Assembly: GCF_032854445.1 (NCBI RefSeq)
Contig: NC_088295.1
Location: forward strand, 91,507,805-91,571,804
Direction of reading: 5' to 3'
DNA from: Liolophura sinensis
Lineage: Eukaryota > Mollusca > Polyplacophora > Chitonida > Chitonidae
Length of the DNA: 64,000 bases
The translations under genes and the position numbers were made by a program. The notes below the pieces were generated by a model. The model had not been told where the DNA came from. It saw nothing but the letters and a program-made list of their open reading frames with translations, and made no database searches. Positions 1-64,000 of this stretch are shown piece after piece; position 1 is the stretch's first letter, and each line of letters opens with the position of its first letter.

Positions 1-404
1 ATTATCTTTATTTACCCAAATCATATAAAGCATTCACCATGTATTATGCTATACGTTTTCAAGTTGTAACAGCATATACATGTATATCTATACCTTTTTT
101 GTCCAGATCTGTGAAAAATGGCCATAAAGAAATCATGTGACACTTTCAAGATGTAATTTTGCACGTTGAAGAAAGTGAAAGCAGCTGCATCACAATTAAA
201 TATAATGGTGAATTTTTTAAAACACTAAAGATTTCAAGAGGGTATTCCCTAGAGGACCCATTCCGTAACATAGTCAAATACAGCTTTTTAATGAGGGAGT
301 CCCATTTCCTGGGATAAAATCAAGACATTGTTGAAAATATAGGCTATATTGGGCTTAATATGACAATAACAAGAACATTGATTGAGGAATACACAGTGGC
401 TTAA
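1..404. other. No gene seen (left edge)
   Basis: AT-rich single-copy-looking DNA with no open frame, repeat unit or splice pair that I can support. If set 1 is a gene, this should be intron upstream of its Ig exon. Confidence 0.5.
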
Positions 405-507
405 TTTGAACCCCCACTATGGATCTGCATGTGACCTTGTTTACCTACAGGGTTAGACAGGGTTTAAACTTAATATATATGGGTTAATAGGTTTTGATCA
501 TGTGCCA

Positions 508-636
508 TTGTCTCTTTCTACACGTGTGACACACAGGTAGTTGTCACTGTAACATTGTGTTACAGTCCTTTGTACAGGAGTGACACAGGTTGCTATGACT
601 GTAATGTTGTCTCTTTGTGCAGGTGTGACACAGAGT
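508..636 (+). repeat. Tandem 3' splice-site repeat before Ig exon, copy A
   Basis: Three successive units read ctttctacacgtgtg, ctttgtacaggagtg and ctttgtgcaggtgtg, each followed by acacag. The last two have a pyrimidine stretch plus AG and could act as alternative acceptors 48 bp apart. This copy has a small extra insertion relative to the partner at 36700. Confidence 0.6.
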
Positions 637-1033
637 ATACAGGTTACAGGTGCTCAGGACTGCAGTATATTCATCGATCCTGACTGTGCAATGTGTCAGA
701 ACTTTGATGATAAGTTTGGAGTTCAACCCAAATACGCCAAGATGGGACAACCCTTAGAGCTGACCTGTGCTGGACAGCTTGCAACGCCACAGTCCCAGAA
801 CAGAGCTATCTGGTACAAGCAGAATGTGAATGACCAACAGAAAGTGATAATTACTGTGAACAAAACAGACTTGGTGTATGATCCTCCGGCTCCAAATGCC
901 TGTACGGTTCTCGGATGCTCCACTCTGACGTATTACCCTCAGAACACAGACCGTGAGCTGAGAATCACCTGTGAAATCAGTTCTGGGAGCTCAGTTGATA
1001 CAGTCAGTGATGAAATGTCCATCTGTGTTGAAG
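623..1033 (+). CDS. Immunoglobulin-domain exon, set 1 (Ig receptor)
   Basis: A 411-nt exon, acceptor ctttgtgcag and donor AAG|GTAAAA, open in the frame that makes both borders phase 1, the usual phase for extracellular Ig exons. The peptide has an Ig pattern: PLELTC (B-strand Cys), AIWYKQ (core Trp) and RELRITC (F-strand Cys), though the usual D-x-x-x-Y-x-C is replaced. Extra cysteines (DC, DCAMC, ACTVLGC) suggest additional disulfides. It should lie in the ectodomain of a membrane receptor, with its neighbours upstream of the window. The paralogue at 36813 has exactly the same length and no frame damage, which argues that both were selected as coding. The frame stays open past the donor to a stop at 1075-1077, so the open frame alone does not define the exon end. 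Confidence 0.85.
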
Positions 1034-1149
1034 GTAAAATCTACAGATATTCTACAGATAAGCATACAAAGTTGTAAGCATGTGAGATCTGATCACAAAC
1101 ATGGTTTGCTTTTCATGGTAAGCTAGATGTTTATTAAACACGTCTCTGA

Positions 1150-1412
1150 TATTCCTTTGGGGAGAGTGCCGAGGTCCAAGGGTTGGACAGCCTTGTTTTT
1201 CGATCTCTAGTCCATTCCGGGAAGGGGTTCAAACCCGGCCTTGGACAGTTCCTGGATGACTATTTGCCTTCCCACCAATATGCCGTGCATATCTGTTCAG
1301 CACATTAGCAAAAGTTTGACAATAACTCGCCAAAGTTTGATGGTTTACCCCGAGCACTTCCGTTTCCTTTACCCATGAGACGAATTATTAAATCCTGTAT
1401 TTCCATAGCTAG
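1150..1412 (+). mobile_element. SINE-like element, family B
   Basis: tRNA-like head with a B-box-like ggttcaaacccgg, then a body containing aatatgccgtgcatat and gtttgacaataact, ending near aaatcctgtatttc. Related copies lie at 37355-37600 and, as a 3' part, at 56205-56345. It lies inside the duplicated block. Confidence 0.55.
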
Positions 1413-1668
1413 GGGACCCTTGCGGCGTAGAGGTTAACTTGCTAGCGCAGAACAATAGCCCATGGACCTCTGGCCAATGCGATCGCTATGTCCTCTCCGG
1501 TCGAACGTTGGAGGGTCGGTCAACCGCCTGCAAATGGTCATGTATTTCCCGTGGGTCTGCCCTGTTTCCTTCTGGCCGCCGTCGTATATGTGAAATAGTA
1601 GTACAGCGTAAAAAAAACAACATTGAACTGAACAAAAACATTTCTATACCCACATTTCATATAGTGTA
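1413..1668 (+). mobile_element. Diverged SINE, family A, plus orientation
   Basis: Starts like a tRNA-derived head (gcggcgtagaggttaac, ccaatgcgatcgctatg) and ends tggccgccgtcgtatatgtg plus a poly-A-like run. These are the hallmarks of the SINE family seen intact at 17021 and 33425. The copy is old and diverged. Confidence 0.55.
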
Positions 1669-1756
1669 GGCCATTTGCTTGTGACTGTTTACTTGGTTCA
1701 TCTAAAAAGACGATGCTAAATGGGTAATTAAATGAGAAATTATCATCAAAGTGGTC

Positions 1757-2352
1757 AGCATGAAAACCTGTATACAGGAAGTAGTCAGCCGCCGTGCATT
1801 ACTGTACAGATATGTACATTGTATATATGAAGTAGTCATCCGCCGTGCATTACTGTATGGATTCGTACATTATATCAAGGAAGTAGTCAGCGGCCGTGCA
1901 TTACCATACGAACACGTACATTGTATACAGGAAATAGTCAGTGGCCGTGCATTACCATACGAACGTGTATATTGTATACATGAAGTATTCAGCGGTCGTG
2001 CATTACCGTATGGATTCGTACATTGTATATATATGAAGTAGTCAGCGGCCGTGCATTACCATAGGAACATGTACATTGTATATATAAAGTAGTCAGCGGC
2101 CGTGCATTACCATGCACACATGTACATTGTATAAAGGAAGTAGTCAATGGCCGTGCATTACCATACAGGTATGTACATTGTATATATGAAGTAGTCAGCG
2201 GCCGCGCATTACCGTATGGATTCGAACATTATATAAAGGAAGTAGTCAACGGCCGTGCATTACCATACGGACATGTCCATTGTATATATGAAGTAGTCAG
2301 CGGCCGTGCATTGCCATACGAACGTGTATATTGTATAAAGGAAGCAGTCAGC
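1757..2352 (+). repeat. 51-bp minisatellite, about 11 units
   Basis: Unit core gaagtagtcagcggccgtgc followed by attaccatacg and a gtacattgtatat stretch. Since 51 is a multiple of three, open frames appear on both strands but are not genes. The same family recurs at 42237-43370, with traces near 4970 and 48590. Confidence 0.9.
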
Positions 2353-2640
2353 GAAACGCAACTTATTGACAAAGACTCTCCTGATCTGCTTCCCGCCCAC
2401 CCCCCACCCCCACCCCCTTCAAAAAAAATAAAAAGGAAACAAAACCAATGTTCGTGGAACACATATCTTAATAATATCTTAATCGAACATATAATACGAC
2501 CTTAATAGCTGTACAAGTAGGCCTACTGACGACAGCTTCACATTACCAAAGCCTCAAACATTCCATGTCTGTGGCTGGTATGAACAAAGCAAAAGCAAGA
2601 ATGATTGCCGGACCCAAATGGACATAAATACGATATAAAC
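2353..2640. repeat. Segment shared with 43520-43790
   Basis: Follows the 51-bp array here and also after 43370. Shared landmarks are aaagactctcctgatctg, a C-rich run, gcgacagctt-like sequence and aagaatgattgccggaccc. It marks the 51-bp array plus this flank as one duplicated block. Confidence 0.65.
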
Positions 2641-4620
2641 ATCTTTACTTTCAATACCCAGGCTACCTGGAACAGCCAAATTGACAACCTCTTTCATACA
2701 GCCAATAAAACTTTACAAGCGAAGACGCATCCGTCGTTTGGTGTATCTTTATCGTATTATTCACAGCCCAGAAATTTGCACTTCATCAGATCATGTTCCC
2801 CCAAAACCCGTATTCTGTAAGATCATCAGATCATATTCCTCCCAGAACAGTAGGCTGAAACCCGTATTCTGTAAGATCATCAGATCATATTACACCCAGA
2901 CCAGCAGCCCGAAACCCGTATTCTGTAAGATCATCAGATCATATTACACCCAGGCCAGCTGCCGGAAACCTGTATTCTGTAAGGTCATCAGATCATATTA
3001 CACCCAGGCCAGTTGCCTGAAACCTGTATTCTGTAAGATCATCAGATCATATTACACCCAGACCAGCAGCCCGAAACCCGTTTTCTGTAAGGTCATCAGA
3101 TCATATTCCTCCCAGAACAGCAGTCCGAATCCCGTTTTATTTAAGATCATCACATCATATTACACCCAGAACAACAGCCCGAAACCCGTTTTCTGTAAGA
3201 TCATCAGATGATATTCCACCCAGAACAGTTGCCTGAAACCCGTATTCTGTAAGGTCATCAGATCCTATTACACCCAGAACAGCTGCCTGAAACCTGTATT
3301 CTGTAAGGTCATCAGATCATATTACACCCAGACCAGCTGCCTGAAACCCGTATTCTGTAAGATAATCACATCATATTACACCCAGACCAGTTGCCTGAAA
3401 CTCGTATTCTGTAAGATCATCAGATGATATTCCACCCAGAACAACAGCGCGAAACCCGTATTTTGTAAGATCATCACATCATATTCCTCCCAGAACAGCA
3501 GCCCGAAACCCGTATTCTGTAAGATCACATCATATTCCTCCCAGAACAACAGCCAAAAACCCTTATTTTGTAAGATCATCAGGTCATATTCCATCCAGAA
3601 CAGTAGCCCGAAACCCGTATTTTGTAAGATCGTCAGATCATATTCCACCCAGAACAGCAGCCCAAAACCCGTATTCTGTAAGATCATCACATCATATTCC
3701 TACCAGAATAGCAGCCCAAAACCCGTATTTTGTTAGATCATCAGATCATATTCCATCCAGAACAGTAGCCCGAAACCCGTGTTCTGTAAGATCATCAGAT
3801 CATATTCCACCCAGAACAGCAGCCCAAAACCCGTATTCTGTAAGATCATCACATCATATTCCTCCCAGAATAGCAGCCCAAAACCCGTATTTTGTAAGAT
3901 CATCAGATCATATTCCATCCAGAACAGTAGCCCGAAACCCGTTTTCTGTAAGATCATCAGATCATATTCCACCCAGAACAGTAGGGTGAAACCCGTATTC
4001 TGTAAGATCATCAGATCATATTCCTTCCAGAACATCAGCCCCAAAGCCGTATTCTGTAAGATCACATCACATTCCTCCCAGAACAACAGCCCAAAACCCG
4101 TATTTTGTAAGATCATCAAATCATATTACACCCAGAACAGCATTCCGAAACCCGGATTCTGTAAGAGCACCAAATCAACTAGTTCCGATGTGTTATAGAA
4201 CAGTAAATTTCAAAATAACGTTTTTACCTGCTACCAATTTTGAGCAGAATACGTGACCCGAATGTATCATGGCGCTGTCATCGACTGAAGAATTTAAGGC
4301 AAAACTAAATAACATCTTCAGTTTATCGAAAATACCATGCTGGTACTTAGTGAGAAGCAGATCATGCAATATTTTGTTAGCTAAACTTAGAAACGGGTGC
4401 AGTAGTTTAAATGAAGACCTGTTTAACAACCACACGACGTACAGGCCGGACTGTGAGTGCGGACATGTTATAATCGACAGAACACTATATAATTTGCTGT
4501 TATTTATATAAAGAAGGACGTGATATGTTACAAAACAATATTAGACAGTCAGGACATATAGGAGAGATCACTGCTACTTTACTTATCTATTACTCCATCG
4601 CTCTACATAATCCTGCACCG
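2641..4620 (+). mobile_element. LINE fragment (C-terminal ORF2), copy 1
   Basis: 5'-truncated non-LTR retrotransposon. The frame at 2720-2800 reads RRIRRLVYLYRIIH, typical of the segment after the reverse transcriptase in Jockey/CR1-like elements. After the VNTR, 4260-4510 gives LSSTEEFKAKLNNIF and then GCSSLNEDLF with a CECGH zinc-knuckle-like motif. Copies 2 and 3 at 37.6 and 44.9 kb share all of this. The clade is not certain. Confidence 0.7.
2795..4170 (+). repeat. 54-bp VNTR within LINE copy 1, about 25 units
   Basis: Unit core gtattctgtaagatcatcag then atcatattacacccagacca and gcagcccgaaaccc. It is embedded between two parts of the LINE ORF2 C-terminus. In the LINE frame the unit reads RNPYSVRSSDHITPRTAA. 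A few units are 5 bp short (aagatcacatcat), which breaks the frame. Confidence 0.9.
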
Positions 4621-6809
4621 AAATAAAATTTTTTTCCCATTATATGTGTTAAATTACCATCATCTTGTGGTATTCCTGTATGAAAACGGAGCAACAATAT
4701 AAGTGTAATGCTTAACTTTGTCCGTAGCTAAATAAAATATGTTTAAACCAAGGTACTGGGTGTACATTATTGTATAAAAAAAGCCACTCCACTAATAGTA
4801 ACAAAGAAAAAAATCAATAAAGCCTTTATTATTTTTAATTAATTTCATTTACTGCGTGTCTGATAACTGTTCACTAGGTTGAATTGAAAAACACGGTGCT
4901 AAATGGGTTAATATAGGAAACAGATATTTTCTAGAAAGGTCAGTATAAAAGCCTGCGGGAGGTAAAAATAGTCAGCGGCAATGCATGACATTTCACGTAT
5001 ACGATGACGGAATCCTGGCAGAACGCGGGGAAACTCACGCGCTTCCTCAGGTTGCTGCACCCACATGTACAACTGGAGAGGAATCCTATATGAATTTGCC
5101 GACTAATACACAGGCGAACTGCACACTCTATCCATTGCCGACTTTTTCCTGTTTTCAGTAACCATTCTCTTGCTTTCATGAGGGACCTTATCATCAAACA
5201 CTCAGTAATGTAATGTCTCTCTGTCTACTTATGCATTTGACAACACTACAAATATATCTACGGTGTTGAAAAACGATAATACTCGCATATTATTTTCGCA
5301 CGCATTAATCACCCCGTAATTAGTGCTTATAAATTGATGTGTTCTCTGGCAACTGTGCCACTCAGCTATCGTTAACCATCATCTGTTGTAACGGCATTAT
5401 TATCAGGGACGAGCACTTTGAAGACATGGCCTGCTGACCTCGACCTCCCAGACAGTGATAACCCTCACACAACATCAAACAAAGAAACACCAACACTCAT
5501 ATTAATGAATTTAATACACATAACTGAAAAATCTAATCTAAATAGTATACCACATACACAGTATGTAAAACAGTACACAGCAACAAATTATAGTTTCTTA
5601 AGGAGATTTGAGCAGACAGTTCCGGCACAAACGGAGTCTCGATGGCTAGTCACAGTCCACAGGAATAGGTAAATCCACAGTTCTCAGCTGAAAGATAGCA
5701 CTGGCATCCAGTGGACAATCAGTCGTACTTAAAGGCACATTACCAAATGGTTAATATCCAACCTCGCTATAGGTCACAAACTCCACCCTTGGTAACTAAA
5801 GTCTAAAGTCTACATGTATGCCACTAGTGCATCTAGATGGAAAATTCTGACATTCATCGCAATTAACACATCGAGCCCATCCCCACCTCTTAAAAAAAAA
5901 TTTCAGCACATTTCCGAACTCCAACTCGATGAAGTTTACGCTAACGGCACCCAAACTTCCCTGCATGAAAAATAGAAGTTCTTTTTTACGTCATACTGGT
6001 TTCAATTTTTCGGCAGTCAGTGTGACCACAAGAAAGCGATTTAATTAGTTTTATGAACCCAGTGTTACGATGAATGTCAAAAATTTAAAATGGCACACTG
6101 AGTCAATCTAGATTGACAAGTATGCCAACTAATGCTAACATTCCAGTCCTTACGTCTTGACACAAACTGTGTCACAGCGCCAACTCCGGCATAATTGGGA
6201 TAAAAGTGCGTCACATAATAAAATCAGTGAACGTGAGCGAAGAAAACACTTCCTAGATGTATCATCGTACAGTAAAAATAGAGCTTTCAAAACTACGTCA
6301 TATTATTAGCGTGAAGGCTTCACTAGCTCTCAGTAAAAAATTCCCTTCTTTCGAAATGGACTTTCCCGTTTCGGCACTCTACAGCCGCCGTTGTATAGTG
6401 CTCTCTATAGGCTGCAAACTAACACCTGCGAGCTGGGTAGATACGCTCGAACAACATACTAGAATCGTCTACCTTCGATGGACTTAAATGGAAACTTGTT
6501 TACAATAACTCATAGTTGATTCTTGAAAGGACGACCTATTTACTATACAGAGAATATCGCATATCGCTCGGGCTAAATGTACTCGAACACAGAGGCAGGC
6601 TTTAAACTGTAAACACCCCCAGCTCAAAGACTTCTTTCATGGCCATACTTGCAGTTGTGAAGTGTGGAAGCCGGTTGAGGACACCTCGGCCCGCGGCAGA
6701 GGGACGGTGCAAATCGCGCGCGAGTGGTACCATTTTCTTGCCGCGGCATGTGACCCGCTCGTGAACGGAACCGTCCTCGAATGGGCACGAGAACGGTTCC
6801 ATTCGAGCT
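4621..6809. other. No gene seen; intronic or intergenic
   Basis: AT-rich sequence with scattered stops in all frames. About 5285-5325 (cgcacgcattaatcacc) is shared with 51770-51800, so an old duplicated fragment is present. A trace of the 51-bp unit (agtcagcggcaatgcatgac) lies near 4970. Open frames up to 84 codons have no recognisable content. Confidence 0.5.
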
Positions 6810-7200
6810 CGATTTACTCCGTCCTCGCACCGCGGGCCACGATCAGCGAGCCGCAGAGCGAGATGTCCGCATCCGGCTTCAGTATAATGGTCTGTAAAAC
6901 TTCTTACTTCGCACAGACCAGATGCTCCCATTTTCGTTGAACTGCAGTGGAAACACGCCGGTGTCGCTTCAGCCCTTGTGCTAAAGTGTTGAGTCTTTTC
7001 CCGAATAAATTCGTTTCCCGGCTACTTAGTGACACGATACGGAAATATATGTTGTCAGTAACAATCAGAATCAAATTAAAAGCTCTGGCGACTGTGTCAC
7101 AAAGCGACTTCGGACTTAAATCTAAATCCAAAATAAACTCCCACATACGAGCATCAAATCAATGAAAGTATGGCCGATAATTCTAGGTCTTTGTAGTACA
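6810..7200 (+). repeat. Unclassified interspersed repeat R, copy 1
   Basis: GC-rich start (ccgcgggccacgatcagcga), then gcacagaccagatgctccc and an AT-rich end with ttagtgacacgatacgg. The same order is found at 10250-10700. Parts recur at 9640-9760 and 50925-51000. Several small open frames here are shared only through the repeat and are not genes. Confidence 0.7.
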
Positions 7201-7279
7201 TTTCAGCCGAGTTTGCAGCAAAATGAAACAAATGAAGTGTGGAAAATGAATTATATTATGTTGTTCTTTTCTTTTCAAG

Positions 7280-7312
7280 GTTTGATCTCTGTAACAACAA
7301 CCACCAGGGCAG
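7280..7312 (+). CDS. Stalk micro-exon 1, set 1 (33 nt)
   Basis: Acceptor ttcttttcttttcaag, exon of 33 nt, donor GCAG|GTGAGT. Entered in phase 1 it encodes LISVTTTTRA and leaves in phase 1, so it can be included or skipped without changing frame. The Thr run suits an O-glycosylated stalk between Ig domain and membrane. Its paralogue is the 39-nt exon at 44101, which shares the start gtttgatctctgta. No homologous protein can be checked here. Confidence 0.65.
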
Positions 7313-7845
7313 GTGAGTGTGAATGCATACGTGTTTGTGAGTAGATTCTATCCTTTCACTCTACAGTCGCGTTATGGTCTCCCCATTGGTTAGTTTAACT
7401 TCAGGTATTAAGTGCCCCTACTTGTAAAGATGAATCTCCGAGGAAACGATCTGTGGAAAGTCATCGTGATAAAATTATCAGAATACATTAGTCTTTGTTG
7501 GTCGTTTGTATAGTATGTCCGATCATACTACTAATGAGGTAAACATGAATATAATTATATAAGCTGTGAACACAGCAGATGTGTCCTGAACATAGTTATG
7601 GTCCAAGAAAGAGTTAGCTTGTCTCTTTTCCTACTCCTGTGAAGACAGTTAGCAGTTAGTTGTTAGGAGCTGGCTATTTGCTATTTATAAAATTGTTTGA
7701 TTACTAGTATTCCATAAATATTTGAGGACGGCTACCCAATAAATAGTTAACTGCTTACTAGTGTCTTCACATACAGTATTTCCTTTATGAGTACAATGTA
7801 AAACATTAATCAAATAAATAAATAAATCATCTTTTTCCCTTCAAG

Positions 7846-7858
7846 ATGTAACCGACAG
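7846..7858 (+). pseudogene. Broken stalk micro-exon (13 nt)
   Basis: Begins like the other stalk exons (ttcaag|ATGTRACCGACAG) but meets GTGAGT after 13 nt. Compared with 9408 it lacks 20 nt lying between two CAG triplets, as expected for a deletion between short direct repeats. A 13-nt exon would shift the frame, so it is probably skipped or dead. Confidence 0.55.
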
Positions 7859-8838
7859 GTGAGTATTACAGTACATGTATACTTGTAAATAGATTCCTTT
7901 CTCATCATTGTCTTTTCATTAGCTAATTTACCCCAGATAGACACGAACAGTAGAAAAAAAACCAACCTCGCTTCCTTTATTTTTGTAAACATACCGCACG
8001 GGGGAAATAATCATGTTCACGTGACCACGACATCCTGAGACAGTAAATAGTGGCCAACCGAAGCACTAGCAAAACCTCGAATATAATCGTTTTATGTAAA
8101 ATCAGCAAAATAAAATTAGATAATGCCGTTTACTTCCTTAATACGTCTTGCAAACTTCTTTTCCTGCCACTGTATTGCTCTTGGACGTGTGATATGTATG
8201 CATGTGTCGTGTCACTGCACATTTTGACTTGCATTACCTCCTCGGTGCTTCTTTATTTGTGTTGGGGATTCAGTTATCAAGACAGATTAAATGTGATTTC
8301 CCGCCCTGTTTGATTCAGTAGTTACACATATATATTTGATATACACATTTTGTACAGCAAACAATAGGTCAGCTGATAAATGAACACTGGCTTTATTGTT
8401 GAAGTTAAACGTAAATATCTTCAAAGAAACAGTTTTCGGACAACAGCGCATACACATGTCAGAAAATATTTCTTTGGTATAGTTTAAGTACATGCAAAGA
8501 CAATAATATTGTCTGTTTCTGTTTTTACGGCAGTAAACAGAAAGTAGAAATGGAGGGACTGACATTGTTGTTTTGAGTATCTACTTACGTAAATTATCCT
8601 AAAATCAGTTTTAAGCAGCCAAAATTGTACAAATTCATAAACTCATTCACGAATTTAAGGAAAGATAGACGTCAACATGAGAGAATAAATACATTGGTTT
8701 TGTGAGTAGATACCTTCACTCGTCCGTTTTGCTGCACTCCGATTGTAAGTGTATATATAAGCTTAAAACACATCGGAATTCCTCGTAATATTATATACTA
8801 GTCCAACAAAGGCATTACTTTTGTCTGTTTCCTTCAAG

Positions 8839-8871
8839 ATGTGACCCGCAGACAAACCACTCGTGGCCCAG
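8839..8871 (+). CDS. Stalk micro-exon 2, set 1 (33 nt)
   Basis: Acceptor tttccttcaag, donor CCAG|GTGAGT, 33 nt, phase 1 to phase 1. The first codon is completed as GAT (Asp), then VTRRQTTRGP. It is a close relative of 9408, 11786 and 44633, with the same acceptor context (gtctgtttccttcaag), so the exon and its 3' splice site were copied together. Confidence 0.65.
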
Positions 8872-9407
8872 GTGAGTATAATTACTTGTGTAGTTCTGAG
8901 TAGATTGTCTCCCTAATAGTTAGTTTCTCTTCATTGTGAAGGGGAATATACCTTCAATGGGTGACACAACAAATAATGCCAAGACGAAGGTCTAGCAAAA
9001 CCTGGGGTATTACACTTTGGAAAGGCTTTGTAGAAAGTCTTGTAGAAAGTTTTAAACGTTACCGATGTCAATAATTGTCCTGATGACAATCTGATATAAG
9101 TATGTCGTTTCCTTCATATTTTGGCTGAATTACCTGATAGATGATCCTCTAGTCTAACCACCGATTAAATTTTCAATGTACATGCATGAAATAATGTCAG
9201 AAATAACAATATACCAGAAAACAAAATATACGCAAATAGATAAATAGAAAAAAGTCGTATTCACGGAGAAAAAAAAAAGAAAAATAGAAATAAAAGAAAT
9301 ATGGCCAGTACCGCATACAGTGAAGTGTACATCAGTGTAGATATATGTCTGCGATGTGACTGAAGTACAAGAAACACACTACTTTTGTCTGTTTTGTTTC
9401 CTTCAAG

Positions 9408-9440
9408 ATGTGACCGACAGACGAGCGTCTCCTGGGCCAG
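9408..9440 (+). CDS. Stalk micro-exon 3, set 1 (33 nt)
   Basis: Acceptor gtttccttcaag, donor GCCAG|GTTAGT, 33 nt, phase 1 to 1. Encodes D-VTDRRASPGP, a proline- and charge-rich stalk segment. It is the best reference for the deleted copy at 7846. Confidence 0.65.
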
Positions 9441-9639
9441 GTTAGTACAAATACATGTGTATCTCTGAGTAAATTGTGTATCTACATCTGTAGTTGTGTG
9501 GGGATTCCTTTCTTTTTCACTTTAGTTTTTAAACATATTTCGTTTAGTTGCACACGTGTTTCCTTGCGATTTCATTGTTTGGATTGTGCTACTCCATTAA
9601 CGTTTTTGCAGCTGTCCTAGTGATTTATTTATTTACAGA

Positions 9640-9760
9640 ATAAAATTGTTACTAGGTTACACGATACAAAAATATATTTTATCAGTAACAATCATAATCA
9701 AATTAAAAGCCCTGGCAACTGTGTCACAAAGGGATTTCGGAATTAAAGGAGAAGAAGCAT
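9640..9760 (+). repeat. Repeat R, partial copy
   Basis: About 120 bp matching the 3' part of repeat R (acacgatacaaaaatat, ggcaactgtgtcacaaag). No gene content. Confidence 0.6.
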
Positions 9761-10249
9761 AATTTTGCGATTTTTCTCTCGCAACACGCAAAGCCTGAAA
9801 ACGGCAAACCGGGAATAAATCGCAAGCTCCATCGCGCCCTCCATCTTTCCCACCCTGTAATTTATGGTGGGGGTGTGTTGCCTCTCAGTCAGTGAAAGTC
9901 GTTAAAACTGCCGGCTTGTTCGTGTAAACTCGCAACCTACGTCCACATTCGGGTTTCCCGATCGTCAAGCGGAAAACCAACTGTACTGTTTGCTACCTTG
10001 TGGGAAGAAAAGTTCTACCGGAAATGTACGAACTGCACTTCGGCGATTTCCGACGGCAATTCTCCTCCTAACACAGAAGACTCCGGGACTAGATCTTACA
10101 CCAAATGGAGCCGCCCTCAGCGGAGATTGGCGCTGGCTTTATTTATAATTTATCAACTTGAGGTACATATTAAAAATTTTTATGGCATGCACCTGCGATG
10201 AAATGCATGCTCTTTTCAATTGTATTTGTTTGATATTTAAGTTTTCTTC
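9761..10249. other. No gene seen
   Basis: Intronic sequence between repeat R copies. A 67-codon open frame at 9998 has no recognisable motif and no splice or phase support. Confidence 0.4.
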
Positions 10250-10700
10250 TCCGCGGGCCGCGGGCCGCGGGCCACGACCAGCGGGCCACAGAGCGAGATG
10301 TCCGCATCCGGCATCCATATAATGGTCTGTAAAACTTCTTACTTCGCACAGACCAGATGCTCCCGTTTTCGTTGAACTGCAACGGTCACATGAAGGACGT
10401 GCCGATATTGACGTTTTTTGACTAGGTTATCACCCTTGTTCGGCAGTGGAAACACTCCGGTGTCGCTTCAGCCTTTGTGCTGATGTGTTGAGTCTTTTGC
10501 CGAATAAATTCGTTACAAGGTTACTTAGTGACACGATACGGAAATATATGTTGTCAGTAACAATCAGAATCAAATTAAAAGCTCTGGCGACAGTGTCACA
10601 AAGTAATTTCGGACTTAAGTCTGAACCCAAAGAATACTCCTATATATGAGGATCAATCAACGAAAATATGGTCGATAATTCCAGGTCTTGTAGTACATTT
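10250..10700 (+). repeat. Repeat R, copy 2
   Basis: Matches 6810-7200 in order: a triplicated ccgcgggc run, gcagagatgtccgcatcc-like sequence, gcacagaccagatgctccc, then ttagtgacacgatacgg and gtagtacatttcagcc. Confidence 0.7.
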
Positions 10701-11200
10701 CAGCCAAGTTTTGCAGCAAGATAAAACAAACTTCTTACTGGCAAAGACTCTCCAATTCTGTAATACACAGATTATTATACAAGGAATTGTGGATGGTCTC
10801 TTCAGATATACTAGGAAAAACAATGCACCACAAAATTAACATCACTCGTCGGTCAATAAAACAAAATGAAAAAAAATGATAAATCAATAAGTGAACTTAG
10901 AAAATAATCCAAGTCTTCAGAATAATAGTGTTTATGGACACAAAGTACTTCAGCCAATATGGTGCACGGGCATACACACGTAGAGAACCGTGCAAGGGGA
11001 ACAACACCACAGATATATTTATAATTAGCTACCTCAGTATGAGATTGATCACTAACACGCAGATCTGCTGGGCCAGCGAGTGCATAGGGCCTAAGCATAG
11101 CCGAGATTGTGTGCTCGACAAAACAAACCAGTTTGATCAAAATCACTTTCCGACTGATGTTTAACATACACACTGTTGTTCTCGGGTAACCGGTATGTTT
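10701..11200. repeat. Segment shared with 43830-44040 and 51600-51800
   Basis: Shared landmarks are a cact-cgtc-gtcaat stretch, gtacttcagccaatatg and caacaccacagatatat. The same order precedes stalk exon 44101 and lies upstream of TM exon 52236, so intron blocks of this locus have been copied around. Confidence 0.6.
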
Positions 11201-11785
11201 GAATACTGAGATATCATCCATATGTCACAACTACACGTGTTTTGCAACCGGCATGACGATGTCACCTGTGTAGCCTACACGCTCCCGCATACCCTTGACG
11301 TGCAAAAACAACAGCAGCAGACCGTTATGAACGGCGCAAACGCCTTGTGGCTTAGAAAATGCGGCTCACGAAATAAATCCAATTGTTCTGCATCTTCTGC
11401 GCCCAAAGTTCGTATTCTGGAGCTTGCGGCGTTTCCTTCTTCAAAACAATGGACAAACATTTCCCACAGTTTGGAAAGGAAGTAAACTATTAGATAACAT
11501 CATGTTATTCCTGAAAATTAAATTATGAGGATTGACTGTAATGCTGGTATGTTTTAGTTTTATTGGTATAAACGAAAAACACGGTGTGCAAACTTCACAG
11601 TGGTTTTCTCGTTTATACTCCAATAAAACTAAAAAATATTAGTCAATCGTTAAGTAAATTACTTCCTTTCTCGCTGCTGTCTAATTACAATAGTAAGTAT
11701 GTATTTGTAAACTAAGAGCGCAACTGATATATCCTCAACATAGTTACAGATAAAGAAATAATTTACCTGTTCTATTTCGCTCAAG

Positions 11786-11818
11786 ATGTGACCGACAGAA
11801 AAGCCACTCCTGAACCAG
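11786..11818 (+). CDS. Stalk micro-exon 4, set 1 (33 nt)
   Basis: Acceptor tatttcgctcaag, donor CCAG|GTGAAT, 33 nt, phase 1 to 1. Encodes D-VTDRKATPEP. It is the last stalk unit before the TM exon 545 bp downstream. Its weaker donor could make inclusion variable. Confidence 0.6.
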
Positions 11819-12362
11819 GTGAATATAAATACAGGTGTAGTTGTGAGTGGATTCTTTAGTCGTAATTGCCTCTCCTACAGACACTGATTGTTCCTGGTTG
11901 TAAAAAAAATCACGCAAACAGTAGAAAGACAATTTATTATCCATTCGTTTAATTTTTACTGAACGTAGGGAGTTTACATTTGTGTTTAGAGAAGTTTGAC
12001 GGGTTTCTTCTTCCTGTGGATAGTATCATCTCTTAACAACTGACGATGGATCCTCATCTTGAAATACACCCTTTTAGGCTTCTCCCACTAGCAATAAAAA
12101 TCTTACGGGCACATCTTTACAAACCAATAAGACTGACGAGTTTGCTCACTGTGTCTAGCGCAAGAACTAAACAAGTCGTTGCTCCAAACTGTTCTAAATA
12201 TGAATCGTGACAATCCTCCCGGCGCGCATGCGTACTGCGATTTCCCACCGATTGTAGTCTGTATTGGCCGATTTTACCTGCCTACTACAAGGAGAATGAG
12301 ATGAAATTTTCATCCTTGAAAATCACCCTTATTCACTTTGTTCTTCACGGCCATACTTGCAG

Positions 12363-12519
12363 CTGTTTGTCAGTTATGTGGGAACATGGCAGCGGCCAGT
12401 AAGCGGTTTGGGGGAGCAGATATTGCTGGAGGCGTGCTGGGAGGAGCGTGCGGGGGTGCCCCTGCTCTCACTTATCCTCGCCTTCATCATAATGCATTGT
12501 GCCGGTTACACACTCATAG
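12363..12519 (+). pseudogene. Transmembrane exon, set 1, with +1 frameshift
   Basis: Acceptor ccatacttgcag and donor CATAG|GTGAGT match the intact TM exon at 52236 across almost the whole length. Entered in phase 1 it reads VCQLCGNM, SKRFGGADIAGG and VLGGACGG, then loses frame in a G/C run near 12452-12463. From there the hydrophobic tail (LAFIIMHCAGYTLI) lies in the next frame. The exon is 157 nt: six codons shorter at the start plus one extra base compared with 174 nt. Either set 1 has lost its membrane anchor or there is a one-base sequencing error in the homopolymer. Confidence 0.75.
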
Positions 12520-15390
12520 GTGAGTACTGGTGACATACTTACAGACGAGCACTGATTACACACTCACAGGTAAGTACAAGTTACAAACTCATAGGTAAAT
12601 ACAGGTTACACACTCATAGGTGAGTACTGGTGACAAACTTACAGGCAAGCACTGATTATACACTCATAGGTAAGTACAAGTTACAAACGCATAGGTAAAT
12701 ACAGGTTACACACTCATAGGTGAGTACTGGTGACAAGCTTACAGGAAAGCACTGATTATACACTCATAGGTAAGTACAAGTTACAAACGCATAGGTAAAT
12801 ACAGATTACACACTCATAGGTGAGTACTAGTGACACACTTACAGGCGAGCACTGATTATACTGTCACAGGTAAGTACAAGTTACAAACTCATAGGTAAAT
12901 ACAGGTTACACACTCATAGGTGAGTACTGGTGACACACTTACAGGCGAGCACTGATTGCACACTCACAGGTAAGTACAAGTTACAAACTCATAGGTAAAT
13001 ACAGGTTACACACTCATAGGTGAGTACTGGTGACACTCTTACAGGCAAGCACTGATTACACACTCACAGGTAAGTACAAGTTACAAACTCATAGGTAAAT
13101 ACAGGTTACACACTCACAAATGAGTACTGATTACACAGTCACAGGTAAGTACGGGCCACATACTCATGGGTGAGTATTGGTTATACACTCACAGGCCATA
13201 ACTGGTTACCCATTCACAGGTCAGTTCAGGTTACACACTCACAGGTCAGTTCTGTTTTCGTACTCACAGGGTTGTAGTGGTTACACACTCACAGGTAAGT
13301 TCTGTTTTCGTACTCACAGGTCAGTAGTGGTTACACACTCACAGGTAAGTTCTGTGTACTCACTCACAGATGGGTATTGGTTACACACTCACAAATGAGT
13401 ACTGGTTACACAGGATAGTAATGGATATACACTTACAGATGAGTACCGGTTACACACTTACAAGGCAATACTCGTTACACACTCACAGGCTAATACTGGT
13501 TACACATTCACAAGGGAGTACTGGTTACACACTCACAGGTCAGTACTGGTTACACAGTCACAGGTGAGTACCAGTTACACTCTTGCAGGTGAGTACCAGT
13601 AAACACTCACAGGTGAGTACCACGTACACACTCATAGGTGAGTACAGGTTACACACTCTTTGGTGAGTAACGGTTACACATTTACAGGTGAGTACAGGTT
13701 ACACATTTACTGGTGAGCACGGGTTACACACTCATAGGTGAATACCAGTTACACTCTTGCAGGTGGGTATAAGTTACATACTTACAGGTGAGTACTTCTT
13801 AGGCACTCATCGGTGAGTACAGGTTACACATTCACAGGTGAGGACAGATTACATACTTACAGGTGAGCACCAGTTACAAACTCACAGGTGGATATCAGTT
13901 ACACATTTACAGGTTAGTACCTCTTAGGCACTAATGGGTGAGTAGTGGCTGCGCACTCATAGGTGTGTAGGGATTACACATTCATAGGTAAGCACAGATT
14001 TCACACTCAAAGGAAATTACAGGTTATATATTCACAGGCTAGTAATGGTTACTCACTCAAAGATGAGTACAGATTACACACTCAAAAGTGAGTGCAGGTT
14101 ACAGACTCACAGGTGAGTATTGGTTACATACTCACAAATGAGTACTGGTTACACACTCACAAGTGAGTACGGGTTAGACACTCATAGGTAAATACAGATT
14201 ATGCTCTCATAGGTGAGTAACAGTTAAACACCTGCAGGTGAATACCAGCTACACACTCACAGGTGAGTACCAGTTACACACTTACAACTGAATACCACTT
14301 ACACACTCATAGGTGAATAATAGTTTCACACTCACAGATAAGTGCAGGTCACACAACCACAAATGAATGCAGAATACAGACTCACAGGTGAGTACTAGAT
14401 ACATACTTACAGGTGAATACCAATTACACACTCATAGATGAGTATAGGTTACACACTCATAGATGAGTTCTGGTTACACATCCACAGATGAATACAGGTT
14501 ACACAACCACAAGTGAGTGCAAACTACAGACTCACAGGTGAGCAATGGTTACACACTCACAAATCAGTACTGGGTACACACTCACAGGTAAGTACGGGTC
14601 ACATACTAGTATTGGTTATACACTCACAGGTCATTCCTGGTTACCCATTCGCAGGTCAGTACAGGTTACACACTCACAGGTCAGTAGTGGTTACACGCTC
14701 ACAGGTAAGTTCTGTTTACTCACTCACAGATGGGTGTTGGTTGCACAGTGACAGGTCAGTTCTGTTTACACAGGACAGTAATGGATACACACTTACAGAT
14801 GAGTACCGGTTACACACTCCCAAGGGAATACTCGTTACACACTCACAGCCTATTACTGGTTACACATTCACACGGGAGTACTGGTTACACACCCACAGGT
14901 CAGTACTGGTTACACACTCACAGTCAGTAAAGGTTACACACTCACAGGTGAGTACCGGTTACAGAACTTGCTACCTACTCACAGGTGAGCACTGATTACA
15001 CAATCACAGATCCGTACTGCCAACAGTACCGCTAATAGACTCACCTGACTGTGGCGAGTACTAGTTGCACACTCAGAGATCAGTACCGGTTGCATACCCA
15101 CAGGTCAATACTGTTTACTAGAGGACATTCCTGGTTACACACTCATAGGTGAGCACCGATTACACAATCACAGATCAGTACTGCCAACACACTCACAGAT
15201 CAGTACTGCTAACACACTCACAGATCAGTACCGCTTACAGACTCAGCTGATTGTGACGAGTACTAGTTGCACACTCACAGATCAGTATCGGTTGCACACC
15301 CATAGGTCAATACTGTCTACTACAGGACATTCCTGGTTACACACTCACAATTCAGTACCGATTATACAGTCTAAAGGTCAGTACTGGCTA
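12511..15390 (+). repeat. 25-bp minisatellite seeded by TM exon donor
   Basis: About 115 units of roughly ggttacacactcacag|gtgagtact, copying the last exon bases and the 5' splice site. The first six large units begin at 12511, 12611, 12711, 12811, 12911 and 13011, an exact 100-bp (4 x 25) higher-order period. Later units are more mixed. Many units keep CAG|GTGAGTA. A related shorter array follows the TM exon of set 2. Confidence 0.95.
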
Positions 15391-16937
15391 TATACCCGGT
15401 ATCACTGTTGGTCAGTATCATAGGATTACGCTTCTTTTCAAGAACTTGAACTTTCACAGACTGACCGAGTTGTAGTCAACGCTACACTAAAGGTCATTTT
15501 CTGTATAACAAATAGTTGAACGGTATTCCCTCGTTCCTGTCGACTTTTTAAAGTGGAATCCAACTGGACCGTGAATCATTCATATTTATGACGGAAAATT
15601 CATTGATTTCAAGAGTTAATATGGCTCCGAAAATCAAGATAGATGATGTTGGACATCTCCAGCTTGATTAAAGGAAGATGATATAATGTAGAACATTGTA
15701 TTCCACGGAATAAAATAAAAGGTAATTTGACCATAATTTCCGAAAGCTAATGATGTTCCCTGCACATCATAAAATTCTGCTCTAAATAAAACGGTCCCAT
15801 GAAAAGATTTCTGTCAGAAATTGCTTTACGGTTCACATTTGAATTACAAAGAATGATTTGACATAAGATACCATTTACACTTCATGTACACTTCATGTAT
15901 CAACCTTAAACCTACAGTGATTCAGAAATCATTTCGAGTATTTTGAATTTTCCACAAAAGCAGTCAGATCTGTAAGATGATTATAAGTTCGCTGAAATAT
16001 TCTTTTACTAGGAAAGACTACATAGAATTACTGGTGAATAAACGTCTCATCCAAGGATATTATTTTGTATGACACCAAATTCTTCACACAGTGGCCTCCC
16101 TTTAAAATATCCTAGACCATTGTTTTCATGGAAACTTAATCAGGCTTACCGTTCGATATAAATCAAAAGTTTAAAACATGCATTTCAAATCCCGTAATAA
16201 TTGTCTTTTTCTTAAGAGGATTGAGAACAGCTAATTTAGTTTAGAAATCATACAGGATTTTACTATTATAATAGTAATTTGATCACGAGGATCAACAAAA
16301 AGTTCGCCCACAAATACAGAGCCTTCCTTATCATAGTTTAGAGGTACAATGTGTTTAATGTCTGTATAAAGCGCAATACCGAAAATTTCCTTCTGATCCA
16401 ATAAGAACCTTGTGTTATATGGAAATTGTAATGCTCGATATTATTTAGACCACGAACTTAATCTTTTTGTGACTTTTTTGTGAGTATTCTTAAAACCTCG
16501 TCGCATTAAAGTATAAAATATGGAGATATAGGATCGCGCTGCCTGTTACAAGAACATCCATTTTGACATTTTCTAGCTCTCATATTTTTCGAAAAGGCTT
16601 TAACCCAGTGTTACAACTGGAAATATGTAAGCAGTTTGTAAGACCTCGGAAACTTGGTCGTAATACACACTCTAATTCATGCTAGCGTCGTAATATGTCC
16701 TGCTTTCCGCATGTCCACTTCCGACCTCATGAATAGGTGACCAAGCTATATTTCTCGCCTTGAAATTAGCAAAAGCTACTCACACATGAATTTATGTAGG
16801 TTGTCCCTGGACGTGTGGATATGGTCGACAGGATCTAATCGTGTCTGGGCTTATTATTATCTGAATTTGAAAGTTCAAATTACTGTCAATATATTTTAAC
16901 ACGGTATAAAAACACTTTGTCTGCTTTGATTTTGTAG
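15391..16937. other. No gene seen; intron of set 1
   Basis: AT-rich DNA with stops in all frames and no repeat family that I recognise. It lies between the TM exon array and the juxtamembrane exon. Confidence 0.5.
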
Positions 16938-16968
16938 GCTCTGAGGAAAGGAAAACAGCAGCACAAAG
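16938..16968 (+). CDS. Juxtamembrane exon, set 1 (31 nt)
   Basis: Acceptor ttttgattttgtag, donor AAAG|GTGGGT. Entered in phase 1 it reads G-SEERKTAAQ and leaves in phase 2. Charged residues directly after a membrane span suit a stop-transfer segment on the cytoplasmic side. The set 2 counterpart at 52845 (34 nt) has the same phase change and begins GSKE. Confidence 0.6.
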
Positions 16969-17020
16969 GTGGGTTTAAGCTCCATTAAAGCTCATCAGTG
17001 TCTAATACAACACATCACAG

Positions 17021-17281
17021 CGCCTCCGTAGCTCATTTGGCTAGCGCGCTAGCGCAGCTTAATGACCCAGGAGCCTCTCACCAATGCGGTCGCTGTGTGT
17101 TCAAGTCCAGTTCATGCTGGCTTCTTCTAGGGTCGTACGTGGAAAGGTCTGCCAGCAAATTGCAGATGGTCGTGGGTTTTTCTCCGAGCTATGCCCGGTT
17201 TTCTCCCACCATAAAGCTGGCCGCCGTCGTGTAAGTGAAATATTCTTGAGTACGGTGTAAAACACCAATCAGATAAATAAA
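17021..17281 (+). mobile_element. SINE, family A, near full length
   Basis: tRNA-like head (gcctccgtagctcatttggc, B box gttcaagtcc), body cttctagggtcgtacgtgg and tail ggccgccgtcgtgtaagtga, ending in caatcagataaataaat. Several copies in both orientations occur in the window. Not a functional tRNA gene. Confidence 0.85.
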
Positions 17282-17289
17282 TATAACAG

Positions 17290-17660
17290 TATCTCATATG
17301 ACACGTCACTATGAGGTAATGACTAGTATCTGCTATAACGCACAACACTGACATAATGTCCAGGTAATGACTAGTATCTGGTGTAACACGTCGTAATGAA
17401 ATACTGTACAGGTAATGACCAGTATCTGGTGTAACGTCGTAATGACGTACTGTACAGGTAATGATCAGTATCTGGTGTAACGTCATAATGACATACTGTA
17501 CAGGTAATTACTTGTATCTGGTGTAACGTCGTAATGACATACTGTACAGGTAATGATCAGTATCTGATCTAAGACGTGACAATGATCAGAATCTAATATA
17601 ACACGTTGCAATGACATATTGTACAGATAATGTCCAGTGTTGAATATGCCACCTCACAAT
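17290..17660 (+). repeat. 48-bp minisatellite, about 7 units
   Basis: Unit contains catactgtacag|gtaatgac, cagtatctggtgtaac and a gtcgtaatga stretch. Same family as the arrays at 20225-21020 and 59860-62043. Confidence 0.85.
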
Positions 17661-17934
17661 GACATACCGTATTTCCGTCTAGAGCATTAAGCTTGCAATG
17701 CCAGTCACAACTGAATGTCGTTTATTGGGTCTACCTCGTTGTATGGTCGGTTCTGCTGTTCAATGCGCTCTGTACATGAGCTGTCTTTTTGTGTATTTGC
17801 AGTAATCTCGGCCTGTGAAATGACGTATCCTACAAATCAAAACGGTAAAGTTAACAGTTATTATTAGAGCACACATCTTGCCTTGAAAAACAGATTTATA
17901 AAGTAAAACAGAAGTATAAAGTAAAACAGGATTG

Positions 17935-18135
17935 GTGGTTAGCGTGCTAACATAGCACAGAAGCAACTGACCACTGCAGCTGTTGTGAGATCAAGTCCAG
18001 GCTCTCCGGTCGTAGGTCGGATTGTCAACCACAGACCGGCGAATGGTCCTGTCCGCTTGCCTCCCACCATATTGCTGGCCGACTTCTATAAGCGAAATAT
18101 TTTTGACTACGGTGTAAAACTCATCCAAAAAGATA
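17935..18135 (+). mobile_element. Diverged SINE, family A
   Basis: Head-like ttagcgtgctaacatagcac, then gagatcaagtccaggc, with a body ending ggccgacttctataagcg and gactacggtgtaaaac. Older than the copy at 17021. Confidence 0.6.
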
Positions 18136-18204
18136 TAAAAATATTAAACAAAATGTACTTTTTGAATAGAATCAATGACAAGGTACCTAAATGCGTGGTA
18201 GATT

Positions 18205-18575
18205 GTATGTATGTACAAATGCTTGGGTTTTAACGTAGACATCGAATCTAACAATGTTTTAGTCATATGACGACGAGGAGTCATTAAATATATGTACATA
18301 TACTGTGTCTCCTTGTGGCAGTCCATGCCAACAAATTGCTGCCGTTACTGAAGTATCATGCGGAAGAAAACCCACCATGATAACCCTCCCATTTACATTA
18401 TACAGACAACGGGCCAGCTAGTCATTTTTCCTTTCTCTAGCCCCTCGGTGCTGAGCGTCAAGCGAGATGGCACCAAGTATCATTTTCAGTCATTGATTTG
18501 ACCCGACCCAGGTTTGATCTCAGGTGGCCAGACTTCGAGACGCACGCTGTAACCATTAGGTCTGGGTAGAAAGTG
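18205..18575 (-). mobile_element. SINE, family V, minus orientation
   Basis: The left end gcttgggttttaacg and gtcatatgacgacga are the 3' end of this family. The right end is the reverse of a tRNA-like head (acctaatggttacagcg and gatcaaacctggg when read on the minus strand). Full-length copy of the family seen at 51147. Confidence 0.65.
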
Positions 18576-18685
18576 AAGAATTGTGTTCATATGGCATGTA
18601 AATAGATTGGCAGGGAGCATGTAGTAGATTCCAGGCTCAATTCATTCCATTTATGTATTATGGTTTTACCCATATTTTGCTACAG

Positions 18686-18766
18686 ATGTAACCGTCGGAA
18701 GTGCCCACCAGTTCTAACACGGGGCGTTCCAAAGCAAACAGACACAACTGACGTCATCACTACAAG
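18686..18766 (+). CDS. Candidate cytoplasmic tail exon, set 1
   Basis: Acceptor tattttgctacag, weak donor ACAAG|GTCTAC, 81 nt. Entered in phase 2, as exon 16938 requires, it stays open (CNRRKCPPVLTRG and onward). The start resembles exon 57066 (YVQQSHPPRQ) in base order, but the tyrosine codon is a cysteine codon here. It leaves in phase 2, which does not match 57066 (phase 1). It may be decayed or its donor may be elsewhere. Confidence 0.35.
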
Positions 18767-19099
18767 GTCTACCTTTCTGTGCGCGCTTTATAATATGTTA
18801 ACTGTGTACGACTTTAGATGTAAATTAGATGATATATTCCGTAAAATATTGTTAGATAAACTAGAGATATGTTTGGGGTTTGGTCAGTGGTTGTAAGTAC
18901 TTACTTTTCAATCTTTCTAATAATAAATCTTAAAATTTGCATACACTTTGCTTTGTCAGTCTTTAGTCAATAAACCTCTAAATGAGGAGTAACACACATA
19001 CCTTGTTCCAGTTAAGTAATTCTAGATAAACACTGAGACTTTCTCGTCTCCTAACATTTAAGCAATAGTAATAATACTCATGGAGTAAAGACAAAACAA

Positions 19100-20215
19100 T
19101 ATCGCTGTATCCGTGTATTAGTAGATGGCTGATTTCTGTGCCAGAGTAAATGTTAACGTTCACATTTGTGTGAGTATGAACAAAGTAGATTGGTTGATTT
19201 CTGTATCGAAACAAGGGTAGGCTAAACAATAGCACTGTATCCGTGTATTTGTATGCATTTAGCAGATTGGTTGGTTTTTGTGCCGGAGTAAGAGTAAAAA
19301 CTGTCGGTGTATCCGTGGATTAGTATGAGTTTAGCAGATTGGTTGGTTTCTGCGCAGGAGTAAAAGTAGACACTGTTGGTGTATCCGTGAATGAGTATGG
19401 ACTAGTAGATTGGTTGGTTTCTATGCCGGAGTGAGAGTAAACACTGTCAGTGTATCCGTGGATGAGTATGAACTTAGTAGATGGGTTGGTTTCTGTGCCG
19501 GAGTAAAAGTAGACACTGCCGGTGTATCTGTAGATGAATATGAGTTTAGCAGATTGGTTGGTTTCTGTGCCGGAGTGACAGTAGGCACTGTCGGTGTATC
19601 AGTGGATGAGTATAAACTTAGTAGATCGGTTGGTTTCTGTGCCGGAGTAAAAGTAGACACTGCCGGTGTATCTGTAGATGAATATGAGTTTAGCAGATTG
19701 GTTGGTTTCTGTGCCGGAGTGACAGTAGGCACTGTCGGTGTATCAGTGGATGAGTATAAACTTAGTAGATGGGTTGGTTTCCGTGCCGGAGTAAAAGTAG
19801 ACACTGCCGGTGTATCTGTAGATGAATATGAGTTTAGCAGATTGGTTGGTTTCTGTGCCGGAGTGACAGTAGGCACTGTCGGTGTATCAGTGGATGAGTA
19901 TAAACTTAGTAGATGGGTTGGTTTCCGTGCGGGAGTAAAAGTAGACACTGCCGGTGTATCTGTAGATGAATATGAGTTTAGCAGATTGGTTGGTTTCTGT
20001 GCCGGAGTGACAGTAGGCATTGTCGGTGTATCAGTGGATGAGTATAAACTTAGTAGATCGGTTGGTTTCTGTGTCAGAGTAAGAGTAAACACTGTCAGTT
20101 TATCCGTGGATGACCCTAGCATATTGGTTGGTTTCTGTGCCGGAATAAGAGTACACACTGTCGGTGTATCCGTGGATGAACATGAACCTGGCAGATTGGT
20201 TGGTTTCTGTGCCTG
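19100..20215 (+). repeat. 72-bp minisatellite with 144-bp higher-order unit
   Basis: Unit contains ttagcagattggttggtttc and tgtgccggagt plus a ggtgtatccgtggatgag-like part. From about 19490 to 20060 two variants alternate, giving near-identical 144-bp repeats (about four). Both strands are open over 268-276 codons because 72 is a multiple of three. Confidence 0.9.
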
Positions 20216-20224
20216 AGAATCTAA

Positions 20225-21020
20225 TGACAAATATCTAATGGAACACTTCACAATGATATATAGTACAGATGTTGAAGGGTATCAGATGTAAGACGTCACA
20301 GTGGCATACTGTCCAGGCAATGTCCGGTATCTGAGATATTACGTCACAGTGACATACTGTACAGGCAATGACCGGTATCTGAGATATTACGTCACAGTGT
20401 CATACTGTACAGGCAATGACCGGTATCTGAGATATTACGTCACAGTGACATACTGTACAGGCAATAACCGGTATCTGAGATATTACGTCACAGTGACATA
20501 CTGTACAGGCAATGACCGGTATCTGAGATATTACGTCACAGTGGCATACTGTCCAGGTAATGATCAGCATCTGAGATATTACGTCACAGTGACATACTGT
20601 ACAGGCAATGACCGGTATCTGAGATATTACGTCACAGTGACATACTGTACAGGCAATGACCGGTATCTGAGATATTACGTCACAGTGACATACTGTACAG
20701 GCAATGACCGGTATCTGAGATATTACGTCACAGTGACATACTGTACAGACAATGATCAGCATCTGAGATATTACGTCACAGTGACATACTGTACAGGCAA
20801 TGACCGGTATCTGAGATATTACGTCACAGTGACATACTGTACAGGCAATGACCGGTATCTGAGATATTACGGCAAAGTCACATACTGTACAGGCAGTGAT
20901 CGGTATCTAAGATATCACGGCACATTGACATACTGTACAGGCAACCCCCGGTATCTGTGATACTACGGCATAGTGACTTACTGTACAGACAATGATCTGC
21001 ATCTGAGATATTACGGTACA
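20225..21020 (+). repeat. 48-bp minisatellite, about 15 units
   Basis: Unit catactgtacaggcaatgac, cggtatctgagatatt, acgtcacagtga. Most units have GC where the related 17.3-kb and 60-kb arrays have the donor-like GT (acag|gtaatg). The 219-codon open frame is a repeat artefact. Confidence 0.9.
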
Positions 21021-21027
21021 GTGATTT

Positions 21028-21190
21028 TACTCGAGAATATTTCACTTATCCAACGGCGGCCAGCATTATAGTTTGTGGAGACCGGGCAGAACCCGGGAAA
21101 AACCCAGGACCACCCGCAGGTTGTTGAGCGACCTTACCACGTACAGCCGGATTGGAATCCAGCGTGAGTTGAATTTGGGACCCTGTTGTC
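21028..21190 (-). mobile_element. SINE, family A, minus orientation, partial
   Basis: Reads ctcgagaatatttcacttat, ggcggccagcattatag and gaccgggcagaacccgg, the reverse of the family A body and tail. The tRNA head is missing. Confidence 0.75.
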
Positions 21191-21194
21191 AAGT

Positions 21195-23190
21195 TACCGG
21201 CTTAAATATCTCTAACTACAAACTCACCTACACCTTATCGATGGTTAGGTTCTAATATAAATATCACCGAGCACACACCAACCTCTGACTGGTGGCTGGT
21301 CACCCGCTTAAATATCATTCATTACAAAATCACCTACATCTGATCGATGGTTAGGTGCTCAGATAAATATCACCGAGCGCAAATCCTCCTCTAATCCCTG
21401 GATAGGTGTCCACATAAATGGAATCAAGCGCCAATTCCCCCGACCTTGGATCAGTAAATATCATCAAGCACAAATCCAGCTCCGATCCTTTGATGGATTC
21501 CCACATAAACATGACCAAGTGCAAATCCACCTCTAATCCCACATAAACATCACTAATTGCAAACTCACCTCCTCCTGATCGATGGTTAGGTGCTTATATA
21601 AATATCGCTAAGTGCACACCCACCTCAGACTGGTGGCTAGTCACCCGCTTAAATATCACTGATTGCAAGCTCACCTACACCTGATCGATGGTTAGATGCT
21701 CATATAAATACCCTCAGGCGCAAATCCAGTTCTGATCCTTGGATAAGCTTCCACGTAAATGGCATCAAGCGCAAATCCAGCTCTGATCCTTGCATAAGTG
21801 TCCACGTAAATGACATCAAGCGCAAATCCAGCTCAGATCCTTGGATAAGTGTCCACGTAACTGGCATCAAGCGCAAACCCAGCTCTGATCCTTGGATAAG
21901 TGTCCACGTAAATGACATCAAGCGCAAATCCAGCTCTGATCCTTGGATAAGTATCCACGTAAATGACATCAAGCGCAAATCCAGCTCTGATCCTTGGATA
22001 AGTGTCCACATAAATGGCATCAAGCGCAAATCCAGCTCTGATCCTTGGATAAGTATCCACGTAAATGACATCAAGGGCAAATCCAGCTCTGATCCTTGGA
22101 TAAGTGTCCACATAAATGACATCAAGCGCAAATCCAGCTCTGATCCTTGGATAAGTATCCACGTAAATGGCATCAAGCGCAAATCCAGCTCTGATCCTTG
22201 CATAAGTGTCCACATAAATGACATCAAGCGCAAATCCAGCTCTGATCCTTGGATAAGCGTCCACGTATATGACATCAAGCGGCAAATCCAGCTCTGATCC
22301 TTGGATAAGTGTCCACGTAAATGACATCAAGCGCAAATCCAGCTCTGATCCTTGGATAAGTATCCACGTAAATGACATCAAGCGCAAATCCAGCTCTGAT
22401 CCTTGGATAAGTGTCCACATAAATGGCATCAAGCGCAAATCAGCTCTGATCCTTGGATAAGTATCCACGTAAATGACATCAAGCGCAAATTCCAGCTCTG
22501 ATCCTTGGATAAGTGTCCACATAAATGACATCAAGCGCAAATCCAGCTCTGATCCTTGGATAAGTGTCCACGTAAATGGCATCAAGCGCAAATCCAGCTC
22601 TGATCCTTGCATAAGTGTCCACATAAATGACATCAAGCGCAAATCCAGCTCTGATCCTTGGATAAGTGTCCAAGTAAATGGCATCAAGCGCAAACCCAGC
22701 TCTGATCCTTGGATAAGCGTCCAAGTAAATGACATCAAGCGCAAATCCAGCTCTGATCCTTGGATAAGTATCCACGTAAATAGCATCAAGCGCAAATCCA
22801 CCTCCAACCCTTGAATGGATGTCCACATAAACATGTCCAAATACAAACCAACCTCTAATCCCACATAAACTCACTAATTACACAATTACCTACAGCTGAT
22901 CAATGCATGGGTTAGGTGCTCATATGAATATTGCCAAGAGCAAATTCACTTCTTATCCCTGGTTAGGGATAAGGTGTTTACGTAAATATTACCTTATGCA
23001 AACTTATCTCTGATCCTTGGTTAGGTATCCACATAAATTTAATATCACCAAGCGCAAACCCACCTCTGATCCTTGTTTCGGTGCGAACATAACTATCATG
23101 AAGCGTAAATCCACCCCTGCTCCTTGGATAGGAATATCAATAATAGCAGGTGCAAAATTACCTCGTAACATTAATTAGGTGCCAACACAA
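21195..23190 (+). repeat. 51-bp minisatellite with degenerate flanks
   Basis: The regular core (about 21710-22800, some 21 units) has unit gatccttggataagtgtcca, cgtaaatgacatcaagcgc, aaatccagctct. Both sides carry older, longer variants (gatcgatggttaggtgctca and related). One-base changes near 22280, 22440 and 22490 shift the frame. The long open frames on both strands are artefacts. Confidence 0.9.
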
Positions 23191-23194
23191 ATCT

Positions 23195-23480
23195 TAAAAA
23201 TTCACTGGTGTCCACCTTCCAACTGAAACTTGCTTGACTGAGAACAAATCCCACCTTCCAACTGAAACTTGCTTGACTGAGCACAAATCCACCTTCCAAC
23301 TAAAACTTGCTTGACTGAGCACAAATCCACCTTCCAACTAAAACTCGCTTGACTGAGCACAAATCCACCTTCCAACTAAAACTTCTTTGACTGAGCACAA
23401 ATCCACCTTCCAACTAAAACTTGCTTCACTGAGCACAAATCCGCCTTCCAACTGAAACTTGCTTGAATGAGCAAATATCT
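23195..23480 (+). repeat. 38-bp minisatellite, about 7 units
   Basis: Unit ccaccttccaactaaaactt followed by gcttgactgagcacaaat. Spacing between successive accttccaac motifs is 38 bp (for example 23291 and 23329). Confidence 0.9.
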
Positions 23481-23665
23481 TCATATATATGCTTTAGTAT
23501 AATGTTTTTTTTTCAACGGGGATATTTTAATTTCATATCTGAATGGACGTATTTTCGTTTCCTTGGCATACTTTGTGTCATTTTCCAAATAATTTTACTC
23601 CGCCATGAAATCAGCTTCTATCGGCCTCCAAATTAATTTCTACCCGCAATAAAATAAATTTTTAC

Positions 23666-23950
23666 ATGCGACTTCAAATTAGTTTCAATGTAAATTCAAA
23701 TTCAAATTGTAATTTGATTTTATATAAAAACGGGAACCATCTTGCACCGAAAAAAGTACCAGTGGGCAATATAATGAATGTAACGACACACAGAGCACAA
23801 TTATCATTTTCTTCTGTTATGTCCCCTACAGAACAGTTTGACATGGTGCATAAAAATGGTGTATATACCCTCTCATCAATTCAAACAGAAAAGTTTCGGA
23901 ATAAATACAACAGAACAATATTAACATTTTCCGCAAGTTTTGCTTGTTAA
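23666..23950 (+). other. Unrecognised 94-codon open frame, possibly Ig-like remnant
   Basis: This open frame is not made of repeats. It contains CNLILYKNGNHL, which resembles an Ig C strand, and later GVYTLSSIQ and ILTFSASFAC. A possible acceptor (cttcaaattag) lies just inside it, but no donor pairs with it in a supported phase and it ends in a stop. It could be a decayed Ig exon or chance. Confidence 0.25.
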
Positions 23951-23974
23951 ATAATCTAATTTTTGTGACATTTT

Positions 23975-24720
23975 CCTACATCGGTTTGTATGTGTTTACT
24001 TTCCTCCTCTCTGTCACCCTTGTATGTATGTGTTTACTTTCCGGCTGTCTGTCACCCATGTATGTATGTTCTTACTTTCCTCTTGTCTGTTATCCTTGTA
24101 TGTATTTGTATACTTTCCTGCTGTCTGTCATCCTTGTATGTATTTGTTTACTTTCCTGCTGTCTGTCATCCTTGTATGTATGTATTTACTTTCCTGCTGT
24201 ATGTCATCCATGTATGTATGTTCTTACTTTCCTGTTGTCTGTTATCCTTGTATGTATTTGTATACTTTTCTGCTGTCTGTCATCCTTGTATGTATGTGTT
24301 TACTTTCCTGCTGTCTGCCATCCTTGTATGTATGTGTTTACTTTTCTGCTGTCTGTCATCCTTGTATGTATGTGTTTACTTTCCTGCTGTCTGCCACCCA
24401 TGTATGTATGTTTTTACTTTCCTTTTGTCTGCCATCCTTGTTTGTGTTTACTTTCCTCCTGTCTGTTACCCTCGTCTGTATGTGTTTACTTTTCTCCTGT
24501 CTGTCACCCTTGTAAGTGTTGACTTTCTCCTGTCTGTCACCCATGTATGTATGTGTTTACTTTTTCTCCTCTCTAACACCCACGTTTATGTACGTTTGCT
24601 TTTCTCCTGTCTGATACCCTTGTATGTATGTGTTTAACTTTTCCTCCTGTCTGTCACCTTTTTCTGTATGTGTTTACTTTTCCTCCTGTCTGTCACCCTT
24701 GTATGTCTGTGTTTACTTTT
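23975..24720 (+). repeat. 38-bp T-rich minisatellite, about 19 units
   Basis: Unit tgtatgtatgtgtttacttt then cctgctgtctgtcatcct. It is unrelated in sequence to the 38-bp array just upstream despite equal length. All three plus frames are open over much of it, giving hydrophobic pseudo-proteins that are not genes. Confidence 0.9.
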
Positions 24721-27350
24721 AAAGAGGATATTTTGCATATATATTCATCAATAAGACAACGGTGAATTCCCTCGTTTCGGATCATAAAACAGGTAGATAA
24801 TTAGTATCCAAAATAAACCGACAGGACGGCAAGATTTTCTATTGAATTAATTAGCTCTGATATCCGTGTCTGCTCCACTAAATACCAGTAGATGTGTCAT
24901 GATGTTCGATGTTCACCGACGTGATTAATTTAAGTCTTCAAGCACAATCTTCTCCTCCTCAGGTCATGAATCAATTTTATGTCAGAGTTCATGACATGCT
25001 CGTTATTCTAGGACAAAGGAGGAAAACCCTGTGTATTGTGGAATGGTTATGACGACGGAGTTATACTCTTGGATCGTAAAGTCTATGATGTGTAATGTAA
25101 AGTGGTACGTATAGAGGGAGGTAGTTCTCTTGTGGCCTACACATCGGTACTATGGAACTATCGATGCTAAGTGAACGTGTGAAGTATACACCGCTCGTTA
25201 GGTACAGATTACGATCACGTCGGGACCTTCGCTGGCTCACACAGACATTCAGAGCGATAGATTGCTGCGACTGTCAGTCCATTAACCAATGTGGTCGCGA
25301 TCTCGAATTTAACTTGAATAGATCAGAAGGTTTCCGTTCACTTGGCGAAGGGAATGGTGCCTTACTCCACTTTCTCCAGTTTCTATCATAACCATAAACG
25401 CCTTCTTGTAGTCAACAGGAAATAAATAAATATGGAGGCCTAATAAAGCTTATTATATTTTTACGCGCTTGTCCTGAGTAAGCAACGTCAAAAATCTCAC
25501 AGTTTACAACTCTTATTTTATGCGGTTCTAATGCAGACTGAGGGTACTGTAATGTAATGAGGATGGAAAGTCCTGTACACTACGCTCTCTTCCATCCTTA
25601 ATCAGACACCTGCATTTCGTTAGGTAAAACAATCATAACTGCAGATATTAGTAAAGCTGGAGTGTAACGGTTTTGGTTTCTAATGACGTCAATACACAGA
25701 AACATTTCCATCTGATGTGACAGGCTGCTTGTTAACATGACGAGTTTACCGCAGGAGAATACATTGAGAGTCACAGTCTTTCTTTATCACGTAAAGCTGA
25801 TAGAATATCAATATCGCTTTTGAGCATTATTTCTTATTTCTATAAATCTCAGGGAAATCTCTAACATATTGCTTGACATGTTTTGGTCTTCGAATTAAGA
25901 AAGAGGTAATTCAGCGATATCTATGGCAAACTAACAGAGGAGTTCATATTCATGCACTAGAGCATTTTTGAGTTTCCAGAATGGAATCTGAGTTTCTGAG
26001 TTATTCAATGAATCTTCCACGCACGATGCTAATGCGTTTGTAGGTTTGTCAGAGTAGTGGTTTCCCTCGTCCTGTAAGCACAAAAGCTCGAAGGCGGTGT
26101 CACATCCAAATAAAATATATAAATACTGCAATATGCGCTTTCAACAAGTCGCTTATTTTATCCTCCTAAAACCTTTACTGATGTCACTTACGTATGCATT
26201 CAGGGTATGTATAAGGTAGTCTCCGACAGCAGGGCTAATTAGCATGGAAGGTACCGTTATAATGAGGCTATAGTTGTAATTCCCAATATACAGCCTGTGA
26301 ACGCCAGCTAATGTGCGGTTTCCTTGGGTTTCAGTTGTGAATGGCATGTGGCTGTCGCAAGGCAGTACCCTTTGTATTTATTTGATTTATTTAGTACACG
26401 TTCATGTCACCCAGTAATACAACATTTGGACTCGACTAGTCACAGCGATTGTTAATTAACAAAGACAGTTTTCAAATATCTAAAAGTGGTTGATACATAT
26501 AGGTATTAAACTGGTGACCCAGAGGTACTGTACAACTGGGAAACATCAGTGTGACAGGCCAATTGAAAATAAGGCTTAAGCGGATACACGCTTGTGAGAA
26601 TAAATAAAAACAAATGTTATAGCGCTAGATTTGACTTATCTGTTTTTAAAGGAATGTGTTTTGTGTGTAACTAACATGGGAAATTTCCAAGTAATAAGGA
26701 AAAACACGAGACTCATAACATTTGTGTCCTATCTCCCTTCCTGTTGTTGTTTGCATGATATGTTCATACACCGGTTTCAACATATCATAGCGTACGCCAA
26801 ACCCTACATGCCTCTACACATTTGCTAATACTACGGGGTAGAGCCGTTCTATTTCATTTTCTTGTAGAAGGTTAATAGCGAGGGTGTAGAGGTATGTAGA
26901 ACTAGCGATTGCCCAAGGGATGCTGTATGCTTGTATTTGCAAGCATAAGCATACCTCGTACCTATTATATACGTCATTTTGCCTGGTGCATTTCAACTGG
27001 GAACTTGACCGACGGTTTTTACCGTCTCTACCAGGGGTCCATATTTATATTCCTGACTAAATTGCCCAGTGCACTTACCGACAGAAAGCCACTGACAGAA
27101 AGTTTATCTACTTGATGGCTGGTAAGAATATTATAACAACAGAATAAGTCTTGAAAATTTCGAACCAACTGGTTGATCAGTTGTTGTTGTCTTGTCTTTG
27201 AGACGATCAACAAACTAAAAGCACAATGGCTTTCCATTCCAGTCGACACACATATAAGTCTATCTTTTCCCACATCCGCCGTATTTGCCTGACCAGCCTT
27301 CCGAGGCTATATTTATCAGTGGCTTATTGAGTATAAAATGACGAAATAGT
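24721..27350. other. No gene seen
   Basis: Mixed single-copy DNA. A stretch at 25215-25440 weakly resembles an old SINE (tggtcgcgatctcgaattt, then cttactccactttctcc and aataaataaatatggaggcc) but is too diverged to assign. No exon with good borders was found. Confidence 0.4.
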
Positions 27351-27354
27351 CCAC

Positions 27355-27620
27355 TTGAGTGAGTGAGTGCTTGGGGTTTAACGTCGTACTCAACAATTTT
27401 TCAGTCATATGACGACGAAGGAATCCTTAGGGTGTATGTAATGTGCCTTCTTGTTTGAGGACGGATTTCCACCGCTCTTTTATATAGTGCTGCTTCACTG
27501 AGACGCCTTACCGAAGGCAAGTAAGGTGCCCCGTCCGAGCCATTACACTGATACGTTGTCAACCAGTCCTTACACTATCCCCTTCATGCTGAACGCCAAG
27601 TGACAAAGAAATAAGGCCAC
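27355..27620 (-). mobile_element. SINE, family V, minus orientation, partial
   Basis: Starts gagtgcttggggtttaacgt, cgtactcaacaatttttcag, catatgacgacgaagg, and continues through cactgagacgccttaccg to gctgaacgccaagtgac. The same layout is seen at 39530. Confidence 0.75.
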
Positions 27621-29289
27621 TGATATTACGAGCGTAGGATGAACATTGCTTAAGGCTTATCAGCAATATATTAAAGCTGAATCGATCAGCTCCAGTTGTT
27701 GAACAAGATGGAAATACTGATTTGGAAGATATTTACCTGTACGACAAACTTATCTGACGTAATACATCTAGGTAGAAAAAAGTCCCCAAATTTTTATACT
27801 GATGTGACACTAACAGCCATCCATATTCATCAACCGACATAAAACACGTTTGAACACGTTTTTTATCCGTCACGGGTGGAGAGGTGCGGGACAGGGGGTA
27901 CAGTTTTAGTGAGAAATAACATGTCACATTGTTACCCTCCTCATAATGGTAAGTTACAGCATGGAACGGGTGAAAGGTGTGTGACCGCATACCAAAATCC
28001 TAAATCGGTCTGTTTTATAAACGTCTGCAGCATACACTTTTTATTTAATATACTGATTCGACGCCCTGCTGAAAATTTAACAGTAAAGCGGAAGCTATGT
28101 TGCTTAATAACTCGGAGGTTATGTTGCCTAATAACGTGGAAGTTATGTTGCGTAATATACGTGAGAAACTTTAGGCCGTAGGAACCTGTAGCGCTGAATA
28201 AGTTTGTGCACTAAATGTCGTTGGGCTCTCCGTTACGTGAGCACCGGCCTGGCAAAAGGAGAGAAAACCCAACTTACATGAAAACATATTAGATTCACAT
28301 GTATATCAAAACACCTTAAAGAATATCTCCAACGAATTTATTTTTACACGAAATGTTCTGTAGGCACAATATTTATGCTATCTTATCTTAGCAAATTTTA
28401 TTTAGAAAATTCGATTAAAGTTATACCAACTGTTCATCTTGTCGACCGCGGAACCGTCTCGGGGTTACGTCATGCCGATAAGACCTGCCGTGATTATGTA
28501 TTGACATACTCTGTAAATCGTTGTCGAATCCATACATTAGGCTTACCCGGTGTGTGCTATTCAAGAATTACAGCATAGCGACTAGGTGATACGACCACCG
28601 TGTTTTTTGCTCACATATACCGACCACTGTAGATGAATCAAACACGCTCCCGTCTGGTCTGTCTGCCACGAAATTGGACATGGTTGTACCCGTGGAGAAT
28701 GTGGCACGGTTTCGCAGTCCACAGTCTATAACTTTTTATAACCAAGTTGACCAATACCGAGGATCCATGCGGATTGTGAGTTGTGACGAGCTAGAAAAGT
28801 CTGCACGCACGAACGCACACACACACGCGTGCTCACAGACACACACAATGTCTCCTTCATTGTCGACATTCTTAGCGTATACCTAACTGCCATGGTGCGG
28901 TGATGGCCTTAACCGGCTTCCATAGATTACACATCCCTGCACATAGTTTATAACTAGTTTGTTCTGAGTGAAACATTGTATCCCTGTCCTGGCGATATTT
29001 ATACTGTATAATTCTTGTGTGAACAGACAGTGGGTTCTGAGATATAAATCTGGTCGATGTATCAGCCTTGACCTGTAGACTTGTTTAGTCTCCACGGAGG
29101 ACTGATGCGCTTAAAGCCAGCAGTGCGGAGACGTGACCTTGTAAAGGTAGGTGCTGCACATATACAGAGAAGAACCATACCACCGACCGAATGAACTCCG
29201 AGACATTGACAGGCCTACGTCCGGCGTATACATGGGCCGCAACAGCTGCGTCACATGGTAGTCAATATGTGTACACAGACCTATGATCT
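27621..29289. other. No gene seen
   Basis: No splice-supported exon or repeat array. A short CA/CG-rich run (acgcacacacacacgcgtgc) lies near 28815. Three short related units (cggaagctatgttgcttaat and variants) occur at 28090-28160. Confidence 0.4.
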
Positions 29290-29790
29290 ACTGTGAGCTA
29301 CCCGCTACCAGCAAGTAGACTGCAGTCCAACATCACGCTATCTGCTGGATGTTAGTGGCGGGTGGACAGCAGTCTAACACCACGATGTCTGCTGACAGCT
29401 AATAGCGGGTGGATAGCAGTCTAACACCACGATGTCTGCTAGACGCTACTAGCAGGTGGGCATCAATCTAACACCATTATATCTGCTGACAGCTACTAGC
29501 GGGTGGACATCAATCTAACACCATTATATCTGCTGACAGCTACTAGCGGGTGGACATCAGCCTTGCATCACGATGTCTGCCGACAGCTACTAGCAGGTGG
29601 ACAACAGTCTAATAGCACGTTGTCTGCTGACAGCTAGTAACGGGTGGACAGCAGTCTAACAGCACGATGTCTGCCGACAGCTACTAGCGGGTGGACAACA
29701 ATCTAATAGTACGTTGTCTGCTGACAGCTATTAACGGCTGGACAGTCTTAGATCACGATGTCAACTGGCCGTTACTAATGGGCGGGAATC
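29290..29790 (+). repeat. About 47-bp minisatellite, about 10 units
   Basis: Unit gtggacagcagtctaacacc, acgatgtctgctgacagcta, ctagcgg. Irregular at both ends. Confidence 0.85.
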
Positions 29791-29849
29791 AGTCTGACAT
29801 TATGATTGTATAACCAAATATCTGCATCTACTGATAAATATGGTGGATA

Positions 29850-30175
29850 AAATGTCGCGTTGTCAAGCTGTGAACCAATAGCCACGGATACATGTTGCGC
29901 TGTCGCCCCGTCCATCTGTGAACCACAGTTACATGTCGCGTTGTCGCCCTGTCAATCTGTGAACCAATAGCCGCGGATTCATGTCGCGTTGTCGCTCTGT
30001 CAAGTCGTGAACCAATAGCCAAGGATGCATGTCGCGTTGTCGCCCCGTCAAGCTGTGAGCCAATAACCACGGATACATGTCGCGTTGTCGCTCTGTCAAG
30101 TCGTGAACCAATAGCCACGGATACATGTTGCGTTGTCGCCCCGTCAAGCTGTGAACCAATAGCCACGGATGCATA
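29850..30175 (+). repeat. 48-bp minisatellite, about 6.5 units
   Basis: Unit aaccaatagccacggataca, tgtcgcgttgtcgccccgtc, aagctgtg. The minus-strand open frames here are periodic artefacts. Confidence 0.9.
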
Positions 30176-30339
30176 TGGTGCCCACAGTGGAACTTCTGCA
30201 TTCTAGTGTCAGCAAAGTGTAATAAAAACGTTTTGAGCAATCACACATGGTATTTATTTTATTTCTTTTTAACATTTATTATTTTTGTCTTCGGACATCC
30301 CAACATTCGGCTTGCCACAGATATGCATCAAAGTATCCA

Positions 30340-31375
30340 ACCAACGTTTGCCTTCCCACACATATGTACCAAAGTATTCCACCAACATTTGTCTTCCCAT
30401 ACATAGGCCCTATGCACCAAAGTATTCCACCAACATTTGTCTTCCCATACATAGGCCATATGTACCAAGAAGTATCCCACCAACATTTGTCTTCCCATAC
30501 ATAGGCCATATGTACCAAAGTATCCCACCAACATCTGTCTTCCCATACATAGACCCTATGTACCAAAAAGTATCCCACCAACATTTGTCTTCCCATACAT
30601 AGGCTCTATGTACCAAAGTATCCCACCAACATTTGTCTTCCCATACATAGGCCCTATGTACCAAAAAGTATCCCACCAACATTTGTTTTCCCATACATAG
30701 GCCCTATGGACCAAAGTATCCCACCAGCAGGTCTTCCCATACGTAGGCCCTATGTACCAAAGTATTCCACCAACATTTGTCTTCCCATACACAGGCCCTA
30801 TGCACCAAAGTACCCCATCAACATTTGTCTTCCCATACATAGGCCCTATGTACCAAAGTATTCCACCAACATTTTTCTTCTCATACATAGGCTCTATGTA
30901 CCAAAGTATTCCACCAACATTTACATAGGCCCTATGCACCAAAGTATCCCACCAACATCTGTCTTCCCATACATAGGCCCTATGTACCAAAAAGTATCCC
31001 ACCAACATTTGTTTTCCCATACATAGGCCCTATGGACCAAAGTATCCCACCAACAGGTCTTCCCATACATAGGCCCTATGTACCAAAGTATTCCATCAAC
31101 ATTTGTCTTCTCATACACAGGTCCTATGTACCAAAGTATCCCAGCAACATTTACATAGGCCCTATGCACCAAAGTATACCAGCAACATTTGTCTTCCCAT
31201 GCATAGATGCTATGTACCATAGTGTCCCACCAACATTTACATAGGCCCTATGCACCAAAGTATCTCACCAACAGGTCTTCTCATACATAGGCCCTATGTA
31301 CCAAAAAGTACCCCACCAACATTTGTCTTCCCATACATAGGCCCTATGCACCAAAGCATCCAACCAACATTCTGC
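30340..31375 (+). repeat. 48-bp minisatellite, about 21 units
   Basis: Unit accaaagtatcccaccaaca, tttgtcttcccatacatagg, ccctatgt. Some units have lost an internal part (cccaccaacaggtcttccc), and two-base length variants shift frames. Overlapping open frames on both strands are artefacts. Confidence 0.9.
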
Positions 31376-31406
31376 GGATATACATGAATGACATTTTTTG
31401 TTCCAG

Positions 31407-31464
31407 ATGTTTCCTTGGAATTTGTTCTCGCTGAGTTTGGTTGTTCGGTTTCTCACACTCACAG
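31407..31464 (+). other. Candidate 58-nt exon, unassigned
   Basis: Good acceptor (attttttgttccag) and donor CACAG|GTATAG. Entered in phase 1 it is open and leaves in phase 2 (V-SLEFVLAEFGCSVSHTH). The start ATGT and the end ctcacactcacag recall the stalk and TM exon borders. No paralogue supports it, so it may be chance. Confidence 0.25.
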
Positions 31465-31551
31465 GTATAGTACAGAAATTTCATCACAAATTTGCTCGTC
31501 CTAATAGTCAGATAAAATCCAAATAATCTGCTGTCTGCTCATAATCGTAGC

Positions 31552-31655
31552 TTTATCCCAGGCCCCGCTTGGTTTCCTCCCACGATAATGCTGGCCGCTT
31601 TCGTATGAGTGACGTATTCTTCAGTACGGCGTAAAACACCATTTAAGTAGTATAT
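31552..31655 (+). mobile_element. SINE fragment, family A 3' end
   Basis: ggtttcctcccacgataatg, ctggccgctttcgtatgag, then cagtacggcgtaaaacacc. Only the tail of the family is present. Confidence 0.7.
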
Positions 31656-33424
31656 ATACATTTTTTTAAAGAAAGAAATAAATCAATAAATGTCCTCATC
31701 AATTGTTTTGTGTGTTTCCAACACACCTAGCTATGCAAGCGAACTAAATGACGAACTATTCTGACAGCCACAAATTAAACATTCTCTTTCACTTGGCATT
31801 ACACGTGGTTGTTTTTGTAACGGACCCCTTCAGTGAAACAGGTTTGTTTCTGTAACGTATCACTTCAGTCAGTATAATAGGTTTGTTTCTGGGCGGATTG
31901 ATTTACTAATTTGACTTATATTTTGTCGAAGACCAAGAAACCTGTGTGATCACTGGGTAAAAGGCAACCGATCGCCGAGTCACATATATCAAAATTGGGG
32001 AAATTTGGGGGAAAACAATCATTTGGGGCAAAGATATCCATGAAATAATTACATGTACATAAATCGAATATTCTATTACCCTTCGATTCCCTTTTATTAC
32101 ATACAACGCAATGCTTGGCATTGTGCCAAGTGTACATTATCTAAGTCGTTAGATACCCCGATCACGAGACAGAACCGTTTGACTTCTGGACGGGTCCATT
32201 GTAGATCTATGGGTGAATAGAGGTTGTTGTTTACACTGAATAAAGCAGACGACAAATATAAACAAAGAAACAAAATGACTATTTTGTCTGTCGGAGCGAA
32301 CGTTTATTTTAAAGGGGAAAAGTCTCAGATTACAGATAGTTTTCTTTAAACCGCGCCCTTCGCGGAATGCGGAAGGCGCGGTCAAAAATGGACGCTATCA
32401 GCCACCATAAGTCAGGGTAGTCTAACGCTAGTTTTACATTAAATCGATGTGGAAGGGTTTATATATTAGGTCGTAGGCGAAGCCACATTTGCATTTTGTA
32501 CATTACCACATTTACATACAGTAAATTCAAAAGTAATTCACACCACTTCTTCTATTCTATCACAGTCCAGATTAAATCTTATACCTTCTCCAGACCTTAA
32601 CAGGTCAATTTCAGTTGATATAGATGATGAAAGTAACCAGTATAAAGCCATTTTATGATATGCAGAGTTCAACATTAAAACTTTCAACCGTAAGACAGAG
32701 AAATGTTTTTGAAAGTCGTTTAAAGTTCGGTAAAGACAGATTACGCTAAAATCTACATGCGCTATAACAAGCCGTCATTGCTACTTTTCAAACAGACGTG
32801 TGGAAGTTATAAATTGTTTCAACTCTCTTTAGTTTAATATTTTTTTAAAAGTGATGTCAAAGCCAATTGCTCACTTGAGTTTCAGTCAATGTCGATTTAG
32901 ATACCGATATCATACCGGTTGAACTATTAGCAATGAAATAGAAACTAGAGTGGCCATATATGATACAAGTTGGTAGGGCTGCACAATATACGTGTTGGCA
33001 AGGGCCCAACTGTCCAGTGGGAAATGGCCAGTACACTTTTTAGGTCATTTGTGGTGGCTAAAATAGAAAAAAAAAGTGGTGAAGCAGAGTAATCAGTGTC
33101 CCAGCCCCATAGGTGAGGCCCTACTTGCTGACAATAGGCCCCACAAAACTCTGCCCTTTCACATACATGTAGCTGGAGAGAAGTTTTAGTTGTTTCTTGT
33201 GACTGAAAGTATGTGAAGCATTGAGGAGATGTATATAATGATCACAGGGTAAGGCAGCTAGTCAGGTGAAAGAACACTATTGGTATACCCCGTTTTCAGT
33301 ACTTTTCACCTGGGAGAGATATTAGAAAATGATGTTTTCTGGACACCCTTCTAATAACAAAATGTTCTCATGGTTGGACACCCTCTTTCACATGATCATG
33401 TGTAAATGTTAGCTCTTTTTTTTT
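31656..33424. other. No gene seen
   Basis: AT-rich DNA upstream of set 2. A GC-rich hairpin lies at 32350-32382. A signal-peptide exon for set 2 should lie somewhere before 34850, but I could not identify one. Confidence 0.4.
32350..32382. other. GC-rich imperfect palindrome
   Basis: accgcgcc at the left pairs with ggcgcggt at the right, and cttc/gaag inside can extend the stem with a one-base offset. It stands out in an AT-rich neighbourhood. Function unknown. Confidence 0.5.
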
Positions 33425-33683
33425 GTTTGTTTGATTGGTGTTTTACGCCGTATACAAGAATATTTCACTTATACGACGGCGGCCAGCATTATGGTGGGTG
33501 GAAACCGGGCACAGCCCGGGGGAACCCACGACCATCAGCAGGTTGCTGGCAGACCTTCCCACTTACGGCCGGAGAGGAAGCCAGCATGAGCTGGACTTGA
33601 ACTCACAGCGACCGCATTGGTGAGAGGCTTCTGGGTCATTACGCTGCGCGAGCGCGCTAACCGACTGAGCCACGGAGGCCCCC
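33425..33683 (-). mobile_element. SINE, family A, minus orientation, full length
   Basis: Starts tttgattggtgttttacgcc, passes cggcggccagcattatgg, and ends with a clear reversed tRNA-like head (gcgctaaccgactgagccac, ggaggcccc). It is the best-preserved copy in the window. Confidence 0.9.
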
Positions 33684-33959
33684 TGTTAGCTCTTAGATCG
33701 GTTGGCCATGTTCCCAGCTTAGCCTCCACATTATTTCTGAAAGAAAAACTTGGAAGAATGAAACATATCTGTGAAAATGTATACATTTTGTCTAAATAAT
33801 CACAGCTATAAATTAAGTTGATGCAATGAATCATTTGAGCATATATATGTTTAAAAGACAACATATACAGCAAGAGAAATGCCTACATAAAGAGAAATTG
33901 CTGGTCGATCAGCCATAACTATTCAACCTGTGAACGGCCTCCTGTATGCACAGACAAGG

Positions 33960-34085
33960 TCCTACTTGTACAAAGCCTTAACGTTACGAACACGTAACTA
34001 CCATGGCAACCAGCAATGTAGATATTACGGCTCCATGGCAGTTACATGCTCATAACGTTAAGTGGGCTTCGTGCAAGTGAGCACA
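33960..34085. mobile_element. Foldback element (imperfect inverted repeat)
   Basis: The left arm 33963-34006 contains cttaacgtta and cacgtaactaccatgg. The right arm 34033-34080 contains ccatggcagttacatg and taacgttaag, which is its reverse complement with scattered mismatches. The arms continue outward (cctacttgtacaaagc against gcttcgtgcaagtgag). The spacer is about 26 bp. It resembles a MITE or foldback transposon remnant. Confidence 0.6.
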
Positions 34086-34444
34086 GGCCTATTGGGCAGG
34101 AATAGTTCATTCCTCTGTGCAGTCATGTATCGCAGTATGATAGTACATGTTGTGTAAATTTATCCCCGTGTAATTTATTTTAATATATAGGATGATTGTT
34201 ACCCTAATAATAAAATTCCTCAACCTATTCACATTTGAAAGGGCAACTTTCACTGTGATTTGTGCACATTTCTAATTTGATTTTGGAAACAATATTAGTT
34301 GGATTGGTCAGTTTCATGGCTTTACATAATGCCTTCTGAATAGCTTTAATAAACACCTTGTGAACGTGCCGGTTCAGGGGCAGTAGATCCAGGGTCAGTC
34401 CACTCCTGGGTGGGGTCACACTTTAGATCTTCAAAGAGGGAGAT

Positions 34445-34700
34445 GTAGCTTCGTTGCTTTGTATTCAGCGTATAATGGCTTGCTTGGAGCGACTTACTTG
34501 CCTTTGGTAAGGCGTCTCAGTGAAGCAACACCACATAAAAGAGTGGTGGAAATCTGTCCTGCACAATGAGGCATATTAAATGCATTCAATGAACTAAGGA
34601 CTCCTTTGTCATCATATGAAAAAATTGTCAAGTACGACGTCAAACCCTAAACACTCACTCACTCACTCACTCACTCACTCACTCACTCACTCACTCACCT
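34445..34700 (+). mobile_element. SINE, family V, plus orientation, with (ACTC)n tail
   Basis: Contains cttgcctttggtaaggcg, gtctcagtgaagcaacac and aagtacgacgtcaaaccc, then a perfect actc tetranucleotide run of about 50 bp that forms the 3' tail. It sits 150 bp before the Ig exon at 34850. Confidence 0.75.
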
Positions 34701-34849
34701 TGCAAACATGAGAAAAGGTGGAAGCTGCAGTGTGTGTGTCATGTAGTGTGCTTTGCTCACTTTTCCACTTAATTGTTTCTGTTTTGCTAATGCTGGATTT
34801 CTTATCATTTATAATATTGGATAATAATGCTAACATTGTTATGTTGCAG

Positions 34850-35245
34850 TGTCAGGAGTAGAAATATCCGTGTCCCCGACCAGCCTGAATGAGGGAAGCA
34901 CTCTGACGATCACCTGTAGAGAACAGTCACTTTCACAAGGAATTAAGCTGTTTATACTAGGTGTGGAGAAGGCCAATGATGCTGGGGGATATGACAACCT
35001 CCTTACATATAATGTAAACCTTGATCCAGGAGATCCATACCTGCCTACATGGGGAACTACTATCGGTGATATTCAGCAGCGGGCTAATGCTACCACGTCA
35101 TTTGATGCTGGTAAAACATCCGGGTTTTTTGAGCTGAGGATACATTCAGTCAGGTGTAGCGATCCGGCCTCATTCAGGTGTACCATGACATCAAGTACCA
35201 GTGGGGCTGCTCAGTCTTCAAATGTCCAGAATGTATCAATACATG
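34850..35245 (+). CDS. Immunoglobulin-domain exon (membrane-distal), set 2
   Basis: A 396-nt exon, acceptor cattgttatgttgcag, donor CATG|GTAAGG, phase 1 at both ends. The peptide starts V-SGVEISVSPTSLNEG and has an Ig-like layout: STLTITC (B strand), a long variable middle, FELRIHSVRC and FRCTMTSS (F strand). An extra Cys lies six residues before the F-strand Cys and could pair differently. The acidic NEGSTLTITC start is typical of invertebrate Ig domains. It is followed 1.57 kb later by the second Ig exon (36813), with matching phase. No copy of this domain is seen in set 1, whose equivalent would lie upstream of the window. Confidence 0.85.
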
Positions 35246-35394
35246 GTAAGGTTAGATGCTATGTATATACAGTAGTTGCTCCATACTATGAACAGATGTT
35301 CATGTTCTATATCTTTTTTTTTTTCAAATGACAACTGAGTACTGAACTTGAGAAAGTTTGTCTAGTCGTTCTATCTTCATGAAAACTTTGGCCC

Positions 35395-35705
35395 AACTAT
35401 GATCTCACTGCAGCATGAAGACCCAGAAGCCTCCCACCAGTGGGTAGTTCAGCTCATGCTGGCTTCCTCTTTGGTTGTATGTGGGGAAGTCTGCCAGCAA
35501 CCTGTGGATGGCTGTGGGTTCCTCCTTCCATAATGCTGAAGTGATCTTACAAGCTGGGCATTTTTTTTTCAAAATATTTGGTTTCGCATTAAAATTTTCC
35601 CCATTGTAAGCCCACTGACCCTTTCCCCATATTCTGTGGGTTTTGCCCTGATAAGATATTCTTAGTTATGGCGTAAAATGCCAATCAAATAAATAATTAA
35701 ATCAA
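35395..35705 (+). mobile_element. SINE, family A, diverged, plus orientation
   Basis: Contains gacccagaagcctcccacca, ctcatgctggcttcctc and ggaagtctgccagcaacctg, with an extra stretch in the body, ending gtaaaatgccaatcaaataa. tgcagcatg on both sides (35409 and 35706) may be a target-site duplication. Confidence 0.75.
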
Positions 35706-36607
35706 TGCAGCATGTAAATGTTAGATCATCCTCCTATCTATTTATCATGGGAGCCGTCCAATCTGATCTCTCTTTACATATGACATATACATGTGCCTGT
35801 AGTATGTGCTAAAAGACCAGATTGGAGCTACGTGTAGATAAGAGCTGCTGTGATTTTAGCATTGGTCATTGAATGACTATGACAGGCCTTTGTGTAAGTT
35901 TGCGGTAAGATCCTATAGGGGGATTTGAAGCTGTTATGAAATTGGTCTCCATATTGTTTTCATGGCCAAGCTCCTTATCACATTCCATCCATCGTAAGTA
36001 TGTAAGTGAAGTGAGAAGTTATATTGTGCATACTCTCTGATTATTCATGTAGTCAGGTAATTCTTTTCCACAGAAATATGTTGTGTTGTTGCGAGTATTA
36101 GGATTCATCATTGCAAATTGTGAAAGTTTTATGTAGCAGTTGTGGCTTACTGGTGACACAATAGGTGATGGCTGTAATTGAGAATAATTTCACGAACTAA
36201 AGGTTTCATTTTACTGTAGAGTTTTCCTCACAGTCAACTTTAGTCCTACCTTGAGGGACAGAGTGGGATATAGATGTACAATAAGCTACTTCACTTTTGA
36301 AGTACCATACTGTTATTCACCTGAAGTGAATCATTTTTCAAGTGACACATTTTACTTGATTCGTCCACCTTATAGTGCCATCTAAGCATTTTTTGACAAG
36401 TTTGATCAATATCTCATCAGGAAAACTTTGGTTTTGGTATTAAAAGAATAATTTTAAGGCCTTTATATATGTGCTTGTGAAAGAGCATTTTTACATGCCA
36501 GACTTTTGGGGAGATTGGCTCTGCAGGTGCTTCAAAAATTTTATTGTTGATAGAAATAATAAGAGTGGGAAAAAAGGAAGAGAAAAAGGAATAAAAAAGT
36601 ACATGTA
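35706..36607. other. No gene seen; intron of set 2
   Basis: AT-rich intron between the two Ig exons. No repeat family or extra exon recognised. Confidence 0.5.
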
Positions 36608-36699
36608 CATCCCCCACTATGGATCTGCATGTGGCCTTGTCTACCTACAGGTTAGAGAGGGTTTAAACTTAATATATATGGGTTAATCGATTTTGACCA

Positions 36700-36826
36700 T
36701 GTGCCATTGTCTCTTTCTACACGTGTGGCACAGGTAGTTGTCACTGTAACATTGTGTCTTTGTACAGGAGTGACACAGGTTGCTATGACTGTAATGTTGC
36801 CTCTTTGTGCAGGTGTGACACAGAGT
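36700..36826 (+). repeat. Tandem 3' splice-site repeat before Ig exon, copy B
   Basis: Units of 48 bp, the last two each ending in a pyrimidine tract and AG (ctttgtacag|GAGTG and ctttgtgcag|GTGTG). The frame is open through them, so use of the upstream AG would add 16 residues (VTQVAMTVMLPLCAG region) without shifting frame. Confidence 0.65.
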
Positions 36827-37223
36827 ATACAGGTTACAGGTGCTCAGGACTGCAGTATATTCATCGATCCTGACTGTGCAATGTGTCAGAGCTTTGATGA
36901 TAAGTCTGGAGTTCAACCCAAATACGCCAAGATGGGACAACCCTTAGAGCTGACCTGTGCTGGACAGCTGGCAACGCCACAGTCCCAGAACAAAGCTATC
37001 TGGTACAAGCAGAATGTGAATGACCTACAGAAAGAGATGATTACTATGAACAAAACAGACTTGGTGTATGATCCTCCGGCTCCAAATGCCTGTACGGTTC
37101 TCGGACGCTCCACTCTGACGTATTACCCTCAGAACACGGACCGTGAGCTGAGAATCACCTGTGAAATCAGTTCTGGGAGCTCAGTTGATACAGTCAGTGA
37201 TGAAATGTCCATCTGTGTTGAAG
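36813..37223 (+). CDS. Immunoglobulin-domain exon (membrane-proximal), set 2
   Basis: A 411-nt exon, acceptor ctttgtgcag, donor AAG|GTAAAA, phase 1 at both ends. It has the same length and the same Ig core as 623-1033 (PLELTC, AIWYKQ, RELRITC). Differences are few: N to S and F to S early in the domain, DQQKV to DLQKE in the middle, and loss of one extra cysteine (VLGCS becomes VLGRS). In set 2 it follows Ig exon 34850 and precedes the stalk exons. It is probably the second extracellular domain. Confidence 0.87.
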
Positions 37224-37354
37224 GTAAAATCTACAGGTATTCTACAGATAAGCATACAAAAGTTGTAAGCATGTGAGATCTGATCACAAACTTTTAGTCT
37301 TGTTGGTAAGCTGGATGTTTTAAAACACGTTTCCTATATGTATATTCCTAATGG

Positions 37355-37600
37355 GAGAGCGCAATGCTCCAGGGGTTAGAGACTCCTGTCTTTGGATCTC
37401 TAGTCCATCCCAGGTAGCGGTTCGTACCCGGCCTTGAAAAGTTCCTGTAAGACCACTTGCCTTTCCACCAATATGCCGTGCATATCCATTCATTCATGAG
37501 GGAAAGTTTGACAATAACTTGCCAGTTTGTAGCTTTACCCCAGGGTTTCCTTTACTCATAAAACCAAATATTAACTCCTGTATTTTACTAACTATATTAC
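37355..37600 (+). mobile_element. SINE-like element, family B, copy 2
   Basis: B-box-like ggttcgtacccggcc, then aatatgccgtgcatatcc and gtttgacaataacttgcc. Partner of the element at 1150-1412. Confidence 0.55.
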
Positions 37601-39529
37601 TCCGTGCCTGAAGCTCGTAACGAATGGTTACCACGTAGCCACGAGTGTGTTTGGTCACACGGCTATAAAACTCAGATTTCAGGGTTCAAACTTAAACTTT
37701 GCAATCATAGATATCCTCTTAAAATGTGTTTCAACAACATGTAATGCCATTCACTTTTGCCTGAAGCAATCGTTCCTGTTATAGGCCTAACTTTGCGAAC
37801 TTCTCTTTCTACTCGTCATAAACGTTAACCTTATCAAGTGATGTTGTGATCAGCCCGGGTCGCACCACGGCTGCCAACAAATAGCTCTACATGGTACATA
37901 TCAATCCATGTGGACTTAAACATGAAATTGATAACATATACGTTAATCTTGCTTATTTTGACTTAATTGTTATCAGGGGGAGCCTTTTGACCTATCAAGT
38001 TAAAGACAGCGAAATTATCCTTCCATGTTATTTCCCCATCTTTCCGTAATGGCTGAAGTTAAGCATTGGGCGGGATATGTATAAACGTGTCTCGTTACAT
38101 GTAGACATTGTATGGTTACAAATTGTCGGAAATATTGATACTGTATTAGGAGGTATACATCTCATTCCCCAAATTGGCCGGTTACCATATGGCAAGTAAT
38201 TACAAATAGCACTGAAACTGTCTACGATCAAAATAGTAAACAAATATAGTTATTATGAGAGATCTGAACAAGGACCTTTTAAAGCCAACAAATCACTATC
38301 TCAAAGACAAGCTATTATATATACAAATTTTTGGATGATATAATTACTATCACTCCCCAATCGTCCAGCATCAAAAAGTTTTTTAGACCCAATAATATGC
38401 AATAGTCAGTTGCTAGTTGCTAGTTATATTGCTAGTTGCGATTATAGTGTCTGTACAAACTTTTCCAGTGATCACTACCAGGATTATGCTAATTTTAGAT
38501 CATTTTACCAGAAAAAGACAAAATATAAACGACAGATGTGGAATTACCTGGAAGCAAACTGGGAAAAGTACAGGATGTTGTTAGGAACATGTGACTGGAC
38601 CAGACAAAATGAAGCATTTGATGTGGATGAATGGTGCTCTACAATTACAAAATATACCACTGACTCTGCGAAAAATTCATTTCTCAACAAGATGGTTGTT
38701 ATTAACTCCCGTGACAAACCCTGGAGTACCACCCAGGATGAGGATTCGTGAAAAGCTATTCAGACATGGCAGAAAAACTAATTTAGAAGTCGTTTATACT
38801 GCATAATGAAAGCAACGAAAATACGTTACTAGTTTAATTAGGTAAGCTAAAGTTAATTACAGACCCATATCTCTTTATGTTGTCCGAGCAAAATATTTGA
38901 AGGAGTTATTTTTGTCAAATTATACGATTTCTAAAGACTTCTGTATCTAAGAAACAATGTGGTTTGATTCCAGATAAATGTACAGAACTTCTGTATATGT
39001 ATTTCGTTAGAGCGAAAGCACTTGGCGAAGGTAGGGATACATTCTTTATGTTTTTTAACATTTCAAAAGTTTCGACAGAGTCTTGTATTAAGGATTGTTA
39101 ACAAAAATATAACGTTTGGGATTGACGGTGGCGTTCTTGAATTGTTCAAAAGTTATTTAGCTGATAGAAGACAGAGATGAGTTGTAGGCGATCGTGAATC
39201 TGAGACGGCAAATGCTGGGGTACCACAAGGTTCTGTTCTTAGACCTTATTATTTATATTATTTATAAATGACTTATCTTCCAGTATCGTAAATAACATTA
39301 CGCTCTTTTCAGATGAGATTACCTCATATGTGGTCTCTATGAGATGTCTTCAAATTGTGGTCATAATACATAGGTTGAATGAATCCTGGTCATCCACATG
39401 GTTGGTAAATTTTAACCCAAAAGACGCAGACCACTTTTGGGTTAAAAAGTGACGCAGGACACTTCATGTCCTCAGTTGACTTTTTAAAGTGTAACTATCC
39501 GGTCATGTCTAACACATAAACATGTTGGG

Positions 39530-39850
39530 GTGCTTGAATGCTTGGGGTTTTAACGTCGTACTTAACAATTTTTCAGTCATATGACGATGAAGGAATCCTT
39601 AGGGTGCGCGTAATGTGCCTCCTTGTTACAGGACGGATTTTCAACTCTCTTTATCTTGTGCTGCATCACTGAGACGACTTACCGAAAGCAAGTAAGCCAC
39701 CCGACCCCAACCATTCTACTGATACGGGTCAACCATTTGTTGCATTATCCGCTTAATGCTGAACGCCAAGCGAGGAAACTACAATTTCCTAGTTTAAAGT
39801 CTTAAAAGACTTCATAATGACCTGGACGCTGTGCTATCTGGACCGGTGGG
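39530..39850 (-). mobile_element. SINE, family V, inserted in LINE copy 2
   Basis: Contains tgcttggggttttaacgtcg, cagtcatatgacgatgaagg, cactgagacgacttaccg and gctgaacgccaagcgagg. A remnant of the same insertion is found in LINE copy 3 at 46262, so it predates their duplication. Confidence 0.75.
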
Positions 39851-40189
39851 TAAACATCTTGAAATTATTTTTAATACCCCAGGTTACAACCATACTGACA
39901 ACTTCATTCATATAGCGAATAAAAATTATTTCCTCTTAGACGATTAAAATACATAATAAACAGGAAATCTTTGACTATTATGTTTTTAAGATCTTGCCTC
40001 GGATTCGCACATGTAGTCTAGGACAACCTCACAGAACACTACATCAACAGATAAACTGGAAAGAAAATTAAAATAAATGCATACGAATAATTATTGGTTT
40101 AACTGTCAGTACTTCTACCAAATTGCTACACGAAGAATCTGGACTGCTTCCTCTTTATAAGCGAAGACGTCCGTCGTTTGGTGTATCCA

Positions 40190-40985
40190 GGACAGCAGCC
40201 GGAAACCCGTGTTCTGTAAGATCATCAGATCATATTACACCCAGACCAGCAGCCCAAAACCCGTATTCTGTAAGATCATCAGATCATATTACACCCAGAA
40301 CAGCTGCCTGAAACCCGTATTCTGTAAGATCATCAGATCATATTACACCCAGACCAGCAGCCCGAAACCCGTATTCTGTAAGGTCATCAGATCATATTAC
40401 ACCCAGACCAGCTGCCCAAAACCCGTATTCTGTAAGATCATCAGATCATATTACACCCAGAACAGCTGCCCAAAACCCGTATTCTGTAATATCATCAGAT
40501 CATATTCCTCCCAGAACAGTAGGCTGAAACCCGTATTCTGTAAGATCATCAGATCATATTACACCCAGACCAGCAGCCCGAAACCCGTATTCTGTAAGAT
40601 AATCAGATCATATTCCACCCAGACCAGCAGCCCAAAACCCGTATTCTGTAAGATCATCAGATCGTATTACACCCAGACCAGCAGCCCGAAACCCGTATTC
40701 TGTAAGATAATCAGATCATATTACACCCAGACCAGCAGCCCAAAACCCGTATTCTGTAAGATCATCAGATCGTATAACACCCAGAACAGCAGCCCGAAAC
40801 CCGTATTCTGTAAGATCATCAGATCATATTCCGCCCAGAACAATAGCCCAAAAGCCGTGTTCTGTTACATCAGCAGATCATATTCCAACCTGAACAGTAG
40901 TCCGAAACCCGTATTCTGTAAGATCATCAGATCATATTCCACCCAGAACAGTAGCCCGAAAACGGTGTTCTGTAAGAGCACCAAA
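40190..40985 (+). repeat. 54-bp VNTR within LINE copy 2, about 15 units
   Basis: Same unit as 2795-4170 (cccgtattctgtaagatcat, cagatcatattacacccag). The 266-codon open frame is a frame-shifted reading of the LINE C-terminal repeat and not a separate gene. Confidence 0.9.
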
Positions 40986-41480
40986 TCAACTAACCCCATT
41001 GTATTGTAGAACAGAACATTCCAAAAAAACCGTTTTTACCTGCTTGGATTAATCACCAGAATACGTGACCCGAATGTATCAAAGCGCTGTCATCGACTGA
41101 AGAATTTAAGGCAAAGCTCAATATGTCAAGTTTATCGAAAATACCTTGCGGGTTATTAGTAAGAAGCAGATCATGCAATATTTTGTCAGCTAGACTTAGA
41201 AGCGGATGTAGTAGTTTAAATGAAGACCTGTTTAACACCCACTTGACGGACAGAGCGCACTGTAAGTGCGGACATGTTAGAATCGACAGAACACTATATA
41301 ATTTGCTGTTATTTCTATAAAGAACAACGTGATATAATACAAAACAGTATTAGACAGTCAGGACATATAGGAGAGATCATTGCTTTTGTACTTCTCTAGG
41401 GTGATGGGAGTCTAACCAAATCTTTAAACTACCATCACAGACTATCTATGCCAATTTATCAGTGACACTAAACAGTTCAT

Positions 41481-42073
41481 GTAATTCTTTATGTATTCAG
41501 GTATGTAAATAGTATATATATATATATACATAGATAAATACTACAAGGGTGTATGTTTATGTGTGCTTGTAGTGGTATATAAATACAAGCAGATGTGTTT
41601 ATGTATGGGTAACGTGACAATTGGACGATCTAGATAAAGACAAACACGACGAAGTCTGTTGACCAGCTCAAAACTATCCTGTGATAGCAGTAGTAGACTC
41701 TCAAAAACTAGAACTGTGTTTACGTTATGTCATAGTTCTCCCTCTGACATGTCCAAACGTTTAAGTGGTCTTCTCACACGGTAGCACACAACCACCGTTT
41801 AGAACCTGGTAGAGGCGACTTGCGCATGGGGTCACCTGGTAATAATACTGTAAGGTCGTCAATACAGTCTGTGTTGTAATATTCTTGGTGTTTCTCCTTG
41901 CCCCTGTTTAAAGCAGCGTTTGACTTCAGAGAGGTCGTATGACACAGGATACAAAAATTCTTTTTCGCTTGGCAATTTGTTTCTCGGCCTATGGGGCATG
42001 GGAATCTGTGCCCAGAAAAGTCCACAACTTTCTAGTGGGGTTGTTAGATAATACGGATACGTACATTGTACAC
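41481..42073. repeat. Segment shared with 47515-48590
   Basis: Shared landmarks are gataaatactacaagggtg, gacaaacacgacgaagtctg, cttgcgcatggggtcacctg and cacaactttctagtgggg. This copy lacks several hundred bp present in the other. It extends the LINE copy 2/copy 3 homology to the edge of the 51-bp array. Confidence 0.75.
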
Positions 42074-42226
42074 TATTTGTTTATTTATTTGATTGGTGTT
42101 TTACGCCGTACTCAAGAATATTTCACTTATACGACGGCGGCCAGCATTATGGTGGGAGGAAACCGGGCAGAGCCCGGGGGTAATCCACGACCACCAGCAG
42201 GTTGCTGGCAGACCTTCCCACGTACG
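42074..42226 (-). mobile_element. SINE, family A, with 10-bp target-site duplication
   Basis: 5'-truncated insertion (tRNA head missing) reading tttgattggtgttttacgcc to gaccttcccacgtacg. The sequence cattgtacac flanks it at 42064-42073 and 42227-42236. It landed in a unit of the 51-bp array. Confidence 0.88.
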
Positions 42227-43370
42227 CATTGTACACATGAAGTAGTCAGCGGCGGTGTGTTACCATACGGACAAGTGCATTGTATAAAGGAAGTAGAATG
42301 CATTCAGCGGGCCTGCATTACCATACGGATACGTACATTTTATACAGGAAGTAGTCAGCGGCTGTGCATTACCGTACGGATAAATGCATTGTTTACAGGA
42401 AATGGTCAGGGACCATGCATTACCGTACGGATCTATACCTATTTTCTATACAGGAAGTAGTCAGCGGCTATGCATTACCATACGGATACGTACACTGTAT
42501 ATAGAAAGTAGACAGCTGTCGTGTATTACCATACGGATACATACACTGTATATAGAAAGTAGTCAGCGGACGTGTATCACCATACGGACAAGTACATTGT
42601 AAACATGAAGTAGTCAGCCGCTGCGCATTACCGGACATATACATACATAGTAGACAGGAAGTAATCAGCTGTACGTCTATATACGTATATTCTATGAAGG
42701 AAGTAGTCAGGGGTCGTGCATTACCGTACGGATACATGAATTGTATACAGGAAGTAGTCGGCGTCTGTGCGCTACCGTACGGATACGCACGTTGTATACA
42801 GCTAGTAGTCAGCGGCCGTGCATTGCCGTGCGGATATATACGTATATTCCATGCAGGAAGTAGTCAGCGGTCGTGTATTACCATACGGATATCTAGATTG
42901 TGTACAAGAAGTAGTCAGCGGCCGTGCATTACAGTACGGATACCTAGATAGTATACATAAAGTACTCAGCGGTCGTGCATTACCGTATGGGTACCTACAT
43001 TGTATACAGAAAATAGTCACCGGCTGTGTATTATTGTACAATACGTACAAAGTATGCAGGAAATGGACAGTGGCCGTGCATTACCGTACGGATATATACT
43101 TATATTCTACACAGGAAGTAGTCAGCGGTCGTGTATTACCGTACGGATACCTAGATTGTGTACATGAAGTAGTCAGTGGCCGTGCAGTACCGTACGGATA
43201 TATACTTATATTCTATACAGGATGTAGTCGGCGGTCGTGTATTACCGTACGGATAAGCACATTGCATACAGCAAGTAATAAGCGGCCGTGCATTACCGTA
43301 CGGATACGTGTATTATATACCGGAAGTGGTCAGTGGCCGTGCATTACCGTACGGATACGTTCATTGTTCG
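42227..43370 (+). repeat. 51-bp minisatellite, about 22 units
   Basis: Unit ggaagtagtcagcggccgtg, cattaccgtacggatacg, tacattgtataca. Same family as 1757-2352, with more length variants. Open frames on both strands are artefacts. Confidence 0.9.
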
Positions 43371-43520
43371 TCCTCAAGAACATTTCACTTTATAGGATGG
43401 CGTCCAGCACTACGGTCAGTTGAAATGGGGCAAAGCTCTGGTGAAACCCACGCAGCTTTCTGACACAGAAATTTCTACGTACAAAAGATGAAGCCAGCAA
43501 GAGCTTTAAGTCTGATATAA
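43371..43520 (-). mobile_element. Highly diverged SINE, family A
   Basis: cctcaagaacatttcacttt, gatggcgtccagcactacgg and gaagccagcaagagcttt follow the order of the reversed family A body. Old copy, weak call. Confidence 0.45.
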
Positions 43521-44060
43521 ACTGTGGCAACATGCAACTGACTGGCAAAGACTCTCCCGATCTGTGATTCACAGATCCCTTCCCTTCCCCCAATAGAAAA
43601 ACAAAACTACACATATTCATGGAAGGTAAATATCTTAAATGAACATATAATACTGCCTTAACAGCGCTATAAGTACTGGCGACAGCTTTTTATTACCAAA
43701 GCCTCGAACACTCCGTGTGTGTGGCTGGTTATGAACAAAGCAAAAGCAAGAATGATTGCCGGACCCAAATGTACATGAATACTGAGCCTGTTGAGTTAGT
43801 AATTGTTGGTTAGCTCTTCAGACATGCCTGGAAGAACAATAAAATTAATATTACTCGTCTGTCAATGAAAGGAAATGTGTACAAAAGTAAACCAAAGGTG
43901 GCGATTTAAGGAAAGAAACAAGATATGTTTATTATTATAATAGTGCTCATGATCTCTAAATAAATAGGGCAAAGTACTCCAGCCAGTATGATCCCAGGGA
44001 AAACACATGTAGAGTATCACGGAGGGGGACAACACTACATATATATCTATGATGTAGGTG
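43521..44060. repeat. Segments shared with 2353-2640 and 10701-11200
   Basis: 43540-43790 matches the flank of the first 51-bp array (aagaatgattgccggaccc). 43830-44040 matches 10800-11010 (gtactccagccagtatgat, caacactacatatatat). No gene content was seen before the stalk exon. Confidence 0.6.
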
Positions 44061-44100
44061 AAAATGAATTATTCTCGATTATTGTTCTTTTCTTTTCGAG

Positions 44101-44139
44101 GTTTGATCTCTGTACCTGCAATGGTCACCCCCAGGGCCG
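44101..44139 (+). CDS. Stalk micro-exon 1, set 2 (39 nt)
   Basis: Acceptor gttcttttcttttcgag, donor GGCCG|GTGAGT, 39 nt, phase 1 to 1. Encodes LISVPAMVTPRA. It is the counterpart of 7280 with two extra codons. Pro/Thr content again suits a mucin-like stalk. Confidence 0.65.
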
Positions 44140-44632
44140 GTGAGTATTAGTGCATTTGTGGGTAGATTTCCTCGTATCTCCCTATTGTCTCCCCAGTAAA
44201 TAGTTCAGTTGTATCTATATTAAATAAAGAAAACGATTGATGGAAAGTCATTATAATAAAAATAATTAATGCTTCCTTTCAGTTTATTTCCATTTGAAGA
44301 GTCTTTTACATTCTTATCCTTCATTCTTAAGGCTCTTGACATGTTATGTGATTCATTGCACATATTAACTGTAGAATTAAAACAGAAAATAACAAAAGTG
44401 TTTATCTGATTCTTATGCAAGAAATTTCTAATGGGATCTGTAAATCTCTCTGGAATAAAAATGTATCAGAAAATTGTCACCAGTCAGATGTCTTCAAAAT
44501 AAACACTTTTTAGTCGTTAGCTAACCTCTATGATTATAGTAGCTAATGGAAGCGGGAATTGGACCAGATGTATCTGCGCTGTAGCTCAAATCCAACAAAC
44601 AACTTGTTTTTGTCTGTTTTCTTTCTTTCAAG

Positions 44633-44665
44633 ATGTGACATTCAGACCAACCCCTTCTGGGCCAG
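44633..44665 (+). CDS. Stalk micro-exon 2, set 2 (33 nt)
   Basis: Acceptor ttttctttctttcaag, donor GCCAG|GTGAGT, 33 nt, phase 1 to 1. Encodes D-VTFRPTPSGP. It is the counterpart of the 8839/9408/11786 family. Set 2 keeps one copy where set 1 has three good copies and one broken copy. Transposon insertions fill the space after it. Confidence 0.65.
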
Positions 44666-46261
44666 GTGAGTATTATACATGTGTAGTTGTGAGTGGATTC
44701 CTTAGTCGTTATCGTTTCTCAAATAGTTAGTTTACCTTCAAGGTACTGTACATGTATGTGTTTTTCATAACCTTGGATTGTTAACTACATCTGGTATCTG
44801 TCTTGTATATAATGATCTTAGGGCTCAAACAGCGAGGAGAAAAGTTAGTCACGTGATAATCCACTTTAACACATTCACTCACTATGTCTAGACCATGAGT
44901 AATGATCTCTAGAGTTACCGTGTAGCCGTCTGTAAAAATCACGGCTATAAAAATCAGATTTCACAGTCCAAATATAGAATTTGTTATCATAGATATCCTC
45001 TTAAAATGTGTTTCAACAACATATATGCCATTCACTTTTGCCTTAAGCTATCGTTCCTTTTTAAGGCCTAACTTTGCGAACTTCTCTTTCTACTCGTCAT
45101 AAACGTTAACCTTATCAAGTGATGTTGTGATCAGCCCGGGTCGCACCACGGCTGCCAACAAACAGCTCTATATGGTACATATCAATCTATGTGGACTCAA
45201 ACATGAAATTGATAATACATGCATATACGCTAATCTCGCTTATTTTGACTTAATTACTATCAGAGGGAGCCTTTTGACAGATAGCGAAATTCTCCTTCCA
45301 TGTTATTTCCCCCATCTCTCCGTAATGGCTGAAGTTAAGCATTGGGCGGGATATGCATAAACGTGTCTCGTTACATGTAGACATTGTATGGTTACAAATT
45401 GACGGAAATACTGATACTGTATTAGGAGGTATATATCTCATTCCTCAAATTCGCCGGTTACCATATGGCAAGTAATTACAAATAGCACTAACTGTCTACG
45501 ATCAAAATAGTAAACAAAATATAGTCTTTTAGACCCAATAATATGGAATAGTCACTTGCTAGTTTCCTATTATAGTCTCTGTTCAAACTTTTCCAGCGAT
45601 CACTACCAGGTTTATGCTAATTTTAGTTTATTTTACCAGAAAAAGACAAAATATAAACGACTGATATGGAGCAACCTGGAAGCAAACTGGGGAAAGTACA
45701 GGATGTTGTTAGGAACATGTGACTGGACCAGACAAAATGAAGCATTTGATGCGGATGAATGGTGCTCTACTATTACAAAATATATCATTGACTCTGCGAA
45801 AAATTCATTTCCCAACAAGATGGTTGTTATTAACTCCCGTGACAAACCCTGGAGTACCACCCAGGATGAGGATTCGTGAAAAGCTATTCAGACATGGCAG
45901 AAAAACTAATTTAGAAGTCGTTTATACTGCATACTGATAGCAACGAAAATACGTTACTAGTTTAATTAGGTAAGCTAAAGATAATTACAGACCCATATCT
46001 CTTTATGTTGTCGCGAGCAAAATATTTGAAGGAGTTATTTTTGTCAAATTATACGATTTCTAAAGGCTTCTGTAACTAAGAAACAATGTGGTTTGATTCC
46101 AGATAAATGTACAGAACTTCTATATATGTATTTCGTCGGAGCGAAAGCACTTGGCGAAGGTAGGGATACATTCTTTATATTTTTTGACATTTCAAAAGTT
46201 TCGACAGAGTCTGGTATGAAGGATTCTTAGCAAAGATAAAAAGTTTTGGGGTTGACGGTGG

Positions 46262-46405
46262 CCTTCATGATGCTGAACACTATGTGAGGAAGTACAACTT
46301 CCTCCTTTAAAGTCTTCACGACTTCTTAGTGACTCGACCCAGAACTGACCATGAGTCTGGCGCTCCCAAAGCGGACGCTCTAACAACTGTGCTATCGGGC
46401 GCCGA
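46262..46405 (-). mobile_element. SINE remnant, family V, in LINE copy 3
   Basis: Contains acaacttcctcctttaaagt and a reversed tRNA-like head (gagtctggcgctcccaaagc, ctgtgctatcgggcgcc). It matches the distal part of the SINE in LINE copy 2. Confidence 0.6.
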
Positions 46406-46789
46406 TGGAGTTACTTTTTATGCCTTGGTTACCTGGGAACAACCACACCGACGAGTTCATTCATACAGCCTATAAAAATCATCTCCTCTTGGAGGATTAA
46501 AATACATAGTAAACAGGAAATCTTTGACGATTATGTACACTAGTTTTATAAGACCATGCCTCGAATACGCAAATGTCGTCTGGGAAAACTTCAACGAACA
46601 TAAGATAAACAGACTCCAAAATGAATCCTTTTGAATAATTACTGGTTTAACTATTTGTACTTCTACCAGTTTGCTACACAAAGAATCTGGACTACTTCCT
46701 CTTTATAAGCAAGGATGCATCCATCCGTTTGGTGTACCTTCATCGTGTTATTCACAGCCAAGAAATTTACACTTAATCAGATCGTGTTC

Positions 46790-46945
46790 CCCAGACCAGC
46801 AGTCCGAAACCCGTATTCTGTGAGATCATCAGATCATATTCCACCCAGAACAGCAGCCCGAAACCCGTATTTTGTAAGATCATCAAATCATATTACACCC
46901 AGAACAGCATTCCGAAACCCGGATTCTGTAAGAGCACCAAATCAA
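46790..46945 (+). repeat. 54-bp VNTR within LINE copy 3, about 3 units
   Basis: Three units in the LINE frame (RNPYSVRSSDHIPPRTAA and variants), leading into the C-terminal part. This is the shortest allele of the VNTR and probably the nearest to the ancestral state. Confidence 0.85.
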
Positions 46946-47406
46946 CCAGCCCCGATGTGTTATAGAACAGTAAATTTCAAAATAACGTTCTTACCTGCTA
47001 CCAATTTTGAGCAGAATACCTGACCTGAGTGTATCAAGGCGCTGTCATCGACTGAAGAATTTAAGGCAAAACTAAATAACATCTTCAGTTTATCGAAAAT
47101 ACCATGCTGGTACTTAGTGAGAAGCAGATCATGCAATATTTTGTCACCTAGATTTAGAAGCGGATGTAGTAGTTTAAATGAGGACCTGTTTAACACCCAC
47201 TTGACGGACAGACCGGACTGTAAGTGCGGACATGTTAGAATCGACAGAACACTATATAATTTGCTGTTATTTATATAAGGAACAACGTGATATATTACAC
47301 AACAATATTAGACAGTCAGGACATATAGGAGAGATCATTGCTTTTGTACTTCTCTATGGTGAGTCTAACCAAATCTTTAAACTACCATCACAGAATATTT
47401 ATGCCA

Positions 47407-47517
<111 letters not shown>

Positions 47518-47600
47518 GATAAATACTATAAGGGTGTATGCTTATGTGTGCTTGTAGAGGTATGTAAATACACGCAAATGTGTGTATGTATGGATAACGT

Positions 47601-48835
47601 GATAATTGGACGATCTAAACAAAGACAAACACGACGAAGTCTGTTGACCATCTCGCCGCTTGAGCTGTGCATTTACTACCGTAAAGCAATGTTAACAGTG
47701 CCATGAATGTCGTGATTGACATGAAGTGTACCGGTATATATTACAGCTCCATGTTTTAACAAAGAACAATGTGTAGTAATAAACTATTAATGGTGAGCTA
47801 CGTTCCACGAAATAAAGTCTCGTGGCAGTGTCTCTTGAGGAAAAACAAAATATAATACTTCAACAGAAAATAATCTCTGCACCAAGGAAACGATCCTCTG
47901 ATGGCAGTATTAGACTCTCAAGAACTAGAACTGTGTTTACGTTATATTATAGCTCTCAGTCTGACATGTCCTTACGTTTGTGTAGTCATCTGACACGACA
48001 AGCTCTGGTAATCACAACTAGTGCGGTACAGAACTGAGTTTTAATAGTGATTTTACGTCCTGGACTATCACTGCCTGTTGTACTGGGATGTTTTAAGGAT
48101 GACATCGGCGGAGGCTGAGATGCATGGTGCTTGCTGAATTAAAGGGTAATCACACCTGGCAAGTACAGTGTGTTATGACGGCTCTTTGGGGATTTGTTCT
48201 CAAGGCTCATGGCGATGGGCCGTGTATGTCGACAAGTGAAGATGAAGTCTGTTTCTGCGGTATTTCTTACCACGTCTCACCATAACATGCGAACGAGGAT
48301 TGCTATGGAGATGAAGAACAGAAGCACACAGCCACCGTTTAGAACCTGGTAGAGACGACTTGCGCATGGGGTCACCTGGTAATAATACTGTAAGGTCGTC
48401 AATACAGTCTTTGTTGTAATATTCTTGGTGTTTCTCCTTGCCACTGTTTAAGCAGCGTTTGACTTCAGAGAGGTTGTATGACACAGGATACAACATTCCT
48501 TTTCTCGGCCTATGGGGCGTGGTAATCTGTGCTGGGGAAAGTCCACAACTTTCTAGCGGGGTTGTTAGATAATACGGATGTGTACATTGTACACATGAAG
48601 TAGTCAGCGGCAGTGCGTTACCGTGCTCAACACAAACGTCTGTATTAAAAATTGGAGACCATTGTTAGTTATTAATGTTTGGGAGTACCACCGTTCTAAG
48701 ACCCTTAAACACCATGCCATCAAAGACAGACAACTCGTCCCTAATGTCCCAATACTGTCGCATAGACTGCGGGATTTTTGGTCTAGTGTCTGGCCAACCT
48801 TTCAAGATCGTATAATTTAGTTCATTCACTGGGCT
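47601..48835. repeat. Segment shared with 41580-42073, longer version
   Basis: Includes cgatctaaacaaagacaaac, gcgcatggggtcacctgg and cacaactttctagcgggg, with one trace of the 51-bp unit at 48575-48626. Between about 47680 and 48320 there is extra sequence that copy 2 lacks. 48640-48835 is unassigned. Confidence 0.65.
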
Positions 48836-48839
48836 AACA

Positions 48840-50870
48840 GTGGGCAGTTAAATGGTACGGCTGGAGACGCAGCATCATTGGCTACAGTCTGAAGTCATGA
48901 GGCAGACCGAAGCCGTTTAGAGAAGATCGCCTGCAAAAGCTTGTGATCACTATCCACTATTACTGGCTTTCCAAAGATGTAATGATGGAACTTCTTGCAT
49001 GAGTGCTCAATAGCGAGAGTCTTTTTTCTATCTGCGCATATCTTTTGTCTTTGTCTGTCTGTGCACGAGATGTGTATACGATGGGGCGGCCATCTTGGAG
49101 CAAAATTCCACCTACGGCGTAGCTACTGGCATCACGCTGCATTGTTACCTTTTTATTTGTGTTATGCTTGGACTAAACTGGTGGACTGCTGCACAAATCT
49201 TTCAACTTGTAAAGGCTGGTTTGATATGCACCACTCCAGTAGACGTTAACATTCATCTTAATTACTACAGTGGAGCGTCAACTTCACTGAGATTTGGAAT
49301 GAACTTGCTGAGATATTGTACCATTCCAAGAAATCGGCGGATTTTTCTTTTGACTTTGACACAGGCATTTCTCGCAAGGCACGCGCTTTTGAGGGTTTGA
49401 GGCCCTGTTTGGTAACAAAGTGAACAGCATAGCTCACAGCAGGTAGCTTCACTTGATGTTTATCAAACTTAATACCCAGATTGTACTCGGTAGCACAGTC
49501 TACAACGACTTTGAAGATTCTGTCATGATCTTCATCGTCCACCCCTCCAAAGAGGATGCTCCATCAGTGCTCTTTCATCCGAGATACCTTCAAGCTGTTG
49601 TCCATAATTCACTAGAAGCGTTCTGGCGCCGACTTAATACCAAACGGGAGTCAGAGCCACATATATCTACATATGAGGCTATTAAATGTTGTCAGCAAAC
49701 TAGGCTCATAGTCCATCTTGATTTGTAAGAAGCCAGATTTGGAGTCTAATACAGAGAAAACATTTGCGTTTGGAAATGATGAAACTATCTCTTCTATGAC
49801 CTGAACTCCTTCATCTTTTCAATTATCTTACCAGTCAGTGCTTTAGGCTGACACCTGGGACCATATACTACCGGGTGGAAAGAAGGGTCAGTTTTGAGGG
49901 AATAAGTTCCAGGTAGAGTAGCTGGGGTTAGTTTCAGCTTTGGATACCTGTCTATTTCATCTGTGATATTATGTACACGCTCAATTAGGCCTAAGTCACT
50001 ACTAGCCTGTCCAAACAACAACGGTTGCCGGTTTATATGTACTCCGTAGTACTGAACTTCTACACTCTTATCTTTGTAGCATGTGGGAAGTGTGACACGC
50101 CCTTCTACTTTTATGGGTGGCGTGTATGCGACTGAAACTTCCTGTCTGCTGGTAGAACAGATTGTTGAATGATCATGGACTTGAACAAGCTGTATTGTAT
50201 GAGTGATTGGGCAACAGCTGTATCTATCTGCCTTCGTCAGTGTTTGTGAGCCAGCGTGTATTTTTTCTGTCCAGTCTGTAATAATACTGTCAGACACAAT
50301 CTTTATTAAGTGAGTGAAATCTTCACCTAAAGAACTAACCTCTTGCACGACATTCGTGAGTGTTTTTTTGCAAATTTTTTTTTTCTGAAAAACTTGGAAC
50401 TTTTCTGAAATGGTTCCTTTCATTACAAAAACTACATCTGTTTCCTCTAGCAGGACACTTTCTTTCATAGCCACAGGTGGAGCACATTTTCATAGGGTTT
50501 GTCTGTTTCCCTCTCTGTCATCACCCTGTTTCTTCTGGCAACCTTTTTAGACCTGTGTTGGTCACTCGCTATACTAGACACAGCATTAACACTTGGATCT
50601 ACATCAAAAGCCATCATTTTGAGACTGTCTTGGGAGGTTTAATAGCTCTGGCCTATGTTAACAGCAAGGTCAAGCGTCAAGCCATCACCTATTTCCAGAC
50701 ATCTCTCATCCACAGCAGTATTACATGTGCCAGTAACAATGGCGTCAGGTGACATACTCTCAGAATCATTATGGCCAGAGTCTTTCACGAGCAATCTCAG
50801 GTGAGAGACAAACTGTCAAACTTTTCTACCTGTTTTTGGCGACGTCTCTGGAAGTTCACAGTTGCTCGGA
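48840..50870 (-). mobile_element. Ty3/gypsy-like pol fragment, degenerate
   Basis: Minus-strand retroelement with several frame breaks. Read from right to left: a probable gag end at 50480-50760; protease/RT leader at 49794-50474 ending LPGTYSLKTDPSFHPVVYG and PKALTGKIIEKMKEF; RT part at 49258-49542 (LGIKFDKHQVKL, FVTKQGLKPSKARA); RNase H at 48960-49142 (RDASSYAVGGILLQDGRPI, RYAQIEK), continuing to about 48850 (FGKPVIVDSDHK). LTRs and integrase were not found. It lies in the intron before the TM exon of set 2 and is not expected to be active. Confidence 0.8.
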
Positions 50871-50924
50871 ATGTGAGGGGTTTCTCTTCACTGAGGAACC
50901 GGTGTTACTAGCAGAGTCAGTCAC

Positions 50925-51000
50925 ATTTAAAGCCTTGGGAACGTGTCACAAAGCGATTTCGACCTTCGATCTAAATTTGTAACCCAAATTAAACTCTTTG
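50925..51000 (+). repeat. Repeat R, small fragment
   Basis: gtcacaaagcgatttcgacc and flanking bases match the 3' part of repeat R at 7090-7140. Confidence 0.5.
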
Positions 51001-51146
51001 ATGTCTTTCAAATCTATGAAAATTTTACCTATAGTTGTAGGCCATTTAGTTTAGATAAAAGATTCTGTGAAAGAGAAATGCTTCGACCGTTACTTCCAGA
51101 CAGCACATGGATAGGTTAATATTACCAACGCCTGGGAAATTCTATG

Positions 51147-51450
51147 GTCGCTTCGGTGCCCTAATGGTTAGAACGTCCGCCTCGAAGTTGGAAGACCTGG
51201 GATCAAATCCGTGTCGGGTCATACCAAAGTCTTTAAAAATTGTACCAGTTGCTGCATCTCTCGGCGCTCAGTCCTGAGAGGTTAGAGCAAGGAAACAGGA
51301 CTGGTTGGTCCAGTGTCAGTATAATGTGGCTGGGTGGGTGTCATATCTGGGGTCTTCGGCATGATACTTCAGTGGCGGCAGCACTCACGGTCGTCATATG
51401 ACTGAACAGTTCTTAAGTACGACGTTAAACTCCAAGCATTCATTAATTTA
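51147..51450 (+). mobile_element. SINE, family V, full length, plus orientation
   Basis: tRNA-like head (gccctaatggttagaacgtc, B box gggatcaaatcc), middle part with gtcttcggcatgatacttca, and 3' end gtcatatgactgaacagt and cttaagtacgacgttaaact. Reference copy for this family in the window. Confidence 0.85.
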
Positions 51451-51599
51451 TTCGAAAATCTAATGTCTGAAACTGGTATTGAAGTAAGTAACATATGTAC
51501 ACGGATAGTGAGATTGTCCTGTAGGGAGTTGTTGATGAGGTCGTCCACATAATTAGTCTCAATGTTCGGGCAATGCCAGAAAATGTAAAAAAAATTATG

Positions 51600-51800
51600 C
51601 ATTTTTGAAAATAAATCATCTTTTAAGTCACTGTACTCATTGTCTCTAAATGAATAGGACACAAAGCACTCCAGCCGATATGATGCTGGGCATACACATG
51701 TAAAGTTCCATCGAAGTGGACAACACCACAGATATATCTGTGTTAAATAACCCTCATACTCTCTTATTTTCACACGCATTAATCACACCGTAATTACTCT
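51600..51800. repeat. Segment shared with 10900-11010, 43960-44040 and 5285-5325
   Basis: Contains aaagcactccagccgatatg, caacaccacagatatatctg and cacacgcattaatcacacc. The landmarks are shared with the intron blocks listed. Confidence 0.6.
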
Positions 51801-51899
51801 GTCAGCTATAATGAACTTATTAATCCCACTGGGTGTTTATGAGTCTACGGACATATCTTCACTTTTGGCTTTCTGAGCCCATTTTAACGGTCTACTACA

Positions 51900-52185
51900 T
51901 TCAGAATGACATGTATACGTGTATATCATAGCTTCCCATTCAGTGCAACTGGAATGCAGTATACAATAACAATGACATACAATCTATTACAGGCAGAATG
52001 ACATATATACGTGTATATCATAGCTTCCCATTCAGTGCAACTGGAATGCAGTATACAATAACAATGACATACAATCTATTACAGGCAGAAATATACGTGT
52101 ATATCATAGCCTCCCATCCAGTGCAACTGGAATGCAGTATACAATAACAATGACATACAATCTATTACAAGCAGAATGACCTGAC
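51900..52185 (+). repeat. About 93-bp tandem repeat, 3 units
   Basis: Unit acgtgtatatcatagcttcc, cattcagtgcaactggaatg, cagtatacaataacaatgac, atacaatctattacaggcag. Ends about 50 bp before the TM exon. Confidence 0.9.
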
Positions 52186-52235
52186 GTTTACTTCTCTTAA
52201 AACTAGGCTTACTTTTTCACGGACATACTTGCAGT

Positions 52236-52409
52236 TGTAAATGACTGTCCACCTGTCTGCCAGTTATGTGATAACATGGCCGAGGTCAGTAAGCGGTTTG
52301 GAGGAGGAGATATTGCCGGGGCCGTACTGGGAGGAGCGTGCGGAGGAGCTCTGATGGCTCTTCTCTTCACCTTCATCATACTCCACTGTACCGGTTACAC
52401 ACTCACAGG
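52236..52409 (+). CDS. Transmembrane exon, set 2 (intact)
   Basis: Acceptor ggacatacttgcag, donor CACAG|GTGAGT, 174 nt, phase 1 to 1, fully open. It starts V-NDCPPVCQLCDNMAEV (extracellular, three clustered cysteines that could form interchain disulfides) and continues with KRFGGGDI. The hydrophobic span runs from GAVLGGACGG to LLFTFIIL, followed by HCTGYTLTG. GxxxG-type spacing in the span suggests helix packing or dimerisation (inference). There is no charged residue in the span, so pairing with an ITAM adaptor through the membrane is not indicated. It fits a type I single-pass receptor with its own cytoplasmic tail. Confidence 0.82.
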
Positions 52410-52680
52410 TGAGTATTGGCTACACACTCAGTACTGGTTACACACTCACAGATGAGTACTGGTTACACAGTTACAGGCCAGAAGTGGATACACACTTACA
52501 GGTCAGCATTGGCTACACACTCACAAAGTAGTACCGGTTACACATTCACAGGTCATCATTGGTTACATATTCACAAAGTAGTTCTGGTTACACATTCACA
52601 GGTCATCACTGGTGACACACTCACAAAGTAGTACTGGTTACACATTCACAGGTCAGCATTGGTTACACACTAATAGATCA
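52400..52680 (+). repeat. 25-bp minisatellite seeded by TM exon donor, set 2
   Basis: About 11 units such as tggttacacactcacag then atgagtact or tcagcat. The first unit is the exon end and donor itself. It is shorter and less regular than the set 1 array at 12511-15390. Confidence 0.9.
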
Positions 52681-52844
52681 GGTTTGCAAATGAACATGTC
52701 AAAACATTAAGTGTCAACCGCCTGTTATCGTATCTGCATAAGGCGCTTTTTTAATCTGAATTTGTAGGAAAACCTCGTGCAAATTGTTGTCAGTTCACAT
52801 TACCTGTAACACTGTTTAAAAGGTTGCGTCTTTTCATTTTATAG

Positions 52845-52878
52845 GTTCAAAGGAGAACCGTGTGACAGAAGCAAGAAG
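52845..52878 (+). CDS. Juxtamembrane exon, set 2 (34 nt)
   Basis: Acceptor ttttcattttatag, donor AAG|GTAGGT. Enters in phase 1, leaves in phase 2, and encodes G-SKENRVTEAR plus AG of the next codon. It is the charged cytoplasmic segment directly after the membrane span. The phase change is compensated exactly by exon 57066, which supports both. Confidence 0.65.
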
Positions 52879-53374
52879 GTAGGTTTGGACTGATTTGCCT
52901 AATTCTATGTGGTTATTCCCAGAAGGCAATTTTGATGGTAATAAGAGAAAAGCCCTATCGTCTGCATTAACTTGGCTGTTTCCTTCGCAATAAATAAACC
53001 ATGAATAAGCTTACTGATGTAAAACCGCAGGCGTGATTGCACTGGTTTGTGTTGTTCTATCTCGCTAACATAAAAATACTAATGTAAAAAGATATCGTGG
53101 ATGGCTTTAAAGTATGGTTTCCTTTCAATAAAAGGTCCACTCTGACTGTAACAGAAACTGTCAATGTTATTTTAAACCTTGGGGGCCTTAATTCTCGACC
53201 AGTGAAGTCTAACATATTTGCAATCCACATCACGGCATATATGTTTTATCTAATTCCGCGCATGTCACAGTGCTAGGTCGGCGTGTAATTTGCTACTATT
53301 TAAACATTTACATGAAAAGTTAGAGTTACCTGAGGTAAATTGGCAACATACCGTATTTAAATGATTACGTTGAC

Positions 53375-54795
53375 CAAATGCGAACTTTTATACTGTTGTC
53401 GCTGCTCTCGTTTTACTCTCTGACTGTACGTTTATCACACTGTCGTCGCTGCTCTGGTTGTAGTTTCTGTCCTGTACTCTATCACATTGACGCCGTGGCT
53501 CTGGTTTTACTCTCCATGCTGTATGTTTATCACCCTGTCGTCGCTGCTCTGGGTTTACCCTCTGTGCTGTATACATCTACCACACTGTCGTCGCTGCTTT
53601 CGTTTTACTCTCTGTGTTGTACGCCTATCACACTGTCGTTGCTGCTCTGGTTTTACCCTCTGTGCTGTACTCATTCACACTGTCGTGGCCGCTCTAGCTT
53701 TGCTCTCTGTGCTGTACTCTATCACGCTGTCGTCGCTGCTCTGATTTTACTCTCTGCGTTGTATATCTATCACACTGTCGACCCTCCTCGTGTTTTACTC
53801 TCTGTGCTGTACCTCCACCACACTATCGTGGCTGCTCTGGTTTTACTCTCTGTACTGTACATTATTACACTATCGTGGTTGCTCTGGTTTTACTCTCTGT
53901 GCTGTACTCTATCACACCGCCGCTGCTCTGATTTTACTTGCTGTAATCTATGTCTATCACACTGTCCTGGCTGCTCTAGTTTTACTCTCCGTGCTGTACG
54001 TCTACCACACTGTCGTAGCTGCTCCAGTTTTACTCTCTGTGCTGGACTCTACCACACTGTCATGGCTGCTCAGGTTTTACTCTCCGTGCTGTACGTCTAT
54101 CACACCGTTGCTGCTCGTGTTTTACTTGCTGTACTTTATGTCTATCACACTGTCGTCGCTGCTTAGGGTTTACCCTCTGTGCTGTACGTCTACCACAATG
54201 TCGTAGCTGCTCTAGTTTTACTCCCTGTGCTGCACTCTACCACACTGTCATGGCTGCTCAGGTTTTACTCTCCTTGCTGTATGTCTATCACACTGTCGTC
54301 CCTGTACTGGTTTTACTCTCTGTGGTGTACGTCTGTCACACTGTAGTCGCTGCTCTGGGTTTACTCTCTCTGCTGTACTTTACCACACTCTCGTCCCTGC
54401 TCTGGTTTTATTCCCTGTGCTGTACATCTATCACAGTCGTCGCTGCTCTGGGTTTGCTCTTTGTGCTGTACTCTATCACACTGTCGTGGCCGCTCTAATT
54501 TTACTCTTTGTGCTGCAGTCTACCACACTGTCGTGACTGCTCTGGTTTTACTCTCCGTGCTGGACATCTATCACACTGTCGTCGCTGCTCTGGTTTTACG
54601 CTCTGTACTATACATCTATCACACTGTCGTCCCTGCTCGTGTTTTACTCTATGTGCTGTACGTCTACCACACTGTCGTCGCTGCTCTGGTTTTACTCTCT
54701 GTGCTGTACGTCTATCACACCGTCGCCGCTGCTCTGGTTTTACCCTCCGTGCTGTAGGTCTATCACACCGTCACCGCTGCTCTCGTTTTCTCTCT
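53375..54795 (+). repeat. 48-bp minisatellite, about 29 units
   Basis: Unit cacactgtcgtcgctgctct, ggttttactctctgtgctgt, acgtctat. Frames are open for up to 262 codons, giving leucine-rich pseudo-proteins that are not genes. Confidence 0.9.
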
Positions 54796-54884
54796 GTAGT
54801 GCAGTTAATTATATTACATAGGATACTGGATGAATACTAATTCGGTGTGGGCTTAACATTCAGTTGTTGAGGTCAAATGATGTA

Positions 54885-54940
54885 AAATGTGACAGGATGG
54901 GGTGTCATGTCTGGTGTCTTCGGCATGATGCTTCAGTTGT
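54885..54940 (+). mobile_element. SINE fragment, family V
   Basis: ggggtgtcatgtctggtgtc and ttcggcatgatgcttcagt match the middle of the full copy at 51330-51375. Short remnant. Confidence 0.55.
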
Positions 54941-55194
54941 TTTTAAACGTTTAAATTCAAAAATCGCCGCACAAGAAAAAAACCAAGCATTTAACGTATG
55001 TTATCCAGTCACCACCACAGAAAAGTGTAACGTGTTAGTGCGTAATCAATGCTGACTTGTTCTGTACTGGCTTGTTCTGTGCCCACTTGGGGAGTCGGTC
55101 GGGGTCGAGTGGTTGAGGTGCTGGACTTTCAACCAAGTCGGACCCACAATGTGTGGGTTAAAACACGCGCGTAAACAGGGAATTTACAGTTTCT

Positions 55195-56205
55195 GAGGCC
55201 ATTGTGACAGTAAGAAGTTGACGACGCTCATGTGACCGTTTTCACAGTCTGTCAGTCCATGTTATCTTCCATCGATTTTGGGGCCTTTGTGACAGTAAGC
55301 AGTTGTCGACGATCTTGTGGCCGTTTTCACAGTCTGTCAGTCCATGTTATCTTCCATCGTTTTTCTGGCCATTGTGACAGTAAGCAGTTGACGACGATCA
55401 TGTGGCTGTTTTCACAGTCTGTCAGTCTATGTTATTTTCCATCGTTTCAGAGGCCATTGTGACAGTAAGCAGTTGACGACGATCATGTGGCCGTTTTCAC
55501 AGTCTGTCATTCCATGTTATCTTCCATCGTTTCTGAGGCCATTGTGACAGTAAGCAGTTGACGACGATCATATGGCCGTTTTCACAGTTTGTCAGTCCAT
55601 GTTATCTTCCATCGTTTTTGGGGCCATTGTGACAGTAAGAAGTTGACGACGTTCATGTGACCGTTTTCACAGTCTGTCAGTCCATGTTATCTTCCACCGT
55701 TTCTGAGGCCATTGTGACAGTAAGCAGTTGACGATGATCATGTGACCGTTTTCACAGTCTGTCAGTCCATGTTATCTTCCACCGTTTCTGAGGCCATTGT
55801 GACAGTAAGCAGATGACGACGATCATGTGGCCGTTTTCACAGTCTGTCAGTCCATGTTATTTTCCATCGTTTCTGAGGCCATTGTGACAGTAAGCAGCTG
55901 AGGACGTTCATGTTGCCGTTTTGACAGTTTGTCAGTCTGTGTTATTTTCCATCGTTTCTGAGGCCATTGTGACAGTAAGCAGCTGACAACGCTCATGTTA
56001 CCGTTTTGACGGTCTGCCAGTCCATGTTATCTACCATCGTTTCTGAGGCCATTGTGACAGTAAGCAGTTGACGACGATCATATGGCCGTTTTCACAGTCT
56101 GTCAGTCCATGTTATTTTCCATCGTTTCTGAGGCCATTGTGACAGTAAGCAGTTGACGACTATCATATGGCCGTTTTCACAGTCTGTCAGTCTATGGTAT
56201 CTTCC
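55195..56205 (+). repeat. 85-bp minisatellite, about 12 units
   Basis: Unit gaggccattgtgacagtaag, cagttgacgacgatcatgtg, gccgttttcacagtctgtca, gtccatgttatcttccatcg, tttct. Since 85 is not a multiple of three, no long open frame arises. Confidence 0.92.
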
Positions 56206-56345
56206 ACAGACCATGCATACCTGAACGTCGGACGAAGGAAAGTCTATCAATAACTTGCCAAAGGTCTGTAATTTACCTCGAGCACTCCGGTTTTCCCAAC
56301 CCATTATGCTTTAAAATATATGTAAAACAATTGAGAATTGCGTTA
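56205..56345 (+). mobile_element. SINE-like family B, 3' part
   Basis: accatgcatacctgaacgtc, caataacttgccaaagg and ctcgagcactccggttttcc parallel the 3' half of the element at 1150-1412. Confidence 0.5.
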
Positions 56346-56555
56346 AACCAAAAAAAATTGTAGATAAATGGACAAAGCTTGACAAAACGCTTTCCTTTTC
56401 TAGACACAGGGTAGCTTGTGAAACAGAAAGGAGTTAAAGTCAAAGTTGAAGAAGTGTTCCCACACTAAGAACTCCGTTGTCATCAAAATATTTTGTCACC
56501 ATTTCTGAAATTATCTCAGTGTAGACACAATTTTTTAATACGGACAGCTATTCAC

Positions 56556-56795
56556 TTAAGCCACTGAACCAATGGCATGGGTCACTAGCACAGATAACTG
56601 TGTACCACTGCATATGTACTGTACACCCTTGGTAGTCTGGAGTGCAGTGACCTTGGCAAGCCGTTTTGGCTTGTTCTTCATGAAAACACAGATCATCTTC
56701 TCCATGTCAGTCTCTTCCACTTTCGCTCCATGACAAATATCAGAAATATAAAACCTTTTTTCATTTTGTTCATACAAGGTGACCACATTACTCAT
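56556..56795 (-). other. Unrecognised 79-codon open frame, minus strand
   Basis: Non-repetitive open frame starting MSNVVTLYEQNEKRFYIS and including ICVFMKNKPKRLAKVTAL and GVQYICSGTQLSVL. Composition looks protein-like, and the alternation of hydrophobic strands faintly recalls a PTB- or FERM-type beta fold, but I cannot name a family. A stop lies three codons upstream of the ATG. It may be a decayed retrocopy or a chance frame in the intron of set 2. Confidence 0.3.
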
Positions 56796-56817
56796 TGTGA
56801 CTTACTTGATGGAGGTA

Positions 56818-57004
56818 TTTATTTATTTATTTAATTGATGTTTTGCTCCGTTTTCAAGAATATTTTGCTTATACGATTTTGCGTATACATTATGGTAAGT
56901 GGAAACCGGGCAGAGCCCGAGGGAAATCTGCGACCGCATTGGTGAGAGACTCCTGGGTCATTACGCTACGCTAGCGCGCTAACCAGCTGAGCCACGGAAG
57001 CCCC
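56818..57004 (-). mobile_element. SINE, family A, with 14-bp target-site duplication
   Basis: Internally deleted minus-orientation copy with a reversed tRNA-like head (gcgctaaccagctgagccac). acttgatggaggta lies on both sides (56804-56817 and 57005-57018). It ends 61 bp before tail exon 57066, so it is close to that exon's branch-point region. Confidence 0.9.
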
Positions 57005-57065
57005 ACTTGATGGAGGTAAAAAGTGATGCTGATAATAATCATGTTTATGTGATGTTACTCTTCAG

Positions 57066-57115
57066 GTATGTCCAGCAGAGCCACCCACCAAGACAACACC
57101 ACTCAGATCCAACAG
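57066..57115 (+). CDS. Cytoplasmic tail exon 1, set 2 (50 nt)
   Basis: Acceptor gatgttactcttcag, donor CAACAG|GTGAGT. Enters in phase 2, leaves in phase 1. Encodes R-YVQQSHPPRQHHSDPT. YVQQ fits the YxxQ pattern known to bind some SH2 domains when phosphorylated (for example STAT3 in vertebrates). Function here is inference. Confidence 0.6.
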
Positions 57116-57373
57116 GTGAGTTGGAAAACATGTCTAGAAACTATCGCTTATGGGACCGTCTGCCACTCTGTCTTTATCATCTGATCTTACATAACTAAGG
57201 CATGTGATTTCGTCGCCGCTCTGGGTTTCTTCCCGTCCATATCTTTTGTTATATAAATATAATTTATTATCGGCCTATAGGATCATTGAAATTTACATTA
57301 CACACAAATTTGCAATGTATCACCATTTGATCCAGCGACTTTTTCTGACGATTCGGAGCTGACTCTTTTGCAG

Positions 57374-57436
57374 TGACTCAAGAACCAGAAAGAGACGCAA
57401 CCATCAATGAAGATCCCAGCTGCGCAATGGCAGAAG
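57374..57436 (+). CDS. Cytoplasmic tail exon 2, set 2 (63 nt)
   Basis: Acceptor ctgactcttttgcag, donor GAAG|GTATAT, 63 nt, phase 1 to 1. Encodes V-TQEPERDATINEDPSCAMAE, acidic and without tyrosine. Adjacent exon phases match on both sides. Confidence 0.55.
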
Positions 57437-57831
57437 GTATATTCAGCAAAATCTCACATACTGACAGCAAAAGTAACTCCTGAGGCCCGTTCTACAAGGC
57501 GTGGGTTACTGTGCGACAGTCGCAACTGTTATGGCAACGTATCACATTAGTATGTGTTACGATGACAATTACGCTTGCGCTTTGTGGAACAAGCTCCTGA
57601 TGTTACACGGCGCTATTGTTTTCGTCCTCCACTAGATACAGATAAAACCTTAAATTGAACAGTGCGAGATCCGTTTAAAATTAATTACACTCCCTCCCCA
57701 TCTTATTTTGTTTATAAAAAAATGAAGATTGCGCAGTGGACTTATCAGATCAACCCTTTTAAAGTCTGTGAAACGTAAAAGTAGTATTATCCTTATATTG
57801 CCTATTGTTTGTCGGTTTCTGTTTTTTGCAG

Positions 57832-57870
57832 TGTCACCAGACTACTATAATGTTCAACAAGATTCCACAG
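57832..57870 (+). CDS. Cytoplasmic tail exon 3a, set 2 (39 nt)
   Basis: Acceptor ggtttctgttttttgcag, donor CCACAG|GTAGGT, 39 nt, phase 1 to 1. Encodes V-SPDYYNVQQDST. The first tyrosine gives YYN (YxN, the Grb2-type SH2 pattern) and the second gives YNVQ (YxxQ). It is perfectly duplicated at 62278. Motif meaning is established for vertebrate SH2 domains; use in this animal is inference. Confidence 0.65.
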
Positions 57871-57904
57871 GTAGGTGTTATATGGAGCACACATGTATCG
57901 TTCA

Positions 57905-59040
57905 CTTGTTTGAAGTTCCATCGGAACAGTAAAACACGATCCATAGAAACATAACTGGTAGGTGATCTCAGGTCAGTTCACTTGTTTGAAGTTTCATCGG
58001 AACACTACCACATGATCCATGGAAACATGGCTGGTATGTGATACCAGGTCAGTTCACTGGTTTGCTGGTTGAGGTTTCATCGGAATAGTACAACACGATC
58101 CATAGAAACATAACTGGTAGGTGATCTCCGGTCAGTTCACTTATTTGAGGTTTCATCGGAACAGTACCACATGAAAACATGGCTGGTATGTGATACCAGG
58201 TCAGTTCACTGGTTTCATCGGAGCAGTACCACATGAAAACATGGCTGGTATGTGATACCAGGTCAGTTCACTGGTTTGAGGTTCCATCGGAATAGTAGAA
58301 CACGGTCTATAAAAACATAAGTGGTAGGTGATCTTAGGTCAGTTCACTTGTTTGAAGTTTCATCGGAACACTGCCACATGATCCATGAAAACATGGCTGG
58401 TATGTGATACCAGGTCAGTTCACTGGTTTGTTGGTTGAGGTTTCATCGGAATATTACAAAACAATCCATGGAAACATGGATTTTAGGTGAACCCAGGTCA
58501 GTTCACTGGTTTTTTGGTTGAGGTTTCATCGGAATAGTACAACACGATCGATGAAAACATGGCTGGTAGATCCCAGGTCAGATGACTGGTTTGATTGTTC
58601 GTGTCTCATCAGGATACTACAATACGAACCAAGAATATATGGCTGGTAGGTGATCCCAGGTCAGTTGACTGGTTTGATTGTTCGTGTCTCATCAGGATAC
58701 TGGAACACGAACAAAGGGAATGTGGCTGGTAGGTGATCCCAGGTCAGATGACTGGTTTGATTGTTCCTGTCTCATCAGGATACTACAACACGAACCAAGG
58801 AAACATCCCAGATCACTTCACTGGTTTGATTATTCGTGTCTCATCAGGGCACTGCAACACGAACCAAGGAAACATGACTTGTGGGTGATCCCAGGTCAGT
58901 TGATTGGTTTGATTTTTCATGTCTCATCAGGATACTACAACACGAACCAAGGAAACATCCCAGATCACTTCACTGGTTTGATTGTTCGTGTCTCATCAGG
59001 GCACTGCAACACGAACCAAGGAAACATGACTGGTGGGTGA
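57905..59040 (+). repeat. Exon-like minisatellite after tail exon 3a, about 80-100 bp units
   Basis: Units contain a gtctcatcag acceptor-like end, a core such as gatactacaacacgaaccaa, and then ggctg|gtaggtgatcc. The core aligns with exon 57832 (YYN codons and the donor). Some units keep a 33-nt phase 1-1 open segment (for example 58616-58648, YYNTNQEYMA). Earlier units (57930-58560) have stops such as ccatag and are decayed. Confidence 0.85.
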
Positions 59041-59058
59041 TCAATGAACTAGACATGT

Positions 59059-59196
59059 GGGAAGGTCTGCCAGCAACCTGCGGATGGTTGTGGGTTTCCG
59101 CCGGGCTCTGCCCGATTTCCTCCCACCATAATACTGGCCGCCGTCGTATTAGTGAAATATTCTTGAGTACGGCGTAAAACGCCAATCAAATAAATA
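59059..59196 (+). mobile_element. SINE, family A, with 16-bp target-site duplication
   Basis: 5'-truncated copy (gggaaggtctgccagcaacc to gccaatcaaataaat). aatgaactagacatgt flanks it at 59043-59058 and 59197-59212. The same insertion with the same flanks is at 63291, so it predates the tandem duplication. Confidence 0.92.
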
Positions 59197-59394
59197 AATG
59201 AACTAGACATGTACAATAATGAAGTCGACACCAGTCATGTAGATCAATTCTTTGGTTTGCTGTTTCATGGGACTGTAAGTTCCAGTCTGCCAACTAATCC
59301 CGTTTAACTGCAGCTATCACATATTCTCAAGCGATCGGAACACATTTTTCTCTGAGTTCACCGCAGCCGTCCGTCATCATAACACGTGAACTTA

Positions 59395-59465
59395 CAGACT
59401 TCGCATTGTCAAGACCGCCACCGTATAAGTGAAATATTGTTGAGTACGGCATAAAACACCATTTA
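59395..59465 (+). mobile_element. SINE fragment, family A 3' end
   Basis: gaccgccaccgtataagtga and gttgagtacggcataaaac. Also present in the second duplication unit at 63628. Confidence 0.65.
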
Positions 59466-59703
59466 AATGAATAAACATTGCCAAGAGACCTGAATAGATT
59501 TGCTCCATACCTTGAAAAGCAGTCTGATCGCATCAGTCTAAAGTCCAACGCTCTCGAGTTCAACTCAGCCGCCAACTATGCCTAATAATTTTTCTCTAAG
59601 ATCTACTTCTTCCACTACTTGATATTGCCACACTTGGTGGTTAAAGATTTTGCAGTGATAATGCAGATCCCTGGTATATTTATCATTCTTTTCATGTTTT
59701 CAG

Positions 59704-59745
59704 TCAATGCCCCATACCAGATGATAGATCATGCAGCTCAGTCCG
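59704..59745 (+). CDS. Cytoplasmic tail exon 4a, set 2 (42 nt)
   Basis: Acceptor cttttcatgttttcag, donor AGTCCG|GTAGGT, 42 nt, phase 1 to 1. Encodes V-NAPYQMIDHAAQS, with tyrosine motif YQMI (YxxI pattern). Duplicated without change at 63936. Confidence 0.6.
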
Positions 59746-59859
59746 GTAGGTGATCGTTATTGTCAGTTTTGTGTTGTATTGTATTGTATTGTATTGTCAG
59801 TTGTCAGTATGTATAACATCAAGTTATTTTATGATGGATTCATTACACACAGCTTTAAG

Positions 59860-62043
59860 GATATGTTAAATGTCTGCAGTGGTAACATCCGATTTAACAC
59901 GTCACAGTGACACACTCTACATGTAGTGATCAATACCTGATAAAACACGTCACAATGACACACTGTACAGGTAATGATCAGTATCTTAAAAAACACGTCA
60001 CAATGACACACTGTACAGGTAATGACCAGTATCTGATATGACACATCACAATGACACACTGTATAGGTAATGACCAGTATCTGATATGACACGTCACAAT
60101 GACACACTGTACAGGTAATTACTAGTATGTTTAAAAACACGTCACAATGACACACTGTACAGGTAATGATCAGTATCTGATATGACACGTCACCATGACA
60201 CACTATACAGGTAGTGATCAGTATCTGATATAACACGTCACAATGACGCACTGTACAGGTAATAACCAGTATCTGATATAACACGTCACAGGGACATGCA
60301 CAGGTAATGAAAAGTATCTGATATAACAAGTCACAGTTACAAGCTTTAAGGATATGTTAAATGTCTGTAGTGGTAACATCCGATTTAACACGTCACAGTG
60401 ACACACTGTACATGTAAGTATCAGTATCTGATATAACACGTCACAATGACACACTGTACAGGTAATGATCAGTATCTTTAAAAACACGTCACAATGACAC
60501 ACTGTATAGGTAATGACCAGTATCTGATATGACACATCACAATGACACACTGTATAGGTAATGACCAGTATCTGATATGACACGTCACAATGACACACTG
60601 TACAGGTAATTACTAGTATCTTTAAAAACACGTCACAATGACACACTGTATAGGTAATGACCAGTATCTGATATGACACATCACAATGACACACTGTACA
60701 GGTAATTACTAGTATCTTTAAAAACACGTCACAATGACACACTGTATAGGTAATGACCAGTATCTGATATGACACATCACAATGACACACTGTATAGGTA
60801 ATGACCAGTATCTGATATAACACGTCACAATGACACACTGTACAGGTAATGATCAGTATCTTTAAAAACACGTCAGAATGGCGCACAGTACAGGTAATGA
60901 CCAGTACGTGATATAACACGTCACAATGACGCACAGTACAGGTAATGACCAGTATCTGATATGACACGTCACCATGACACACTATACAGTTAGTGATCAG
61001 TATCTGATATAACACGTCACAATGACGCACAGTACAGGTAATAACCAGTATCTGATATAACAGGTCACAGGGACATGCACAGGTAATGAAAAGTATCTGA
61101 TATAACAAGTCACAGTTACAAGCAGTACAGGTAATGACTAGTATCCAATATAACACGTCACAATGGCACACTGTACAGATAATAACCAGTATCTGATATA
61201 ACACGTCACAATGATAGACTGTACAGGTAATAATCAATATCTCATTAACTCGTCACAGTGACTTACTGTACAGCTAATGACCAGTATCTGATATAACACG
61301 TCACGGTTACATGCAGTACAGGTAATGACTAGCATCTGATATTACACGTCACAATGACACAGTGTACAGGTAATAATCAGTATCTCATATAACACGTCAC
61401 AGTGACTTACTGTACAGCTAATGACCAGTATCTCATATAACTCATCACAGTGACACACTGCACAGGTAATGACCAGTATCTCATATAGTATGCCACAATG
61501 ACACACTGTACATGTAATGACCAGTATCTAATATAATACGTCACAGTGACGAAATGAAAAGGTAATAATGAATATCTGATGACACGTCACAATGGCACAC
61601 TATACAAACAATGATTATTATGTGATGTGACGCGTCACATTGACGCACTGTACAGGTAATGACTAGTATCTGATATACAGCGTCACAGTGACGCACTGTA
61701 CAGGTAATGACTAGTATCTGATATAATAGGTCACAGTGACGAACTGAAAAGGTATTGATGAATACCTGATATGGCAGGCCACAATGACACACTGAACAGG
61801 TAATGACCAGTATGTGATATATACGCCACAGTGACGAACTGAAAAGGTAATAATGAACATCTGATATGACACATCACAATAACACACTACACAGGTAATG
61901 ACCAGTACGTGATATAACACATCACAATGACACACTGTACAGGTAATGACCAGTACGTGATATAACACATCACAATGACACACTGTACAGGTAATGACCA
62001 GTACGTGAAATAACACTTCACGATGACACACTGAACAGGTAAT
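59860..62043 (+). repeat. 48-bp minisatellite, about 45 units, with about 490-bp higher-order repeat
   Basis: Unit acgtcacaatgacacactgt, acag|gtaatgaccagtatct, gatataac. A block starting gctttaaggatatgttaaat occurs at 59851 and again at 60341, giving a larger repeat of about 490 bp. The array joins the second tail duplication at 62043. Minus-strand open frames (up to 339 codons) are artefacts. Confidence 0.93.
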
Positions 62044-62277
62044 GATGTTACACGGCGCTACTGTTTTCGTCCTCCACTAGATACAGATAAAACCTTAAAT
62101 TGAACAGTGCGAGATCCGTTTAAAATTAATTACACTCCCTCCCCATCTTATTTTGTTTATAAAAAAATGAAGATTGCGCAGTGGACTTATCAGATCAACC
62201 CTTTTAAAGTCTGTGAAACGTAAAAGTAGTATTATCCTTATATTGCCTATTGTTTGTCGGTTTCTGTTTCTTTGCAG

Positions 62278-62316
62278 TGTCACCAGACTACTATAATGTT
62301 CAACAAGATTCCACAG
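62278..62316 (+). CDS. Cytoplasmic tail exon 3b, set 2 (39 nt)
   Basis: Second copy of exon 57832, identical over the 39 nt. Acceptor tttctgtttctttgcag, donor CCACAG|GTAGGT, phase 1 to 1, encoding V-SPDYYNVQQDST. It can be spliced in tandem after 59704 in frame, which would double the tyrosine motifs, or used in place of the first copy. Confidence 0.62.
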
Positions 62317-62364
62317 GTAGGTGTTATATGGAGCACACATGTATCGTTCACTTGTTTGAAGTTC

Positions 62365-63274
62365 CATCGGAACAGTAAAACACGATCCATAGAAACATAA
62401 CTGGTAGGTGATCTTAGGTCAGTTCACTTGTTTGAAGTTTCATCGGAACACTACCACATGATCCATGGAAACATGGCTGGTATGTGATACCAGGTCAGTT
62501 CACTGGTTTGTTGTTTGAGGTTTCATCGGAATAGTACAACACAATCCATAGAAACATAACTGGTAGGTGATCTCCGGTCAGGTCACTTATTTGAGGTTTC
62601 ATCGGAACAGTACCACATGGTAACATGGCTGGTATGTGATACCAGGTCAGTTCACTTGTTTGAGGTTCCATCGGAACAGTAAAACACGATCCATAAAAAC
62701 ATAACTGGTAGGTGATCTTAGGTCAGTTCACTTGTTTGAAGTTTCATCGGAACACTACCACATGATCCATGGAAACATGGCTGGTATGTGATACCAGGTC
62801 AGTTCACTGGTTTGTTGGTTGAGGTTTCATCTGAATAGTACAACACGATCGATGAAAACATGGCTGGTAGATCCCAGGTCAGATGACTGGTTTGATTGTT
62901 CGTGTCTCATCAGGATACTGCAACACGAACAAAGGGAATATGGCTGGTGGGTGATCGCAGGTCAGATGACTGGTTTGATTGTTCGTGTCTCATCAGGATA
63001 CTACAACACGAACCAAGAATATATGGCTGGTAGGTGAGCCCAGGTCAGTTGACTGGTTTGATTGTTCGTGTCTCATCAGGATACGGGAACACGAACAAAG
63101 GGAATGTGGCTGGTAGGTGATCCCAGGTCAGATGACTGGTTTGATTGTTCCTGTCTCATCAGGATACTACAACACGAACCAAGGAAACATCCCAGATCAC
63201 TTCACTGGTTTGATTGTTCGTGTCTCATCAGGGCACTGCAACACGAACCAAGGAAACATGACTGGTGGGTGATC
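62365..63274 (+). repeat. Exon-like minisatellite after tail exon 3b
   Basis: Same family as 57905-59040 with fewer units. The unit at 62998-63030 keeps gatactacaacacgaacca up to ggctg|gtaggtgag, open in phase 1-1 (YYNTNQEYMA). Others keep GYWNTNK- or GHCNTNQ-like versions or have lost part of the core. Confidence 0.85.
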
Positions 63275-63290
63275 AATGAACTAGACATGT

Positions 63291-63428
63291 GGGAAGGTCT
63301 GCCAGCAACCTGCGGATGGTTGTGGGTTTCCGCCGGGCTCTGCCCGATTTCCTCCCACCATAATACTGGCCGCCGTCGTATTAGTGAAATATTCTTGAGT
63401 ACGGCGTAAAACGCCAATCAAATAAATA
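63291..63428 (+). mobile_element. SINE, family A, second copy of the 59059 insertion
   Basis: Same truncation point and same flanks (aatgaactagacatgt at 63275-63290 and 63429-63444). It was copied by the duplication and was not a new insertion. Confidence 0.92.
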
Positions 63429-63627
63429 AATGAACTAGACATGTACAATAATGAGTTCGACACCAGTCATGTAGATCAATTCTTTGGTTTGCTGTTTCAT
63501 GGGACTGTAAGTTCCAGTCTGCCAACTAATCCCGTTTAACTGCAGCTATCACATATTCTCAAGCGATCGGAACACATTTTTCTCTGAGTTCACCGCAGCC
63601 GTCCGTCATCATAACACGTGAACTTAC

Positions 63628-63700
63628 AGACTTCGCATTGTCAAGACCGCCACCGTATAAGTGAAATATTGTTGAGTACGGCATAAAACACCATTTAAAT
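63628..63700 (+). mobile_element. SINE fragment, family A 3' end, second copy
   Basis: Matches 59395-59465 as part of the tandem duplication. Confidence 0.65.
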
Positions 63701-63935
63701 GAATAAACATTGTCAAGAGACCTGAATAGATTTGCTCCATACCTTGAAAAGCAGTCTGATTGCATCAGTCTAAAGTCCAACGCTCTCGAGTTCAACTCAG
63801 CCGCCAACTATGCCTAATAATTTTTCTCTAAGATCTACTTCTTCCACTACTTGATATTGCCACACTTGGTGGTTAAAGATTTTGCAGTGATAATGCAGAT
63901 CCCTGGTATATTTATCATTCTTTTCATGTTTTCAG

Positions 63936-63977
63936 TCAATGCCCCATACCAGATGATAGATCATGCAGCTCAGTCCG
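63936..63977 (+). CDS. Cytoplasmic tail exon 4b, set 2 (42 nt)
   Basis: Second copy of exon 59704, identical over the 42 nt. Acceptor cttttcatgttttcag, donor AGTCCG|GTAGGT, phase 1 to 1, encoding V-NAPYQMIDHAAQS. The stop codon of the receptor is not in the window. Confidence 0.6.
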
Positions 63978-64000
63978 GTAGGTGATCGTTATTGTCAGTA

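Follow-up and report, generated by a model that had tools for sequence, protein, structure and literature searches.

Minisatellites whose repeat unit spans an exon/intron boundary are known from amphioxus under the name of 'mirages'; the excerpted text of PMC3087553 reports them in globin genes and cites Adh3 and other loci, and that of PMC3902484 adds PGBD5 and TnC. Such repeats show length instability, and RT-PCR data for Adh3 and the globins suggest that regular splicing is undisturbed by them (both from the excerpt of PMC3087553). Among the papers listed by our searches of the literature, no case of a minisatellite at such a boundary in a mollusc was recognised. The chiton array analyzed here is a large new case of a mirage, of a boundary-spanning repeat type already known from amphioxus. 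Our favored reading, to which we attach a probability of roughly 0.73, is that the tail of a transmembrane (TM) exon and the start of its intron would have been tandemly duplicated in an ancestor of the gene cluster, giving a mirage-type minisatellite that then grew neutrally.

The stretch of chiton DNA under study (64,000 nucleotides, hereafter the window) ends 4.86 Mb short of the end of its contig and holds a cluster of genes with Ig-like exons and a separate TM exon. The gene family is one of immune-type receptors. A Pfam search gave no match at the curated cut-off, with sub-threshold V-set, other Ig and further matches only; sequence searches of the PDB gave weak matches, Ig among them, and the tRNA and Rfam scans returned none. 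A DNA search with the TM exon together with a protein search found at least four TM exons genome-wide: A and B lie in the window, and a tandem copy situated 68-73 kb downstream holds C and D. Their ends (12519 in A, 52408 in B, and 91588312, a contig coordinate) were placed from reading frame and signals. An array adjoins each of the four TM exons found (A 117, B 12, C 167 and D 19 units), and a fifth locus, E, carries 22 units at the equivalent place without a TM exon, with about 740 bp absent. The flanks of E are colinear with those of A and C on both sides.

Behind TM exon A, the 25-bp period was delimited by TRF to 12504-14963, from where degenerate units continue to about 15395; cyclic alignment gives 117 units 3' of the exon. 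Read from the donor, the repeat unit is GTGAGTACTGGTTACACACTCACAG. A preliminary description of this DNA had the array start inside the TM exon, at 12511, and built from the exon's own donor. It does begin within the exon, at 12504 rather than 12511, with the last 16 exon bases in register, and the exon tail as well as the 32-nt junction (16 exon plus 16 intron bases) recur in the array. The last 16 bases of exon A have seven further exact copies in array A and nine in array C, and the tails of exons B and D have one further copy each. A 25-bp recurrence with a 100-bp period in the first part had also been described, and the 32-nt junction of A indeed returns as far as +500, with no mismatch at +100, +200, +400 and +500 and with two at +300. 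Sequence shared with the array extends over the last 16 exon bases in A and C and over the last 21 (20 of them matching) in B and D. Since none of 2,000 random 16-mers taken elsewhere in the window matched array A above 13/16, the exon-array match is beyond chance. The smaller counterpart claimed for the second gene set proved real as well and is array B with its 12 units, there with an exon end at 52408 instead of 52409 (Table 1).

Table 1. Features of the TM exons and their arrays in the window (window coordinates; a slash marks the exon/intron boundary).
Feature	Start	End	Strand	Remarks
TM exon, paralog A	12363	12519	+	Acceptor AG at 12361-12362; predicted limits
Last 16 exon bases of A (GGTTACACACTCATAG)	12504	12519	+	Partial first unit, in array register
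Intronic side of the presumed authentic 5' splice site of TM exon A (TAG/GTGAGTAC)	12520	12527	+	Score 10.98 on a 5' splice-site matrix
Exon-proximal part of array A: six higher-order blocks of 100 bp (4 x 25)	12520	13119	+	
More diverged 25-bp units of array A	13120	15395	+	Mostly 1:1 with paralog C; final units degenerate
TM exon, paralog B (set 2)	52235	52408	+	Reading frame intact; predicted limits
Array B, 12 units after the exon	52388	52681	+	In-register exon tail of 21 bases (20/21); strong donors scarce
Predicted next exon, paralog B	52845	52878	+	Peptide GSKENRVTEAR spans the junction; phase fits donor 52408/52409

We searched the whole genome for a single 23-mer from the unit, allowing up to one mismatch, which catches close matches and misses units diverged further; 47 of 47 matches fell inside the five arrays, and the other strand and a reversed-pattern control gave none. 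With its close matches confined to the cluster and none at unrelated loci, a dispersed repeat or transposon-borne satellite was rejected as the source. The array follows all four TM exons and is present in the colinear paralog E, and it therefore predates the duplications; of the two options left by the preliminary description, an origin before the gene duplication or a tendency to recur, the first is thus borne out. Most likely, the array was born at this locus ahead of these duplications. The reverse order of events, in which a 25-bp minisatellite already resided in the intron and the TM exon captured its 3' end and donor from the first unit, strikes us as unlikely. It would account for paralog E, which holds an array without a TM exon and lacks the approximately 740 bp that precede the array in A and C, as well as for the restriction of the unit match to the last 16-21 exon bases in a region rich in minisatellites. 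Against this stand the adjoining arrays at four of four TM exons, the restriction of close matches of the unit to these arrays, and the colinear flanks of E, which make a deletion of the exon in E the simpler explanation.

Paralog C (upstream part at 69163-76503 in window numbering, compared with 140198-147815 upstream of E) is E-like upstream and A-like downstream. Its upstream part is 98% E-like in the first blocks, and the similarity of A to E is no more than about 80%; such a hybrid is what unequal crossing-over between A and E would be expected to produce. Given this composition of C, the five arrays fall into three older lineages (A/C, B/D and E). The same comparison bears on the possibility that the paralogs A/C and B/D are unmerged haplotypes, or that the array was mis-assembled. 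Aligned non-array stretches of A and C, and of B and D, differ by 0.6-4.9%, near the heterozygosity of 1.24% stated in the excerpt of PMC11068029, which also gives an assembly read coverage of 14x. We nevertheless consider an artefact extremely improbable: the assembly is a HiFi assembly, the E-like and A-like parts of C meet where similarity between A and E is only about 80%, as fits unequal crossing-over, and the arrays in the well-diverged A, B and E are independent of the haplotype question.

The genomic surroundings of the array call for some restraint. In the window, 32% of the sequence is tandem repeat with a period of at least 10, and in the 184-kb cluster 29% is; for comparison, 110 kb of sequence surrounding 30 kinase matches (the 30 best of 136, at gene-rich loci) contains 1.9%, with a small repeat near a match end at one of the 30 loci. 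The window (1-64000) is a repeat hotspot with many different units. With about a third of the region consisting of minisatellites, it is less remarkable for an array to touch an exon here than it would otherwise be. We sought copies of exon boundaries within 2.5 kb of 17 exons and found them on the 3' side of the four TM exons and on the 5' side of three Ig exons (A, B and D); for another four Ig exons the sole match is a paralogous exon some 1.9-2.0 kb distant, and the other six exons have no boundary copy above 17/24 within 2.5 kb. Of 400 random positions in the window, 138 likewise possess a copy of their 24-mer (20/24 or better) no farther than 2.5 kb away, presumably because these positions sit in arrays, and relative to the 400 positions exon edges show no repeat enrichment. 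Contact between an array and a junction may consequently need nothing beyond a repeat-prone region and may in part be coincidence.

Tandem duplication also affects the acceptor side of the Ig exons, at 36695-36830 in B, at 505-640 in A and at 107620-107760 (window numbering) in D. In B, there are about 2.6 copies of a 45-bp segment containing the polypyrimidine tract, CAG and the start of the exon, and A and D have similar copies with a 21/24 match at -99. These in-frame 45-bp copies could serve as alternative acceptors that add 15 residues. Downstream of the B and D TM exons lies a separate 48-bp array (53392-54797 in B; the D copy at 126699-128199 in window numbering), whose consensus unit, in one of the gene-strand frames, reads TVVAALVLLSVLYVYH and resembles a membrane helix, possibly by chance.

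Comparison of the duplicates A and C within this one assembly locates the changes in array length. Their units align 1:1, with few gaps, from unit 24 of A and unit 69 of C to near the far end. The 167 units of C exceed the 117 of A by 50, and 45 of these 50 lie in the exon-proximal 100-bp blocks, of which there are about six in A and about 17 in C; the remaining five or so belong to the far end, which in C contains a repeated segment of some 150-180 bp. Length change has hence taken place mainly, and not solely, at the exon end. The similarity of units at a lag of four in A is 0.94 over the first 20 units and 0.65-0.72 further on.

The TM exons themselves differ in their coding state. The protein match of TM exon A falls in two frames and splits the membrane segment, which is thus frameshifted relative to the duplicate C, where the frame is intact. 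An assembly error could account for the frameshift; otherwise, paralog A may be a pseudogene or code for a protein that lacks the membrane segment. The open frame of B and D extends over the whole TM exon, past the donor and into the next exon, which has an acceptor tract of 75% pyrimidine in B; this continuity supports the assignment of the TM exon donor (52408/52409 in B) by an argument independent of transcripts. A homolog of this next, cytoplasmic exon was sought in A, C and E and was not found. Over 53 codons, TM exons C and B show a dS of 0.40 and a dN of 0.18, values consistent with modest constraint. Homogenisation of the exon tail by the array was considered and set aside, as C and B are equally similar all along the TM exon, with 13-16 of 18 identical positions per bin and 19 of 21 in the final stretch.

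Donor content was scored with a 5' splice-site matrix, sites of 7 or above being called strong; in array C, the scan covered 162 of the 167 units, to contig position 91592300. The preliminary description had envisaged a splice donor in about 100 tandem copies, many of them complete. Of the 117 units of A, GT is kept in 71 (108 of 162 scanned units in C, 8 of 12 in B, 15 of 19 in D and 14 of 22 in E), and only 65 reach a strong score. The full CAG/GTGAGT is present in no more than 9 of the 117 units of A, CAG/GTRAGT in 18, and array C has CAG/GTGAGT in 11 of its 162 scanned units, which corrects the idea of many complete donors. Per-unit scores with this matrix are high for the large arrays (65/117 in A, 102/162 scanned units in C) and intermediate in E (10/22), yet only 3 of 12 units are strong in B, including the true donor, and 3 of 19 in D, leaving set 2 almost without strong extra donors. 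On the same strand, sites of at least 7 occur at 22.4 per kb in array A versus 2.2 per kb in the remaining window. The presumed authentic donor of A and C, TAG/GTGAGT (10.98), is equalled or exceeded by 31 downstream sites in A and 53 in C, the nearest at +50; arrays B and D each hold two further sites of at least 7, none of which equals or exceeds the presumed authentic donor there.

Donor-bearing minisatellites are not a rule of the cluster: when the consensus units of 55 arrays were tested, only the two large 25-bp arrays scored above 10 on the gene strand. Other arrays with CAG/GT have units of 48 bp and 83 bp, with nominal p values of about 0.03-0.08 by shuffling. Four arrays (at -3579, 154043, 156958 and 165942 in window numbering) have donor-like sites of 8.3-9.8 on the opposite strand (p 0.000-0.014 by shuffling).

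A role of the array in splicing, as proposed earlier, is not supported by the conservation of the donor, in which no significant excess was detected. The seven splice-core columns have a mean conservation of 0.844 in A and 0.856 in C, the other 18 columns one of 0.790 and 0.793, and random sets of seven columns reach the core value in 1550 of 10,000 draws for A and 1258 of 10,000 for C; in B, D and E, conservation is lower in the core than in the remaining columns. Over 76 orthologous A-C unit pairs, substitutions number 14/518 in the core and 31/1331 elsewhere. Selection on individual donors was accordingly rejected, both within the arrays and between A and C. U1 is so abundant that its titration by the array is implausible, and neither for U1 titration nor for an enhancer role do we find support.

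The possible consequences of a blurred donor choice can be stated more closely. In A and C, the reading frame carried past the donor meets its first stop after 12 nt of intron, in B and D after 45 nt; strong downstream donors begin at +50 and +93. In all four genes, the stop thus precedes these donors, and every such downstream donor as well as intron retention would encode the same tail-less protein. The prediction from sequence is therefore a two-way outcome; in A, the frameshift adds to the predicted tail-less outcome. This uniform product in all four genes, the 31 and 53 downstream sites in A and C that match or surpass the true donor from +50 onward, and the slightly, if not significantly, better preserved core columns of A and C would suit a splicing device in which many donors recruit U1, enhance the exon or switch between a tailed and a tail-less receptor. 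We judge such a device improbable, given the lack of significant splice-core conservation, the B and D genes with intact frames and no competing donor equal to the true one, and the amphioxus precedent of regular splicing, as far as the excerpt of PMC3087553 describes it. A specific form of it, in which array C with its intact TM exon and about 100 strong downstream donors would act as a donor-choice switch, is highly improbable in our estimate; use of a downstream donor would keep the anchor and drop the cytoplasmic tail, and array length would set the ratio of tailed to tail-less receptors between individuals.

Recursive splicing, with each unit acting as a zero-length exon (a ratchet point) through CAG/GT at the unit boundary, could draw on the AG that precedes 91 of 117 units in A and the GT present in 71 of 117. 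We find this scarcely credible: the 20 nt before the AGs of the units of A and C are on average 52% pyrimidine (70-75% in single units), compared with 65-75% at five presumed acceptors, and a spacing of 25 nt leaves scant room for a branch point before each AG.

Collectively, these data lend themselves to a simple scenario along the lines of our favored reading, the neutrally grown duplication of an exon tail. In an ancestor of the receptor cluster, a tail of 16-21 bases of the TM exon would have been tandemly duplicated together with the start of the intron, and we infer this direction, from exon to array, along with the mode of growth, which may have been replication slippage or unequal exchange. 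Since the duplication that separated A and C, whole 100-bp blocks would have been gained or lost at the exon end, accompanied by a smaller change at the far end. The first donor would most likely be used through exon definition and the array be removed with the intron, leaving the extra donors to decay neutrally. The locus offers a natural test of how the first donor is chosen among many that are equal or better by sequence, with paralog C as the clean case, and of how a repeat can expand beside a coding exon while the gene survives.

Set against known systems, as far as the excerpts of the cited papers describe them, the chiton array resembles two further types of repeat in part. Intron gain by tandem duplication of an AGGT-containing segment (PMC4974935; PMC3087553) likewise multiplies potential splice sites; in the chiton, however, an existing donor was multiplied downstream, and a new intron is not indicated. 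Internal tandem repeats in human segmental duplications (PMC2812944) are comparable in that minisatellites have changed in duplicates of recent origin, in some cases at exon/intron boundaries, but average four units of 30 bp, whereas the large chiton arrays have more than 100 units and are intronic. The closest likeness is to the amphioxus mirages of Adh3, the globins BflGb6 and BflGb9, TnC and PGBD5: the chiton unit, too, spans a presumed exon/intron boundary, and many, yet not all, units carry AG/GT, as is characteristic of mirages. In contrast to these, the host is a mollusc and not a cephalochordate, the large arrays comprise 117-167 units as opposed to 6 and 3 in two BflGb6 haplotypes, the array is common to five paralogs of three diverged lineages, and it is organized in 100-bp higher-order blocks with length change mostly at the exon end. 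Minisatellites at exon/intron boundaries are thus extended from cephalochordates to a mollusc, in which their history can be read across five paralogs.
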